Shown: in pieces, positions 1 through 64,000 of the stretch
Numbering within the stretch: position 1 is the first letter of the stretch
Layout: each line of letters begins with the position of its first letter
Notes under the pieces: model-generated
What the model was told of the DNA's origin: nothing
Database searches by the model: none
What the model saw: the letters and a program-made list of their open reading frames with translations, nothing else
Translations under genes and position numbers: made by a program
Assembly: GCF_000505665.1 (NCBI RefSeq)
Contig: NC_023033.1
Span: 1,409,813 to 1,473,812 of the forward strand
Reading direction: 5' to 3'
DNA length: 64,000 bases
From: Thermosynechococcus sp. NK55a
GTDB taxonomy: Bacteria; Cyanobacteriota; Cyanobacteriia; Thermosynechococcales; Thermosynechococcaceae

Positions 1-405
1 CACCTGTTGGTGATCTTCTCAATTCCCTTGGTGCTGAAGATCTTTGAACTGTTGCAGGTGGGAGCACTCTTTGAATGGCTGTCCAGTTGGATTCTTGCCC
101 TCTTTGGCGGCCTGCTCTTTTTGGTCAGCTATCTTTATATTCTGCTGATTCCAGCAGTGGGGTTTGGCGTCATCAAAGTGGCACAAGCTGTTTTCCTCAA
201 TCCACAGCGACAGGCGGCAGGGCGCATTCAAAAACAACGCTGTGTGCGCTGTGGTAAACGATTGCGGGATTTGGACCAACACTGTCCCCACTGTGGTTAT
301 TTGCAGTGGATGCCCTGTCCCAGTTGTGGGCGGCCCACCTACCGCCACTTGCCCTATTGCCGCCACTGTGGTGCCTTGATCCCCCCAACAGTTAGTCCTT
401 CCTAG
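1..405 (+). CDS. Zinc-ribbon membrane protein, 3' part (5' end outside window)
   Basis: The reading frame is open from the first bases of the window, so the real start probably lies upstream. The visible part has a long hydrophobic region over about the first 65 residues, with at least two likely membrane segments. It ends in a cytosolic-type tail with four CxxC knuckles (CVRCG, CPHCG, CPSCG, CRHCG), the arrangement of a double zinc ribbon (DZR-type) domain. Such tails bind two zinc ions and usually mediate protein or nucleic-acid contacts; the partner is unknown here. The 3' end overlaps the last bases of the decayed minus-strand gene at 392-1016. Family function is not known to me. The zinc ribbon is clear, the rest is inference. 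Confidence 0.7.
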   Translation, partial: HLLVIFSIPLVLKIFELLQVGALFEWLSSWILALFGGLLFLVSYLYILLIPAVGFGVIKVAQAVFLNPQRQAAGRIQKQRCVRCGKRLRDLDQHCPHCGYLQWMPCPSCGRPTYRHLPYCRHCGALIPPTVSPS

Positions 406-1016
406 AACGGTGGAGCCCGTCGGCACACTCCCGCTGTAACCCCTGCAGTGCCATATTGGGTAAGCGCTCAGCAGCAAAGGCCTCGGCTTCAATGGGAATC
501 TCTTCAGGGTCATAGCCACTCTTGCGGTAAAATCTGCCACGATACCGGGGCTGACGTGGATGCCCACGGGCACTGGGGAATCCAAATCCCCTTTAGGCCT
601 ACACAACATGCCAACCCTCGTGACGCAGGGTTTCCAGAAAAATCCGCCAATGGGCGAGGGTGCGGGGATGCACGATCAAGGGATTTCAACTAAAACCATA
701 GGAACCGTAGTTATCATCTTGGCGCTGACGGATATAGAACGGATATCGAGGGTGGTACCCCTATGCAAAATCCTGCGAATCAACTGATAGACTTCCACCT
801 CAGGACTGTTTTGCAGCCAAAGACGGGCGGGGTTGTGGCACGGACAATAAATGAATAAATCAGATCAAACAGACGCTGCATATCCTCATCAGAACCATCA
901 ATGGGGATCAAGTCCCGCTGCGCCAGGGTTACAGATGGCGAAATCAAAAGGGCGATCGCCAGGGTCAATGTAGATACAGAAACCCAAAACCAGCCTCGAA
1001 TTTGTTTTTTTAACAC
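392..1016 (-). pseudogene. Decayed gene for a secreted protein with an HEGWH (HExxH) motif
   Basis: From a GTG at 1016 the minus strand encodes a clear signal peptide (KKQIRGWFWV, then a hydrophobic stretch ending near SVTLAQ) and about 50 more plausible residues. The frame then shifts near 850 (continuing as ARLWLQNSPEVEVYQLI) and again near 740 (continuing as RYPFYIRQRQDDNYGSYGFS). After that it runs in one frame to 392 but is cut by TGA (686-688), TAG (599-601) and TAA (593-595). The last frame holds LRHEGWHVV, an HExxH zinc-peptidase-like motif at 608-622, and a charged tail (YDPEEIPIEAEAFAAERLP). The TAG and TAA could each be single-transition losses of Gln codons. Several independent lesions make real decay more likely than sequencing error. 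The parent family is not identified; a metallopeptidase-like secreted protein is the best guess. Confidence 0.7.
952..959. repeat. HIP1 octamer GCGATCGC (example of many)
   Basis: The highly iterated palindrome of cyanobacteria occurs dozens of times in this window, mostly inside genes (for example 952-959 and 1930-1937, and in the cmp, cta, atp and put genes). It is a lineage signature, not a gene-specific site. Confidence 0.9.
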
Positions 1017-1214
1017 AACGATCAGCCCCCTACCCTGGGGGAATGCTGCTTCTAACCGAGCAATTTTGATAGGAGTCTAAACATGTTCTCTATCGCGATT
1101 CCCCAGCGATCCCCACCCTTTTCAGAAAGATGAGATCACAGTCAGAAAAACCGCAAAGCCGCTTCTTGAGAGCATAAAGCACCATTGGTGCCCCAGTGGT
1201 TTAGAAAAGGTGTG

Positions 1215-1220
1215 TATAAT
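1215..1220 (+). promoter_or_regulatory. Possible -10 box upstream of the cyanobacteriochrome gene
   Basis: A perfect TATAAT lies about 85 bases before the ATG at 1305. No good -35 box is seen at the right distance, so the assignment is weak. Confidence 0.25.
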
Positions 1221-1304
1221 GAACTTAGGAAAAAGCAATCAATAACACCATTTGATAAACTTTTGTAAATTTTTATTTTGAATGTCTTGGGCGATGCTTT
1301 ACCA

Positions 1305-3677
1305 ATGATTGAGAAACTCCTTGTTTTGTCCGCTGTTGATGACTGCCCTTCAGAATCACTATCGCCCCTTGAAGTCGTCACAGAAGAGTCTGCGCAAAAA
1401 TATCCTCAAAAAAAATGCTTACCCCCACCTACCAACCTATTAGTGATCGAAAACATCCCCCAATCGGGTGAAATTTTATATCCACATCTTGCAGAGATTG
1501 ATTACATTCGCTATCAAGTTCACACCTGTCTGTATTCTCATTTAACCCCCGGTGTGGTTGCTCAGGCCAAACCCAATCTCCTTATCCTTATTACTCAAGG
1601 GGATCACGTTCTTAAAGCAGTGCAAACACTCCAGCAACGCTATCCACACTTGCCCCTAGTTGTGATTGATCCTAGCGATCGCCCTGATCTGGCTACCCAA
1701 GTACTGCACAGTGGCGCTCAGGATTATTTAACTATTCAGGAACTCAGTCCTCACTTGCTGGCGCGCAGTATCCGCCATGCCATTGAGCGCCATCAGGTGG
1801 AACACCAACTGCTGCGCCAAGCCCAATACGATCGCCTGCTGGTGCAGATTACTCAGCACATTCACCAAACCCTTGAACTTCCGACGATTCTGGAAACTGC
1901 TGTCAAGGATGTGCGAGAACTCCTAGGGTGCGATCGCGTGCTCATTTATCGCTTCCTCGACGATTGGCGCGGCATTATGGATGTTGAAGCCGTCGTTCCC
2001 CCTTGGTTGTCGGCCCTTGGAGATGTAGTGGGGGACTACTGCTTTACGGAACGGTATGTGGAAGCCTACAAGCGGGGTCGCATCCATGTAGTGAATAATC
2101 TAGACATCGCCCCGGTCACGCCCTGCTATCGCGATTTGCTAGCGCACTATCAGGTCAAAGCGAATCTGGTGGTACCCGTCATAGTGGAAGGGCGGCTCTG
2201 GGGGTTGCTTATCTGTCATCAATGCGCCCATCCCCGCGACTGGCAAGACAGTGAAATTGAACTGATCAAGCAAATTTCAATCCAGTTGGCGATCGCCATC
2301 CTGCAAGCGGAACTCTATCAAAAAGCTCAAAGGGAAATTCAAGAGCGCAAAGCAGTCGAAGCCCAACTCCTTTACCAAGCCCGCCATGACCGGCTCACCC
2401 ATTTACCCAATCGCTGGTTCTTTGAGGAGCAGTTGCGCCTCACCCTCAACCATGCTGCAGAGTACCCCGACTTCCACTACGCCGTTCTCTGTTTGGATTT
2501 GGATCGCTTCAAGACCCTCAATGATAGTCTGGGGCACTCCATTGGGGATTTGTTTTTGCAAGCATTTGCCAGGCGACTAACTCGCCATGTCAGTCCTCAA
2601 GATGTTGTAGCCCGCCTAGGCGGCGATGAATTTGCCGTGTTGCTCAACGACATTCAGGGCATAGAACAGGCTCAAACCATTGCCGAAAGGCTGCGGGAGC
2701 GTCTCAGTCAGCCCTTTCAAATAGATCACTACACCCTCTACAGTACTGTCAGTATGGGCCTAGTGATGGGAGATGCCCACTACAGAAGTAGTGAGGAACT
2801 GCTGCGGAATGCCGACATGGCCATGTACCACGCCAAAGCCAAAGGGCACAATCGCATTGATGTCTTTCACCCCGTGATGCTGCAACAGCTGCGTGATCGG
2901 CTGCATTTAGAAGTGGAACTACGCCAAGCTATTGAGCGCGGGAACTTTGTTCTCCACTATCAGCCCATTGTTCATCTGGGCAGCCAATCCCTTAGAGGCT
3001 TTGAGGCACTCCTGCGGTGGCAAAAGGGAGATACCCTCATTTCCCCCACGGTGTTTATTCCTGTTGCTGAAGAAACTGGTCTGATTTTTGAACTCTCCCG
3101 CTGGGTGCTGCACAGCGCCTGTGAACAGTTGCAGCAGTGGCAACAGCGTTATCCTAAGCTTCAGTCTGTGGGCTTTACGATGAATATTAATCTGTCAGCC
3201 AATCATTTTTCTTTGCCTAACCTTGTGGCTGAGATTGAACAAACCCTTGAGCACCACCATTTAGCGGGTCAATTTCTGAAGATTGAAATTACTGAGAGTG
3301 CATTAATGCAGCACTTGGACTCTGCCTGCAAAATTCTCGCTGGACTCAAAGCCATGGGTGTACGTATTAACATTGATGACTTTGGTACTGGGTATTCCTC
3401 CCTGAGCTATTTGCGCAATCTTCCCCTCGATGGCATTAAAATTGATCGCTCTTTTATTTCCCAAATGGATCGCAGCCAAGCAGACTTTGAATTGGTACGC
3501 ACGATTTTGGCCTTGGCTCGCAATCTCCACCTCGATTGTATTGCCGAAGGCATTGAAAATACCACCCAACTGCAACGGTTGCGATCGCTGCGCTGTCCCC
3601 TTGGCCAAGGCTATCTTTTTGCCCCGCCGCTGACTACGGAAAAGGCTGAGGTGTACCTTCAAGAGCACATCCTCTAA
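1305..3677 (+). CDS. sesB: Cyanobacteriochrome with GGDEF and EAL domains (light-controlled c-di-GMP enzyme, SesB-like)
   Basis: The 790-residue protein has, in order, a receiver-like region (about 45-150) without the usual phospho-acceptor Asp, a GAF domain (about 175-335), a GGDEF domain (intact GGDEF at 439-443) and an EAL domain (EAL at 567-569, DDFGTGYSS from 691). The GAF domain carries Asp-Tyr-Cys-Phe at 244-247 and a second cysteine at 274, exactly 28 residues after the first. This matches the DXCF class of bilin-binding cyanobacteriochromes, which form a second thioether and sense blue/green or blue/teal light. The canonical Cys is followed by Tyr rather than the usual His. The GGDEF domain lacks the I-site Arg (SPQD at 430-433). 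EAL proteins hydrolyse c-di-GMP; GGDEF domains make it or act as GTP sensors. The sesB name is by architecture and remembered gene order in T. elongatus; SesC is the alternative. ATG at 1305 was chosen over an in-frame TTG at 1278; neither has a strong ribosome site. Confidence 0.88.
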   Translation: MIEKLLVLSAVDDCPSESLSPLEVVTEESAQKYPQKKCLPPPTNLLVIENIPQSGEILYPHLAEIDYIRYQVHTCLYSHLTPGVVAQAKPNLLILITQGDHVLKAVQTLQQRYPHLPLVVIDPSDRPDLATQVLHSGAQDYLTIQELSPHLLARSIRHAIERHQVEHQLLRQAQYDRLLVQITQHIHQTLELPTILETAVKDVRELLGCDRVLIYRFLDDWRGIMDVEAVVPPWLSALGDVVGDYCFTERYVEAYKRGRIHVVNNLDIAPVTPCYRDLLAHYQVKANLVVPVIVEGRLWGLLICHQCAHPRDWQDSEIELIKQISIQLAIAILQAELYQKAQREIQERKAVEAQLLYQARHDRLTHLPNRWFFEEQLRLTLNHAAEYPDFHYAVLCLDLDRFKTLNDSLGHSIGDLFLQAFARRLTRHVSPQDVVARLGGDEFAVLLNDIQGIEQAQTIAERLRERLSQPFQIDHYTLYSTVSMGLVMGDAHYRSSEELLRNADMAMYHAKAKGHNRIDVFHPVMLQQLRDRLHLEVELRQAIERGNFVLHYQPIVHLGSQSLRGFEALLRWQKGDTLISPTVFIPVAEETGLIFELSRWVLHSACEQLQQWQQRYPKLQSVGFTMNINLSANHFSLPNLVAEIEQTLEHHHLAGQFLKIEITESALMQHLDSACKILAGLKAMGVRINIDDFGTGYSSLSYLRNLPLDGIKIDRSFISQMDRSQADFELVRTILALARNLHLDCIAEGIENTTQLQRLRSLRCPLGQGYLFAPPLTTEKAEVYLQEHIL

Positions 3678-3993
3678 AGTGCTGCCAATCAAGCCCAAGG
3701 CTAAAAGTTGACAACAAATTACCTTGCCATTATTCCCGACCCCCCTTAATCAAGTGGGCAAATTACGCCCATAGAGGGACTTAATTATATTAGCTCAGGT
3801 TATAAGTTTAATAAAAAATATTCCTTCAGTTTATAGTATAGACCTATATCTTTTTGACGGGGTGTGATGATAGATTGATTGCAATCCAAATTTCGGTCTT
3901 TCGTCACCGTTAATTGGAAAACCTATCCCAACCTGTCGGTTTGGGAATCGCTTTTTTTGTCAACTATTTACTGTTCTCGATATAGGTCACACT
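3678..3993 (+). promoter_or_regulatory. cmp operon upstream region with a LysR-type palindrome
   Basis: This 316-base region holds no credible gene and is AT-rich around 3780-3850. An interrupted palindrome TTATAAGTTTAATAA sits at 3800-3814, and a -10-like TATAGT lies at 3832-3837, which would put transcription start near 3843. A palindrome overlapping a poor -35 box is the layout expected for a LysR-type activator such as CmpR, which switches on cmp genes under carbon limitation. A GTA-N8-TAT at 3836 resembles, but does not match, an NtcA box. The CmpR link is inference. Confidence 0.35.
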
Positions 3994-5328
3994 ATGTCTC
4001 AATTGTCGCGTCGTCACTTTTTAATGACTGCTACCGCTACCGCCGTGGGGGCGATCGCCCTCAAAGGATGCGCCCCAGCCCAAAATCCCCAAACACAGCA
4101 ACAGGGAGGTGGAACTGCGGCAGAGGTGGAAACAGACACGATTAAACTAGGCTTTATTCCCATTGTTGAGTCTGCCCCCCTAATTATTGCTAAAGAAAAG
4201 GGCTTTTTTGCCAAGCATGGCCTCGCCAACGCTCAACTGGCCAAGCAAGCCAACTGGGCCAGTGCCCGTGACAACGTCGTCATTGGCTCCGCCGGTGGTG
4301 GCATTGATGGTGGCCAGTGGCAAATGCCCATGCCACACCTCATCAGCGAGGGCATCATTACCCTCAACAATCAGAAGGTACCTATGTACCTGCTGGCCCA
4401 ACTGAATACCCAAGGCAACGGCATTGCCATTTCCGGAGCCAATCGAGGAAAAGGCATTCACCTAAAAATTGCTGACCCGAACTATATCAAGGATTTTGCC
4501 GCTAAAAACGGACGTAAATTCAAAGCCGCCTATACCTTTCCCCAAGTCAACCAAGACCTTTGGATCCGCTATTGGTTTGCCGCCAACGGCATTGACCCAG
4601 ATCGCGACATTGACCTGTTAGCCGTTCCCCCCGCCGAAACCGTTGCCGGAATGCGCAACGGCACCATGGACGCCTTCAGTACCGGTGATCCTTGGCCCTT
4701 CCGCATTGTCAGCGATGATATTGGCTTCATGGCCGCTCTGACAGCCCAGATGTGGCCCTACCACCCCGAAGAGTACCTAGCCGTGCGAGCTGACTGGGTC
4801 GATAAACACCCCAAAGCCACCAAAGCCCTCCTGAAAGCGGTAATGGAAGCTCAGCAGTGGTGCGATGACAAGGCCAATCGTCCCGAATTGATTCAGATTT
4901 GCAGCCGCCGTGAATACTTCAACGTTCCCGGCAATATTCTTACACCGCCCTATGAGGGCACCTACACCATGGGGGATGGTCAACCCAATTTCAACGACTT
5001 TAACATCGGACCCCTCTACTGGCGGGATCCCAATGGCAATAGCATCTCCTACCCCTACAAGAGCCATGACCTCTGGTTCCTGACCGAAAATCTGCGCTGG
5101 GGCTTCAACGCTGATAAACTCAAGGATTTCGACAACATCAAGCAAATAATTGGTCGCGTCAACCGCAGCGATCTCTGGCAAGAGGCCGCCAAAGAGTTAG
5201 GAGTGCCGGCGGCTGAAATTCCCACCACCGAATCGCGGGGTGTTGAAACCTTCTTTGATGGCATCAAGTTTGATCCCGATAACCCCCAAGCCTATCTAGA
5301 CAGCCTCAAAATCAAGGTCAAGTCCTAG
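3994..5328 (+). CDS. cmpA: Bicarbonate ABC transporter substrate-binding lipoprotein CmpA
   Basis: CmpA captures bicarbonate in the periplasm for the BCT1 high-affinity uptake system. The 444-residue protein opens with a twin-arginine motif (SRRHFL), a hydrophobic stretch and a lipobox ending at Cys26 (ALKGC), so it is probably a Tat-exported lipoprotein. The mature part follows the NrtA/CmpA family closely: [42 protein letters not shown]. At the position where nitrate-binding NrtA has a Lys, this protein has HPEEYL (Glu259/Glu260), which points to bicarbonate rather than nitrate. It is first of four genes in the order A-B-C-D, with no narB or nirA nearby, which also favours cmp. NrtA is the main alternative. 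Confidence 0.88.
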
Positions 5329-5358
5329 TGTTTTATTGCTACTCAATCGGAGACTTCC

Positions 5359-6195
5359 ATGGCTATTGCATCTGTGCGCCGTAATGGCAATGCCAATCCC
5401 CTCATCAAGTTTCTGCGCCGACAGGGGGCGAATTTTTACCTACCAATTATGGGTGTGATTGGGTTCCTGGTGGTTTGGCAGATTCTCTCTTCAACTAAAA
5501 TTCTCTCGCTCCCTGGCCCAATTCAAGTTCTGGCTGATGAGCGCAGTCGCTATCTCATTTTTCATCCCTTTTACTACAAGAGCCCACTGGATCAGGGGTT
5601 GGCACGGCAGACCCTCATTAGTTTGACCCGAGTTGGTCAGGGCTACGGATTGGCGGCCGTAGTGGGCATTGCTGTTGGAATTTTGGTGGGTACCAGTACA
5701 GTGTTGAATAAGGCCCTTGACCCCATCTTCCAGTTTCTGCGCATGGTGGCGCCCTTGGCGTGGGTGCCAATTTCCTTAGCAGCATTGCGGCAAAATGAGC
5801 CGGCGGCCATCTTTGTTATCTTTATTACTGCAATTTGGCCGATTCTCATTAACACAGCGGTTGGCGTCCGGGAAATTCCCCAGGACTACAAAAATGTGTC
5901 GCGGGTACTGCGACTTTCCAAGAAAACCTTCTTTTTGAAAATTCTTCTGCCCTCAGCGCTGCCCTATATTTTTACTGGCCTGCGGATTGCCATTGGCTTG
6001 GCCTGGCTGGCCATTATTGCGGCGGAAATTGTGATGTCAGGCGTGGCGGGCATTGGCTTCTTTATCTGGGATGCCTATCAGCAAAACTATGTCAGCGAAA
6101 TTATTGTGGCGGTGATCTATATCGGCGCAGTGGGTTTGATATTGGACCGCTTCGTGGGCTTTCTGCAAACCAAAATTGCGCCGGCCAATCGTTAG
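5359..6195 (+). CDS. cmpB: Bicarbonate ABC transporter permease CmpB
   Basis: This 278-residue inner-membrane protein is the channel subunit of the BCT1 bicarbonate importer. It has about six membrane segments and the binding-protein-dependent permease signature in the loop around LRLSKKTFFLKILLPSALP, which docks on the ATPases. It begins 30 bases after cmpA with a GGAG ribosome site (cggagacttcc) before ATG, and ends 9 bases before cmpC. NrtB of nitrate transporters is nearly the same fold; the assignment follows from cmpA. Confidence 0.87.
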   Translation: MAIASVRRNGNANPLIKFLRRQGANFYLPIMGVIGFLVVWQILSSTKILSLPGPIQVLADERSRYLIFHPFYYKSPLDQGLARQTLISLTRVGQGYGLAAVVGIAVGILVGTSTVLNKALDPIFQFLRMVAPLAWVPISLAALRQNEPAAIFVIFITAIWPILINTAVGVREIPQDYKNVSRVLRLSKKTFFLKILLPSALPYIFTGLRIAIGLAWLAIIAAEIVMSGVAGIGFFIWDAYQQNYVSEIIVAVIYIGAVGLILDRFVGFLQTKIAPANR

Positions 6196-6204
6196 GAGGG
6201 AATT

Positions 6205-8180
6205 ATGGGCGTCTTTGTGGCAGTGGATCAGGTGGAAAAGGTTTTTGATCTGGCCAATGGGGGGCAGTATCTCGCCCTGAAGGGGATTAACTTGCAGATT
6301 CAAAAGGGAGAATTTATCTCCCTCATTGGTCACTCCGGCTGTGGTAAATCAACGCTGCTGAATATGATTGCCGGTTTAGATTTGCCCACCTCAGGTGTGG
6401 TCACCTTGGAGGGGCGGCGGGTGGGCCAACCGGGGCCGGATCGCATGGTGGTCTTTCAAAACTACTCGCTGCTGCCGTGGCTTTCGGTACGCGAGAACAT
6501 TGCCCTAGCAGTGGATGAAGTGCTTGCTCACCTGACTCCTGCTGAACGGCGGCAAATTGTCGAGTCCCATATTGACCTGGTGGGGCTGCGCCCCCATGCC
6601 CACAAGCCACCCACAATGCTCTCTGGCGGCCAGAAGCAACGGGTGGCGATCGCCCGCGCCCTTGCAATTCAGCCGAAGCTACTGCTGCTGGACGAACCCT
6701 TTGGTGCCTTGGATGCCCTCACACGGGGTAATTTGCAGGAACAATTGATGAAGATCTGCGAAGCCCAGCAGGTGACGGCGGTGATGGTGACCCACGATGT
6801 GGATGAGGCGGTGCTCCTCTCGGATCGGATTGTCATGCTCACTAATGGTCCCGGCTCCAAAATTGGCGGCATTCTTGAAGTGGATATTCCCCGTCCGCGG
6901 CAACGGATGGCCGTTGTCGAACACCCCAGTTACTACAGTCTACGCAGTGAAATCATCTATTTTCTCAACCAGCAAAAACGGGTGAAGCAGTTGCAGGCGC
7001 GTCGCAAACCGCCGATCGCCCGCCATGGCCTCGAAAAAATAAATTTGGAAATTGGCTTTGTGCCCTTGACCGCCTGTGCCCCAATCGCCATCGCCTATGA
7101 AAAGGGGTTCTTTGCCCACCATGGCCTTGAGGAAGTGTCCCTTGTGCGCGAGAGCAGTTGGCGAGGCATTGTGGATGGGATTGCCGCAGGCTACCTCGAT
7201 GCCGCTCAGATGCCGGCGGGGATGCCCGTGTGGTTTACCTGCGGCGGACATGAAGAGCAGCCGCTGCCTGTGGTCAGTGCCCTCACCCTTAGCCGCAATG
7301 GCAATGGCATCACCCTGAAAAAGGAATTTGCCGAGCAGGGGATTCGTACCCTGAGTGACTTTCACCGCTACTTGCTACAAACGCGCGATCGCCCCCACCG
7401 GTTGGGAATGGTGCATCCCTCTTCAATGCACAATCTCCTATTGCGCTACTGGCTAGCAGCAGGGGGCATTCACCCCGATCACGATGTCCACCTGCAAACA
7501 ATTCCACCGGCGCAAATGGTGGCGGATCTGCGCGCCGGCAGTATTGATGGCTATTGTGTAGGCGATCCTTGGAACCTCCGGGCCGCCAAAGAGGGACTGG
7601 GCTTTACCATTGCCAGTGACATGGACATTTGGGCTGGGCATCCAGGAAAAGTACTGGGGGTGCGAGAAGATTGGGCGATGACCTACCCCAATACCCACAT
7701 TGCCTTGGTCAAGGCCCTACTGGATGCCTGTCGCTACTGTGCCGATCCTGCCCACAGTGAGGAGATTAAGCAAATCCTCAGCCGCAAAGCCTATGTGGCC
7801 ACCAACCCTGAGTATTTGGAGCTAGGGCTAAATGAACAAGGTGGGCCAGTGCACCATCTTTTTTTGGCGACGGTGTCAATCGTCCCAGTCGCACCGAACA
7901 CCTGTGGATGATGACCCAGATGGCTCGCTGGGGTACGATTCCCTTCCCCCGCAATTGGGTAGAGATTCTGGAACGGGTATGTCGCGTGAGTGTCTTTAGT
8001 ACGGCCGCCCGCGAGTTGGGACTTTTGGATATTAAATATCGCAGCGGGCCTATTCAACTGTTTGATGGTACGACCTTCAATGCGGATGACCCCATTAGCT
8101 ATCTTAATAGCCTCACCATCAAACATGAGGTCTATATGGCCGAGATTCCCCTGAATTTACCTGTGTCACGGGCCGCCTAA
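6205..8180 (+). CDS. cmpC: Bicarbonate ABC transporter ATPase CmpC with CmpA-like C-terminal domain (frameshifted)
   Basis: CmpC is an ATPase fused to a solute-binding-like regulatory domain. Residues 1-270 hold Walker A (GHSGCGKST), signature (LSGGQKQRVAIARAL) and Walker B (LLLLDEPFGALD). From about 275 the CmpA-like domain starts (LEIGFVPLTACAPIAIAYE) and includes GDPWNLR and HPGKVLGVREDW. As read, the frame stops at 7911 after 568 codons. The expected C terminus continues in another frame (FFGDGVNRPSRTEHLWMMTQ onward) to TAA at 8180, giving the usual length of about 660 residues. The shift falls at the T7 run 7859-7865; one more T restores the frame. It could be an assembly error, a mutation, or slippage. 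The ribosome site AGGAGG overlaps the cmpB stop codon. Confidence 0.82.
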
Positions 8181-8230
8181 GTCCCCAATCCACCCTGATG
8201 TCAGACTCTCTGGAGTAATCGGAGTTATCC

Positions 8231-9076
8231 ATGATTAGCAACGGCAACCCAACCATGACTACCGCTGTGGCCATAGGCTCTACGGAATCCTTTTTGCGCC
8301 TAGAACAGGTAAGCAAAGTCTATCCCACCCGTAGTGGACCTTTCACTGTGCTCACGGATATTACCCTCGATGTTCAGGCGGGGGAGTTTATCTGCGTCAT
8401 TGGCCACTCTGGCTGCGGCAAAACCACCTTACTCAATATGATCTCGGGCTTTGTGCGTCCTACGACGGGGGAAGTACGCCTCAAGGGTCAGCCAATTAAG
8501 GAGCCGGGGCCCGATCGCATGGTGGTGTTTCAAAACTATGCTCTCTTGCCGTGGTTAACTGCGGCTGAGAATATTTATCTGGCAGTGGATGCTGTCTGGC
8601 CAGAAAAATCCCGTCCACAAAAGATGGCAATCGTCCGCGAACACTTGGCAATGGTGGGCTTGGCGGAAGCGGCCAATAAATATCCAACTCAATTATCAGG
8701 AGGGATGAAACAACGGGTGGCGATCGCCCGTGCCCTGGCAATTCGGCCAGAGATCCTTATTCTCGATGAACCCTTCGGTGCCCTCGATGCCATCACCAAA
8801 GAGGAATTGCAAGAAGAGTTGTTGAATATTTGGCAAGAACACCGCTGCACCGTGCTAATGATTACCCACGATGTTGACGAGGCCCTCTTTTTGGCCGATC
8901 GCATCCTAATGATGACCAATGGCCCCGCTGCCAAAATTGGTGAGATCATGACCATTCCCTTTCCACGTCCGCGCGATCGCGAGCGCATCCTTGAAGATCC
9001 CACCTACTATCAACTGCGCAACGATGCCCTTGACTTTCTCTATCGTCGTTATCATCTCGACGAAGATGCAGAGTAG
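8231..9076 (+). CDS. cmpD: Bicarbonate ABC transporter ATPase CmpD
   Basis: This 281-residue protein is the second, stand-alone ATPase of the BCT1 importer. It shows Walker A (GHSGCGKTT), signature (LSGGMKQRVAIARAL), Walker B (LILDEPFGALD) and the switch His in MITHDVDEAL. It is closely similar to the N-terminal half of CmpC, as in all cmp/nrt operons, but lacks the binding-protein-like extension. It lies 50 bases after the restored cmpC stop. An alternative in-frame ATG at 8264 exists; the first ATG is preceded by a weak GGAG. Confidence 0.87.
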   Translation: MISNGNPTMTTAVAIGSTESFLRLEQVSKVYPTRSGPFTVLTDITLDVQAGEFICVIGHSGCGKTTLLNMISGFVRPTTGEVRLKGQPIKEPGPDRMVVFQNYALLPWLTAAENIYLAVDAVWPEKSRPQKMAIVREHLAMVGLAEAANKYPTQLSGGMKQRVAIARALAIRPEILILDEPFGALDAITKEELQEELLNIWQEHRCTVLMITHDVDEALFLADRILMMTNGPAAKIGEIMTIPFPRPRDRERILEDPTYYQLRNDALDFLYRRYHLDEDAE

Positions 9077-9310
9077 CTGGTTAATCCTCTCTTTTCTACC
9101 TAACATGGCGCAAAATTGAAATTTCTGCCTTACGGCTTGGGCAACCCCTAGGCTGCCACAGGCAGAGAGGTAACGTCCAACCCCGCAGGAGATAACAACT
9201 GCCTATTACCGCCACTGTGCTTATCTGCTATCCGTTTAGGATAATGCAACTTGACCGCAATTCCCCCAGTCCCTAAGCTACGCTATAGTGGCAGTACCCT
9301 TGCGAGGTTG

Positions 9311-9553
9311 ATGATGGCCAGCTTATTTGACCAAAACTTTTGCTATACCGATCGCGCCCGCGCCATCTTCAAAGAACTGCAACGCAATCTCCATCCTATT
9401 TATAGGGAGCTAATGGAAGAAGGGTTCTCTCCTCGAGAAATTACCGCCCTCGTCACCAGTGCTGCTGCCCAAACAGAAAATGCCGCTATTGCTGAATGGG
9501 AAGAGGCGAGGGGCAGCTCCCACAGCAGAGCAGAATCACAGACCACGGCCTAG
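9311..9553 (+). CDS. Small conserved-looking protein of unknown function
   Basis: The 80-residue product (MMASLFDQNFCYTDRARAIF...) is soluble, helical and charged, with a Thr/Ser-rich tail. An upstream TTG at 9251 is in frame, but the first 20 residues it adds look non-coding, so ATG at 9311 (or 9314) is preferred. It ends 3 bases before the LivF-type ATPase gene, so the two are probably co-transcribed. No motif that I recognise. Confidence 0.6.
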   Translation: MMASLFDQNFCYTDRARAIFKELQRNLHPIYRELMEEGFSPREITALVTSAAAQTENAAIAEWEEARGSSHSRAESQTTA

Positions 9554-9556
9554 GGG

Positions 9557-10273
9557 ATGAGTTCTCAAGCTCGCATTTTGGAAATTGAGTCCCTGAGTGT
9601 CCACTACGGTGGCATTTGTGCTCTGCGAGAGGTGAGTCTGTCTATTGAAGCCGGGGAGTGCATTACCCTTGTGGGTGCCAATGGTGCTGGCAAAACCACC
9701 CTCCTGCGTGCCATTTCTAAACTCGTTCCCAGTGAAGGTATTATTCGCTTTGCCGGTCAATCTATTGCCGGGCGATCGCCCCATGAATTAGTCAGGTTGG
9801 GCATTGCCCATTGTCCAGAGGGGCGTCAGGTTCTAGCGCGCCAAACCGTACGGGACAATCTCCTTCTCGGTGCCTACTGCCGTCGAGATGAAGCGCAGAT
9901 TGCCCAAGACCTCGAAGAGCAACTCAACCGGTTTCCCAGACTACGGGAGCGGCAACACCAACTGGCAGGAACCCTCAGTGGGGGTGAACAGCAAATGCTA
10001 GCGATCGCCCGTGCCCTAATGAGTCATCCTCGCTTACTGCTCCTTGATGAACCCAGTTTAGGCTTAGCACCCAATTTAGTGCGGGAAATTTTTGCCATTT
10101 TGGCGCAACTGCGGCAACAGGGAATGACAATCCTACTAGTGGAGCAAAATGCTCACCTTGCCCTACAATTGGGCGATCGCGGCTATGTCCTGGAGGCAGG
10201 CCAAATGACCCTTAGTGGCAAGGCCTCAGATCTGTTGAGCGATCCAAGGGTTCAGCAAGCTTACCTGGGTTAA
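9557..10273 (+). CDS. natE: Branched-chain/neutral amino acid ABC transporter ATPase (LivF/NatE type)
   Basis: This 238-residue ATPase powers one half of a high-affinity amino acid importer. Walker A is GANGAGKTT, the signature is LSGGEQQMLAIARALM, and Walker B is LLLLDEPSLGLAP. The EPSLGLAP segment and the VRLGIAHCPEGRQV segment are typical of LivF, the smaller of the two ATPases in Liv systems; in cyanobacteria the N-I system calls it NatE. The partner permeases, binding protein and LivG are not in this window, which is common for scattered nat genes. A urea-transporter UrtE is a less likely alternative, since no urt genes are nearby. Confidence 0.78.
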   Translation: MSSQARILEIESLSVHYGGICALREVSLSIEAGECITLVGANGAGKTTLLRAISKLVPSEGIIRFAGQSIAGRSPHELVRLGIAHCPEGRQVLARQTVRDNLLLGAYCRRDEAQIAQDLEEQLNRFPRLRERQHQLAGTLSGGEQQMLAIARALMSHPRLLLLDEPSLGLAPNLVREIFAILAQLRQQGMTILLVEQNAHLALQLGDRGYVLEAGQMTLSGKASDLLSDPRVQQAYLG

Positions 10274-10291
10274 TGCTATGATCAGAGAGCT

Positions 10292-10365
10292 GGACGTGTG
10301 GCTCAGTGGATTAGAGCATCGGATTCCGGTTCCGAGGGTCGGGGGTTCGAATCCCTCCACGTCCG
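10292..10365 (+). tRNA. tRNA-Arg (anticodon CCG)
   Basis: A complete cloverleaf is visible in 74 bases: acceptor GGACGTG pairs with CACGTCC (10358-10364), D stem GCTC/GAGC, anticodon stem TCGGA/TCCGA around loop TTCCGGT, and T arm GGGGGTTCGAATCCC. The anticodon CCG is at 10326-10328 and reads CGG arginine codons. CCA is not encoded. The gene starts 18 bases after natE. Confidence 0.97.
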
Positions 10366-10381
10366 TTAATGAAGTGTCAGA

Positions 10382-10960
10382 ATGATGACTGAACCCGCTA
10401 CCCGTTCCGAATTGAGCCAAGTCTTGGATGCCATCCAAGGGATGCAAGGGAATTTGCAGGCAATGGAGGCTGCCCTCCAAGCCATAGACAAAAAGCTGGA
10501 TATTCACATTGCCACTAGTAACGAGAAATTCCAAAGGCTTGAGGACAAAATTGATGCGGTCGAGGCCAAACTGGAACAACAGATTAATGCCGTCGAGGCC
10601 AAGCTTGAGCAACGTATCAACGCCGTCGAGGCCAAACTGGAACAACAGATTAATGCCGTCGAGGCCAAGCTCGAGCAACGTATCAACGCCGTCGAGGCCA
10701 AACTGGAACAACAGATTAATGCCGTCGAGGCCAAGCTCGAGCAACGTATCAACGCCGTCGAGGCCAAACTGGAACAACAGATTAATGCCGTCGAGGCCAA
10801 GTTAGGGCAGCGGATTGATACAGTAGAATCCACGTTACAGGATATTGCCAAACGACAAGCAGGCACGGATGCGCGGTTATGGGGATTCCTAGTGACCCTG
10901 TTGGTGGCTACTGTTGGATTACTGACAAAAGTGCTGTTCTTTGATTTACCTCGCCCCTAA
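10382..10960 (+). CDS. Repetitive coiled-coil protein with C-terminal membrane anchor
   Basis: The 192-residue protein is almost wholly helical. Residues 60-145 repeat an 11-residue unit, alternating EAKLEQQINAV and EAKLEQRINAV, encoded by a near-perfect 66-bp tandem repeat. The 11-residue period suits a right-handed or hendecad coiled coil. A last variant unit (EAKLGQRIDTV) is followed by one membrane segment near the C terminus (LWGFLVTLLVATVGLLTKVL). The protein therefore looks like a cytosolic rod tethered to the membrane by its tail. Similar DUF1640/Bdr-like proteins in cyanobacteria have this layout, but I cannot assign a function. Repeat number may vary between strains. Confidence 0.72.
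   Translation: MMTEPATRSELSQVLDAIQGMQGNLQAMEAALQAIDKKLDIHIATSNEKFQRLEDKIDAVEAKLEQQINAVEAKLEQRINAVEAKLEQQINAVEAKLEQRINAVEAKLEQQINAVEAKLEQRINAVEAKLEQQINAVEAKLGQRIDTVESTLQDIAKRQAGTDARLWGFLVTLLVATVGLLTKVLFFDLPRP
10559..10800 (+). repeat. 66-bp in-frame tandem repeat, about 3.6 copies
   Basis: Units start at 10559, 10625, 10691 and 10757. They are almost identical (the first differs at one base, cttgag versus ctcgag), and the fourth diverges in its second half. Each unit contains two related 33-base halves beginning GTCGAGGCCAA. The length is a multiple of three, which keeps other frames open and creates long spurious ORFs on both strands. Confidence 0.93.
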
Positions 10961-11001
10961 ATTCGTTACCTTAAAAACTGGACTAATTCTTCTTAGCCAG
11001 T

Positions 11002-11718
11002 ATGTTTCTCAACCTCAAAGATATTATTTTGCTGTTGCATCCCATCTTGGCCTGCACATTTGTTTTTCCCGTGCTTGGTATCACAACGTTCTTTGCCCTG
11101 CAAACCCGGCAGCGTCGCCTCAAAGACACCACCTCAATCCCTACCACAGTCGGCAGTTTGCACGTGAAATTGGGTAATCTCCTAGCTGCTGGCGTCATTG
11201 GTATCACATTGGTGGCCTTGGCCTATTCAGTCGTGTTTGGCTTTCAGGGCTTCTTGATGCAGGCGGAGCAGAACAGGCTGCAACCGCTCTCTGTTGTCCT
11301 CGTAGCGCTGATGTTTATTGTCACCATTGCAGCAACAGTGCTCCTATATCGCGCTCAATCAAAACTATGGCGTGCTGTCTTTGCCACCCTCTCAGGAATG
11401 GGGGTGATCATCCTAGCCTTTCAGCCGGGGGTCTTTCGCCGCGATGACGAGTGGTGGGTTTCTCACTTTTACTTTGGTCTGGCGGCTGTAATGCTGATGA
11501 TTTTTGCTGTGGCCATTGTGCGAGAGATTTACCAAGATCGATCGCTCCGGTGGCGGCGGATTCATATTGGCTTAAATTCCCTTGCTGTGGTTCTCTTTTT
11601 ATTGCAGGGCATTACGGGGACCCGTGACCTCTTGGAAATTCCCTTGAGTTGGCAAGCACCCGTAGTCTATCAGTGCAACTTTGATCCGCGATCGCCCCAG
11701 TTCAAGACCTGTCCCTAA
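11002..11718 (+). CDS. DUF4079-family integral membrane protein
   Basis: The 238-residue protein has about six hydrophobic segments (first near residues 7-32, others near 55-80, 90-110, 120-140, 155-172 and 190-205). The segment with LHPILACTFVFPVLGIT and the WWVSHFYFGL region with conserved His residues resemble the cyanobacterial DUF4079 family, which looks like a b-type cytochrome membrane fold. His residues in the membrane could bind heme, but this is inference. Its end overlaps the convergent ctaE gene by four bases. Confidence 0.7.
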   Translation: MFLNLKDIILLLHPILACTFVFPVLGITTFFALQTRQRRLKDTTSIPTTVGSLHVKLGNLLAAGVIGITLVALAYSVVFGFQGFLMQAEQNRLQPLSVVLVALMFIVTIAATVLLYRAQSKLWRAVFATLSGMGVIILAFQPGVFRRDDEWWVSHFYFGLAAVMLMIFAVAIVREIYQDRSLRWRRIHIGLNSLAVVLFLLQGITGTRDLLEIPLSWQAPVVYQCNFDPRSPQFKTCP

Positions 11719-12320
11719 AAACGAGTCAGGATATACAGCAGTGTGAAGAGGATAATCCAGATCACATCCACAAAGTGCCAATAGATCTCTGCCATAGCCA
11801 CTCCCGTATGCTTTTGGGCGTTGTAATGCCCGGGGCGGCGCGAGCGCCAGATCACCCCCAAAATCAGCAAAATGCCAATAAAAACATGGAGACCGTGGAA
11901 GCCCGTCATCACATAGAAACAGCTGGCAAACACATTAGTGCGCAGACCGTAGCCGAGGGTGAGATACTCATACACTTGCCCCCCAAGGAACACCGCCCCC
12001 ATCGCCGCCGTGAGCCAATACCATTTGCGCATGCCGCGAACATCATCCTTTTTGATGGCAATATCGCCGTAGTGGATAACAAAGCTACTAGAGATGAGGA
12101 TGAGGGTGTTGATGGTGGGCACAAGAAGTTCCACCTCGGTGCCTTCGGGTGGCCATTGCTCATTCATGCCCCGCAGCAGTAAATAGGCCGCAAAGAGGCC
12201 ACCAAACATCAGGGATTCAGAAATTAGAAAGACCAGCAACCCTAAAACCCGAAAATCAGGGTGCTCATGGGTATGATCAACCCCTATGGCCGCCCCTTGA
12301 GACTCAACAGCACCTTGCAT
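11715..12320 (-). CDS. ctaE: Cytochrome c oxidase subunit III
   Basis: Subunit III stabilises the aa3-type terminal oxidase of the cyanobacterial respiratory chain. The 201-residue protein has five membrane segments, and the typical stretches FLISESLMFGGLFAAYLLLR, FYVMTGFHGLHVFIG and EIYWHFVDVIWIILFTLLY, including the conserved His-Gly-Leu-His and the WHFVD signature. It is the last gene of the minus-strand unit ctaC-ctaD-ctaE, 19 bases after ctaD. Confidence 0.95.
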   Translation of the reverse strand: MQGAVESQGAAIGVDHTHEHPDFRVLGLLVFLISESLMFGGLFAAYLLLRGMNEQWPPEGTEVELLVPTINTLILISSSFVIHYGDIAIKKDDVRGMRKWYWLTAAMGAVFLGGQVYEYLTLGYGLRTNVFASCFYVMTGFHGLHVFIGILLILGVIWRSRRPGHYNAQKHTGVAMAEIYWHFVDVIWIILFTLLYILTRF

Positions 12321-12339
12321 GGCTTGCTCCTAAAGTGTC

Positions 12340-13998
12340 CTACTCTTCCTCGTCATGATCCTCATCGGTGCTTTCCCTGCGCCGCTCAATGCCATAGTCG
12401 TAGGGACCTTTGGTAACCACGGGCAGTACTTCCCAGTTTTCAATCAGCGGCGGTGAACTGGTCGTCCACTCTAGGCTGAGACCGCCCCAAGGGTTATCGC
12501 CAGCAACTTTGCCCTTATTCCAGCTCCAAATGATGTTAATCAGGAAGGGAATTATTGAGAAGGCCAAGACAAAGGCACCTATCGTACAAATCAGGTTAAT
12601 TGGCTCAAACTGGGGATCGTACATAGCAACGCGGCGGGGCATCCCCTTCAGCCCCAACTCATGCATAGGCAAAAAGGTTAAGTTCGTGCCAATGAACGTC
12701 AGCACAAAGTGGAGAATCCCTAGGCGTTCATCGAGAAGCCGTCCGGTCATTTTGGGGAACCAGTGGTAAATGCCTGCATAGAGACCAAACACAGAACCGC
12801 CAAAAAGCACATAGTGGAAGTGTGCCACCACATAGTAGGTATCATGGACGTGAATATCCACGGGGGCAGTCCCCAAGGTGACACCGCTAAGACCCCCCAA
12901 GACAAACATTGACAGTAGGCCAATGGCAAAGAGCATAGCACTGTTGAGGCGAATTTTACCGCCCCAGAGGGTGGCCACCCAGCTGAAGATTTTCACCCCC
13001 GTCGGCACCGCCACAATTAGGGTTGAAATCGTAAAGAACATCCGCATCCAAGGGGGTGTACCGCTGGTGAACATGTGGTGCACCCAGACAAACAGACCCA
13101 CACAGCAGATGGCCAAACTGGAGTAGGCGATCGCCTGATAGCCAAAGATGGGCTTACGGGCATGCACGGGAATCACCTCGGACATGATGCCAAAGATCGG
13201 CAAAATCATCAGGTAGACCGCTGGGTGAGAGTAAAACCAGAAAAGGTGCTGGTAAATAATGACATTGCCCCCGGCATCTGGCTTGTAAAACGAGGTACCA
13301 AAGTTAATATCAAACAGCAGCAAAATCAGCCCCGCGGCCAGCACAGGGGTTGAGACTAGAGCCAGCAGAGAGGTCGCTAGCATTGCCCAGCAAAAGAGGG
13401 GCATCTGATTCCAGCGCATACTGGGCACTTTCATCTTCCAGATAGTGACAATGAAATTCACCGACCCCAGAATCGAGGAGGTGCCCACAAGGACGATCGC
13501 CAGAATCCACATACTCTGGGCAGTGGTGGCTGTGATCGTACTCAAGGGCGGATAGGAGGTCCAGCCCGCTTGGGCACCCCCAAACAGGAAACTGGCTAAA
13601 AGTAAGGCCCCCGCCGGTGGGTTCAGCCAAAAGGCCAGCGCATTCAAACGGGGAAAGGCCATATCCCGTGCCCCGATCATCAAGGGCACCAAGTAGTTGC
13701 CAAAGCCGCCAATCGCTGCCGGCACCACCCACAGGAAAATCATGATCGTGCCGTGGTTGGTGAGAAAGGCGTTGTAAAGATTGGGATCGAGGAAGTCGGA
13801 ATCTGCCGTAGCCAGCTCCGTGCGCATGGCCACCGCCATCAGACCGCCAATCAGGTAAAAGATAAAGGCAGTAACCAAGTATTGAATACCAATCACCTTG
13901 TGATCAACGTTAAAGGTGAAGTAGTCATACCACTTCCATGCCTTAGGATGCTCAGGGAGGGACAAGGGGGTATCTAGGGGCAGTTGTGCTTGCGCCAT
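12340..13998 (-). CDS. ctaD: Cytochrome c oxidase subunit I
   Basis: This 552-residue, twelve-helix protein is the catalytic subunit that reduces oxygen and pumps protons. It contains the binuclear-centre segment WFYSHPAVYLMILP, where His and Tyr of the HPxVY form the cross-linked Cu-B ligand pair, and the heme-ligand segment around HVHDTYYVVAHFHYVLFGG. The usual Glu of HPEVY is Ala here, with Tyr-Ser before HP; this YSHP arrangement marks the A2 type of heme-copper oxidase, in which the Tyr/Ser pair takes over the D-channel role. It sits between ctaC and ctaE. Confidence 0.97.
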   Translation of the reverse strand: MAQAQLPLDTPLSLPEHPKAWKWYDYFTFNVDHKVIGIQYLVTAFIFYLIGGLMAVAMRTELATADSDFLDPNLYNAFLTNHGTIMIFLWVVPAAIGGFGNYLVPLMIGARDMAFPRLNALAFWLNPPAGALLLASFLFGGAQAGWTSYPPLSTITATTAQSMWILAIVLVGTSSILGSVNFIVTIWKMKVPSMRWNQMPLFCWAMLATSLLALVSTPVLAAGLILLLFDINFGTSFYKPDAGGNVIIYQHLFWFYSHPAVYLMILPIFGIMSEVIPVHARKPIFGYQAIAYSSLAICCVGLFVWVHHMFTSGTPPWMRMFFTISTLIVAVPTGVKIFSWVATLWGGKIRLNSAMLFAIGLLSMFVLGGLSGVTLGTAPVDIHVHDTYYVVAHFHYVLFGGSVFGLYAGIYHWFPKMTGRLLDERLGILHFVLTFIGTNLTFLPMHELGLKGMPRRVAMYDPQFEPINLICTIGAFVLAFSIIPFLINIIWSWNKGKVAGDNPWGGLSLEWTTSSPPLIENWEVLPVVTKGPYDYGIERRRESTDEDHDEEE

Positions 13999-14032
13999 AA
14001 CGCTCTCAAGAATGCAACAGTTCGAAAGAAGC

Positions 14033-15019
14033 CTAAAGCTTTTCGGGAAAATGGTGGTGGGTCATTGCTTCTACTTGCGCCACCAATTGCGGGGTTATGC
14101 CCATCTCCTGGATATGGCGATCGCTCAGGGAGGGAATTACTGGAGCCGTTGCTATCGCTTGGTTTTGATTGCGCCACGTTTCAAAATCCTCTGGGGTATG
14201 CACAATCACCTGAGTGCGCATGGCCCCGTGGTAACCCCCACAAAGTTCCGCACAGACCACAGGGTATGTCCCAACTTTAGTGGCCTTAAAGCGCAGTTCA
14301 GTGGGGACGCCGGGAATCGCATCCTGCTTCAAGCGAAACTGGGGCACCCAAAAGGAATGGATGACATCCCGCGCAGAGAGATTTAACTGCACGTCCTTGC
14401 CGACTGGGATATGCAATTCGCCGGAGACAATGCCACTGTCGGGGTAGGTGAAAATCCACGCATACTGCATACCCGTCACATCCACTACTACGTCTGGGGC
14501 TTTGCCTTGAACATCAGGGCTAGCCCCAATGCCAATTTCAGGGGTTTGCGCTGCTGCTAAGAGGGCAGTTGCATCACTGGTAGTCTTCGAGGGGGCTTGG
14601 GCAACAACCGCCATCCCTGACTTGGGTGCATGCATCGAGTGCATCGCATGATCCCCCGGATTCAGTCCCCCCATGCGCTGGAAAATATCCACGCTGTAAA
14701 TGCCAAGGAAGATCACAATCAAAGCGGGAATTGCTGTCCAGAAGGCCTCTAGGGGTAGGTTGCCCTCCACGGGTAGCCCATCGCCTTCCTCACCGGCACG
14801 GCGGCGATAGCGAATCACAAAAAGGATGATGGCACCCTGTACTACCAGAAAGAGGGCAGTACCAATTGTGAGCATAATGTCAAAGAAGTTATCCACCAAG
14901 GGAGCCTGCTCAGAGGCCTGTTCCGGCAGAAGGCCATGGTGATGTCCTACCCAAAAACTAATCAGGGTAACAACAACGCCAGCGGTCAGTGTCCAAATTG
15001 AAGCGGGTATTTGTTCCAT
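14033..15019 (-). CDS. ctaC: Cytochrome c oxidase subunit II
   Basis: Subunit II takes electrons from cytochrome c6 or plastocyanin into the oxidase through its Cu-A centre. The 328-residue form starting at ATG 15019 (MEQIPASIWTL) matches the N terminus of cyanobacterial homologues better than the in-frame upstream starts at 15046 (ATG) and 15070 (TTG). Two N-terminal membrane hairpins are followed by a periplasmic cupredoxin domain with MQYAWIFTYPDSG, HSFWVPQF and CAELCGGYHGAM, which supply the Cu-A ligands. An insert rich in His, Met and Ala (about residues 115-160) separates helix two from the copper domain. It leads the cta operon. Confidence 0.95.
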   Translation of the reverse strand: MEQIPASIWTLTAGVVVTLISFWVGHHHGLLPEQASEQAPLVDNFFDIMLTIGTALFLVVQGAIILFVIRYRRRAGEEGDGLPVEGNLPLEAFWTAIPALIVIFLGIYSVDIFQRMGGLNPGDHAMHSMHAPKSGMAVVAQAPSKTTSDATALLAAAQTPEIGIGASPDVQGKAPDVVVDVTGMQYAWIFTYPDSGIVSGELHIPVGKDVQLNLSARDVIHSFWVPQFRLKQDAIPGVPTELRFKATKVGTYPVVCAELCGGYHGAMRTQVIVHTPEDFETWRNQNQAIATAPVIPSLSDRHIQEMGITPQLVAQVEAMTHHHFPEKL

Positions 15020-15206
15020 GGGGCCAAAGCGTCCAGAAAATCCCATCCCGATCCTAGGCAGATTCCCCAAGGATGTGGGTTAAAAGAACCTAAAGATTTA
15101 TGTTGATTGATTCATGATGCTTAAGGCAGATTGGGCACAGATTAAGACCTTCCCAATGTCATTGAGGACTAGTAGACTCAAGCAATTGTTTACCGGAGGA
15201 TGACGA

Positions 15207-16205
15207 ATGCTCAATGTCCTTCCCCTGGCTGGGATGTCTTTGGCAAGTCTACACTACTCGACCCATAGAGTAGATCAAACGCAGGTGTATATGGTGGCTG
15301 CGCCGATGGCCGAGTATCGGGTGGTTATGACAGAACCAGCGACCAGTGGCCAAGATACCTATTTAGAAACGACGGCGGCTTTTGCGCGGCGTACAGGCGC
15401 TGTGGCAGCCATGAATACCAATTTTTTCCGCTGGCTAAATGCCCAATCCCTGCGCTCTTTTCAGGACTACCAAAAATGGATCATGGGGGAGTCCCATCCT
15501 GACGGCATTAGTTACCAAGCACTGCGGCAAACGTGCTTGAGGGGTCGAGGCACTATTCCAGCGGGGGTTCTCGGAGCCTACATTGTCAATGGTCGAGTCG
15601 TGCGTCCCTATGAGGGGGGCTATTCAGGAATTGTAAATTTTCCTGCCCAAGGAGGCATTGAGTTTTATCGCGGCAGGTTGCCAGAGCAGCCCTTTAATGT
15701 GGTCAGTGGCTCGCAGCAGCTTTTAGACGGTGGCAGAAAGCTACCCGTTGATGGCAGCGATCGCACGTCCCCAAAGGCAATTCTTGGCAGACGCGGGAAC
15801 GAGTATGTCTTTGTTGTCAGCGATGGGCGAGGGAATGGTGGCTCACCAGGGCTTTCTTTGTTGCAACTTCAAGACTTCCTACTGCAGCAGGGAGTAACGG
15901 AGGCAACGGCAATGGATGGGGGTGAGTCGGCCACCTTGGTAGTGGAGGGGCAAGTGAAAAATCATCCCCGCGATCGCTATTGCCAACTAGCACGTTGGCT
16001 ACCTGCTCCCACCCTCACGTTTATTAATCCTGAAGAGGAGGCTCGCGAAACAGCGATGGCCCTGGGGCGATCGCTCAGACCTGTTGGCGCCAACATTGGC
16101 TTAGTACCCCGACATCGCCCCCCAGCCTTCCTTTCCTTGGCGTTTTGGAAGTCCTTGCAGCAACGACTACTTGCCCGACTACGGGCTTGGCGAGACGCCG
16201 TCTAA
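15207..16205 (+). CDS. Phosphodiester glycosidase (NAGPA/DUF2233) domain protein
   Basis: The 332-residue protein has the fold markers of the NAGPA family: AAMNTNFF, SPKAILGR, FVVSDGR and the strongly conserved AMDGGESATLVV. In animals this domain removes GlcNAc from lysosomal sugar phosphodiesters; bacterial members act on unknown cell-wall or exopolysaccharide substrates. The N-terminal 20 residues are only weakly hydrophobic, so export is uncertain. A good GGAGG site precedes ATG at 15207. It is divergent from ctaC and upstream of psbX. Confidence 0.8.
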   Translation: MLNVLPLAGMSLASLHYSTHRVDQTQVYMVAAPMAEYRVVMTEPATSGQDTYLETTAAFARRTGAVAAMNTNFFRWLNAQSLRSFQDYQKWIMGESHPDGISYQALRQTCLRGRGTIPAGVLGAYIVNGRVVRPYEGGYSGIVNFPAQGGIEFYRGRLPEQPFNVVSGSQQLLDGGRKLPVDGSDRTSPKAILGRRGNEYVFVVSDGRGNGGSPGLSLLQLQDFLLQQGVTEATAMDGGESATLVVEGQVKNHPRDRYCQLARWLPAPTLTFINPEEEARETAMALGRSLRPVGANIGLVPRHRPPAFLSLAFWKSLQQRLLARLRAWRDAV

Positions 16206-16272
16206 TTCCTGAAAACCAAGACCAGATTTTGTTAAAATCCTAGTGTTCACTTTGACCGGCACACGCAAAGCT

Positions 16273-16425
16273 ATGATTCAGTCTGCATACTCCCTCCTGC
16301 TGACCATTACCCCTTCCCTGAAAGGTTTCTTTATTGGCCTATTGTCCGGCGCCGTGGTTTTGGGTTTAACCTTTGCGGCTCTGATCGCCATTAGTCAGAT
16401 TGATAAGGTGCAGCGTTCTTTATAG
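16273..16425 (+). CDS. psbX: Photosystem II reaction centre protein PsbX
   Basis: PsbX is a single-helix subunit at the periphery of photosystem II near cytochrome b559 and the plastoquinone exchange cavity. The segment TITPSLKGFFIGLLSGAVV and the tail ISQIDKVQRSL are essentially the Thermosynechococcus protein. The mature N terminus known from crystal structures begins at TITPS; here the codon before it is CTG, and the first ATG in frame is at 16273, adding MIQSAYSLLL (50 residues in all). The extension is probably cleaved. A GTG at 16243 is a poorer choice. Confidence 0.95.
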   Translation: MIQSAYSLLLTITPSLKGFFIGLLSGAVVLGLTFAALIAISQIDKVQRSL

Positions 16426-16465
16426 TCAGCAGACCTAGTAGTGGACCTTGCACTCCCACTAAAAT

Positions 16466-16500
16466 AGGGTCATGGCCATAAAGCCGTGACTCTGGTTTTC
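16466..16500 (+). terminator. Probable intrinsic terminator after psbX
   Basis: An 11-bp stem with two G-U pairs (AGGGTCATGGC / GCCGTGACTCT) around the loop CATAAA spans 16466-16493 and is followed by the T-rich ggttttctatttt. It lies 41 bases after the psbX stop, so psbX may be a monocistronic message. Confidence 0.55.
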
Positions 16501-16528
16501 TATTTTGCCCCTTTAGGCAATGGGTTAA

Positions 16529-17377
16529 ATGACTTATCTTTCCTTCTCCCCTCTCCTTGGTCAAATTGTTAATGTTGGGCTTGGACCTGCTGGTCTTTTG
16601 GGAATCGGCCTCGCTGTTGCTGGGGCGCTTCTCTATTTCCTGCGCTCGATTCAGCCGGAGTTAGCGCGAGATCATGATATTTTCTTTGCCGCAGTGGCAC
16701 TCCTGTGCGGGGGGATTCTCTTTTTCCAGGGATGGCGCCTCGACCCAATTTTGCTGTTTGGCCAGTTTCTGCTGACGGGCACTGCTGCCTTTTTTGCCTA
16801 TGAAAGTATTCGTTTGCGGCGAGTGGCCACAGAGCAGGCACGGCGGAATACCCCCATTGTGGATGAAGAGCGACCCGTTAGCCGCAGCTACACCTACCGG
16901 GCAGAAATAGAGGAACTGGAACCCTACGACGAGGAGGAGGAAGAGGAGTACCCACCCTTACGGCGAATTCGGGGTAGCCGCGATGTGTCGCGATCGCGCT
17001 ATGAAGACGAGGATGTAGAGGAGACCCCCCCGGTAGGCCGTTTACCCTCGCGGCGCAGTAGCCCGTCCCGTCCTGAACCCCCCAGCCGTCCTAGTGTACG
17101 TCGTCCCCCTTCACGGCGTCCTCGACCGACAACATCACCGTCAGATGAGATTGTGGATGAACCCTATCGTCCACCGACACCAACGCGCCAGCCCAGCCGC
17201 CGTCCCCCACCACCTACCACAGAAACAGCAACAGTGAGCGATCGCCCCACGCGCCGCCGTCCTCCCCGTCCGCGTCCTGAAGGCACCACCGATGGCAGTG
17301 AGTATGTGCCCTATCAACCCTTGGATCGTCCTCCCAGTGATGAGCAGGATAACTCGGCCAATTTTGACGATGAATAA
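16529..17377 (+). CDS. ycf66: Ycf66-family protein
   Basis: Ycf66 is a cyanobacterial and plastid protein of unknown function. The 282-residue product starts with three hydrophobic segments (about 10-35, 50-68, 75-95; markers VNVGLGPAGLLGIGLAV and LFFQGWRLDPILLFGQ). From about residue 110 the tail is low-complexity, rich in Arg, Pro, Ser and acidic runs (EEEEEEY), and is likely disordered. The short N-terminal domain is the conserved part of the family. It follows psbX, with a probable terminator between. Confidence 0.85.
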   Translation: MTYLSFSPLLGQIVNVGLGPAGLLGIGLAVAGALLYFLRSIQPELARDHDIFFAAVALLCGGILFFQGWRLDPILLFGQFLLTGTAAFFAYESIRLRRVATEQARRNTPIVDEERPVSRSYTYRAEIEELEPYDEEEEEEYPPLRRIRGSRDVSRSRYEDEDVEETPPVGRLPSRRSSPSRPEPPSRPSVRRPPSRRPRPTTSPSDEIVDEPYRPPTPTRQPSRRPPPPTTETATVSDRPTRRRPPRPRPEGTTDGSEYVPYQPLDRPPSDEQDNSANFDDE

Positions 17378-17402
17378 ACCCTAGGAGCAAAGGCGGTTGA
17401 CA

Positions 17403-18188
17403 ATGCGTCGCTATCTTCTGGTTTCAGTCCTTGGCTTGGCAGCAATTTGGGGGGGTGTTTCAGGGAGGACTTGGGCAGCTCCCCTAGAGCAAGCCACCTC
17501 GGCTCCCTTGCCGCAATCGGTGCAAGCGGTGGTCAATGGCTTGGATGCGGCAGCCAGTCAAAAGAATTTAGACAGCGTCTTGGCCTTCTATGACCCTGAG
17601 TTCAAAACAGGGGATGGTCTCACCCTTGAGATATTGCGCAAACAACTGCCCACTTTTTGGCAACCCTATCGCGATATCCGCTACCGTACCACCGTCAACC
17701 GCTGGCAACAGCAGGGCAGTGACTGGGTTCTAGACATTAGTACCACCATTGAAGGCACCGGCGGCACCAGCGATCGCCCGCAAAACATTCGTGGGAACCT
17801 CCAGGCCACCCAAGTTATCCGCAACGGCAAAATTATTCGCCAAGACATTACCAACGAGAAAACCACCATCACCATTGGTACAACACCGCCCACGGTTCAA
17901 CTTTCCCTCCCTCAAACGGTGCGTACCGGCGAGGAATTTAGCCTTGATGCTATTGTCCAAGAACCCATTGGCAATGCGATTCTCCTTGGTGCTGCCAGCG
18001 ATCAGCCCATCAATGCCCAAACCTACGCCAATCCCAGCCCAGTGAAATTGGAGCTTCTCTCTGCGGGCGGCATTTTTAAGGTGGGACGTGCCCCCCAAGA
18101 ACCCGGTGGCCGTTGGGTCTCTGTAGCCTTAATTCGGGATACGGGCATGGTCTTGATTACACAGCGACTGCGGGTGGAAAAACCATGA
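17403..18188 (+). CDS. Exported protein with NTF2/SnoaL-like domain, upstream of minC
   Basis: The 261-residue protein has a signal peptide (MRRYLLVSVLGLAAIWGG to about Ala25). Residues 40-165 look like an NTF2/SnoaL fold (VVNGLDAAASQKNLDSVLAFY and DFSTTI-like strands), followed by a beta-rich domain (PPTVQLSLPQTVRTGEEF...) of unknown role. ATG at 17403 is preferred over TTG at 17397 because a GGAG lies about ten bases upstream. The stop codon overlaps the minC start in an ATGA, so translation of minC is probably coupled to it. Whether it has a role in division is unknown. Confidence 0.75.
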   Translation: MRRYLLVSVLGLAAIWGGVSGRTWAAPLEQATSAPLPQSVQAVVNGLDAAASQKNLDSVLAFYDPEFKTGDGLTLEILRKQLPTFWQPYRDIRYRTTVNRWQQQGSDWVLDISTTIEGTGGTSDRPQNIRGNLQATQVIRNGKIIRQDITNEKTTITIGTTPPTVQLSLPQTVRTGEEFSLDAIVQEPIGNAILLGAASDQPINAQTYANPSPVKLELLSAGGIFKVGRAPQEPGGRWVSVALIRDTGMVLITQRLRVEKP

Positions 18189-18985
18189 GTGAGGCGGAGT
18201 CAACCTCTGTAGAGGAACCTGGCTCGGAAAGCACGGCAGGCATTGGCGCAATTCCAGAGCTTGAGCAAAGTACACCCCTGGTCAGTGGCCTGACTTTAGA
18301 ACACTGTGAAGGACGCTACCGACTCACGTTGCCTAGCGATTTAGACTGGATTGATTTGTGGCCGCAGTTGCAACTATACCTCGTCGGTCAAGAACACCTC
18401 TGGTCAGAGCCCTTACCTGTCGAGTGTGCCTGTGGACAGCGGCTCTTAGATCAGTCACAGCTGCAACAGTTGGCCGAGGCCCTCAGCGAGCATCAGTTGC
18501 GACTGGACAAAATTATTACCGGACGCCGCCAGACGGCGATCGCCGCTGCTACCCTTGGCTACAGCGTTCAACAGGGGGAACTGCCACCCTTGCTGGCTAA
18601 GGAAATCGACGGCAACCCAGAACCCACTGCCAATCCCCTCTACTTGAAAACCACTCTGCGCTCAGGAATAGAAATTCACCATGATGCCAGTGTGATCATT
18701 GTTGGCGATGTAAATGCCGGTGCCAGCATTATTGCCGCCGGCGATATTATCGTTTGGGGCCGCTTACGGGGAGTTGCCCACGCCGGCGCTAAGGGTCATC
18801 TAGGAGCGCGGATTATGACCCTTGAAATGGCGGCGACACAGTTACGGATTGCCGATCTACTGGCCCGGACACCGGCTCCCCCTCGTCCTCCCTATCCAGA
18901 GGTGGCCTACGCCACAGACCAAGGGATTCAGATTGCCCCCGCCTATACTTGGGGGCGAGTCTTCGCCGTATCCGCAGCACCTTGA
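18185..18985 (+). CDS. minC: Septum site-determining protein MinC
   Basis: MinC inhibits FtsZ assembly away from midcell. The 266-residue protein carries a variable N-terminal region, then the C-terminal beta-helix domain with ASVIIVGDVNAGASIIAAGD and IIVWGRLRGVAHAGAKG, which dimerises and binds MinD. The N terminus (first 35 residues) is acidic and Ser/Glu-rich. The ATG at 18185 overlaps the previous stop codon; longer frames starting upstream run into that gene. It precedes minD by 38 bases. Confidence 0.95.
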   Translation: MSEAESTSVEEPGSESTAGIGAIPELEQSTPLVSGLTLEHCEGRYRLTLPSDLDWIDLWPQLQLYLVGQEHLWSEPLPVECACGQRLLDQSQLQQLAEALSEHQLRLDKIITGRRQTAIAAATLGYSVQQGELPPLLAKEIDGNPEPTANPLYLKTTLRSGIEIHHDASVIIVGDVNAGASIIAAGDIIVWGRLRGVAHAGAKGHLGARIMTLEMAATQLRIADLLARTPAPPRPPYPEVAYATDQGIQIAPAYTWGRVFAVSAAP

Positions 18986-19023
18986 GCTAATCTATTCTAG
19001 TAAGCCAATTCCTAGGGAGTTCA

Positions 19024-19827
19024 ATGGGGCGCACGATTGTCATTACCTCGGGTAAAGGAGGTGTAGGGAAAACAACCACCAGTGCCAATATTGGTGTTGC
19101 TTTGGCCAAATTAGGGCGATCGGTGGTGCTCATTGATGCAGACTTCGGCTTGCGCAACCTCGACCTACTGCTTGGTTTGGAAAATCGGGTAGTTTACACT
19201 GCCATTGATGTGCTGACGGGGCAGTGTCGCCTCGATCAAGCCCTTGTGCGTGATAAGCGCCTCAATAAATTGGTCTTGCTGCCCGCGGCCCAAAGCCGCA
19301 ATAAGGATGCCATTACCCCAGAGCAAATGCGACAGTTGGCATCCGCCCTGAGCAAGCACTATGACTACGTACTCATTGATTGTCCAGCAGGGATCGAAGC
19401 AGGATTTCGGAATGCCATTGCCCCCGCACAGGAAGCCTTAGTGGTGACCACCCCAGAAATTGCCGCCGTGCGGGATGCTGATCGCGTGATTGGCCTGCTG
19501 GAGGCCTACCGCATTCGCAATAGCCATCTCATTTTGAATCGGTTGCGCCCGGCAATGGTGGCAGCCAACGATATGATGTCCGTCGAAGATGTCCAAGAAA
19601 TTCTGTCTATTCCCCTGATTGGTATTGTCCCTGAGGATGAGAAGGTGATTGTTTCCACCAATAAGGGGGAACCTTTGGTCTTGGCAGAGTCGCCGTCGCT
19701 GGCTGGACAGGCCTTTATGAATATTGCCCGCCGCCTGGAGGGGGAAAAGGTTGAGTTTCTCGATCTAGAGGCGGCAAGCGGGGGATTATTCAGTCGGATT
19801 CGACGCTTGTTTGGGGCAAAGGGATGA
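19024..19827 (+). CDS. minD: Septum site-determining protein MinD
   Basis: MinD is the membrane ATPase that recruits MinC and is displaced by MinE. The 267-residue protein has the deviant Walker A motif ([10 protein letters not shown]), the switch regions ([21 protein letters not shown]) and a C-terminal amphipathic helix ([13 protein letters not shown]) for membrane binding. It overlaps minE by four bases, which suggests translational coupling. Confidence 0.97.
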
Positions 19828-20138
19828 TCAGCGAACTTCTGGAGCGGCTGTTTACGCGCACTCCCCCCAGTCGCACCACCGCTAAAGAACGCCTGAAGCT
19901 GGTGTTGGCCCACGATCGCACGGCGCTGACGCCACAAATTCTAGACAATCTGCGGCGAGATATTTTGGAGGTAGTCTCCCGGTATGTGGAGCTAGAAACA
20001 GAGGGGCTAGCGGTTTCCCTAGAGTCGGATCAGCGGACAACAGCTCTGATTGCCAATTTACCCATTAAACGGCTGAAGCTGCCTCCAGAGGATGCGCCAG
20101 AGAATTTCCCAGCAGAAAACGAGGAAGAAGAACGTTGA
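19824..20138 (+). CDS. minE: Cell division topological specificity factor MinE
   Basis: MinE stimulates MinD ATPase activity and so drives oscillation of the Min system. The 104-residue protein has the N-terminal MinD-binding helix region ([15 protein letters not shown]) and the C-terminal dimer domain ([12 protein letters not shown]). Its tail after residue 85 is acidic and likely disordered. The start overlaps minD in ATGA, and the stop overlaps the start of the next gene. Confidence 0.95.
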
Positions 20139-21331
20139 GTACCGTTACAGTTGGGCTAGCAGCGATCGCCAGTGGCGCGATCGTGGCACAGGCACCTTGG
20201 GCAGCTGTTTTAATCGCCCGTTTAGGGTTGGGTTGGCGACGCCCTTCCCCCTTGACCCCTCAGCCCTCCCGCCCAGAAAACTTGGCCAAGGTATCAATTA
20301 TTGTACCCACCCTCAATGAGGCGCAGCGACTGCAGCCCTGTTTGGAGGGTCTCATGCGCCAGGGCTACGAGGTGCGGGAAATTCTTATTGTCGATAGTCA
20401 TTCCCAAGATGGCACAGTTGAGATGGTACGGGCGGCGCAACCCTGGGATCCCCGTCTGCGAGTGGAGTTTGATCCTCCCCTACCGCCGGGGTGGGTGGGG
20501 CGGCCTTGGGCATTACATACGGGCTTTTGTCGTGTCCATCCTGACAGCGAATGGATTTTGGGAATTGATGCGGATACGCAACCGCAGCCCGGTCTTGTGG
20601 CCAGTCTTTTGGAAACAGCACAGCGGGAGCAATTGGATCTCATTTCCCTCTCACCCTGCTTTATCCTCAAGACGGGAGGCGAATGGTGGCTGCAACCGGC
20701 GTTACTTTTAACCTTGATCTATCGCTTTGGTGCAGCTCCGCCTGTGGCAACGCAACCGGAGCGGATTTTGGCCAATGGTCAGTGCCTGTTGGTGCGGCGA
20801 TCCTGCCTCGAAGCGATCGGGGGGTACCAGGTTGCCGCTTCCTCTTTTTGTGATGATGTGACCTTGGTGCGAGCCATAGCAGCTGCGGGGGCGCGGGTGG
20901 CCTTTCGGGATGGCTCAAAGGTACTCAAGGTGCGCATGTATGAAGGAATGGCAGAAACTTGGCGGGAATGGGGGCGATCGCTGGACCTGAAGGATGCAAC
21001 CCCAATTGCCCAAGTGTGGGGCGATGCCTATTTCCTCTGGGCAGTCCAGGGATTACCGTTGCCCCTGTTGGTTTTGGGGTTAGTGGCCCTGGCAGTCACT
21101 ACTCCCACCCTGCCTCTTGAGATGGCGACATTGCTCAATGGCCTCCTGGTGCTGATTCGCTGGGGCATGACACTGGCGATCGCCCCTGTCTATGATTGGC
21201 AGACGGGTCAAGGGCGCTGGCTCTTTTGGCTGTCACCTCTTGCGGATCCCCTAGCGGCACTGCGCATTACCCTCTCCGGTTGGCAACGTCCCAAGCAGTG
21301 GCGAGGACGAACCTACAGTTCGCAAACTTAG
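20135..21331 (+). CDS. cruG: Family 2 glycosyltransferase, CruG-like (myxol 2'-O-glycosyltransferase candidate)
   Basis: The 398-residue membrane glycosyltransferase has a GT2 domain ([49 protein letters not shown]) and hydrophobic segments at both ends. The layout resembles CruG and HpnB-type enzymes; CruG attaches the sugar to the 2'-hydroxyl of myxol in myxoxanthophyll synthesis. The presence of cruF at 38661 in the same window supports this. It begins with TTG inside the minE stop (TTGA), so it is probably translated from the min transcript. A different lipid-linked GT2 role cannot be excluded. Confidence 0.7.
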
Positions 21332-21361
21332 AGCTTCTTGTTTATCAGGTTGACCGGATCG

Positions 21362-22603
21362 ATGACATCGATGACATTGACGAGAACATCACTCTTAACT
21401 GCGGCCCAAGGGGCACTTGCAACTACATTTGCGGCAATTGATGGCCGCGTCAAGGAAAATTTAGATCGAGTTCTGGCAGCCTTTCGTCAGCACCGACTGG
21501 GGGTACACCACTTCAGTAGTATGACCGGCTATGGCCACGGCGATCTGGGGCGAGAGGTCCTGGATCGGGTGTTTGCACAGGTGATGGGGGCGGAGGCAGC
21601 TTTAGTGCGGGTGCAATTTGTCTCTGGTACCCACGCGATCGCCACCGCCCTCTTTGGGGTGCTACGTCCTGGGGATGAACTCATTTCCCTTGCCGGTGCT
21701 CCCTACGACACCCTAGAAGAGGTAATTGGCCTGCGGGGTCAAGGACAGGGCTCCCTCCGGGACTTTGGTATTCACTATCGCGAAATTCCCCTGCTGACCA
21801 GTGGTGAGCCGGATTGGGGGGCGATCGCCACCTGTGTTCAACCCCAAACCCGGATGGTGTTCATTCAACGCTCCTGCGGCTACACATGGCGCCCCAGCCT
21901 CAGCCTCGAAGACATTGGCAAAATGATTCAACTGATCAAGAGCCAGAATCCCGATGTGGTCTGTTTTGTGGATAACTGCTACGGTGAGTTTGTCGAGACC
22001 CAAGAACCACCCCATGTCGGTGCCGATTTAATTGCTGGCTCGCTGATTAAAAACCCTGGGGGTACCATCGCCACAGCGGGGGGCTATTTAGCGGGACGCG
22101 CTGATATCATTGAGCAGGCCAGTTATCGCCTCACCGCACCGGGAATTGGGCATGAAGGGGGGGCTACGTTTGATCAACATCGCCTGCTCTTTCAAGGGCT
22201 CTTCTTAGCACCACAAATGGTCGGTGAAGCCCTTAAGTGTGCCCACCTATTGGCCTATGTCTTTGACCAACTGGGCTATCCAGTCAACCCTGCCCCCCTC
22301 GCCCGCCGCCGCGATGTCATTCAAGCCATCCAATTGGGCAGTCCTGAGAAGCTGATTGCCTTTTGCCGCACCTTGCAACGCTACTCCCCCGTGGGTTCCT
22401 ACTTGGATCCAGTACCGGCACCCATGCCCGGCTATGCCGATGATCTGGTGATGGCTGGCGGCACGTTTATTGATGGTAGCACCTCAGAACTGTCTGCTGA
22501 TGGCCCCTTGCGTCCACCCTATATTGTCTTTTGTCAGGGAGGGACCCACTTCACCCACATGGCCTTAATTTTAGAAGCGCTCCTAGAGGATCAAACCTTT
22601 TGA
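21362..22603 (+). CDS. PLP-dependent methionine gamma-lyase family protein (aluminium-resistance type)
   Basis: The 413-residue enzyme belongs to the cystathionine beta-lyase-like family often labelled aluminium resistance protein. Markers are HHFSSMTGYGHGDLGRE, FVSGTHAIATALFG, VDNCYGEFVE and GSLIKNPGGTIA, where the Lys should bind pyridoxal phosphate. It probably cleaves or forms C-S bonds in sulfur amino acids; the true substrate is unknown. The start is uncertain: ATG at 21362 or 21371 fits better than TTG at 21338. It overlaps the convergent glycosyltransferase by 13 bases. Confidence 0.88.
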   Translation: MTSMTLTRTSLLTAAQGALATTFAAIDGRVKENLDRVLAAFRQHRLGVHHFSSMTGYGHGDLGREVLDRVFAQVMGAEAALVRVQFVSGTHAIATALFGVLRPGDELISLAGAPYDTLEEVIGLRGQGQGSLRDFGIHYREIPLLTSGEPDWGAIATCVQPQTRMVFIQRSCGYTWRPSLSLEDIGKMIQLIKSQNPDVVCFVDNCYGEFVETQEPPHVGADLIAGSLIKNPGGTIATAGGYLAGRADIIEQASYRLTAPGIGHEGGATFDQHRLLFQGLFLAPQMVGEALKCAHLLAYVFDQLGYPVNPAPLARRRDVIQAIQLGSPEKLIAFCRTLQRYSPVGSYLDPVPAPMPGYADDLVMAGGTFIDGSTSELSADGPLRPPYIVFCQGGTHFTHMALILEALLEDQTF

Positions 22604-23922
22604 GGCCAGCCGTAAGCTTGGGCAACTGCTTCCCATTGATACAAAATGCTTTGCTCAAAGGCTTCCTGCCAGGTGGGGCAGGTCGCTTGGGTAATTTGGT
22701 GTGCCTGTGCCCCCATCCGCTGGCGATAGTGAGTATCGTCTAACAGCCGGCTAATGGCGGCCGCCCAATCTTGGGGGTCGCGACTGTAAACCACTACCCC
22801 ATCCTCCCCCGGGGCTTGGACATATTTGCGTCCACCATCAAAACCAGAAATGACGACCGGTAATCCCGCTGCCCGTGCTTCCACCACCACATTGGGTCCT
22901 GTTTCCGACTCTGAGGGAAAAACGAATAGATCACTGCTGGCATAAATTGCCCCCAATTTTTCTTGGGGCACCTTGCCGATGAGGGTGACGCGATCGCCCA
23001 AGAGGTCTTTGACAAGGACAGCCTGCGCCCCTTCACCCACAATCAGCACATGGAACGCCTTTCCTTGGCTAGCTAACACTTGAGCTGCCCGCGCCAACAG
23101 GAGCACATTTTTACTGGCATCTACCCGACCGACAAAAAGTATGATCGGCTGTTCTGGCAGGTGATACTCCTCCCGTAACCATCGGGGATTGTGAAATCGC
23201 GGATGAAAGCGATCGCGATCAATGCCCCGCTGAAACCATGCCACCCGCTCAGGGGGCAAAAACGTGAGCAGCCAATCGGCATCCTGCTGCCGCGAGACCA
23301 GTACGCGATCGCTGGCCCGCATAAAGCCCGCTAGTTTTCGTTCGGCTTGGCAACCCAACCACTGATCCACCTGTAGTTGCTTCAGCCATAGCCACCGCCA
23401 AAATTGCCGCCCCCAACTGCGGCCACTCATGCGCCAAATAATTTCCCGTGAATAGGTGCGGGTCAGTAACGGCAAATCCGTGTGAATCGAACTGAGCAGC
23501 GGACGACGCTGCTGGCGGCAAAAGCGGCGCACTGTTTGAGCAAAGCTAAAGGTATCTGTAATGTGAAACACCTGATGTTGGGGTAAATAACGGCGCAATC
23601 CCCAGTGAAAGGGAGCGACATCGGTCATACCTGCCCCTTGGCGCATGATTTCTAGTGAGTGCGTGCTGAATTGGGGCGGCAGCAATTGGTAGCGAACATT
23701 GGCCGCCACCTCTAGGGTTTGTTGTTTTGCCCCAAGGAAATAGAGCGTCAGGTCAACGCGGTCTAGGTAGTGGCTGGCAGCTTCAGCAAAACGTTCCCAA
23801 CATTTGACATGCCCGCCGGCATTGGGGTGCCATTCTAGGCAAATGAAGACAGCAACAGATAATGGTTGTGGCAATCTAGTCTTCTCAAGGTTGCATTTTA
23901 TTAAAGATTCACTGAATATCAC
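22591..23922 (-). CDS. Family 4 glycosyltransferase
   Basis: The 443-residue protein has the GT-B fold of family 4: an N-terminal acceptor domain (VAVFICLEWHPNAGGH) and a C-terminal donor domain with IILFVGRVDASKNVLLL, DLFVFPSESETGPNVVVEA and the E-x7-E catalytic/donor motif. Donor and acceptor sugars are unknown; lipid or exopolysaccharide glycosylation is likely. The GTG at 23922 gives a 17-residue leader unlike the family; a TTG at 23874 or another nearby start may be the true one. Upstream bases are AT-rich (tataaatatcgcattatag), which fits a promoter. Confidence 0.85.
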   Translation of the reverse strand: MIFSESLIKCNLEKTRLPQPLSVAVFICLEWHPNAGGHVKCWERFAEAASHYLDRVDLTLYFLGAKQQTLEVAANVRYQLLPPQFSTHSLEIMRQGAGMTDVAPFHWGLRRYLPQHQVFHITDTFSFAQTVRRFCRQQRRPLLSSIHTDLPLLTRTYSREIIWRMSGRSWGRQFWRWLWLKQLQVDQWLGCQAERKLAGFMRASDRVLVSRQQDADWLLTFLPPERVAWFQRGIDRDRFHPRFHNPRWLREEYHLPEQPIILFVGRVDASKNVLLLARAAQVLASQGKAFHVLIVGEGAQAVLVKDLLGDRVTLIGKVPQEKLGAIYASSDLFVFPSESETGPNVVVEARAAGLPVVISGFDGGRKYVQAPGEDGVVVYSRDPQDWAAAISRLLDDTHYRQRMGAQAHQITQATCPTWQEAFEQSILYQWEAVAQAYGWPQKV

Positions 23923-23961
23923 ATTATAAATATCGCATTATAGAGTCATTCACAGTGAGCC

Positions 23962-24261
23962 ATGATGGGCTATCGTAATCGCGCGATCGCTATTCTCTTA
24001 GCGTTGGCTGGCATCTTTCTGCCGGGACTTCATAAGTTTTATTTGCGCCAACCCCTATGGGGGGGAGTTTACCTGATGCTGGGGCTACTTTTTTCGACAG
24101 AACCCCACGGTTCTCTAGGTAGCATTGCTCGTATTGCCTGTGTGATTGAGGCCGTGTGGTATTTGTTTCAGGGGGCTGATGCCTTTGATGCCACCTTTAA
24201 CCCCAACATTAGTGCGGTGGTTCCAAAGCTGCCGGCCCCTCCTCTTGAGAAATCAACCTAG
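23962..24261 (+). CDS. Small TM2-like membrane protein
   Basis: The 99-residue protein has two or three hydrophobic segments, with the TM2-like core FLPGLHKFYLRQPLWGGVYLML. TM2 proteins occur widely and have no settled function. A short, Pro-rich tail follows. It is convergent with, and overlaps by four bases, the gene at 24258-24692. Confidence 0.75.
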   Translation: MMGYRNRAIAILLALAGIFLPGLHKFYLRQPLWGGVYLMLGLLFSTEPHGSLGSIARIACVIEAVWYLFQGADAFDATFNPNISAVVPKLPAPPLEKST

Positions 24262-24692
24262 TACCGCCAATAGCGACGACCTTGCCAAAAAATCCCCACG
24301 GCTGTGCCAATCAGGAACACGTCGGTGACAGGAAAAAATAGGGGCCGCAGTCCGAAGGTACTGCCAAAAAAGCTCAAAAACATACTGCCCACTAGGACAC
24401 ACAGAAATAACGCCCAAAGGGTACCGCTATAGATAGGTGCTGGGTTAAACCACACCTCTAAAAAGATCACTGCCACCATCCCAAGGCCAATGCTCAGACC
24501 AAGGCGGACTAACAAAACCAAGGGAGGTTGAAGCAGGATGATCAGTGCCTCGCGCACCGCCGTAACGGCAGCCGCAATATAGTAAAGCCCTGTATCAAAC
24601 AGCGCTGCAAGCAAGGCAACGAGAAGACCTGTGGGCACTAGCGATCGCCACGGTAGTGCCTTAAACTGTTGCCAAGGATCGGACACAACCAA
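24258..24692 (-). CDS. Membrane protein of unknown function
   Basis: The 144-residue protein has four hydrophobic segments (about 18-40, 48-75, 85-110 and 118-135). I do not recognise the family. Length and spacing suggest a real gene, and codon use resembles its neighbours. It reads toward the TM2-like gene and away from the DUF760 gene, which lies 36 bases upstream on the same strand. Confidence 0.65.
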   Translation of the reverse strand: MVVSDPWQQFKALPWRSLVPTGLLVALLAALFDTGLYYIAAAVTAVREALIILLQPPLVLLVRLGLSIGLGMVAVIFLEVWFNPAPIYSGTLWALFLCVLVGSMFLSFFGSTFGLRPLFFPVTDVFLIGTAVGIFWQGRRYWRY

Positions 24693-24728
24693 GACTCACA
24701 TTCAGGATAGTCAGGATATTGGCAGAAC

Positions 24729-25061
24729 CTAGGGCATCGGTAGATCGCCGAGGCTCATTTCCAGCTCCATGCGCTGTTCCATCTGGCGCAGAAAATACCC
24801 CGTCATCATGGCTGAGGCCAATAACCCCGCCAAGTTGTCGCGATCGGTGGCAATTTGGACATTAAAATCCTCAGAGGGAAGACCACCCACGAGACCTTGA
24901 ACATTTTGGCTGATAATTTGGCGAATTTCTGGACTGACGGAACGGGCAATACGGGTCAAAACTTCTGGCGATTGGCTTTGCAGGTACTTCAGGAGCAGAT
25001 TGGGCTGCCCATCCTCCGTAGAAGACTGGTAGAAATTAGCGTTTCCGGGATCAAAAACCAT
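24729..25061 (-). CDS. DUF760-family protein
   Basis: The 110-residue soluble protein carries the DUF760 signature found across cyanobacteria and plastids: LLKYLQSQSPEVLTRIARS, QIISQNVQGLVGGLPSE, and NLAGLLASAMMTGYFLRQME. In plants, DUF760 proteins have been linked to regulated proteolysis and stress, but no bacterial function is settled. It is divergent from ebsA, with a 146-base shared upstream region. Confidence 0.87.
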   Translation of the reverse strand: MVFDPGNANFYQSSTEDGQPNLLLKYLQSQSPEVLTRIARSVSPEIRQIISQNVQGLVGGLPSEDFNVQIATDRDNLAGLLASAMMTGYFLRQMEQRMELEMSLGDLPMP

Positions 25062-25207
25062 AGGCAGTGCTCGTTAGTTATGTTAACTATATGTTACCAA
25101 AACAAAATACCGTCCTAGAGCCAAGGCTCCCGTGCTCGCTGCTCTAACTGTAGAATAGACCTCAGCACTCGGTCAGACTGAATACACGAACACACAAGGA
25201 TTCTTGC

Positions 25208-25581
25208 ATGACTGCCCTCGATCAGCTTCAGCCTGCCAACCCTCGGGAAGTCAATATCTTTGCCCCCTATATGCGTGCTGAGAAGCGTCCACTACTGCCC
25301 TTGGGCATCGCCCTCTACCGTCTGGGTAAGTTGGAGGGACAACGGGGAATTGAAGGCGGTAACAATGTTGATTTTGTTGCCACATGGACGATCGCTAACT
25401 TGCCGGCGGATTTATCCCGCTGTACGGTGACCTTTGATAACTCTCCTGATCTACAGTACGAAATGTCTATCACCACATTTGAACTGGTGGATTATCTCAT
25501 TGATGTCATTATTAACTATAAAAACATCGTATTGCTGATTTTTCCAAAGCATTTTATCGTAAGCTGTTACGGCTTGACTAA
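25208..25581 (+). CDS. ebsA: EbsA-like type IV pilus assembly protein (frameshifted near its end)
   Basis: The first 105 residues (IFAPYMRAEKRPLLPLGIAL, EGQRGIEGGNNVDFVATW, YEMSITTFELVDYLIDVI) match my recollection of EbsA, a small cyanobacterial protein needed for type IV pilus assembly and biofilm self-suppression. As read, the frame then gives an odd hydrophobic tail and stops at 25645, inside the next gene. In the other frame the text is IADFSKAFYRKLLRLD followed by TAA at 25579-25581, a natural ending. The shift is best placed in the A5 run at 25520-25524: one more A gives NYKKHRIADFSK. So the intact protein would have about 124 residues. Assembly error and true mutation are both possible. 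Confidence 0.75.
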
Positions 25582-25626
25582 GGCTTGTGTGTTTAGGATT
25601 GGGGTTGCGGGAGGAGTAACTCAACG

Positions 25627-26694
25627 GTGGGAAAGCATTTATTGATTGGTTCAATTGTTCCCTATAGCGGCAAGTCTGCAACGATTATAGGCTTGGCCAA
25701 GCTCTGTCGCGATCGCCACCTGCGCATTGCCTATGGTAAGCCCCTGGGTACATACCAACCCGCCAGCGATAGCGAAGAAACCGAAGCCGATGTCAGCTTT
25801 TTACAGGAAACCCTGAACCTAGAAAATGTACGGCCCACCTTGCTCACCCTGACTCCAGAAGCCATCAAGGGGCGACTGACGGGCACAGATCAGCAGGATT
25901 ATCGCCAAGCCCTAGCGGCCTATCACCACATCAACAGCGAAGACTTAGTGCTTCTTGAAGGGCCAGCAACATTAGCAGAGGGGCGACTGTTTGATTTGGA
26001 CTTAGCTCAGATGGCAGCGGTGTTGGAGGCACCGATTTTACTGGTGGTGCGCTATGAATCCCCCTTGGTGGTGGAATCGCTCCTCCTAGCCAAGTCGGAA
26101 TTGGGCGATCGCCTATTGGGGGTGATCATCAACGATATTCCCGCAACCGAGACCCAACCCTTGCCTGCTATTCGCCAATATCTCGAGGCCCACCAAATTC
26201 CAGTTTTTGGTACATTACCCCGCAGTCAGTTGCTGCGCAGTGTCAGTGTCAAAGAATTGGTACGCCAGTTAAATGCCGAAGTGTTGTGCCGTCCTGATCG
26301 CTTGGATTTGCTGGTAGAAGAACTCACCATTGGCGCAATGAATGTCAGTGCTGCCCTGAAGTATTTCCGTAAAGCGAACAATATGGCGGTGATTACGGGG
26401 GGCGATCGCACCGATATTCAATGGGCGGCCCTGGAGACCTCCACCCACTGTCTAATTCTCACGGGGCATTTGCCGCCTTCCCCAGCCATTCTTGCCCGTG
26501 CCGAAGAGTTGGAAATTCCCATTCTCTCTGTGGATCTGGATACGCTGACGGCGGTGGAAATTGTGGATCGTGCCTTTGGTCAGGTGCGTCTTCATGAAAT
26601 CGCCAAAGTCAAGTGTGTCGAGCAAATGATGCAGGAGCATGTGGATGGCGATCGCCTGCTGACCCAGTTGGGACTCTTGACGGTTGAGGCCTAG
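25627..26694 (+). CDS. BioD-like P-loop protein with DRTGG domain (phosphotransacetylase-family N-terminal part)
   Basis: The 355-residue protein has a BioD/CobQ-like P-loop domain (GSIVPYSGKSATIIGLAK) over residues 1-200 and a DRTGG domain (about 215-320, around AVITGGDRTDIQWAA). Together these form the N-terminal half of many phosphate acetyltransferases, but here the catalytic acetyltransferase part is absent, as is common in cyanobacteria. DRTGG domains are thought to bind nucleotides. GTG at 25627 is the start. It follows ebsA closely and is probably co-transcribed. Confidence 0.83.
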   Translation: MGKHLLIGSIVPYSGKSATIIGLAKLCRDRHLRIAYGKPLGTYQPASDSEETEADVSFLQETLNLENVRPTLLTLTPEAIKGRLTGTDQQDYRQALAAYHHINSEDLVLLEGPATLAEGRLFDLDLAQMAAVLEAPILLVVRYESPLVVESLLLAKSELGDRLLGVIINDIPATETQPLPAIRQYLEAHQIPVFGTLPRSQLLRSVSVKELVRQLNAEVLCRPDRLDLLVEELTIGAMNVSAALKYFRKANNMAVITGGDRTDIQWAALETSTHCLILTGHLPPSPAILARAEELEIPILSVDLDTLTAVEIVDRAFGQVRLHEIAKVKCVEQMMQEHVDGDRLLTQLGLLTVEA

Positions 26695-27758
26695 CGTTTG
26701 ACAGTCAGGGCAAACATCAGTACTTGAGTCGGGGTTTTGCCGTCAAAGTTGTTATCGCCAATGATATAAAGCGATCGCGCCCCATCGGCCAAGGGGGGGC
26801 CAAAACTCATCCCCTCCAAATTGGTTAAGGGAATTCCTAGGGTCTTGAAATCCAAAATCAGACGTTTCTGCACAGGGCGGATGGGACCCAGATCAACCGG
26901 CAGGGTGGCCATGCCAAGGGTATCTGTCGCTCCCGCTAGGGATACTTCAAAGAGTTTGATGCCATGTCCTACCCCCGGACTGTAGGTGCGCTCCAAGCTG
27001 AGAAAATGGCCACCATTGTCAAGGGCAAGTAGCTCTACGAGGCCATTGAACACTGCCTCGGAGGGATCCAATGGATAGAGATGCTCCGCCAGCAACACAG
27101 GGGCAACATCCCCCCGCAGGTAGTGGAGCAGACGGCAGTAAATAGGGATATTGGGACGGACATCTTGGGCAAGGGCAGATTCAACACCGACAAACAGGCG
27201 ATCGCCCGCCGGGGAAAGCGTCAGCGCCTCAAAGCCAAGATTATTGCGAATCCCTTGCTGACCATTGGGCAGATAGTATTTGGGAATGGGTAGCGCTGTA
27301 ATGGTTTGTCCATTGTTGCGCTCAAACTCCTTGATCCAGGGCGAGCTAGCTGTGGCCGTTACCCCTTCACTGCTAATCAGCAGGTGTCCCTCGGGCGTCA
27401 GGGCAATTCCCTCAGTATCGGCGGTGTTGGGAGGATACACCTCACCATTCATCTGCTGGAGAAAGGTCACGCCCTTGGGGGTAATGGCTTTGGGAGTGAT
27501 CTCGAGGGTGTAAAACCGAGGTTGCTGGCGATCGTCACTGATGGCATAGAACTGCTGTTGACGCTGATCGTAGGTCAAACCCGACAGCCCTCCCACCTCG
27601 GTATTTCGCCACTGGCTGCCGACGGCTAATTGGACTTCGCCGCGAAATTCCACCCCCACCTTCAGAAACAGCCGCTCCGCCGCTTGCACTTGGGGGAGCG
27701 CACATCCCCACAGTAGGCAAAGGAACAGAAGTCCCATGAGCAGGCGTCGCCCGTACAT
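26691..27758 (-). CDS. Exported phytase-like esterase domain protein
   Basis: The 355-residue protein has a lipoprotein-like signal (LLFLCLLWGCALP) and then the phytase-like esterase domain: GGLSGLTYDQRQQQFYAISD, ADTEGIALTPEGHLLISSEG, GFEALTLSPAGDRLFVGVES and TNLEGMSFGPPL. This beta-propeller family may hydrolyse phosphate or carboxylic esters in the periplasm; the substrate is unknown. It overlaps the convergent DRTGG gene by four bases and follows tic22 on the same strand after 9 bases. Confidence 0.82.
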   Translation of the reverse strand: MYGRRLLMGLLFLCLLWGCALPQVQAAERLFLKVGVEFRGEVQLAVGSQWRNTEVGGLSGLTYDQRQQQFYAISDDRQQPRFYTLEITPKAITPKGVTFLQQMNGEVYPPNTADTEGIALTPEGHLLISSEGVTATASSPWIKEFERNNGQTITALPIPKYYLPNGQQGIRNNLGFEALTLSPAGDRLFVGVESALAQDVRPNIPIYCRLLHYLRGDVAPVLLAEHLYPLDPSEAVFNGLVELLALDNGGHFLSLERTYSPGVGHGIKLFEVSLAGATDTLGMATLPVDLGPIRPVQKRLILDFKTLGIPLTNLEGMSFGPPLADGARSLYIIGDNNFDGKTPTQVLMFALTVKR

Positions 27759-27767
27759 CAGCCTATC

Positions 27768-28670
27768 TTAGCGGTTACGATTTGTACCTTGAGTGCCCCC
27801 CTGTTGATTTGGGCGTTGGGGGGAAGCGGGTTGATTCGCTTGGTTTGGGCGCTGGGCATTATTGCCACCGCTGCGTTGCAGGGCAAACTGAATCGCCTCA
27901 GGGGTTTGTACCAGTTGAATTTGACCAGCCACCGGATCGTTGGTGCTGAGCATGGTTGCCACCAAATTATCCAGCATGACAACGCGGATACCCGTATCCT
28001 TGATCAGTTCCGGTCGCTGCTGACGGGCTTGGTCCACTTCCCGTTGGAGTTGCATTTTATCAAAGTAAAAGGGAATAAACCGCTGCGTGCGGGTCTGGCC
28101 GTTTTCGCGCACTTGTGCTTCTACGGCGATGGGGTTGCCTGTTTTGCTATCCGCTAGGAAAAAGAGGGGAGTACCACCTATGAACGGTTTGCCATCCTTG
28201 GTCAGAATTTTGCCATCGCGCTCGACCAAATCACCACTTTGTTTGAGCAGATTCACCGCCGCCTCCAGTTGGGGTTTTGAGGGAATAATGTCCACACCAA
28301 CAACAGGATTTTTTTGGCTTTCGAGGGCAATTTTCACCGCACCACTGAGGGCAGCCGCAGAAATCCGCGCCACACGACCAATCTCGGGCTGCTGCGTTTT
28401 GATGGCATTGAGGGCACCTTCAGCATCTTTCTGACTAATAAAGAAGGTAAACACTTGGGTTTTCTTATTTCGATCTTGGGGGTTAGGGATTTCAAAGGTC
28501 AGCGGCTCCCCTTTGTCGTTGGTGATCATAAAAACGGGCACATTGTTGAGAATCTGCAGCACCTGTTCTTCCGGTAAGGCGGTGGCAGTCTCATAGCGGC
28601 CAATAGCAGGAGCGAGCCACAGGCTACTCACTAAACCTGCCAAAACACTCAAGTGTGCCAATCTCTTCAT
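27768..28670 (-). CDS. tic22: Tic22-family periplasmic protein
   Basis: Tic22 is a periplasmic chaperone that supports outer-membrane protein biogenesis in cyanobacteria and protein import in plastids. The 300-residue protein has a signal peptide (about residues 1-28), two related halves (NNVPVFMITNDKGEPLTFE and GGTPLFFLADSKTGNPIAVE), and ends in a low-complexity Asn/Gln/Pro/Arg tail from about 265 that is probably disordered. The tail is unusual for the family core. The gene leads a unit with the phytase-like esterase. Confidence 0.85.
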   Translation of the reverse strand: MKRLAHLSVLAGLVSSLWLAPAIGRYETATALPEEQVLQILNNVPVFMITNDKGEPLTFEIPNPQDRNKKTQVFTFFISQKDAEGALNAIKTQQPEIGRVARISAAALSGAVKIALESQKNPVVGVDIIPSKPQLEAAVNLLKQSGDLVERDGKILTKDGKPFIGGTPLFFLADSKTGNPIAVEAQVRENGQTRTQRFIPFYFDKMQLQREVDQARQQRPELIKDTGIRVVMLDNLVATMLSTNDPVAGQIQLVQTPEAIQFALQRSGGNNAQRPNQANQPASPQRPNQQGGTQGTNRNR

Positions 28671-28892
28671 ACAGTCTCCTAAATGAATGCTCTGTTGCAG
28701 TAGGTGAACTCTCCAAATTTAGTCCCTGAGCTGTGGAGAGGGGTAGCGATCGCAATGTAGTACCTAACTCACACCAAAACTTATGCACCAAACCAGTGGG
28801 TATTTTTACATATGACGTACTCTCTTTGCTTTTCCACCCTAGGCCAATTTGACGCAATGGACAAGGGGCAAGTTTCTAGAGTCTTCGCTGAA

Positions 28893-30071
28893 CTAGCGTT
28901 CAGGGTCTAGGGGCTCTAAACTAGTAGCGCTTTTGAACCAGCCCTTGCGCCAGAAAAAGAAAAATAAACTGCCCGCGATGGTGAGCATGAGCGCCCCGCA
29001 GGCCGGATAACCCCAATACCACTTCAATTCTGGCATATTCCAAGGGGAGGCATCGGGATCAAAGTTCATGCCATAGATACCGACAATAAACGTTAATGGT
29101 ATGAAAATCGTCGAAATGATCGTCAGAATCTTCATAATTTCGTTCATTTTATTACCAACGGAGGAAAGATACACCTCCATTAAACTGGCCGCCAGTTCGC
29201 GGTAGGTTTCCACCATATCTAGCACCTGAATTGCATGGTCATAACAATCCCGCAGATAGATACGCACTTCCTCCGAAAGGAGGGGGCTGGAATCTCGAAT
29301 CATGGCATTGATAGCATCCCGTTGCGGCCAAATGGCACGGCGCAGCGCCAGTAGTTCGCGGCGCACTTGGTGGACTTCTTCGAGGATGGCGGGACTGGGA
29401 TGGGTAACAACAGCATCCTCCAGCGCCTCAATACGCTCGCCATAGTCCTCCAGAACCGGATAAAAGCCATCAATAATGGCATCTAGGAAGGCATAGGCCA
29501 GATAATCGGGGCCGTAGCGGCGAATAATGCCCCGACTTGTCCGAATCCGCTGCCGCACCATCTCAAAACAGTCCCGTTCGGGTTCCTCCTGGACGGTGAG
29601 CAAGAAATGTTGCCCCAAGACAAAGCTCACCTGTTCGGTATAAAAGCCGTGTTCATTTTCTTTGGGGGTGACCATGCGGGTAATCAGGACCATGTAATCG
29701 CCATGGTCTTCAACTTTGGGGCGCTGCGGAACGTTGACAATGTCTTCAAGAACAATGGGGTGCAGCTGAAAAACTTGACCGAGGCGCCGCATCACATCTT
29801 CATCGCCAATGCCTTGAACATCAATCCAACTGACAGACGGACTCCTGAGGTAGGGGCCACATTCTTCCGGAGTTTCTAAAATGCGACGGCTGGCCTGATC
29901 TAGCTGATAGTCAATGAGAATAATGGTCGGTGGTGGAGCGTCAGCCTCAATACTGAGGGTGCCGGGCATGGCTCCGGGTTCATCAAAGAAGTAATCTTCG
30001 AGATAGTTATCTTCTTCCTCGGCAGGGGGTGAGGGGACATTGCGGAAAAAGTGAAAGGGTTGCCTGGCCAT
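28893..30071 (-). CDS. corA: CorA magnesium/cobalt transporter
   Basis: CorA is a pentameric Mg2+ channel of the inner membrane. The 392-residue protein has a long cytosolic domain with an acidic N terminus (PPAEEEDNYLEDYFFDEP), the helical funnel (about 250-320), and two C-terminal membrane segments. The selectivity loop YGMNFDPD carries the GMN signature. A Lys/Arg cluster at the C terminus is typical. Confidence 0.94.
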   Translation of the reverse strand: MARQPFHFFRNVPSPPAEEEDNYLEDYFFDEPGAMPGTLSIEADAPPPTIILIDYQLDQASRRILETPEECGPYLRSPSVSWIDVQGIGDEDVMRRLGQVFQLHPIVLEDIVNVPQRPKVEDHGDYMVLITRMVTPKENEHGFYTEQVSFVLGQHFLLTVQEEPERDCFEMVRQRIRTSRGIIRRYGPDYLAYAFLDAIIDGFYPVLEDYGERIEALEDAVVTHPSPAILEEVHQVRRELLALRRAIWPQRDAINAMIRDSSPLLSEEVRIYLRDCYDHAIQVLDMVETYRELAASLMEVYLSSVGNKMNEIMKILTIISTIFIPLTFIVGIYGMNFDPDASPWNMPELKWYWGYPACGALMLTIAGSLFFFFWRKGWFKSATSLEPLDPER

Positions 30072-30197
30072 AAAGGGTAACAGACGGGGGGCAAAGGGGC
30101 TACTAGAAACCTAGGGCAAATTGAGCGGCAACGTCCCAAAACTGCCTGAAAAGTTAAGATTTTTAAGTGTACTGGCATTCACGGTGGGAGCGGTGCG

Positions 30198-31103
30198 GTG
30201 AATTCTCAAGTTTCGAGAACCTCAGTGTCAATTTGGGTCGCGATCGCCCAACTGTTGCGGTGGCATCAGCCGGCAGGTCGTTTGATTCTCCTCATTCCTG
30301 CCCTCTGGTCTTTGACATTGGCTAGTGAAGGCTTGCCGTCGTTGAAGTTGCTACTGATTATCACGGTGGGGGCGATCGCCACGAGTGCGGCGGGCTGCAT
30401 TGTCAATGACTGCTGGGATCGCAATATTGACCCCCATGTGCAGCGGACTCAAAACCGCCCCCTAGCCAGTCGCCGACTCTCCCTTGGTGTGGCCTTGGGC
30501 TTGATGGTGATTGCTTTACTCTGTGCTTGGGGATTGACATTCTACCTTACTCCCTTGGGGTATTGGCTGGCGGTGGCGGCAGTGCCGGTGATTCTCCTCT
30601 ATCCCTTGGCGAAGCGAGTGTTGCCAATTCCACAACTGGTCTTAGCAGTGGCCTGGGGGTTTGCTGTGCTCATTCCCTGGGCAGCGGTACAGGGACGCTT
30701 AACCTTGACCACCGCGTGGTTGTGGGCAGCAGTGGTGATGTGGACATTAGCCTTTGATACGGTGTATGCCATGCCTGATCGCCCCGACGACCGCCGACTG
30801 GGGGTCAATTCCAGTGCCTTATTTTTCGGTGCCCATGCGCCCTTGGCGATCGCGCTATTTTATGCACTGACGGTGATATTCCTGATGATTGTTGGCTTGA
30901 GGGCAGGACTCCCTTGGCGATTTTGGCTGGCTTTGGCAGTCACCACCTACTTTTGGCTGCGCCAATCCCTGCAAATTTACACCCACGAGCGCCGCGATAC
31001 CCAAACAACAACGCTCCCCATTCAGACCTATGGTCGTTACTTCAATGAAAATGTCTGGTTGGGCTTTTTGCTCTGGGTGGGGATGTGGTGCCCTAGGCCT
31101 TAG
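30198..31103 (+). CDS. plqA: 4-hydroxybenzoate solanesyltransferase (UbiA family)
   Basis: This enzyme prenylates 4-hydroxybenzoate at an early step of cyanobacterial plastoquinone synthesis. The 301-residue membrane protein has about eight helices and the two Asp-rich prenyl-diphosphate motifs, [11 protein letters not shown] and DRPDDRRLG. It starts with GTG at 30198 and overlaps convergent comB by 11 bases. Chlorophyll synthase and tocopherol-type UbiA enzymes are less likely, given the NDCWD form and [12 protein letters not shown] segment. Confidence 0.88.
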
Positions 31104-31827
31104 TCAAGAGCTTGGGAGAAACCTGCCACGGCACAATTGTCAGAATGTCCACTTGGGCACAGTATTTGAGATCGGCTTCATTGCCCAGATTAAGGAGGCG
31201 CTGCCCGTGGCTGGAATGGTGAAAGAGGGTCAATAGATCATCTTGGTAGTAGCGGTACAGAGCAGTGGCAGCAATGGTTTCGTCATTGCCAGCAAGGGTT
31301 TCGAGGGGGGCATCCTGCTGACCCCAGAGGTAATGAATCAGTGCCCCAGCACAGACAGTATCTTCGAGGGAATAGCTGCCTTCCCAGCCCGAACCAACAA
31401 TCCAGAGGGTTGCCGGTTGATGTTTTTGGACAAACTCAGCAACGGCGGCACGATTGACAAGGGCGGCAGCGAGAACGAGGGGACTTGCCTGAATTCGCTC
31501 AAGGGAACGGGTGCCATTGGTAGTACTCATAAAGAGGCGACATCCTCTCACCCGCTCCGGCAAGCATTCAGCAGGAGAATTGCCCATATCAAAGCCAGCA
31601 ACTTTTTTCCCCCCCCGTTCACCAACGCGAATCCGCTTGGCTGCCGGCCATTGCTGACTGACTTGTTCGAGTTCTGTCAGATCACTAAAGACTTGAACGG
31701 CTTCTGCTCCAGCGGCTAGAGCAGTGGCGATCGTGGTGGTTGCCCGCAGGACATCGACAGCAATGGCACAGTCGGGCTGCCAGTCGGCTGGTACACCCTC
31801 TGGTGTGTGGTAGGTATAGATTTTCAT
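31093..31827 (-). CDS. comB: 2-phosphosulfolactate phosphatase family protein
   Basis: The 244-residue protein has the ComB markers [32 protein letters not shown] and [17 protein letters not shown]. In coenzyme M-producing archaea ComB dephosphorylates phosphosulfolactate; cyanobacteria do not make coenzyme M, so here the enzyme probably takes part in sulfolactate or another phosphate ester pathway. The real substrate is unknown. Confidence 0.87.
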
Positions 31828-31846
31828 AAATGGAAGGGGAGTTTGG

Positions 31847-32533
31847 CTACGATGATCCTTGATACATAAAGTATGTCACCATTGGGATCACTGTAGCGGC
31901 AATGAGCAGGGCAACCACAAGAATTGTGGCGGAGCGATCGTCCGTTTCCTCTTTGCTTTTGTAGGTTTTCTCGACAACCACTTCGCGTACCACTGGGGGT
32001 CCCGGATCCGGTTCGCCTTTGAGGACTTTCCCAAGGCGATCAACGGTGTCAAGTACCGATTGATTGTAGTTGCCCTCCCGCAGGGGCACCCGCATCGTTT
32101 CTTGGACAATACTTTCAGCGGTCTCAGGATTCAAGCGCTCGGCCACGGCGTCGCCATAATGAATCGCTGTGCCATTGGTGACGGTATCGAGGGCAATGAT
32201 CACTTGATTGGCCTGGGACGCAGGATCGGGAAACCACTGGCTAAAGAGGTCATCCACAAAGCTCTGGGGGGTTTCGCCATAGTCAAGGCGGTGTAGGGTA
32301 ACAATATGAACATGAATGCCCGTTGCCTCGGAGAGGTCTTGGAGCGATCGCCCAACACTGCCTTGGGTGACGGCACTGAGCACATTGCCCTCATCAATGA
32401 CCCCGGCTGCTGTTCCCGGAAAGGGGATATCGATCGCCCCGGTTGCCCAGACAGGGGTAACCCACAACGTACTAGCGAGTAGTGCCAGCAAAAGATAGCG
32501 AATGCCGTTTTTCCAAGCCACTTGCCAATGCAT
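31847..32533 (-). CDS. psb32: TPM-domain protein, Psb32-like
   Basis: The 228-residue protein has a signal peptide ([17 protein letters not shown]), a TPM domain ([10 protein letters not shown]..., [33 protein letters not shown]), and a C-terminal membrane anchor ([21 protein letters not shown]). This is the layout of Psb32/TLP18.3, which helps photosystem II repair after photodamage. It lies just upstream of comB on the same strand (19 bases). Confidence 0.82.
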
Positions 32534-32859
32534 CTGTGCTTCATCCTGTATCTCTCAATGCAATTTTCCCAGATATTGCTTGCAAAACTAAATTTTCTTT
32601 TAACAAATCTTAAAGTATTTCCCAAAGAACTGCTCTACGAAGGAGCACCCCCAAGCGTAAACCTTGCCCAAAAATAATGTCCTTGGTTATTAGTCAAGGA
32701 TTTGAAAGTAAGTGGGTTTATCAACCTAACCCATAGAAATGGTACAGCTCTCTTTCAATAGAATACGCTTAACACTGTGAAGGTCACTGTAGGGTAGTAT
32801 TTCATCGCCTTCGTTTATTCTATATCTAGAAAAACCTCCATATTTTAGAAAAAAGCTGC
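32534..32859. other. Intergenic region between psb32 and lepB with two adjacent hairpins
   Basis: The 326 bases hold no credible gene. Two small inverted repeats follow one another: TCCTTG/CAAGGA at 32680-32700 and TGGGTT/AACCCA at 32713-32733. Neither is followed by a T run, so they are not clear terminators. The region must carry the divergent promoters of psb32 and lepB; an AT-rich stretch (ttattctatatctag) lies just before lepB. Confidence 0.5.
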
Positions 32860-33429
32860 ATGTCTGCTTCGGTAACCCATTCCTCTTCTCGTTGGCGATC
32901 GCTACGCAATAATGCCCTGTTGATTGGGGTGGCTGTGCTGATCACACTCCTGATTCGCGTTTTTGTAGCGGAGTCGCGTTTTATTCCCTCAGAGTCTATG
33001 GAGCCAACACTTTGGCCCGGCGATCGCATTGTGGTAGAAAAGATCACCTATCGCCAGCGATCGCCCCAGCGGGGGGATATTGTTGTCTTCTATACCCCAC
33101 CCCTCTTGCAAACCCTGGGCTATCGTGCTGATCAAGCCCTAATTAAGCGGGTGATTGCGACAGCCGGGGATACCGTTGCCGTGCATGATGGCCGCGTTTG
33201 GGTCAACGATCGCCCCCTCGATGAGCCCTACATTGCTGAGCCACCCATTTATACCCTCTCTCCAGTCACCGTGCCAGAGAATATGCTTTTTGTTATGGGG
33301 GATAACCGCAACCACAGCAACGACTCCCACATCTGGGGATTTTTGCCCCTGGAGAATGTCATTGGTCGGGCGATCGCCTGCTATTGGCCCCCTAACCATG
33401 CGGGCAAAATTTTGTCTCCGGCTACCTAG
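32860..33429 (+). CDS. lepB: Signal peptidase I
   Basis: Signal peptidase I removes signal peptides from exported and lumenal proteins. The 189-residue protein has one N-terminal membrane helix (about 19-38), the catalytic Ser in PSESMEPTL, the general-base Lys in ALIKRVIA and the box GDNRNHSNDSHIWG. The length fits cyanobacterial LepB. No strong ribosome site precedes the ATG. Confidence 0.95.
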   Translation: MSASVTHSSSRWRSLRNNALLIGVAVLITLLIRVFVAESRFIPSESMEPTLWPGDRIVVEKITYRQRSPQRGDIVVFYTPPLLQTLGYRADQALIKRVIATAGDTVAVHDGRVWVNDRPLDEPYIAEPPIYTLSPVTVPENMLFVMGDNRNHSNDSHIWGFLPLENVIGRAIACYWPPNHAGKILSPAT

Positions 33430-33747
33430 GTGGCCAGCTGCATCACTGTTTGGCATCCTCCCCCCTTCCTCACTCAATGGGCAGCTCGGCTCACCTAACA
33501 AATAGGTTTTCATGGTTTTAATAACCGTTGCTCCCACCTGTAGCGCGCTATGGGTTTGGCTGCAAGCCAAAGATATCGTAAGAAAACACTGCTAACCAAC
33601 TCAAATGATCGTCGCAGCAAGAGACTGCCGCCAAATTGTATCCTCTGTTTTAGAAAGGTAATTAGAAAGGTAAAAAGTGATACATTGACAGTTGATGCTG
33701 CCGCAAGCGATCGCTAGGCTAAAGATGCCTCCTTAGGAAGTGTCATC
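33430..33747. other. Intergenic region upstream of the 33748 membrane protein gene
   Basis: No credible gene lies in these 318 bases. Near the 3' end there is a short direct repeat (ttagaaaggtaattagaaaggtaa, about 33651-33673) and, at 33676-33690, AGTGATACATTGACA, which recurs with one change before cruF (38605-38619). The end holds a HIP1 octamer at about 33707 and a GGA-type ribosome site. Confidence 0.45.
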
Positions 33748-34575
33748 ATGTACAGTGAACATACTCCCCAAGCGATCGCCAACCGTCGTTATCAGGTCAG
33801 AATTGGTCAATATTTCAAGGAGGGCTGGGAAATTTTCAGCACCCAACCCGCTGCCTACATTGGCTTCCTGGTTCTGATGACGATTATCAATGGTGTACTC
33901 AACAATATTCCAGGGGTTGGCCTGATTGTTAGCACGATTTTGTCAGGGCCCTTCGCCGCAGGCTACTACTTTTTCAGCTTTCGCATTGCCCGCAACCAAA
34001 GACCCACATTTAGCGAATTTTTTAATGCGTTCAAAAACAACTACTTTTTGCCCATCCTATTGACAAACCTAGCGATCATCTTGATTACGAATGTGTTTGT
34101 GATCAGTGCCAGCCTTCTATTCATGATTGCGGGGCTACCCTTGTTGCAAAGGATATTAGAGCAGGCGGCAGCTGAAGCAGCGAAGCCCGATGCCGACCTA
34201 GAACAACTGCTAGCGTTACTGGAGCAGCTTCCCCCTGTACCGGATGGACTCAACCCTGTTTTAATCTTCCTGGGTGTGGTCCTGCTGCTGCCGGGGATTT
34301 ACTTTGGGATAGCCTACGTGTTTGCTGTACCTTTGGTGGTGGAACACCAGTTTGACGTGTGGCCAGCCCTAGAAACAAGTCGCCGCTTGGTCTCCCGTAA
34401 TTGGTGGCGCTGCTTTTTCCTCATTGTGTCAATTATTTTCTGCAATATTTTGGGCTTTTGTCTCTGCTGTGTGGGGCTGCTGGTGACTGGTCCCTGGAGT
34501 AATTGTGTAATTGTGGCAGCCTACCGCGATATTATTGGCCTCAGACCCACCACTGATACCACCAACCCGTCTTAG
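33748..34575 (+). CDS. Polytopic membrane protein of unknown function
   Basis: The 275-residue protein has five or six hydrophobic segments, starting after YFKEGWEIFSTQPAAYIGFL. The layout of a GWEIF motif followed by repeated helices resembles the DUF975/glycerophosphodiester-domain-like membrane proteins, but the family is not certain. A charged loop (residues 140-170, rich in Glu, Ala and Leu) separates the halves. It ends 4 bases before the aminotransferase gene, so they likely form one transcript. Confidence 0.7.
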   Translation: MYSEHTPQAIANRRYQVRIGQYFKEGWEIFSTQPAAYIGFLVLMTIINGVLNNIPGVGLIVSTILSGPFAAGYYFFSFRIARNQRPTFSEFFNAFKNNYFLPILLTNLAIILITNVFVISASLLFMIAGLPLLQRILEQAAAEAAKPDADLEQLLALLEQLPPVPDGLNPVLIFLGVVLLLPGIYFGIAYVFAVPLVVEHQFDVWPALETSRRLVSRNWWRCFFLIVSIIFCNILGFCLCCVGLLVTGPWSNCVIVAAYRDIIGLRPTTDTTNPS

Positions 34576-34579
34576 AGCA

Positions 34580-35905
34580 ATGACGCTGCCCACCCTTGTG
34601 GATCTCAACCTCGACCCCTTTTGGATGCCCTTTACCGCAAACCGCCAGTTCAAGCAAAGTCCGCGGCTCCTTGTTTCGGCAGCGGGGATGTACTACAGGA
34701 GTATAGATGGCCGTGAGATTCTCGATGGCACGGCTGGGTTGTGGTGTGTTAATGCTGGGCACTGCCGTCCGGAAATTGTTAGCGCGATCGCCCAACAGGC
34801 AGCCACCCTAGATTTTGCCCCCACATTTCAGATGGGACATCCGGGACCCTTTCAGGTGGCCGATCGCCTGCGCAGAATTACGCCTGACCCCCTCAACCAT
34901 GTCTTTTTTGCCAACTCTGGCTCTGAGGCCGTGGATACAGCCTTAAAAATTGCCCTCGCTTACCATCGGCTGCGGGGAGAAGGGACGCGGCAACGGCTCA
35001 TTGGGCGGGAGCGAGGCTATCACGGGGTTGGCTTTGGTGGGACTTCGGTGGGGGGAATTGCCCCCAATCGCAAGTTCTTTGGTTCTCTCTTGGCAGGGGT
35101 AGATCATTTGCCCCACACCCACAACCTGGAACACAACGCCTTCAGCAAAGGGCAACCCACTTGGGGGGCACATTTAGCCGATGAGCTAGAACGCCTAGTG
35201 GCGCTCCATGATGCCTCAACAATTGCAGCGGTCATTGTCGAACCCCTTGCTGGCTCTACCGGAGTATTGATTCCGCCTCAGGGATATTTGGAACGCCTCC
35301 GTGCCATTTGCGATCGCTACGGCATCTTGCTGATCTTTGATGAGGTGATCACAGGCTTTGGCCGTCTCGGTGCCCCCTTTGCCAGTCAATACTTTGGCGT
35401 CACTCCAGATCTCATCACTGTTGCTAAGGGTCTCACCAATGCCGCTGTGCCAATGGGAGCGGTCATTGTCCGCGATGAGATTTACGACACCTTTATGCAA
35501 GGACCAGCGGGACAGATTGAGTTTTTCCATGGCTACACCTATTCGGGACATCCCCTTGCCTGTGCCGCTGCCTTGACAACCCTAGAGATTTACGAGAAAG
35601 AAGCCCTATTTGAGCGGGCGGCTTCCCTTGCGCCTTATTGGCAGGAGGCCATCCACAGTCTACGGGGTCTTCCCCATGTCATTGATATTCGCAACTTGGG
35701 TTTGGTGGCTGGCATTGAATTGGCGCCACGGGAGGGTCAAGGAGGAACACGGGGCTATGATGCCCTGTGTCGGGCCTTTGAAGCGGGACTATTGATTCGT
35801 GTCACGGGAGATATTATTGCCCTCTCGCCACCGTTGATTGTGGAGCGATCGCACATTGATCAAATGGTGGACATTTTAAGTCGAGTTCTCCAGGAACTTC
35901 CCTAG
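34580..35905 (+). CDS. Class III omega-aminotransferase (beta-alanine:pyruvate type)
   Basis: The 441-residue PLP enzyme has the fold-type I class III signature: GTAGLWCVNAGHCRPE, FFANSGSEAVDTALKIA, YHGVGFGGTSVGG, LIFDEVITGFGRLG and VAKGLTNAAVPMG, with the catalytic Lys in the last. The N terminus DPFWMPFTANRQFK is the mark of beta-alanine:pyruvate aminotransferases. ATG at 34580 is the natural start; a longer frame begins inside the upstream gene. Other omega-amino acids could also be substrates. Confidence 0.87.
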   Translation: MTLPTLVDLNLDPFWMPFTANRQFKQSPRLLVSAAGMYYRSIDGREILDGTAGLWCVNAGHCRPEIVSAIAQQAATLDFAPTFQMGHPGPFQVADRLRRITPDPLNHVFFANSGSEAVDTALKIALAYHRLRGEGTRQRLIGRERGYHGVGFGGTSVGGIAPNRKFFGSLLAGVDHLPHTHNLEHNAFSKGQPTWGAHLADELERLVALHDASTIAAVIVEPLAGSTGVLIPPQGYLERLRAICDRYGILLIFDEVITGFGRLGAPFASQYFGVTPDLITVAKGLTNAAVPMGAVIVRDEIYDTFMQGPAGQIEFFHGYTYSGHPLACAAALTTLEIYEKEALFERAASLAPYWQEAIHSLRGLPHVIDIRNLGLVAGIELAPREGQGGTRGYDALCRAFEAGLLIRVTGDIIALSPPLIVERSHIDQMVDILSRVLQELP

Positions 35906-35953
35906 GTACCACAGCGTCAAATCTAAAGGATCATTCTCTCCTTGGAGGCTTGT

Positions 35954-36268
35954 ATGTTACGCGTCCTCCCACTGGCCATCAGTAGCTTTGTGACACTGCT
36001 GGCGATCGCGCCCCCTGGCCGTGCTGCCTATCCCCTCTTTCCCAATCAGCCGGGTGTCGATATCTTCTTCCCGGGGCTAGAGTCCTTTGGGCGGCCACGG
36101 ACACCGCAGTATGATCCCTACCATCCGATCATTTACCGGCCGCCGGGGCAATCAGCGACCTACATTATCGTGCCAGTGCCCTATCCACCCCGCCCCATAA
36201 TTTACCAGCCCCCCTATTCACCGGTTTACTACCCCTATTACCCCTGTTATCCATTCCGTTGTCGATAA
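35954..36268 (+). CDS. Small exported Pro/Tyr-rich protein
   Basis: The 104-residue product has a signal peptide (MLRVLPLAISSFVTLLAIA to about Ala24-Ala25) and a mature part unusually rich in Pro and Tyr (PPRPIIYQPPYSPVYYP). It ends in CYPFRCR with two cysteines. Such composition suggests an extended surface or periplasmic protein. The ATG at 35954 is preferred to the TTG at 35942. No known family. Confidence 0.65.
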   Translation: MLRVLPLAISSFVTLLAIAPPGRAAYPLFPNQPGVDIFFPGLESFGRPRTPQYDPYHPIIYRPPGQSATYIIVPVPYPPRPIIYQPPYSPVYYPYYPCYPFRCR

Positions 36269-36375
36269 GCAACAATACAGGAATTGATACTTGACTCGAG
36301 TTGGGAAGCAGGTCAAGAGCTTCTTCTCCTGCTACAATAGCAGCTAATTTAGCCATTTTCCTTCAAGAGAAATCT

Positions 36376-36843
36376 ATGGCTCAGTTGGCGATCGCTCCAG
36401 TGCTATTTCACTTGGCCTTTCCCGTCAATAATCTCACCGACACCAAGGCCTACTACATTGATGGTTTGGGGTGCGAACCGGGGCGGGAAAATCCCCACTG
36501 CCTGATCATGAAGCTCTATGGTCATCAACTGGTGGCCCATGTCACCGAGGAACCCTTGGTGGCCCCCAAAGGAATCTATCCGCGCCACTTTGGCCTAATT
36601 TTCTTGGGGCAGGCAGACTGGCAAAATCTCTGCAATCGCGTGATCCACAAGGGGCTGAACTTTTACCAACCACCCCGTACCCGCTTTGCCAATACCCCCT
36701 TAGAGCACCAAACCTTTTTTCTTGCAGACCCCTTCCACAACCTGATTGAAATTAAACACTACCGCCACCCAGAAGCCATTTTTGGTCTGCGGGATTACCG
36801 TAAGATTGGGGATACCCCCCTCGTTTCTGCACCGCAACCGTGA
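36376..36843 (+). CDS. VOC-superfamily (glyoxalase/dioxygenase-like) protein
   Basis: The 155-residue protein has a VOC fold with likely metal ligands in FHLAFPV, RHFGLIF and NLIEIKHY. These proteins include glyoxalases and dioxygenases; the reaction here is unknown. A cyanobacterial VOC family with this opening (APVLFHLAFPVNNL) is widespread. ATG at 36376 is chosen because upstream residues look non-coding. Its stop overlaps the next start in GTGA. Confidence 0.82.
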   Translation: MAQLAIAPVLFHLAFPVNNLTDTKAYYIDGLGCEPGRENPHCLIMKLYGHQLVAHVTEEPLVAPKGIYPRHFGLIFLGQADWQNLCNRVIHKGLNFYQPPRTRFANTPLEHQTFFLADPFHNLIEIKHYRHPEAIFGLRDYRKIGDTPLVSAPQP

Positions 36844-37127
36844 GTCATCTGATTCTCTACAGCAAGCCGGGCTGTCACCTCTGTGAAGGACTGCAGGAAA
36901 AGCTGGCCACCTTGAGGGAATTTACCCTCGAGGTACGCGACATCACCAGCCGTGAAGATTGGTGGCAGGCTTACCAGTACGAGATTCCTGTTCTCTACCT
37001 AGTGATTGGGGCCCAAGTGATGTCTGTGCCGCGACTTTCCCCCCGTGCCTCGGTGGCCCACATTCGTCAACGTCTCCAGGAATTGGCCAAGGGAACTGGA
37101 TCAGCGGCGGCCAATTCAGGTGCATAA
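36840..37127 (+). CDS. Glutaredoxin-family protein
   Basis: The 95-residue protein starts with GTG inside the preceding stop codon. It has the thioredoxin-like pattern LILYSKPGCHLCEGL with a CxxC redox pair and the cis-Pro segment YEIPVLYL. It probably works in thiol redox or as a small carrier. The Ala/Gly/Ser tail is likely flexible. Translation is coupled to the VOC gene. Confidence 0.83.
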   Translation: MSHLILYSKPGCHLCEGLQEKLATLREFTLEVRDITSREDWWQAYQYEIPVLYLVIGAQVMSVPRLSPRASVAHIRQRLQELAKGTGSAAANSGA

Positions 37128-37159
37128 TCGGCATAGCAAAACCAAGAAGGAACTCACGC

Positions 37160-37873
37160 ATGGTAGACCTGGGAGCGATGCTCTTTCGTGGCCGTGGCGT
37201 CAAGCTCTCGCAGCAGTTTGCGGTCATTGGCCTAGGACGGTTTGGCCGCGGGGTGTGTGAAACCCTGCATGGAATGGGCTATGAGGTGCTTGGCAGTGAC
37301 AATCAGGAGCGGCTAGTGAATCAAGTCCTCCAAGATCACATTGTGGATCATGCGATTCAATTGGATGCTACCGATCCTCAAGCCCTGAAGGAGGCAGGAA
37401 TTTTTGAGTTTGAAACGGTCATTGTGGCCATTGGCAATCACCTGGATGCCAGTATTATTACCACACTCAACCTCAAGGAAGCCGGTGTTCCCAAGGTTAT
37501 TGCTAAGGCTTCATCGGAAGTTCACAAGAAATTGTTAGAGCGGGTAGGGGCCGACCGGGTTGTCTTTCCAGAATATGAGGCAGGTTGTGAACTGGCGCGA
37601 TCGCTCACTCGACCTGCGATTTTAGACTGTCTTGACCTCGATCCGCAAAAGAGTATTGTGGAAGTGAAAGTACCCGCAGCATTTCATGGCCGTACAGTTG
37701 CGGAGGTTGAACTCCGCAGTCGCTATGGTTTGAACCTGATTGCCCTGCGCTTTGATGATAAGTTTGAAATCAATCCCAGTCCCAGCCAGAAGCTGCATCA
37801 AGGGGACATCATGGTGGTGATTGGTGACAATAACGATATTGAGCGCTTTTTGCGTAGTCAGCACATTCACTGA
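37160..37873 (+). CDS. ktrA: RCK-domain potassium uptake regulator (KtrA/TrkA-like)
   Basis: The 237-residue protein has an RCK N-terminal Rossmann domain (FAVIGLGRFGRGVCETL, with NAD-binding GxGxxG) and an RCK C-terminal domain (EVKVPAAFHGRTVAEVE). It gates a KtrB or TrkH channel according to nucleotide state. The channel partner is not in this window. ATG at 37160 is the start; a longer open frame in this phase belongs to the overlapping glutaredoxin region. Confidence 0.86.
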   Translation: MVDLGAMLFRGRGVKLSQQFAVIGLGRFGRGVCETLHGMGYEVLGSDNQERLVNQVLQDHIVDHAIQLDATDPQALKEAGIFEFETVIVAIGNHLDASIITTLNLKEAGVPKVIAKASSEVHKKLLERVGADRVVFPEYEAGCELARSLTRPAILDCLDLDPQKSIVEVKVPAAFHGRTVAEVELRSRYGLNLIALRFDDKFEINPSPSQKLHQGDIMVVIGDNNDIERFLRSQHIH

Positions 37874-37894
37874 GACAAACCCAGGTCTAGGCTG

Positions 37895-38590
37895 TTGAGC
37901 TTCCATCACTGGTCGCCCCCCGCACGGGTATTAGCTATTTTTCTATGGATTCTTTGTATTAGCAGTTTGCAGCGCTGGCCCAGCCTGGCGATCGCGACTG
38001 TGCTGGTGGTGCTGCTCTACACCCTGAGCCACCTCCCCTGGGAGCGCTTGGGCAAACGTCTACGGCAGATGTGGCTCTTTTTTCTAGGGCTGTGGGCACT
38101 TTTGGCACTAACCCCGTGGCCGATGTCATTCCTGCTCCCTTGGCGCCTGCTGCTGTGTCTGGCTCTGGGAGTGGTCTTGCTCGACACCCTCACCTTTAGC
38201 GAGTGGGTGCGCGTCTGTCGCTGGTGGGGGCTACCGCCGCTGTTGGTGGATACCCTGGCATTGACCTATCGCTACCTTTTTGAGCTGGAGAGACAGTTGG
38301 CGCAAATGCAGCAGGCTCTGTTTCTGCGAGGATTTCAGTTGAGTTGGGGCCGTCTTCGCCCTTGGGGGCAAGTGATTGGCAGCTTTCTAATTCGCACCGA
38401 AGAACGATCCCAGCAGATTTACCTAGCAATGCGGCTACGGGGTTATGGGCAAATCCTCCACCGTCGTCCTCAATTTTCTGAGGGAGCACCGTGGAGTTGG
38501 GGGCTCACGCTGATTGCTAGCATAGGGGCAGGGTTATTGGCAACCTATGACACCCTTGGGGAAATCAAACTGCCTTTTTGGAGTGAATAG
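37895..38590 (+). CDS. ecfT: EcfT/CbiQ-like energy-coupling factor transmembrane protein
   Basis: The 231-residue protein has about five hydrophobic segments and the coupling motif ERSQQIYLAMRLRGYG, typical of the T component of ECF vitamin or metal importers. The usual ATPases (EcfA) and substrate-binding S component are not nearby. The start is TTG at 37895, 22 bases after ktrA. Its substrate cannot be told from context. Confidence 0.8.
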   Translation: MSFHHWSPPARVLAIFLWILCISSLQRWPSLAIATVLVVLLYTLSHLPWERLGKRLRQMWLFFLGLWALLALTPWPMSFLLPWRLLLCLALGVVLLDTLTFSEWVRVCRWWGLPPLLVDTLALTYRYLFELERQLAQMQQALFLRGFQLSWGRLRPWGQVIGSFLIRTEERSQQIYLAMRLRGYGQILHRRPQFSEGAPWSWGLTLIASIGAGLLATYDTLGEIKLPFWSE

Positions 38591-38660
38591 CCAATGGTGG
38601 GAACAGTGATACATTAACATATTAACATTTGTAAACGGTTGCCCCTTTGAGATTGCCCCT

Positions 38661-39575
38661 ATGAAACCCAAGAACACGCTTTTCGTTGCGGAGCAGGTGT
38701 GCCTCGTTGGCCATATTGTGGCGATGGCCTTTGGCTTAGCGGGGTTGCTCCTCGTTGTACCCCGTCCCGAGTTTATTTTGGCATTGCCCGCGTGGGGTCA
38801 GCAACTTTTTCAATGGAGTATGGGGAATGGCGGCGTAGTTTATATTATCCTGGGTGCGCTGGCGATCGCCCTTCATACCTATCGCAACTTTGGCCTTGGC
38901 AAACTCCTTAGCTTTTTGCTGCCAGCGGTGGGCATTTCCCTCACCAGTGAACTGTTGGGGACGAGTACCGGCTTTCCCTTTGGCCATTACGGTTACCTCA
39001 GTGGCTTGGGCTACAAAATTGCTGGGTTAGTACCCTTCACGATTCCCCTTTCTTGGTTTTATATGGGGCTAGTCACGTTTCTTTTGGCCTACAGTGGTTT
39101 CATTAGTCGTCCCCGGCGGGAAGGCAAAGGCGTGGGGTTGGGGGCAGCTTTGATGACGGTAGGCTTGGGAGCCATCTTTTTAACGGCTTGGGATTTTGTC
39201 CTTGATCCGGCCATGAGTCAAACCACGATTCCCTTTTGGCAATTTCAGGAGGTGGGTGAGTTCTTTGGTATGCCCTACCGCAATATTCTGGGCTGGACGG
39301 GCACAGGAGCCGTGTTTATGGGACTGGCGATGATCACTTGGTGGCCAAAGCCAATGGTCGTCAACCGTGGACAACTGATTACCCCCTTGGTGGTGTATCT
39401 GGTGAATTTTGCCTTTGGGGCAATGATTACGCTCACGTCCTTGGATCAACGCTTTTGGATTCCGGTAACGTTGGGATTTGTTTTGGGGGTCGTGCCGGTC
39501 ACAGCCCTGTGGTGGTTTGCCGAAGCACCCTTAGAGAAAGTTCAGGGGGTCAACATCAATACTGAGGCGGGTTGA
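38661..39575 (+). CDS. cruF: Carotenoid 1',2'-hydratase CruF
   Basis: CruF hydrates the psi end of gamma-carotene on the way to myxoxanthophyll-type carotenoids. The 304-residue protein has seven or eight membrane segments and family markers ELLGTSTGFPFGHYGYLSGL, GLVPFTIPLSWFYMGL, AWDFVLDPAMSQ and YRNILGWTGTGAVFM. With the CruG-like gene at 20135, two steps of the myxol glycoside pathway lie in this window. Its 3' end overlaps convergent priA by 45 bases. Confidence 0.9.
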   Translation: MKPKNTLFVAEQVCLVGHIVAMAFGLAGLLLVVPRPEFILALPAWGQQLFQWSMGNGGVVYIILGALAIALHTYRNFGLGKLLSFLLPAVGISLTSELLGTSTGFPFGHYGYLSGLGYKIAGLVPFTIPLSWFYMGLVTFLLAYSGFISRPRREGKGVGLGAALMTVGLGAIFLTAWDFVLDPAMSQTTIPFWQFQEVGEFFGMPYRNILGWTGTGAVFMGLAMITWWPKPMVVNRGQLITPLVVYLVNFAFGAMITLTSLDQRFWIPVTLGFVLGVVPVTALWWFAEAPLEKVQGVNINTEAG

Positions 39576-41972
39576 GCGGGGACATTGCCCCTTGAGATGC
39601 ATCAGGGCTTGGCCGAGTTCAGAACTTTGCAGTAATTTGCCCTTGAGTAAAATTTGCCAGCGGTGGCGGCCAGCAATTTTGGCGATCGCGGCGGGGGCGG
39701 GGCCAAGGAGTTCCCAGTCTCCCTGAGAAACCGGGGCCAAGATCTGGAGTTGTTGGGCAATTGCCTGTGCCGTTGTGGCTACTTCCTCAGGATCAGGACT
39801 ACTCAAGCGCAGCAGGATCAGTTGGGCATAGGGGGGATAGCCCAAGGGGGCGCGGCTACTGAGCTCCTGGGTAGCAAAGCTGTCCCAGTCATAGGCTTGG
39901 ACTGCTGTAATCACTGGATGATCCGGCACATAGGTTTGGAGAATAACCTTACCGGGATGCGCCCCTCGACCCGATCGCCCCGCCACCTGGGTGAGAATTT
40001 GAAACGTGCGTTCTGCCGCCTGATAATCGGGCAAGTGCAGGAGACTATCGGCAGCCAAAATTCCCACGAGGGCGACCTGCGGCAAATCAATTCCCTTCGT
40101 CAGCATTTGCGTCCCCACCATCACATCGGCTTCGCCGGCTGCAAATTGAGTCAATAACTGGCGATGGGCACCCTTGCGTTGGGTGGTATCACTGTCAAAG
40201 CGCAGTACTCGCAACTGGGGAAAGAGGCGATTCAGTTCCCTCACCACCCGCTGCGTTCCCCCACCGAAGGGCTTGAGATAGGGGGACCCACAACTGGGAC
40301 AGCGCTGCGGCACCCCCTGAGTGTAGTTGCAATAATGGCAGCGCAGCACTTCCATTTCTTCGCCAAAGAGGTGCCCAGTCAGAGACACACTGCAATGGGG
40401 ACAGTAGATCACTGTGCCACAACTGCGACAGGAGACAAACGTGCTGTGACCCCGCCGCGGTACAAAGAGAATCGCCTGCTGTCCCTGAAGATTCGCCAGC
40501 GCTTCTTGAAGCGGACGGCTGAGCATCGAACGGTTGCCACGGTGCAATTCTTGGCGCATATCCACGATCGTGATGGGGGGTAAGGGGGTGGCATGAATGC
40601 GCTGAGGTAGGGAAAGGAGGTGAATCTGTCCCTCCTGGGCAGCCTGCCAAGTGCTGAGGGCAGGGGTGGCGGTTCCTAAAATCAGGGGACACTGTTGCTG
40701 GCGCGATCGCCATTGGGCAACAGTGCGGGCATGGTAGCAGGGCTGAGGTTGATCCTGTTTGTAGCCGCTGTCGTGCTCTTCATCGAGAATGATCAAACCC
40801 AAGCCCACCAAAGGCAGCAGTACCGCCGAGCGCGTGCCAATGATTACCCGTGGCTCCGGCATCAGGGTCAATCGCCAAGTATCGTAGCGCTCTCCCTCGC
40901 TGAGACCGCTGTGATAAACCAACAGGCGTTCACCAAAGCGGGCTCGCACTCGATCCGTCAGTTGGGGTGTCAAGCCAATCTCCGGCACCAGCAACAAGGC
41001 CGATCGCCCTCGCCCTAGACACTCAGCAATAACTTGCAGATAGACTTCCGTTTTACCCGAGCCCGTGACCCCGTGTAGGAGAAACGTTTGGGCACAGTCT
41101 AGGTGTTTTGAAATGACTTGCAGGGCAGTGGCTTGGGCCGTCGTCAGTGTTTTTGGCCGATCGGGTGTCACCGCTATCCCCCGTTCAGTGCGGCAGTGCT
41201 GCCGCTCCACAATGGCAATGTATCCTTTAGCAGCAAGGCGGTGGAGGGTTTGGGGGGTCGTGCCCGTGGCCTTGAGCACCTCCTGTAGCCAGCAATCGCG
41301 ACCCTGTTGCTGCAAGTAGCGGAGGATTTGGCGCTGCCGCTGCGTTAAGGTTTCCCCTTTACTATTGAGGAGTATCACTGCCTGTTGCTGTTTTGGCTGT
41401 TGACTCGCGGGTGCCGCTAAGTAGGTTTCCACTAGGCCAAGGCGTTCGAGCTCTTGGAGGGCCCGCTGAACCTTGGGAAGCTGTTGCTGGAGGTAGCGTA
41501 CACTGTAGTCCCCACTGCCTTTGGTCTGGAGAAAGCGCAGTAGATGTTGCCCTTGTTCCGAAAGGGGGGGGATCCCCTGTTGTGGCCGCAGGCGTACCCG
41601 CCGTTGCGATCGCCCCAAAACCCCCGGCGGCAGAGCAGTGCGTACCACTTGGATAAAAGGTGTGCAGTAGTAGGTGGCAATCTGCTCTAACAGGGCCCAG
41701 TAGTCCTTGGGAAAAAGCTGCTGGTCAACCACCTCAAGGAGCGATCGCAACCGCTGGGGCTCGACTGATGGGGGCAATGCCGCCAACACCTCTAGAACAA
41801 TCCCGCGTGCCACCTGAGAGCCAAAGGGCACTTCCACCACGTCTCCCCCCTGCACCTGCCAACCCCTAGGAATTTGGTAGGTATAGGCTGCGGTTGCCCC
41901 CGGACAGTCCACAAGCACACTGGCGTAGGTAGGGCCTTCATGAGAGGGAAATCCTAAATAGGAACTCGTCAT
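39531..41972 (-). CDS. priA: Primosomal protein N' (PriA helicase)
   Basis: PriA reloads the replisome at stalled forks. The 813-residue protein has a DNA-binding N-terminal domain, helicase motifs (GVTGSGKTEVYL, ILDEEHD, GTATPAL, QVAGRSGRG) and a zinc-binding region with eight cysteines in CxxC pairs (CRSCG, CPHC, CHYC, CPSCG). Length is normal for cyanobacteria. Its last 45 bases overlap the convergent cruF. Confidence 0.96.
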   Translation of the reverse strand: MTSSYLGFPSHEGPTYASVLVDCPGATAAYTYQIPRGWQVQGGDVVEVPFGSQVARGIVLEVLAALPPSVEPQRLRSLLEVVDQQLFPKDYWALLEQIATYYCTPFIQVVRTALPPGVLGRSQRRVRLRPQQGIPPLSEQGQHLLRFLQTKGSGDYSVRYLQQQLPKVQRALQELERLGLVETYLAAPASQQPKQQQAVILLNSKGETLTQRQRQILRYLQQQGRDCWLQEVLKATGTTPQTLHRLAAKGYIAIVERQHCRTERGIAVTPDRPKTLTTAQATALQVISKHLDCAQTFLLHGVTGSGKTEVYLQVIAECLGRGRSALLLVPEIGLTPQLTDRVRARFGERLLVYHSGLSEGERYDTWRLTLMPEPRVIIGTRSAVLLPLVGLGLIILDEEHDSGYKQDQPQPCYHARTVAQWRSRQQQCPLILGTATPALSTWQAAQEGQIHLLSLPQRIHATPLPPITIVDMRQELHRGNRSMLSRPLQEALANLQGQQAILFVPRRGHSTFVSCRSCGTVIYCPHCSVSLTGHLFGEEMEVLRCHYCNYTQGVPQRCPSCGSPYLKPFGGGTQRVVRELNRLFPQLRVLRFDSDTTQRKGAHRQLLTQFAAGEADVMVGTQMLTKGIDLPQVALVGILAADSLLHLPDYQAAERTFQILTQVAGRSGRGAHPGKVILQTYVPDHPVITAVQAYDWDSFATQELSSRAPLGYPPYAQLILLRLSSPDPEEVATTAQAIAQQLQILAPVSQGDWELLGPAPAAIAKIAGRHRWQILLKGKLLQSSELGQALMHLKGQCPRSTRLSIDVDPLNFL

Positions 41973-42427
41973 CTTGCGGGGAGAGCCATGAATGGCAGCC
42001 TTGGGAGAACTTTGCTGCTACTTCCTATCCTTGCCCAAAACGGCAATTTACCCCAACCCAACTGCCATGGCGACTATATCGCCTCCTCGGGTCGTGGTTG
42101 ATCCCGATGGGCATCGTTTCAACTGTCGCTGCTTGGACAAGGTGCTGCAGGCCTAGTAGGCCCCAGGGCTTGCTGGCCAAATAGGGAGATTGTGCCCTGT
42201 GGCGCGCCACTTTCCCAAGGGGACAGTCTTAACAACCAATATCACACCCGCCAGTTTTACCACGATACGGATCATCAGGGTTGCCTTGGCTAAGGTGTCG
42301 GAGCACATTTGCTTGGTGCGAGCCAGCCGTCAATTGATTTGTCTTATTTGTCCCCACCGAGAATTGGGTTGTTTGCTTGAGAGGACATGGGAAAATAGGA
42401 AAAACTGCTCCTCACCTAACATTCTCC
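41973..42427. other. Intergenic region between priA and putA, no clear gene
   Basis: These 455 bases hold only short frames. The most protein-like is a 29-residue frame at 42067-42156 (VVVDPDGHRFNCRCLDKVLQ), which might be a small or broken gene, but its support is weak. A palindrome GGCCTAGTAGGCC sits just after it (about 42151-42163). The 3' end must hold the putA promoter; the bases ggaaaataggaaaaa lie about 35 before the putA ATG. Confidence 0.4.
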
Positions 42428-45370
42428 ATGACCGGTCTTTACGAAGCAAAAACGATCGCGATCGCCCGTCAACTGTGGGCGGCTAGCCAAGAGTCACGCA
42501 ACTTCTTTAGCCAACTGCGGGAGCAAATGCGCATTGAAGATAAGCTCCTCGGCTGGGCTATGGAACATCCGGGTCTACGGGTACAACTCTTTCGCCTCAT
42601 TGACTGTCTGCCGAGTCTGCGCAGCAAAACCGAGGTGGCACGCCACTTGCAGGAGTACCTCAGTGACCCCAGTGTGGAGTTGCCGCCCGGCCTGAAAAAA
42701 CTCTTGAACTTTGCCCAGCCGGATTCCCTGCCCGCCCAAGCAGCGGCAACCACCTTCACAACAGCAGTTCAAGCCCTTGCCCACAAGTACATTGCCGGTG
42801 AAACTACCGAGCAGGTGCTGAAAACCATTGGCCGTCTGCGCAAGCAGGGCATGCTGGTGACGATGGATATTCTGGGGGAAGCTGTGATTACGGAGGCAGA
42901 GGCACAGCAGTATTGCGATCGCTACCTTGATTTGATGGAGCACCTCAGTCCCTTGGGCCAACGGGAGGGCCTGAATCCAGTCCAGGTCTCCGTAAAGCTG
43001 ACGGCCTTTTACTCCCAGTTTGATCCTTTGGATGTTTCTGGCTGCCGGGCCAAGGTGGGAGAGCCGATTCGCCGGCTGTTGCATCGTGCCCAAGAATTGG
43101 GGGTGGCGGTGCACTTTGATATGGAACAGTATGCCTACAAAGACATTACCTTGGCGATCCTCAAGGATATTTTGCTAGAGCCAGAGTTTCGCGATCGCGC
43201 CGATATTGGGCTAACACTGCAGGCCTATCTGCGGGATAGCTACCAAGATGCCCAAGATCTAATTACTTGGGTGCAACAGCGGGGCACACCAATTACCGTG
43301 CGGGTGGTCAAGGGCGCCTACTGGGATCAGGAACTCATTAAGGCGGTACAACATCATTGGCCATTGCCCGTCTATCAACACAAACAGGACACTGATGCCA
43401 ACTTTGAGCGCATCATTGAACTGCTCCTGAGTCACCATACGGTTTTGCGTACGGCGATCGCTAGCCATAATGTGCGTTCCCAAGCGCGGGCGATCGCCAT
43501 CGCTCAACAGCAGCACATTCCGCCCACAGCCATGGAATGCCAAGTTCTCTACGGCATGGCCGATAAACTGGCCAAGGCACTGGTGGACGCAGGGCAAACG
43601 GTGCGGGTCTATTGTCCCTATGGCGATCTCATTCCGGGGATGGCCTACCTGATTCGGCGGCTTTTGGAAAATACCGCCAACAGTTCCTTTTTACGCCAAC
43701 AGTTGGGGGCTGTGGCCGTCGAGGAATTACTGGCACCACCGGAACCAACGGCGGACTTTGCGGCTGTGAACGTCCATCTGACCACGGGCAAGACTTCAAC
43801 CTTTGTCAATGCTGCCAATAGTGACTATGCCCGAGCCAGCCAGCGGGAAGCCATTCAAGCGGCCTTAATTCATGTCCATCGCCAACTGGGGCACACCTAT
43901 ACCCCCATCATCAATGGCGATCGCGTCAATCGCCGCGAATACAGTCACTCCCTGAACCCCTCGCAGCCGGAGGAAATCGTCGGTCGGGTTGGCCTGGCCA
44001 CCATTGAAGATGCCGAGCATGCGATCCGGGCTGCCAAAGCCGCTCAAGCCCAATGGCAACAGACCCCCGTGGCCGAACGGGCAACTCTGCTACGGCGGGC
44101 AGCAGATCTCCTAGAGGCACAGCGCCATGAACTAGTGGCTTGGATGTGCTACGAAGTGGGCAAGGTGGTGGCAGAAGGGGATGCCGAAGTCTCGGAAGCC
44201 GTTGATTTTTGCCGCTACTACGCCGATGAAATGGAGCGCCTCAGCGGCGGCTATGACCGCAACTTTCCCGGCGAAACAAACCATTACCACTACCAAGGGC
44301 GCGGCATTGCGGTCGTGATTTCTCCTTGGAACTTTCCTTTGGCGATTCCCACAGGTATGACCGTGGCCGCCTTAGTGACAGGTAACTGCACGATTCTCAA
44401 GCCTGCGGATCCCGCCGCCGTGGTTGCTGCCAAACTAGCGGAGATCCTGATTGCCGCCGGTTTTCCGCCGGGGGTGTTTCAGTTTCTCCCCGGACCTGGC
44501 TCCGTGATTGGCCCCTATTTAATCAAACATCCCGATGTGCATCTCATCGCCTTTACTGGCTCCCAAGAGGTGGGTTGCCGCATTATTGCTGAGGCAGCAG
44601 TGTTACAGCGGGGACAAACCCATATCAAGCGGGTGATTGCCGAGATGGGGGGCAAAAACGCCATCATCATTGACGAAAGTGCCGACTTAGATCAGGCAGT
44701 GGCGGGGGTTGTACAGTCCGCCTTTGGCTATAGCGGCCAAAAATGCTCCGCCTGTTCGCGGGTGATTGTCCTTGAGTCCATCTACGAACCCTTTGTGGAG
44801 CGCTTAGTAGCGGCCACCAAGTCCCTGAATATTGGGCCAGCCCACTTGCCCAGTACCCGTGTCGGACCGGTGGTGACGGCCGCCGCCCGCGATCGCATTC
44901 AGGAATACATTGCCAAAGGCCAGCAAGAAGCGGAACTCGCCTTGAGCGTACCGGTACCGGAGGTGGGCTATTTTGTCTCGCCCACGATCTTTACCAACGT
45001 GCCCCCCACAGCTACGATCGCCCAAGAGGAAATTTTTGGCCCGGTGCTAGCCGTACTACGGGCAGAAAGCTTCACCCAAGCCCTTGAAATTGCCAATGCC
45101 ACCGCCTATGCCCTGACAGGGGGGCTGTATTCGCGGACGCCCTCCCATATTCAGCAGGCCAAAGCCCAATTTGCTGTAGGGAACCTGTACATCAATCGTG
45201 GGATTACAGGGGCGATCGTGGATCGGCAGCCCTTTGGTGGCTTTAAGCTGTCGGGCCTTGGTTCCAAAGCCGGTGGACGCGATTACCTACTGCAATTCCT
45301 TGAACCGCGCGTCATTACCGAGAATGTCCAGCGTCAAGGGTTTGCCCCCATTGCCGGGGTAGATGACTGA
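42428..45370 (+). CDS. putA: Bifunctional proline dehydrogenase / delta-1-pyrroline-5-carboxylate dehydrogenase
   Basis: PutA oxidises proline to glutamate in two steps. The 980-residue protein has a proline dehydrogenase barrel (about 85-440; markers FDMEQYAYKD, RVVKGAYWDQE) and an aldehyde dehydrogenase domain (about 500-960; WNFPLAIPTGM, FTGSQEVGC, EMGGKNAIII, GYSGQKCSACSRV with the catalytic Cys). There is no N-terminal ribbon-helix-helix repressor domain, so it is purely enzymatic. ATG at 42428 gives the natural N terminus. Its stop overlaps the next start in TGATG. Confidence 0.95.
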   Translation: MTGLYEAKTIAIARQLWAASQESRNFFSQLREQMRIEDKLLGWAMEHPGLRVQLFRLIDCLPSLRSKTEVARHLQEYLSDPSVELPPGLKKLLNFAQPDSLPAQAAATTFTTAVQALAHKYIAGETTEQVLKTIGRLRKQGMLVTMDILGEAVITEAEAQQYCDRYLDLMEHLSPLGQREGLNPVQVSVKLTAFYSQFDPLDVSGCRAKVGEPIRRLLHRAQELGVAVHFDMEQYAYKDITLAILKDILLEPEFRDRADIGLTLQAYLRDSYQDAQDLITWVQQRGTPITVRVVKGAYWDQELIKAVQHHWPLPVYQHKQDTDANFERIIELLLSHHTVLRTAIASHNVRSQARAIAIAQQQHIPPTAMECQVLYGMADKLAKALVDAGQTVRVYCPYGDLIPGMAYLIRRLLENTANSSFLRQQLGAVAVEELLAPPEPTADFAAVNVHLTTGKTSTFVNAANSDYARASQREAIQAALIHVHRQLGHTYTPIINGDRVNRREYSHSLNPSQPEEIVGRVGLATIEDAEHAIRAAKAAQAQWQQTPVAERATLLRRAADLLEAQRHELVAWMCYEVGKVVAEGDAEVSEAVDFCRYYADEMERLSGGYDRNFPGETNHYHYQGRGIAVVISPWNFPLAIPTGMTVAALVTGNCTILKPADPAAVVAAKLAEILIAAGFPPGVFQFLPGPGSVIGPYLIKHPDVHLIAFTGSQEVGCRIIAEAAVLQRGQTHIKRVIAEMGGKNAIIIDESADLDQAVAGVVQSAFGYSGQKCSACSRVIVLESIYEPFVERLVAATKSLNIGPAHLPSTRVGPVVTAAARDRIQEYIAKGQQEAELALSVPVPEVGYFVSPTIFTNVPPTATIAQEEIFGPVLAVLRAESFTQALEIANATAYALTGGLYSRTPSHIQQAKAQFAVGNLYINRGITGAIVDRQPFGGFKLSGLGSKAGGRDYLLQFLEPRVITENVQRQGFAPIAGVDD

Positions 45371-46524
45371 TGCCAAAAAGCACTCCGTTATTGGCCGAGA
45401 TTCAGGAGCGCATCAGAGCAGCGGGCGCCATTTCCTTCTGTGAGTTTATGACCTTGGCTCTCTATGCACCACAGGGGGGCTATTACAATCGTCCCCAACT
45501 GCAGATTGGTCGGCGCGGCGACTTTATCACCTCCAGTAGTCTCACGAGGGATTTTGCGGAACTGCTCACTGAGGCTTTTGTGCAGATGTGGCACGCCTTA
45601 GAGCGACCGCAGCGATTTATCCTCCTGGAGATGGGTGGCGGTGAAGGCCACTTTGCCGAGGGGGTCTTAAGCTACAGCCAAGGGACCTATCCCGATTTCT
45701 TTGCTGCCCTTGAGTACCAAATTCAAGAGCAATCCCCCCGTTTACAGGAACGTCAACGGCAACGCTTGGCACCTTGGGGCGATCGCCTGCGCTGGCGAGG
45801 CTTGGACACCGCCTGTGAACCCAGTGTTGGCTGCATCTTTAGCAATGAGCTGGTGGATGCGTTTCCCGTACATCGCCTGCAATGGCAGGGGGGCAACTGG
45901 CATGAAATTTATGTCAGCCTCAATGCCCAGGGAGCGTTTCAAGAGGTTTTGGGTCCCCTCAGCGACAATCGCATTCACGAGTACTTTGCCACCGTTGGCA
46001 TTGATCCGCAGCAGCAGGGCTACAGCGACGGCTACCGTACTGAGGTGAATTTGAACCTGATCCCATGGCTCAAGGATCTAAGTGAGCACCTAGAGCGGGG
46101 CTTTGTTCTCACCATTGACTATGGTTATCCCGCCCGGCAATACTATCATCCCGCCCGCTGTGGCGGCACGTTGCAGTGCTACTACCAACACCGCTGCCAC
46201 GATAATCCTTACTGCTTTGTTGGCGAGCAGGACATTACGGCCCATGTGGATGTAACCGCTTTAACATGCTATGGTGAGCAATTTGGTCTTGAAACCCTCT
46301 ATGTCACCCGCCAGAGTTTATTTCTCATGGCTTTGGGGTTGGGCGATCGCCTAATGGCACAACAACAGAGTAATGGCAATCTCCTGCAAGCCCTCAACCG
46401 CCATCAATCACTCCACCAACTCATTGATCCCCTTGGCCTTGGGGGCTTTTACGTCGTTCTTCAAGGAAAGCAAGCCAGCCTCGATCTACCGCAACTCAGG
46501 GAAGCGATTCAGGGATTCGGTTAA
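45370..46524 (+). CDS. MidA/NDUFAF7-family SAM-dependent methyltransferase
   Basis: The 384-residue protein matches the DUF185 family that includes human NDUFAF7, which methylates an Arg of complex I. Markers are FMTLALYAPQGGYYN, RRGDFITSSSLT, LLEMGGGEGHFAEGV (SAM-binding loop), SNELVDAFPVHRL and TIDYGYPARQYY. A role in NDH-1 assembly is plausible but unproven in cyanobacteria. It overlaps the putA stop by one base and is probably co-translated. Confidence 0.85.
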   Translation: MPKSTPLLAEIQERIRAAGAISFCEFMTLALYAPQGGYYNRPQLQIGRRGDFITSSSLTRDFAELLTEAFVQMWHALERPQRFILLEMGGGEGHFAEGVLSYSQGTYPDFFAALEYQIQEQSPRLQERQRQRLAPWGDRLRWRGLDTACEPSVGCIFSNELVDAFPVHRLQWQGGNWHEIYVSLNAQGAFQEVLGPLSDNRIHEYFATVGIDPQQQGYSDGYRTEVNLNLIPWLKDLSEHLERGFVLTIDYGYPARQYYHPARCGGTLQCYYQHRCHDNPYCFVGEQDITAHVDVTALTCYGEQFGLETLYVTRQSLFLMALGLGDRLMAQQQSNGNLLQALNRHQSLHQLIDPLGLGGFYVVLQGKQASLDLPQLREAIQGFG

Positions 46525-47660
46525 TGACTAAGAGCCACATCCCGCTGGGGAACTGGCAAAACTGACTGGTAGTACTGCTCTAGTTGCTGCGTGGCTGCCG
46601 CCCAGCTCCAGCGTTCGGCTTCTTGGCGGGCATTTTGGCGTAGGGTCTCGCGATCGCCCGGAGAGTCAAAGAGGCGCTGACAAGCGGTAATGGCTCCCGT
46701 AGGGTCTGCTGGATCAAACAAAAACCCATTTACCCCATCAGTGACAATATCGGGAATTCCCCCACTATTGGCAGCCACCACAGGACAGCCCGCCGCCATT
46801 GCTTCTAAGAGAACCAAGCCAAGGGTTTCCGTGCGCGAGGGAAAGACAAAGACATCGGCAGAGGCAAAGGCCCCTGCTAAGCGTTCACCGCGCAGGTAGC
46901 CGACAAAATGGGTGGGTGTGCCAGCAAAGTGTTTTTCCAGGGCCTCGCGATGGGGGCCATTGCCCACCAGAGCCAGCCGTGCCTGGGGAATCTGCTCAAG
47001 AATTGGCTTAATTTGCTCAATTTCCTTTTCAGCAGAGAGACGACCAACGTAGAGCAGTAAGGGGGCTTCTGGATGCCCCTGGCTGAGAAAGTGGCGCATT
47101 TCTTGACTTTGGCGTTGTGGATGAAACAATTCCACATCTACCCCCCGCTGCCAGAGATCCAGATGGCGAATCCCATGGGCTTTCAGCTCTGCCACCATGG
47201 CCGTTGAGGTACACAGGTTGAGTTGGGCGCGGTTATGGCCCCAGCGCAAGAGGAACCAGAGGAGCTCCTCCAGAAAACCCAAGCCATAGTACTTCAGGTA
47301 TTGGGGCAAGTGGGTGTGGTAGGAGGCCACCAAGGGCAATTGGAGTTTCTGGGCATAGTACAGACCAGCCAAGCCCAAGACAGCTGGGTTGGCCACATGG
47401 ATCAGATCGGGTTCAAAGGCCTCTAGGGCTTTGCCAATAGCGGGTCGCGGCAGGGCCAATTTGAGTTCAGGATACAATGGGAGGGGAAAACCGGAGACAC
47501 CATAGATGCGCGCGCCTTCGTAATGGTCTAACCCGCCCTCGGGGGCCACCACTAGCACCTGATGGCCATTCCGCTGCAGATGTCGGACAGTTTGACATAA
47601 ACGGGTAACAATGCCATCAATTTTAGGCAAAAATGTCTCAGTAAATAGCGCGATCCGCAT
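46521..47660 (-). CDS. sqdX: Sulfoquinovosyl diacylglycerol synthase SqdX
   Basis: SqdX transfers sulfoquinovose from UDP-sulfoquinovose to diacylglycerol, making the thylakoid sulfolipid SQDG. The 379-residue GT4 enzyme has FTETFLPKIDGIVTRL, SYHTHLPQYLKYYGLGFLEE, LLLYVGRLSAEKEI and SRTETLGLVLLEAMAAGCP. The start MRIALF at 47660 fits the family; longer in-frame starts add non-conserved residues. sqdB is not nearby. It overlaps the convergent midA-like gene by four bases. Confidence 0.9.
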   Translation of the reverse strand: MRIALFTETFLPKIDGIVTRLCQTVRHLQRNGHQVLVVAPEGGLDHYEGARIYGVSGFPLPLYPELKLALPRPAIGKALEAFEPDLIHVANPAVLGLAGLYYAQKLQLPLVASYHTHLPQYLKYYGLGFLEELLWFLLRWGHNRAQLNLCTSTAMVAELKAHGIRHLDLWQRGVDVELFHPQRQSQEMRHFLSQGHPEAPLLLYVGRLSAEKEIEQIKPILEQIPQARLALVGNGPHREALEKHFAGTPTHFVGYLRGERLAGAFASADVFVFPSRTETLGLVLLEAMAAGCPVVAANSGGIPDIVTDGVNGFLFDPADPTGAITACQRLFDSPGDRETLRQNARQEAERWSWAAATQQLEQYYQSVLPVPQRDVALSH

Positions 47661-47767
47661 TTCGCTAACCTGAAGGGCGAGGGGGATTTCTCCCATTCTC
47701 GAATTAGGGGGGGCTTGACGCAACCCATTAGGGCGAAAAAGTTCCTTAGATTAAGGAGGGGTAAACT

Positions 47768-48349
47768 GTGGCAAAAGCTGAGTTATTGATGGCGATCGCT
47801 GGCCTGAATCGAGGTCTGCTAGCCACACCGCGCGATCGCAAACAGGTAGCTGCCCTTGTTGCTTCCCTGGAAGGCATGAATCCCACTTCGGATCCCCTCA
47901 ATGCCCCTGAAAAATTAGCTGGGGATTGGCGATTGATCTACACCAGTAGTCAGGCCCTTCTCGCCTTAGATCGCTCTCCCCTCGTGAAGCTGGGGCAAAT
48001 TTATCAGTGCATTCGTCCGCAGCAGCAGCGCATCTACAACATTGCTGAACTCTATGGATTGCCCTTCCTTGAGGGAATTATCAGCGTGTTGGCCCGATTT
48101 GAACCCTTGACCCAACAGCGGGTACAGGTGTACTTTGAACGTTCCATTGTTGGCCTGCGCCAGTGGTTGAATTACTACTCCCCCGCCCAATTCATTCCCC
48201 AACTCCACAGCCGTCAGCCGCTGATGGCCCTAGATGTGCCCCTCAACAGCAATGATCAACAGGGCTGGCTTGACATTACCTACCTCGATGAAGATTTGCG
48301 AATTAGCCGCGGCAATGAAGGCAGCCTCTTTGTCTTAACCCGGGTTTAG
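47768..48349 (+). CDS. PAP/fibrillin-family protein
   Basis: The 193-residue protein has the fibrillin fold markers GDWRLIYTSSQALL, GQIYQCIRP and FERSIVGL, and ends in a strand pattern (LDITYLDEDLRISRGNEGSLFVL). Fibrillins associate with plastoglobules and thylakoids and are thought to bind lipids. It starts with GTG, after AGGAGG about 8 bases upstream. Confidence 0.87.
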   Translation: MAKAELLMAIAGLNRGLLATPRDRKQVAALVASLEGMNPTSDPLNAPEKLAGDWRLIYTSSQALLALDRSPLVKLGQIYQCIRPQQQRIYNIAELYGLPFLEGIISVLARFEPLTQQRVQVYFERSIVGLRQWLNYYSPAQFIPQLHSRQPLMALDVPLNSNDQQGWLDITYLDEDLRISRGNEGSLFVLTRV

Positions 48350-48408
48350 TCCCGATTCCCGATACCCTTAGACTAAGGAAGAGTGGCACCATTCTCACAT
48401 CCCCTGCA

Positions 48409-49443
48409 ATGGAAACACAGCCCCCCAAGCAACTTAGTTTTCCATGGAACCCAACTATCTCTGAGCCTCTGACGGAAAGCTCACTGGCAACTGGTGCAGA
48501 GGGCGAGAATAGCCAACGGCGCATCCAGCACTTAGAGCAAGCCATTGATCAGTGTCAACACTACATTGATGAATTAAAGCAACAACTGCGCAATCAGGCG
48601 TTTCTCGAGGATTTGCTGGCCCGTACTGAGGAAACAGCTCAGATTCAACAACAGGCGATCGTTGCCCTTCAAGAACAATTGCGCTCCCAAGCCACCTGTG
48701 CCCAGGAGCTGGCAGAAATGAGCCACCATCGCCAATCCTTGGAAACCATTCTTCAGCAATCGCAAATGGAAATTGAGCACCTACATCAGGAGGTGGAGCG
48801 GCTACTCAAGGCCCAAGATGCCCTTGAAGCTAAATTGGTGCATAGCCATCGTCTCCTGCGGCAACGGGAACAGGACTGCCAATTCCTGGAAGCGCAACTG
48901 CGCCAAGTCCAAGAGGAAAAAGCACTGCTACAAACTCGCCTTGAACAAGCCCGCTCAGAATTGAGCGATCGCCAAACCCAAATAGATGATCTCAATCGTC
49001 GCCTCACCCAAGCCAATCATTTAATTGAAACCCAGGGACGGATCATTAGTGCGCTGCAAGAGGCTCAAGGATCACAGACCAGCAAAAACAGGGTTATTCA
49101 GGGACTCAGTAAAACCCTACTAAAAACTCAAACCAAGCTACAGGAATTAGAACGGGACTATCAGCAGCAGCGCCTGCAATATATGACCACCCAACACTAC
49201 AACCAAGAATTGGAAGCCCGCACTCGCCAACAACAGGAACGGCTACAACACCTAGAAGCCCAAATTGCGGAACTTCAAGAGCAAATTCTCCATCAAGCGC
49301 AGCAGGCACGGGAGCAGGAAACCGCTGTGCAACACTGGAAAGATCGCTACACCGAGGCGGAGCGATCGCTCGCACAGTTACAACGAGTCATTGCTCAAAT
49401 GGCCACGGGTGGCTCCATTTCCCTCAGTGAAGTTCCCTCTTAG
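48409..49443 (+). CDS. Long coiled-coil protein of unknown function
   Basis: The 344-residue protein is almost all predicted coiled coil, from about residue 40 to 330, and is rich in Gln, Glu, Leu and Ala. The N-terminal 35 residues (PPKQLSFPWNPTISEPL) are Pro/Ser-rich and look disordered. There is no ATPase motif, so it is not an SMC protein. No function can be assigned. Confidence 0.72.
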   Translation: METQPPKQLSFPWNPTISEPLTESSLATGAEGENSQRRIQHLEQAIDQCQHYIDELKQQLRNQAFLEDLLARTEETAQIQQQAIVALQEQLRSQATCAQELAEMSHHRQSLETILQQSQMEIEHLHQEVERLLKAQDALEAKLVHSHRLLRQREQDCQFLEAQLRQVQEEKALLQTRLEQARSELSDRQTQIDDLNRRLTQANHLIETQGRIISALQEAQGSQTSKNRVIQGLSKTLLKTQTKLQELERDYQQQRLQYMTTQHYNQELEARTRQQQERLQHLEAQIAELQEQILHQAQQAREQETAVQHWKDRYTEAERSLAQLQRVIAQMATGGSISLSEVPS

Positions 49444-49504
49444 GGAGGATGTCTTCACAAATCTAAATTTCATATAATAAATCATAGTCATTACGAGTTT
49501 GTTT

Positions 49505-51039
<1,535 letters not shown>

Positions 51040-51189
51040 TCAACAATCAAAAACTCACTCATGTCCCAGTTCAAACGGCTGTGGATCAGCACATAGAACC
51101 TTTGGATTATTTCCGCATTATCTCACCTTAAGGGATCAAGACTGTGGGGGGTTGAGGATGCTTACGAACGTTTACAAAAACCTCAGTGC

Positions 51190-51738
51190 TCAAGCGGGCT
51201 GAAGATAGGGCAAAGCCAGATAGAAACTAGTGACGGTCTTGGCATCTTTTACTTGACCACTATGAATGGCGGCTGCCAACTCAGATAGAGAAAACTCCAC
51301 AATTTCAATGTGCTCATCGCTATCCTGAGGTGGGGGTACCTCTAGTTTCTCCAGTTGGGTAGCCAAATAGGCATAGATCACTTCATCGGAATAGCCGGGG
51401 GCAATGTAAAACTCCCCCAGTTTTTGCCAATGGTGGGCGCGGTAGCCGGTTTCCTCTTCAATTTCCCGCTCAATCGTGGTAAAAGGATTTTCATGATCCT
51501 CAACGGTGCCTGCTGGAAACTCCAGTAGATACTCCTCAGTAGCAAAGCGATATTGTTTGACAAGGATCAGGTTTCCCTCTGGGTTTACAGGGACAGCCAG
51601 TGCCCCCCCTGGGTGCCGCACAGTTCCCAAGATCGAGACAGATCCATGGGGCAGACGGTATTGATTGACTTCGAAGGTAAACTTGCGGCTGCGACAAAAG
51701 CAGTGGCGCTCGAGGACTTCGGGGGGGATTTTAGTCAT
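51190..51738 (-). CDS. Nudix hydrolase (ADP-ribose pyrophosphatase-like)
   Basis: The 182-residue protein has a complete Nudix box, G-x5-E-x7-REIEEETGY, within GTVEDHENPFTTIEREIEEE. The upstream strand pattern (GALAVPVNPEGNLILVKQYR) suits ADP-ribose pyrophosphatases. The likely role is hydrolysis of ADP-ribose or a related nucleoside diphosphate. It ends 153 bases upstream of hemB's start on the same strand and follows map by 5 bases. Confidence 0.9.
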   Translation of the reverse strand: MTKIPPEVLERHCFCRSRKFTFEVNQYRLPHGSVSILGTVRHPGGALAVPVNPEGNLILVKQYRFATEEYLLEFPAGTVEDHENPFTTIEREIEEETGYRAHHWQKLGEFYIAPGYSDEVIYAYLATQLEKLEVPPPQDSDEHIEIVEFSLSELAAAIHSGQVKDAKTVTSFYLALPYLQPA

Positions 51739-51743
51739 AGGGG

Positions 51744-52568
51744 TTAGACGAGGGTACGATCGGTGAGGATTTCGTAGCCTGTTTTGGTGACCAAGACGGT
51801 GTGCTCAAATTGAGCAGAGAGAGAATTATCAACTGTAACCGCCGTCCAGCGATCGCGCAAAATACGCACCTGTTTTGACCCCGCATTCACAATGGGTTCA
51901 ATAGCCAAGGTCATCCCCGCCCGTAGCCGCACATTCTTGAGTTCATGGGTGCGGAAGTTAAATACCGAAGGTTCTTCATGGAGATTGCGCCCTACGCCGT
52001 GGCCAGTAAAATCCTCAACGACAACGAAGCCATTGGCTTCCACATAATCTTGAATGGCACCCGCCAGATCCATGAGGTAGTTGCCTTCTTTGACTTGCTC
52101 AATGCCGCGGTAGAGGGCTTCTTCGGCCACTTTCACCAGCTTAGCGGCCTCTTCGGAAATTTCCCCCACCGGAATCGTAATGCAAGAATCGCCATGAAAG
52201 CCGTTGTAATAGGCACCGGTGTCAATTTTCACAATGTCGCCATTGCGAATCACTTTGCGGGGGCTAGGAATGCCATGAACCACTTCATTGTTGATGCAGG
52301 CGCAAATGGATGCGGGAAAGCCGTGATAGCCCTTGAAGCTAGGGGTTGCCCCCATTTCCCGAATACGTTTCTCGGCATAGGCATCGAGATCCGCCGTTGT
52401 CATCCCTGGCTCAATCATCTGGGAGATTTCCTTGAGCACCGTCGCCACAATGCGCGAAGCCTGCCGCATAATCTCAATTTCGCGCTTGGACTTAATTTCA
52501 ATACCACGGCGGGGACGGGTTTGGACAGGGGTGGGGGAGGGAGTGAGCAGACTACCAAGAATATTCAT
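51744..52568 (-). CDS. map: Type I methionine aminopeptidase
   Basis: Map removes the N-terminal Met from nascent proteins. The 274-residue enzyme has the metal ligands in [28 protein letters not shown] and EPIV, and a late Glu in the [19 protein letters not shown]-like strand. A 25-residue N-terminal extension rich in Pro, Ser and Arg precedes the catalytic domain. Confidence 0.95.
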
Positions 52569-52657
52569 GGGCGCGATGCTACCGCAAAAATCTTTCTTTT
52601 TCAGGATAACGCTGTTGCGCTGATCAGGGGAATGTAAATTTTATTTGTTTATTCTTG

Positions 52658-54100
52658 TTATTCTTGAGGGATTGGTGAACGAAAATGCTCTTGATAGAGC
52701 TGCTTAAATCGCCGCTGTTGCTGCCTGTGATCCACAATCGGCAAAGGATAACCACAGCGATGTCGCTCTAGGGGGGAAATATTGCCCGTCACTAAATCTG
52801 TAGTGTCCAGCGATCGCACTTCTGGAAGCCAACGCCGAATATATTCTGCTTCCGGGTCAAATTTTTGCGCCTGACTGGCGGGGTTAAAAATCCGCAGGGG
52901 TTTTGGGTCCATGCCACTGGAGGCACTCCACTGCCAACCGCCATTATTGGCTGCCAAGTCCCCATCAATGAGTTTCTGCATAAAGTAGCGCTCACCCCAC
53001 TGGGGATTGATGATCAAATCCTTGGTGAGGAAACTGGCCACAATCATACGGCAGCGGTTGTGCATCCAGCCTGTTTCATTGAGTTGCCGCATGGCAGCAT
53101 CCACGATTGGGTAACCCGTGGCACCTTCACACCAAGCCGCAAAGTGCGCTTCGTTATTCAGCCAAGGGAAGGTGGCAAATCCTTGGCGATGGGGACGCTC
53201 CGCCAAGTGGGGAAACCAGTAGAGGGCGTGCTGATAAAACTCCCGCCAAGCCAATTCCTGCTGCCAGGTGCGAATACTCCTTTGTCCCTCTTCACTGCGG
53301 GCTGCGGCCATAGCGGCCTGAGTGGCTGTCCAGACATGGCGAATCCCAATGACGCCGAACTTGAGGGCAGGGCTTAAGAGGGAGGTTCCGGGCTGCGCCG
53401 GATAGTTGCGCTGCTCCCCATAGTCTTGAATGTGCTGGTCAATAAATGTCTCCAGTTGTGCTTGGGCAGCGGCTTCACCGGGAGCAAGGATCAGTTCCCC
53501 CGACCAATGAAATCCCAGGTCCTTAGCGGTGGGGAGACAAATCGCCCCCAAGGTGCGCGCCGTTGCCTGTTCTATTTCGGTGAGGGGTTCGAGGTAGCTG
53601 GGGGTAGGGACAGGCTCTGGTTTCGCTAGGCTTGACCAGTTGCGCCAAAAGGGGGAATAGACGGTGTAGGGCTGTCCTTGTTGAGTTTGTATAGCCTCTG
53701 GGGGATGCAGGAGTTGATCCCAAGCGGTTTCCACAGCAATACCTTTTTCTTTGAGGGCAGCAGCCACTGCGCGATCGCGCCCCCGTCCATAGGGTTCCAC
53801 ATCCTCATGCCAGTGCACCGCCACTGCCCCTAAACCACTGGCCACTTGGGGCAGAATCTGACGCGGGTCACCACGAAAAATTAAAAAGCTCCCCCCAAGT
53901 CGCTGATAGGCCTCCTGCAGAGCCTGTAGGCAACCAACAAGGTAGGCTACCCGCACTGCGGCAATGTCTGAGGCGCTGAGAATCGCGGGGTCAAAACAGA
54001 AAAGACCAACCACTTTGGGGGTACGGGTGTGGGCAGCAGCCAAGCCCAGGTTGTCATTGAGGCGCAGATCGCGACGATGCCAAAACAGGCGTAGGCTCAT
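52658..54100 (-). CDS. phrA: Deoxyribodipyrimidine photolyase (class I CPD photolyase)
   Basis: The enzyme repairs UV-made pyrimidine dimers with blue light. The 480-residue protein has the antenna-binding domain ([28 protein letters not shown]) and the FAD domain ([45 protein letters not shown]), with the Trp chain region intact. Length and motifs fit the cyanobacterial 8-HDF class. Confidence 0.92.
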
Positions 54101-54151
54101 GGTCAGTCAATCCTAAAAACAGGATTAAGGATCCTAGATAACCTAGACAAT

Positions 54152-54469
54152 CTAGAAAATAGCGCCGATGCAGGCGTTGGTTGCGGCCTTCAGTTCTGGA
54201 GGTGCATTATCGGGGGTCATTTGCTGAAATTGCCCATAGGTCATTTTTTCTTGGAGGTGGTTAATGAGGCAAGTGCAGTAGCGATCGCCGCGATCGCGAA
54301 AACCGGGAGGGGCTTGCGCCGCAAATTTGGCTTGACACTCCTGCATAAAGACTGCGATCGCCTCTGGGGGATAAGTCGCCGCTGGCGTTTGTTGGGCAAG
54401 GAGCGGCAAACTCAGCGCGCTAAGCGCGTTAATGCTCACAAAAGCAATTAATAGTTTGGAAAGGGCCAT
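54152..54469 (-). CDS. Small exported Cys-containing protein of unknown function
   Basis: The 105-residue protein has a signal peptide (MALSKLLIAFVSINALSALS to about Ala25) and four cysteines (MQECQ, YCTCL, NACIG) in a mature domain with a helical pattern. I do not recognise the family. The next gene upstream on this strand is far away, so it has its own promoter, most likely at 54470-54530. Confidence 0.68.
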   Translation of the reverse strand: MALSKLLIAFVSINALSALSLPLLAQQTPAATYPPEAIAVFMQECQAKFAAQAPPGFRDRGDRYCTCLINHLQEKMTYGQFQQMTPDNAPPELKAATNACIGAIF

Positions 54470-54595
54470 GGCGGCAACCCCTGCAAGTAATCACTAAGCC
54501 AATTCTGGCAAACCGCTTCCTGTTGTCGCTGCTCCTTCAAAGTTTTGTTGAGTTGCGGATGAAGCCATAGACAAGAATGCTACCTTTTCCTATAC

Positions 54596-55024
54596 TTGTG
54601 TTCTATCGTTTTGCGTGCCCAGTCATCGGCAAAGGAGGCTCTCATTTCTGAACCACTTGCCCTCACCCAAAGTCTAAGGGGAACCCGTGAGATTCGCGAT
54701 AACTATCAGGTTTTTCGCCTGACGGGTCTCATTGATGCATTTTCAGAGTCAGCCTTTCGCAAGGTGATTAGTAAGTGTTTTGACGATGGGCCTGCCAACG
54801 TCATCCTCGATCTTTCAAAAATTGAATTTATTGACAGCTCTGGCCTTGGCATCCTAGTCCAACTGGCCAAAAAAGCCCAGGAACGCCAGGGGCAACTACA
54901 AATTGTCACCAATCCCCGTGTCACCCAAACCGTTAAACTGGTTCGCCTAGAAAATTTCTTGTCTCTTCAGCCAGATCTGGCGACAGCGATCGCCAAAATC
55001 AGTGGCGAATCCCCCTCGCAATAA
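54596..55024 (+). CDS. STAS-domain protein (anti-sigma-factor antagonist type)
   Basis: The STAS domain (about residues 30-135) has the phospho-acceptor loop KIEFIDSSGLGILVQL, in which the first Ser of DSSG would be phosphorylated by an RsbW-like kinase. No kinase or sigma factor is adjacent. The start is unclear. TTG codons lie at 54596 and 54611, but a perfect ribosome site AAAGGAGG at 54631-54638 sits 5 bases before an in-frame ATT at 54644, which would make a 126-residue protein beginning with Ile-Ser-Glu-Pro. Confidence 0.8.
   Translation: MCSIVLRAQSSAKEALISEPLALTQSLRGTREIRDNYQVFRLTGLIDAFSESAFRKVISKCFDDGPANVILDLSKIEFIDSSGLGILVQLAKKAQERQGQLQIVTNPRVTQTVKLVRLENFLSLQPDLATAIAKISGESPSQ
54631..54646 (+). 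promoter_or_regulatory. Strong ribosome-binding site before an ATT codon
   Basis: AAAGGAGG (54631-54638), then CTCTC, then ATT in the STAS frame. Position and spacing are ideal, and no ATG, GTG or TTG lies within the normal distance downstream, so ATT may be the start codon. ATT starts are rare (infC is the known example). Confidence 0.45.
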
Positions 55025-55074
55025 AGCTGTGCTGGGCGTGGTAAAACCAAGGGGGGTGCCCGTATTGAACAATC

Positions 55075-55529
55075 ATGCTTGACTTTGGTGAACTGTTACC
55101 CCTGCAACCCCCCAAGATTCCCGCCCACCAGCTCCCCCCAGCAGCTTTAGCCTACTTTGGCGATGCAGTTTATGAACTCTTTATTCGGCTACTTTTTTTG
55201 ACCCCCCCCAACGCATTAACGCCTACCACCGCCAAGTGGTGGATCACGTGCGTGCCGAAAGCCAAGCCCGTTACATGGACTTTCTTTGGGAATATTGCAC
55301 AGAAACTGAACGTGCCATTTTCCGCCAAGGTCGCAATGCTGCTGCCGATGGCCCCAAGCGAGTCACTGCAAAAATTTACCGCCAAGCCACTGGCTTTGAA
55401 GCCCTACTTGGGTACCTTTACCTCACCAATCCGCAACGCCTACAGGAAATTTTTCAACTCCTTGCAGGTCACATCCGCAGTGAAGTTGAAAACAAGAGAC
55501 CCGCAACAGAATCCCCCAGTGAAATGTAA
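55075..55529 (+). CDS. mrnC: Mini-ribonuclease III (frameshifted in a C run)
   Basis: Mini-III trims 23S rRNA precursors. The first frame gives the RNase III-type N terminus [20 protein letters not shown]. The second frame carries the rest, [38 protein letters not shown] and [13 protein letters not shown], and ends at 55529. The shift falls at the C8 run 55202-55209; one more C gives [14 protein letters not shown] and restores one protein of about 151 residues, the normal size. As with cmpC and ebsA, this could be an assembly error. The position just before the atp operon matches what I recall for T. elongatus. Confidence 0.83.
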
Positions 55530-55651
55530 CCACTGCGTGATAGGATGCTTAGTGGCCAGTTTAAGGCATCCTCGGATGCTCCATATTCTGCTGTGACCTT
55601 CCTGACCCTGTAGCTCCAACCGTTTCCCATTCCTCAAAAAAGGAGGGGTCA

Positions 55652-55999
55652 ATGGTGGAGTTTTACCAACTCTGTCGTGAATTATTTACGACAACCCTCG
55701 TCCTTATGGCGATCGCCTTTGGAGCGGTTTGGCTGATTTATGGCCTTAACACAGCGTTGAATTACCTTTTGGGGGCAAGTGCCAGCCTAATCTACTTGCG
55801 GCTCTTAGCCCGTAGTGTGGAGCGCCTAGGCAACGACCAGAAAAAGCTGGGAAAAGCGCAGCTTCTTGTCGTCGTGGTTGTGATGATTGTGGCAGCCCGT
55901 TGGCAAGCGCTACAGATTATTCCAGTCTTCTTGGGGTTCTTAACCTACAAAGCTGCCCTTCTGGTTCATTTGTTGCGTGGGATTTTGCCCTCTCCTTAA
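55652..55999 (+). CDS. atp1: ATP synthase subunit I (Atp1)
   Basis: Atp1 is a small membrane protein at the head of bacterial atp operons that helps assemble the c-ring. The 115-residue protein has four hydrophobic segments and starts after an AAGGAGGGG site. It precedes subunit a by 41 bases. Confidence 0.85.
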   Translation: MVEFYQLCRELFTTTLVLMAIAFGAVWLIYGLNTALNYLLGASASLIYLRLLARSVERLGNDQKKLGKAQLLVVVVVMIVAARWQALQIIPVFLGFLTYKAALLVHLLRGILPSP

Positions 56000-56040
56000 C
56001 ACTGGCCCACTGTAATGCTTAAACAAGCGAGCGCGGAGGC

Positions 56041-57131
<1,091 letters not shown>

Positions 57132-57192
57132 TTCACCCCAGTGGGGGAGGCTTGGCTGAGCTTTCCCCCAATCCCCCATTCTGGAGAGGCTG

Positions 57193-57609
57193 ATGTTTGA
57201 TTTTGATGCCACCCTACCCCTGATGGCTCTGCAATTCTTAATCTTGACCGTTATTTTGAATGCACTGCTGTACAAGCCTTTGGGTCAGGCGCTGGACAAT
57301 CGGGATGAGTATATCCGAACCAACTTGCAGCAGGCTAAGGAGCGGTTGCAACAGGCCACTGAGCTGGCTCAACAATATGAGCAGGAATTGGCCAGTACCC
57401 GTCGCCAAGCCCAAGCCTTGATTGAAGAGGCCAAAGCTGAGGCACAGAAAATTGCCACCGCCGAAATTGCCGAAGCACAGCAGGCTGTGCAAGCAGAGTT
57501 ACTCAAGCTTCAAGCAGAGATTGATGAGCAAAAGCAGGTGACACTGCAGGCACTGGAGGGCCAAGTTGCCAGCTTGAGTGAGCAGTTATTAGCGAAGTTA
57601 CTGGCCTAG
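57193..57609 (+). CDS. atpG: ATP synthase subunit b'
   Basis: The 138-residue protein has an N-terminal membrane helix and a long charged helix, forming half of the peripheral stalk. Photosynthetic organisms use two different b subunits, b' and b; the lack of a long N-terminal leader marks this as b'. It follows subunit c by 61 bases. Confidence 0.94.
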
Positions 57610-57620
57610 GAGTGTGGGTC

Positions 57621-58151
57621 ATGGACGCAGTATTTTTATTGGCAACGGAAGAGGTGGGGCATTTTGGCATTAACACCAATTTGCTCGAAACTAATGTGAT
57701 CAACCTTGCCATCCTTATTGGGGTGTTGGTGTATTTTGGCCGCGGTGTACTTGGCAAAACCTTGGGCGATCGCCAGAAACAAATTGCCACAGCCATTGCC
57801 GAGGCAGAAGAACGCCAGAAAGTGGCGGCAGCCCGCCTCGCCGAAGCGCAGCAAAAGCTGACTCAGGCTAAACAGGAGGCACAACGCATTCGCGAGGAGG
57901 CTCTTGCCCGTGCAAAGGCTGCCAAGGAAGAAATCATTGCCCAAGCCAAGCGGGAAATTGAGCGCTTGAAGGAAACTGCTTCCCAAGATACCAGTGCTGC
58001 CACTGAGCGGGCGATCGCTGAAATTCGTGAGCGGATTGCCGCTATGGCACTGGCAGAGGCAGAAAACCAACTGAAAGCACGGTTGAGCCAAAATCCAGAC
58101 CTTCAGCGCACCCTTGTTGATCGCAGTATTGCCCTACTAGGAGGCAAATGA
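57621..58151 (+). CDS. atpF: ATP synthase subunit b
   Basis: The 176-residue protein has an N-terminal extension (LLATEEVGHFGINTNLLETN), one membrane helix and a long helical tail rich in Ala, Glu and Arg, pairing with b' in the stalk. ATG at 57621, 8 bases after AGGAG, is preferred to the GTG at 57612. The stop overlaps the atpD start. Confidence 0.94.
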   Translation: MDAVFLLATEEVGHFGINTNLLETNVINLAILIGVLVYFGRGVLGKTLGDRQKQIATAIAEAEERQKVAAARLAEAQQKLTQAKQEAQRIREEALARAKAAKEEIIAQAKREIERLKETASQDTSAATERAIAEIRERIAAMALAEAENQLKARLSQNPDLQRTLVDRSIALLGGK

Positions 58152-58705
58152 TGCAGACCACCGTCCGTGGTGAAGTTGTTGAACCCTATGCCGAGGCGCT
58201 GCTGTCGTTGGCGCAAGCCCACAACCTCATTGATCAGTTTCAGCAGGACACGCAATTGATTTTGGAACTGCTTGCCAGTTCCAGTGAACTGCAACAGTTT
58301 CTCGCGAATCCCCTGATTAAGCCTGAGGCCAAAAAGAATGTGCTGCGGCAGTTGACAGTGGATAAGGTGCACGGCTATTTCCTCAACTTCCTAATGTTGC
58401 TCGTGGATCGGCGGCGAATTAACTTTCTCGGTTCCATTTGTGAGCAGTACCGTGCCCTGGTGCGCAAACTCCGCAATGTGGCCTTGGCGGAAGTGACCAG
58501 TGTCGTCGAACTCAATGACGATCAACGCCGTGCAGTGGTCGAGAAGGTCAAAACCATAACCGGTGCTGCCGATGTAGAGCTTGTCACTGCCTGTGATCCT
58601 GAACTGATTGGTGGCGTGGTCATTAAAGTTGGCTCCCAAATCTTTGATGCCAGCCTGCGGGGTCAACTCCGCCGCCTCAGTGTCACCTTGGCGCAAGCCG
58701 CCTAA
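58148..58705 (+). CDS. atpD: ATP synthase subunit delta
   Basis: Delta joins the peripheral stalk to the top of F1. The 185-residue protein has an N-terminal helical domain (EPYAEALLSLAQAHN) and the C-terminal segment ELIGGVVIKVGSQIFDASLRGQL, the family signature. It starts at ATGATG overlapping the atpF stop. Confidence 0.95.
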   Translation: MMQTTVRGEVVEPYAEALLSLAQAHNLIDQFQQDTQLILELLASSSELQQFLANPLIKPEAKKNVLRQLTVDKVHGYFLNFLMLLVDRRRINFLGSICEQYRALVRKLRNVALAEVTSVVELNDDQRRAVVEKVKTITGAADVELVTACDPELIGGVVIKVGSQIFDASLRGQLRRLSVTLAQAA

Positions 58706-58719
58706 TATCCTCTTTGTAA

Positions 58720-60258
<1,539 letters not shown>

Positions 60259-60318
60259 GCATCACCTTACTTAGATCACGATCAACAGATCAAGATCAAC
60301 AAATCAACAATGACTTGA

Positions 60319-60348
60319 ACCTGCCCTCCACCAAGGGTAGGTTTTTTT
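60319..60348 (+). terminator. Intrinsic terminator after the atp operon
   Basis: A 9-bp stem (ACCTGCCCT with AGGGTAGGT, one G-U pair) with loop CCACCA at 60319-60342 is followed by a seven-T run (60342-60348). It lies about 60 bases after atpA and fits the end of the operon. Confidence 0.85.
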
Positions 60349-60497
60349 GTCAATAGCCAATGTGGCGCTAGCTGGTAGCGGGTTAGAGAAAAAGGAGTAT
60401 CAAAAATCATTGCAGTTTCGTTAATGAGGACCCCTTAGCTTTGTATTCTCTCTTACACTGAGGATCCGCGGACAAACCTTTATCAAGGAGTTCTGTA

Positions 60498-63029
60498 GTG
60501 CGTGTCGTTGTCATGGCCGGTGGGAGTGGCACTCGCTTACGCCCCCTCACCTGCGATCTACCCAAACCCATGGTACCGGTGGTCAATCGTCCCATTGCCG
60601 AGCATATTCTCAATCTCCTGCGCCGCCATAGCCTTGATGATGTGGTCATGACATTGCACTATCTCCCCGATATCGTGCGGGACTATTTTGGCGATGGGAA
60701 TGAGTTTGGGGTGCACCTGAGCTATGTCGTTGAAGAAGAGCAGCCCCTTGGCACGGCCGGTTCGGTGAAAAACATTGCCAATTTGTTAACGGATCCGTTT
60801 TTAGTAGTCAGTGGCGATAGCATTACCGATGTCGATTTAACCGATGCCCTGCGTTTTCACCAGCAGCACGGTGCTCCCGTAACCCTGATCCTTGCCCGCG
60901 TGCCTCAGCCAAAGGAGTTTGGCATTGTCTTTACTGATAGCGATGGCCGCGTGCGGCGGTTTCTCGAGAAGCCCTCAGCAGCGGAAGTCTTTACAGATAC
61001 AGTCAATACGGGTATCTACATCCTCAGCCCCACAGTTATGGATTACCTTAGTAGCGGCATCGAGCGGGATTTTTCGCGGGATTTGTTCCCATTGCTGTTG
61101 CAGGCGGATGTGCCGATGTATGGCTATATCACTGATGCCTACTGGTGCGATGTCGGCAGTCTCCAAACCTACCAACAGGTGCAACAGGATGCCCTCTATG
61201 GCCGAGTGCACTTGGAAATTCAGGGGCACGAAGTTCAGCCGCAAATTTGGGTAGGCCACAACACCCCATTGCCGCAAACGGTTCAGCTACAGGCGCCACT
61301 CGTCTTGGGCAATAACTGCCGCTTTGGTGCGGGGGTCACCCTTGGGGCGGGAACGGTCTTGGGGGATAACGTGATTATTGGCAATGGCAGTCGGTTGCGT
61401 TCAGTGGTGGCTTGGCATGGCTGCTTTATTGGGGATGACAGTGAACTGGAGCATTGCATCTTAGCTCGCTATGTCCATGTTGATCGCCATGTAACACTAC
61501 AGGAAGGAGTGATTATTGGCAGTCGCTGTGTGGTGGGGGAGGAAGCCAGCCTGAGTCAGGGAGTGCGGATCTGGCCAGGAAAACGTATTGAAGCGGGTGC
61601 AATTGTCAATGAAAGCCTGATCTGGGGCACAACAGGGCAGCGCTATCTCTTTGGGCAGCGGGGAGTGGCCGGCGTGGCCAATGTAGACATTACACCGGAG
61701 TTTGCCGTGCGGCTGGCGGCAGCCTATGCCTCCATTCTTGAGCCCGGAACCAGTGTGCTCGTGTCGCGAGATCAGCGAAATGTATCGCGGATGGTGTCCC
61801 ATGCCCTAATGTCGGGTTTGATGTCGGTGGGGATTCATGTCCTCAATTTGGAGGCGATCGCCCTGCCGATTGCCCGGTTTGCCGCCCAAACCCTTTCAGT
61901 TAGTGGGGGAATTCATGTGCGCGCCCATCCCGATCGCGCCGATCAGCTTTTGATTGAGTTTTTTGATCACAAAGGCATCAACCTCAGTAAAGCCAAAGAG
62001 CGGCAAATCGAAACCGCCTACTTCCGCGAAGAGATTCGCCGTGCCCTACTGATGGATGTCGGTGTCATGACCCATCCCAACAACTGCGTGGCCGCCTATG
62101 CCCAAGGCTTTGAAAAGTGGCTGAATACGAAACTGTTTTATGGCAACCCCGCCAAAATTGTTATTGACTATGCCTATGCCGTTTCTGGGGTCGTCTTGCC
62201 CCAGATCCTCAGTAAGTTTGGCTGCGATGCCGTTGTTCTCAATGCCACCCTCCACCCCACTCCCCTAAATATTCTCGAGCGACAGCGCCTCCTGCGGGAA
62301 CTAGGACAGGTGGTGACAGCACTTTCTGCAAGTTTAGGGGTGCAAGTCTCCGCCAATGGCGAACGGTTGACCTTGGTGGACAATGCCGGTCAGGTTTTCA
62401 GTGATCAAGAACTCACGGCCTTGATGACCTACTTGACCCTCTTGACCCATCCGGGGGGCACCATCGTGGTGCCGGTCACAACCTCTAGTGCCGTGGAGGC
62501 GATCGCCCGCCAGCAGGGAGGGCACATTATCCGCAGTCGTACCAACCCGACTGATCTCATGGAAGCCTGCCAACACCACAGCAGCGTTGTCCTAGGGGGG
62601 TCCGCAGAAACCGGTTTCATCTTCCCGCAACTGCATCCGGGATTTGATGCCATGTTTACAATCGCCACCCTGCTCGAACTGCTGGCACTGATTGGTAAGC
62701 CCCTCACAGTCATACGCCAAGAACTGCCCCGCGTCCACTACTATCACCGCCCAATTCGCTGTCCTTGGCTTGCCAAGGGGTCATTGATGCGCCACTTAGT
62801 GGAAACCCATCCCCGCAACCATTTAAGTCTCATTGATGGCGTCAAAATTGGTGAACCCAATACTGACCATTGGGTACTGATTCTGCCCGATGCCAGTGAG
62901 CCACTGGTACACCTCTACGTGAATAGTCCTGATGCCCCTTGGAGTGAGCAGATGCTGCAACGCTATAGCCGCCGCATTGAAGAGTTTGCCCGCTTGGAAC
63001 CTCTCTCAGATGCCACAATAAAGATGTAA
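60498..63029 (+). CDS. Mannose-1-phosphate guanylyltransferase fused to a phosphomannomutase-like domain
   Basis: The 843-residue protein begins with a sugar-nucleotide transferase domain (VMAGGSGTRLRPLTCDLPKP; about 1-235), continues with a left-handed beta-helix of hexapeptide repeats (about 245-375), and ends with a phosphohexomutase-like domain (about 380-830). In the mutase part, the usual active-site Ser loop TASHNP is replaced by the segment HVRAHPDR (near residues 470-477), so it probably lacks mutase activity and may be regulatory or structural. The first domain should make GDP-mannose or another NDP-sugar for glycans. The start is GTG at 60498. Confidence 0.88.
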   Translation: MRVVVMAGGSGTRLRPLTCDLPKPMVPVVNRPIAEHILNLLRRHSLDDVVMTLHYLPDIVRDYFGDGNEFGVHLSYVVEEEQPLGTAGSVKNIANLLTDPFLVVSGDSITDVDLTDALRFHQQHGAPVTLILARVPQPKEFGIVFTDSDGRVRRFLEKPSAAEVFTDTVNTGIYILSPTVMDYLSSGIERDFSRDLFPLLLQADVPMYGYITDAYWCDVGSLQTYQQVQQDALYGRVHLEIQGHEVQPQIWVGHNTPLPQTVQLQAPLVLGNNCRFGAGVTLGAGTVLGDNVIIGNGSRLRSVVAWHGCFIGDDSELEHCILARYVHVDRHVTLQEGVIIGSRCVVGEEASLSQGVRIWPGKRIEAGAIVNESLIWGTTGQRYLFGQRGVAGVANVDITPEFAVRLAAAYASILEPGTSVLVSRDQRNVSRMVSHALMSGLMSVGIHVLNLEAIALPIARFAAQTLSVSGGIHVRAHPDRADQLLIEFFDHKGINLSKAKERQIETAYFREEIRRALLMDVGVMTHPNNCVAAYAQGFEKWLNTKLFYGNPAKIVIDYAYAVSGVVLPQILSKFGCDAVVLNATLHPTPLNILERQRLLRELGQVVTALSASLGVQVSANGERLTLVDNAGQVFSDQELTALMTYLTLLTHPGGTIVVPVTTSSAVEAIARQQGGHIIRSRTNPTDLMEACQHHSSVVLGGSAETGFIFPQLHPGFDAMFTIATLLELLALIGKPLTVIRQELPRVHYYHRPIRCPWLAKGSLMRHLVETHPRNHLSLIDGVKIGEPNTDHWVLILPDASEPLVHLYVNSPDAPWSEQMLQRYSRRIEEFARLEPLSDATIKM

Positions 63030-63075
63030 CCCAAATCCCGTAGAATCAGGGAAAATTTTTCGTACGTTAGGCACA

Positions 63076-64000
63076 ATGGTGGTTTTGAAAACGGAGAAAA
63101 CCCAAGGGAGCTTGAGCGATAAATTGCGGGGAATTGTCCGTTGGTGGTCAGAATTCAAGATTCAAACCCGCCTCATGGCCACAGCAACCCTCGTGGTCTC
63201 CATCATCATGAGTGGCCTCACCTTCTGGGCGGTGAACACGATTCAAACCAATGCCCACCTCAATGACACCCGCTATGGTCGCGATTTAGGGTTACTCCTA
63301 GCCGCTGATGTGGCGCCCCTTGTGGCCAAAGGGGATACCGCCGCTGTTGCTGAATTTTCCCGCAAATTCTATGAGCGCAGTGCCAGTATTCGCTACATCC
63401 TCTATGCGGATCCCGACGGAGAAATTTACTATGGCCTGCCCTACTCTGCCCCCCAAGTGGAAAGTGCCCTGACGTTGCGCCGCCGTATTCAACTGCCAGA
63501 GACCTACCGTGCTAGCCAAGAACCCCTCGTGCGCCAACACCAAACCCCCAATGGTCTAGTTGCCGATGTCTTTGTTCCCTTAACCTTCAATGGCGAAAAC
63601 TTAGGGGTTGTTGCCCTGGGGATTAACCCAAACCCAACATTCATTGCTTCTGCCAATCTCACGCGGGATCTCACGATCGCTGTCTTTGTCTCCCTCTGGA
63701 TCATGGTGATCTTGGGGGGGGTCTTCAATGCCCTCACCATTACCCAACCCATTAAAGAATTGGTGCAGGGGGTGAAAAACATTGCAGCGGGGAATTTTAA
63801 GCAACGTATTCACCTGCCCTTTGGCGGTGAACTGGGGGAGTTGATCACCAGCTTTAATGACATGGCTGAGCGCCTCGCCTCCTACGAGGCCCAAAACATT
63901 GAAGAACTCCAAGCCGAGAAAGCCAAACTGGATACCTTGGTGTCCACGATTGCAGATGGAGCAATTCTGTTAGATACCGACATGCGGATTATTCTTGTCA
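63076..64000 (+). CDS. nblS: NblS/Hik33 (DspA) histidine kinase, 5' part (runs off the window)
   Basis: The frame from ATG 63076 is open to the window end (308 residues). It has a first membrane helix (LMATATLVVSIIMSGLTFWAV), an extracytoplasmic sensor domain of about 150 residues (VAPLVAKG...YILYADPDGEIYYG), a second helix (IAVFVSLWIMVILGGVF), a HAMP domain (ITQPIKELVQGVKNIAAGNF) and the start of a PAS domain (LDTLVSTIADGAILLDTDM). This is the layout of NblS/Hik33, the conserved kinase for high light, cold, oxidative and nutrient stress. The kinase core lies outside. The position after atpA and the guanylyltransferase gene fits remembered T. elongatus order. Confidence 0.9.
   Translation, partial: MVVLKTEKTQGSLSDKLRGIVRWWSEFKIQTRLMATATLVVSIIMSGLTFWAVNTIQTNAHLNDTRYGRDLGLLLAADVAPLVAKGDTAAVAEFSRKFYERSASIRYILYADPDGEIYYGLPYSAPQVESALTLRRRIQLPETYRASQEPLVRQHQTPNGLVADVFVPLTFNGENLGVVALGINPNPTFIASANLTRDLTIAVFVSLWIMVILGGVFNALTITQPIKELVQGVKNIAAGNFKQRIHLPFGGELGELITSFNDMAERLASYEAQNIEELQAEKAKLDTLVSTIADGAILLDTDMRIILV

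Follow-up and report, generated by a model that had tools for sequence, protein, structure and literature searches.

A SesB ortholog in Thermosynechococcus sp. NK55a, probably a c-di-GMP phosphodiesterase under blue/teal control

Gene, domains and the dual-cysteine GAF domain

We analysed a 64,000-nucleotide stretch of DNA from Thermosynechococcus sp. NK55a, referred to below as the window. On its forward strand, the frame at 1278–3677 encodes a receiver-like region followed by a GAF, a GGDEF and an EAL domain. The ATG at 1305 is more likely to be the start codon than the TTG at 1278, because the orthologs align from about that methionine. Residue numbers throughout refer to the longer frame. 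The features of the gene are listed below.

1305..3677, + strand: sesB (Tlr1999) ortholog of 790 aa if ATG 1305 is the start; the open frame extends upstream to TTG 1278 (799 aa)
1434..1802 (edges approximate), + strand: receiver-like region at the N terminus, lacking a phosphoacceptor Asp, about residues 53-175; weak matches
1878..2300, + strand: GAF domain, predicted to bind bilin, of the DXCF cyanobacteriochrome type, residues 201-341; Pfam PF01590, E 2.3e-27; TePixJ structure 3vv4, E 3.4e-34
1977..1979, + strand: Met234, candidate colour-tuning site, placed by alignment at beta-2 close to the D ring
2034..2045, + strand: DYCF motif, residues 253-256, with the second cysteine C255 (nucleotides 2040-2042) as the expected C10 ligand of the bilin
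2124..2129, + strand: canonical cysteine C283 followed by Tyr284; Cys-Tyr in 11/11 genomes of the genus
2148..2150, + strand: Tyr291, eight residues after the canonical cysteine (C+8), candidate colour-tuning site, placed by counting on helix alpha-4 close to the D ring
2379..2855, + strand: GGDEF domain, residues 368-526; Pfam PF00990, E 7.4e-47
2592..2603, + strand: SPQD where the RxxD product-inhibition site would be, in 11/11 copies of the genus
2619..2633, + strand: intact GGDEF signature, codons GGC GGC GAT GAA TTT
2916..3629, + strand: predicted EAL phosphodiesterase domain, residues 547-784; Pfam PF00563, E 1.8e-74

The N-terminal region resembles receivers only distantly. It matches FleQ at E 0.0075, below the Pfam cut-off, and response regulators at E 0.003-0.18, under the curated cut-offs. 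Among solved structures the matches are 6oap (E 7e-5) and the response regulator 7pvk (E 0.0014, a weak alignment). In the weak response-regulator alignment, the phosphoacceptor Asp is absent from the window's protein, which has ILITQGD at the site, and the orthologs have VLIAQGD and similar sequences there. At the other end of the protein, the EAL domain contains the conserved motifs EAL, N, EITES, DDFGTG, KID, AEGIE and GQG. These are retained in the complete SesB copies, with ETL replacing EAL in three of them (G008, G001 and G407).

The cysteines C255 and C283 are exactly 28 residues apart. A gap-free alignment of the GAF domain with the solved TePixJ structure places both in register with the bilin cysteines of TePixJ, described as C494 (to C10) and C522 (to ring A) and likewise 28 residues apart (PMC6955287). 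An earlier note on this DNA had read the protein as a dual-cysteine DXCF cyanobacteriochrome driving GGDEF and EAL domains, noting a DYCF motif, a second cysteine 28 residues on and a tyrosine after it. The coordinates and the spacing are confirmed, the Pfam domains and the TePixJ alignment agree with the proposed architecture, and the alignment that the note had suggested puts the two cysteines on the bilin positions and not away from them. The pattern D-x-C-F-x26-C occurs once in the 51,351 aa of the window's six-frame translation (420 segments of at least 60 aa), and 11 of 20,000 shuffled versions of the protein contained it; on these counts we rejected a chance origin. The same genome encodes a bilin reductase. 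The GAF domain is thus of the DXCF cyanobacteriochrome type by its motif and the register of its cysteines, and bilin attachment is predicted.

The variable residue of the DXCF motif is tyrosine in the window's copy only. It is serine in the other 10 orthologs of the genus and in the ortholog of a sister genus (G287), and histidine in that of another (G407). We also searched 386 genomes with the GAF domain, of which 267 gave a match, and kept the best 30 loci. Tyrosine stands at this position in none of the 26 loci that lie outside the genus. These 26 are the best matches and not a random sample; they include the SesB of G287, and 7 of them lack a strict DXCF.

SesB orthologs and their relatives

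A full-length SesB ortholog is present in all 11 Thermosynechococcus genomes examined, split over two contigs in one of them (G009). The window's protein is 88% identical over its full length (799 aa), and 92% identical in the GAF domain, to the copy of a BP-1-like genome (G010). With G009 left out, the identities of the nine other copies of the genus to that of the window range from 88 to 66%. The flanking genes are the same on both sides in four of the seven neighbourhoods compared (G010, G006, G007 and G003). One side is shared in G002, and neither is shared, within the stretch taken, in G001 and G008, the two most diverged species.

A profile search gave some match at E 1e-150 in 27 of 29 genomes within the family. 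Matches reaching the N-terminal region came from 13 genomes, namely the 11 of the genus and the two sister-genus genomes G287 (model positions 5-789) and G407 (30-788); the remaining matches listed mostly cover GGDEF-EAL. Two further candidates were not counted as SesB: their matches begin at positions 183 (G303) and 171 (G405), and both lack the DXCF cysteine and the canonical cysteine at the aligned sites.

The genes of G010 that we call SesA and SesC are presumably the published ones, as their places fit the published locus numbers. In the window's genome, both names rest on matches to G010, and that of SesA also on residue numbers. Over 130 residues, the PixJ GAF domain of G010 is the same as that of the solved T. 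elongatus protein. In the open frame of the G010 SesA, the DXCF cysteine is residue 502 and the RxxD arginine residue 679, each 3 above the published Cys-499 (PMC4067208) and R676 (PMC5871770), and G010 was taken as BP-1-like on these agreements. We take G010 to be T. elongatus BP-1 and its SesB copy to be Tlr1999.

Together, these results suggest, with a probability of about 0.88, that the window's protein is the ortholog of SesB (Tlr1999), a c-di-GMP phosphodiesterase controlled by blue and teal light through its GAF domain, its own photocycle and activity being judged from the ortholog. The earlier note had linked the protein to the SesA/B/C family of T. elongatus/vulcanus. That link holds and can be narrowed, as the sequence identity and the shared neighbours identify the protein as SesB itself. 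Since it belongs to the SesB group, the function guessed from its sequence is already in print for that group. A literature search returned no paper on the SesB of another Thermosynechococcus species, which is not proof that none exists. Apart from its intact GGDEF motif, which is GSDEF in the G010 copy, the window's SesB is an ordinary member of a described ortholog group.

The closest known proteins compare as follows. SesB/Tlr1999 of T. elongatus and T. vulcanus, as judged on the G010 copy, shares with the window's protein the domains, the neighbours, the cysteine spacing of 28, Cys-Tyr, the tyrosine at C+8 and the lack of RxxD; it differs in having GSDEF and DSCF where the window has GGDEF and DYCF. 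SesA/Tlr0924 has a DXCF GAF domain with Cys-Tyr and a GGDEF output, but shows no EAL match in the alignment, is only 40-41% identical in the GAF domain, has leucine at C+8, and is published as a blue/green cyclase. SesC/Tlr0911 also couples a DXCF GAF domain to a GGDEF-EAL output, but has Cys-His and leucine at C+8, is longer (a 1261-aa open frame), is published as bifunctional and reaches 38-39% GAF identity. TePixJ has the DXCF GAF domain and the same cysteine spacing, whereas it carries Cys-His and leucine at C+8, is named as a chemotaxis-type protein and is blue/green.

Relatives of SesA, SesC and PixJ and a Tlr1612-family protein are present in the window's genome, so that this hot-spring species has relatives of all three Ses proteins. 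The genome also encodes two glycosyltransferases with PilZ domains, which match the cellulose synthase model as well. The Tlr1612 family contains the published major aggregation repressor. In the window's genome, its member (C1:993500-998800) has an open frame of 1032 aa and covers only 261-1268 of the 1268 positions in the family model, and the G010 protein matches from position 23 on; the N-terminal part of the repressor thus seems to be lost here. NK55a has been used in co-aggregation work, whose authors state that Thermosynechococcus strains do not aggregate in growing pure culture and that aggregation is inducible by low temperature and blue light (PMC11434263).

Light response and the origin of the teal colour

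The window's copy differs from that of G010 at the variable DXCF residue and in the GGDEF motif, so that identical behaviour is not assured. Tlr1999 itself is reported at about 418/498 nm with phycoviolobilin. SesB is described as a phosphodiesterase whose activity increases with teal light and GTP and which holds back aggregation under teal-green light; the same source states that it has no cyclase activity and lacks the residues needed for it (PMC5871770). A review table gives it as blue(-), teal(+), with phycoviolobilin and PDE activity (PMC8846402). In a sesB mutant, aggregation is described as continuing after the stimulus ends (PMC9090330). As the photocycle, the phosphodiesterase activity and the aggregation and phototaxis phenotypes are published for the ortholog, we infer by analogy that the window's protein behaves like the published SesB. 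The control of c-di-GMP by blue and teal light that the earlier note had predicted is accordingly probable, on the orthology to published SesB.

We propose the following mechanism for the window's protein. The GAF domain would bind phycocyanobilin through C283 and convert all or most of it to phycoviolobilin. C255 would add to C10 in the dark to give a blue-absorbing state. Blue light would flip the D ring, break the C255 link and produce a teal-absorbing state, which teal light would drive back to the blue-absorbing one. The ratio of the two photostates would set the GGDEF-EAL output, such that teal light would raise c-di-GMP hydrolysis and GTP would activate it further, and the protein would oppose SesA and keep the cells dispersed.

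The origin of the teal colour is a separate question, and here the earlier note had pointed to Tyr284, which would block or slow the isomerisation of phycocyanobilin to phycoviolobilin and so set the colour. The SesA proteins of the window's genome, G010 and G008 also have Cys-Tyr (that of G001 has Cys-His), and SesA is described as isomerising slowly and incompletely, over days, to a PCB:PVB ratio of about 1:4 (PMC4067208); TePixJ, with Cys-His, is described with phycoviolobilin (PMC6955287). Both points fit the proposed effect on isomerisation. However, SesA (Tlr0924) is described as blue/green despite its Cys-Tyr (PMC4067208), and the SesB orthologs of the two sister genera, whose colour is only presumed, have Cys-His together with the same C+8 tyrosine. 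The chemistry also runs in the opposite direction: phycoviolobilin is described as blue-shifted relative to phycocyanobilin (PMC12420706), and the unconverted phycocyanobilin fraction of SesA as giving a red-absorbing product (PMC4067208), so that blocked isomerisation should lengthen the product wavelength and not move it from green to teal. Moreover, the review table quoted above lists SesB with phycoviolobilin. Cys-Tyr occurs in 6 and Cys-His in 20 of the best 26 GAF matches outside the genus. Tyrosine after the canonical cysteine is thus neither rare nor tied to teal by these comparisons, and on SesA, the sister-genus SesB copies and the bilin chemistry we rejected Tyr284 as the cause of the teal colour, which we regard as very unlikely. 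The slowing part of the claim fares better, for the tyrosine may slow isomerisation, given the slow and incomplete conversion in SesA. The G001 SesA is a natural variant in this respect, combining Cys-His with phenylalanine at C+8, as against Cys-Tyr with leucine in the SesA of the window's genome and of G010.

Two other residues of the GAF domain follow the SesB group more closely. At C+8, tyrosine is found in 13/13 SesB orthologs, and leucine in 11 of 12 SesA, SesC and PixJ sequences, with phenylalanine in the remaining one (G001 SesA). At the beta-2 site, methionine is found in 12/13 SesB orthologs (isoleucine in G009), and the 12 SesA, SesC and PixJ sequences have valine (11) or isoleucine (1). 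Spectra are in print for only some of these 12, and the rest are called blue/green by orthology. The beta-2 and alpha-4 equivalents of phenylalanines are named in the tuning of teal-DXCF sensors (PMC5240096). We placed the alpha-4 site by counting 36 residues from the DXCF cysteine position, as in UG1 (Y741 to Y777), although UG2 has 37; the beta-2 site comes from the alignment alone. A pattern search for a red/green-type GAF domain among the retrieved loci found none, and both placements rest on this counting and alignment.

Tyr291 is therefore a better candidate than Tyr284 for the teal colour, as a correlation across few paralog groups at inferred sites, and we suggest that Tyr291 and Met234 rather than Tyr284 set it. 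The point raised is whether SesB owes its teal colour to an aromatic residue at C+8 instead of the residue after the canonical cysteine. A simple C+8 rule may be undercut by the best 26 matches outside the genus, which have phenylalanine (16), tyrosine (4) or leucine (6) there. Furthermore, tyrosine in place of leucine near the D ring is described as red-shifting some cyanobacteriochromes (PMC7504144), and if that site is C+8, the red-shift counts against the idea.

The same residues bear on whether the protein might be a blue/green sensor of the TePixJ type and not a blue/teal one. It has the cysteine spacing of TePixJ, and its GAF domain is 34-35% identical to those of PixJ from G010 and from the window's own genome. 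Against this, its GAF domain is 92% identical to that of the G010 copy, which we take to be Tlr1999, reported as blue/teal, and the C+8 and beta-2 residues are those of SesB and not of PixJ. We rejected the blue/green assignment, which is highly improbable, on the orthology to SesB.

The GGDEF motif and possible c-di-GMP synthesis

The degenerate GGDEF motif that goes with the lack of cyclase activity in published SesB is not found in the window's copy, where the motif is intact. In G010 the motif is GSDEF, encoded by GGC AGC, one base away in that codon from the GGC GGC of the window. The intact GGDEF is present in 10 of the 11 copies of the genus (the window's and nine others) and in G287, and G407 has AGDEF. 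Because of this distribution, the GSDEF of G010 looks derived, and a degenerate motif found in one of 11 genomes was not treated as defining the SesB group. All 11 copies of the genus keep the D, K, N, D and K positions of the GTP site. At the phosphate-contact position, 8 of the 11, including those of the window and of G010, have histidine and 3 have arginine. The roles of the GTP-site residues and of this arginine are those of their counterparts in PleD.

These residues raise the possibility of a bifunctional SesB, in which the GGDEF domain would still make c-di-GMP and light would set synthesis (blue) against hydrolysis (teal), as in SesC. Published SesB lacks the cyclase residues and the BP-1-like copy has GSDEF, as against GGDEF in the window and 9 of the 10 other copies of the genus, and the GTP-site positions are all in place. 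SesC has SGDEF and leucine at the phosphate-contact position and is nevertheless described as a cyclase (PMC5871770); histidine at that position in SesB therefore need not kill activity. However, conservation of the GTP site would be equally expected if GTP only activated the EAL domain, and the window's protein has histidine for the phosphate-contact arginine and lacks the product-inhibition arginine. In addition, many GGDEF-EAL proteins with intact motifs are mainly phosphodiesterases. We therefore consider a bifunctional SesB unlikely and keep to a protein that would act mainly through teal-raised hydrolysis.

If the intact motif is functional, its presence in 10/11 species may mean c-di-GMP synthesis by SesB outside the published strains. 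One could then speculate that SesB was ancestrally, and in most Thermosynechococcus species still is, a switch with a single photoreceptor, both producing and degrading c-di-GMP depending on whether the light is blue or teal, and that the phosphodiesterase-only form of the published laboratory strains arose by a recent loss of the synthesis motif through a change in one codon. We hold this scenario, which is drawn from the motif comparison, to be quite unlikely; were it true, the SesA/B/C circuit as published would not apply to the genus as a whole.

The surroundings of the gene show two further features. Upstream, about 870 bases (405-1277) separate sesB from the preceding gene, and the open reading frames listed there are all short. 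The corresponding intervals of G006, G002 and G003 align with it at 73-80%; that of G010 does so in two stretches (79% and 88%), and that of G007 over 50 bases only. Downstream, an nrtC-like ABC transporter gene is frameshifted (6205-7911 and 7908-8180): its frame stops at 568 aa and the rest lies in another frame, and the gene has 661-aa stop-to-stop frames in G010, G006, G007 and G003. The two frames part at a run of seven T at 7859. As NK55a was sequenced by 454 (PMC3907722), the frameshift at this run could be a sequencing error.
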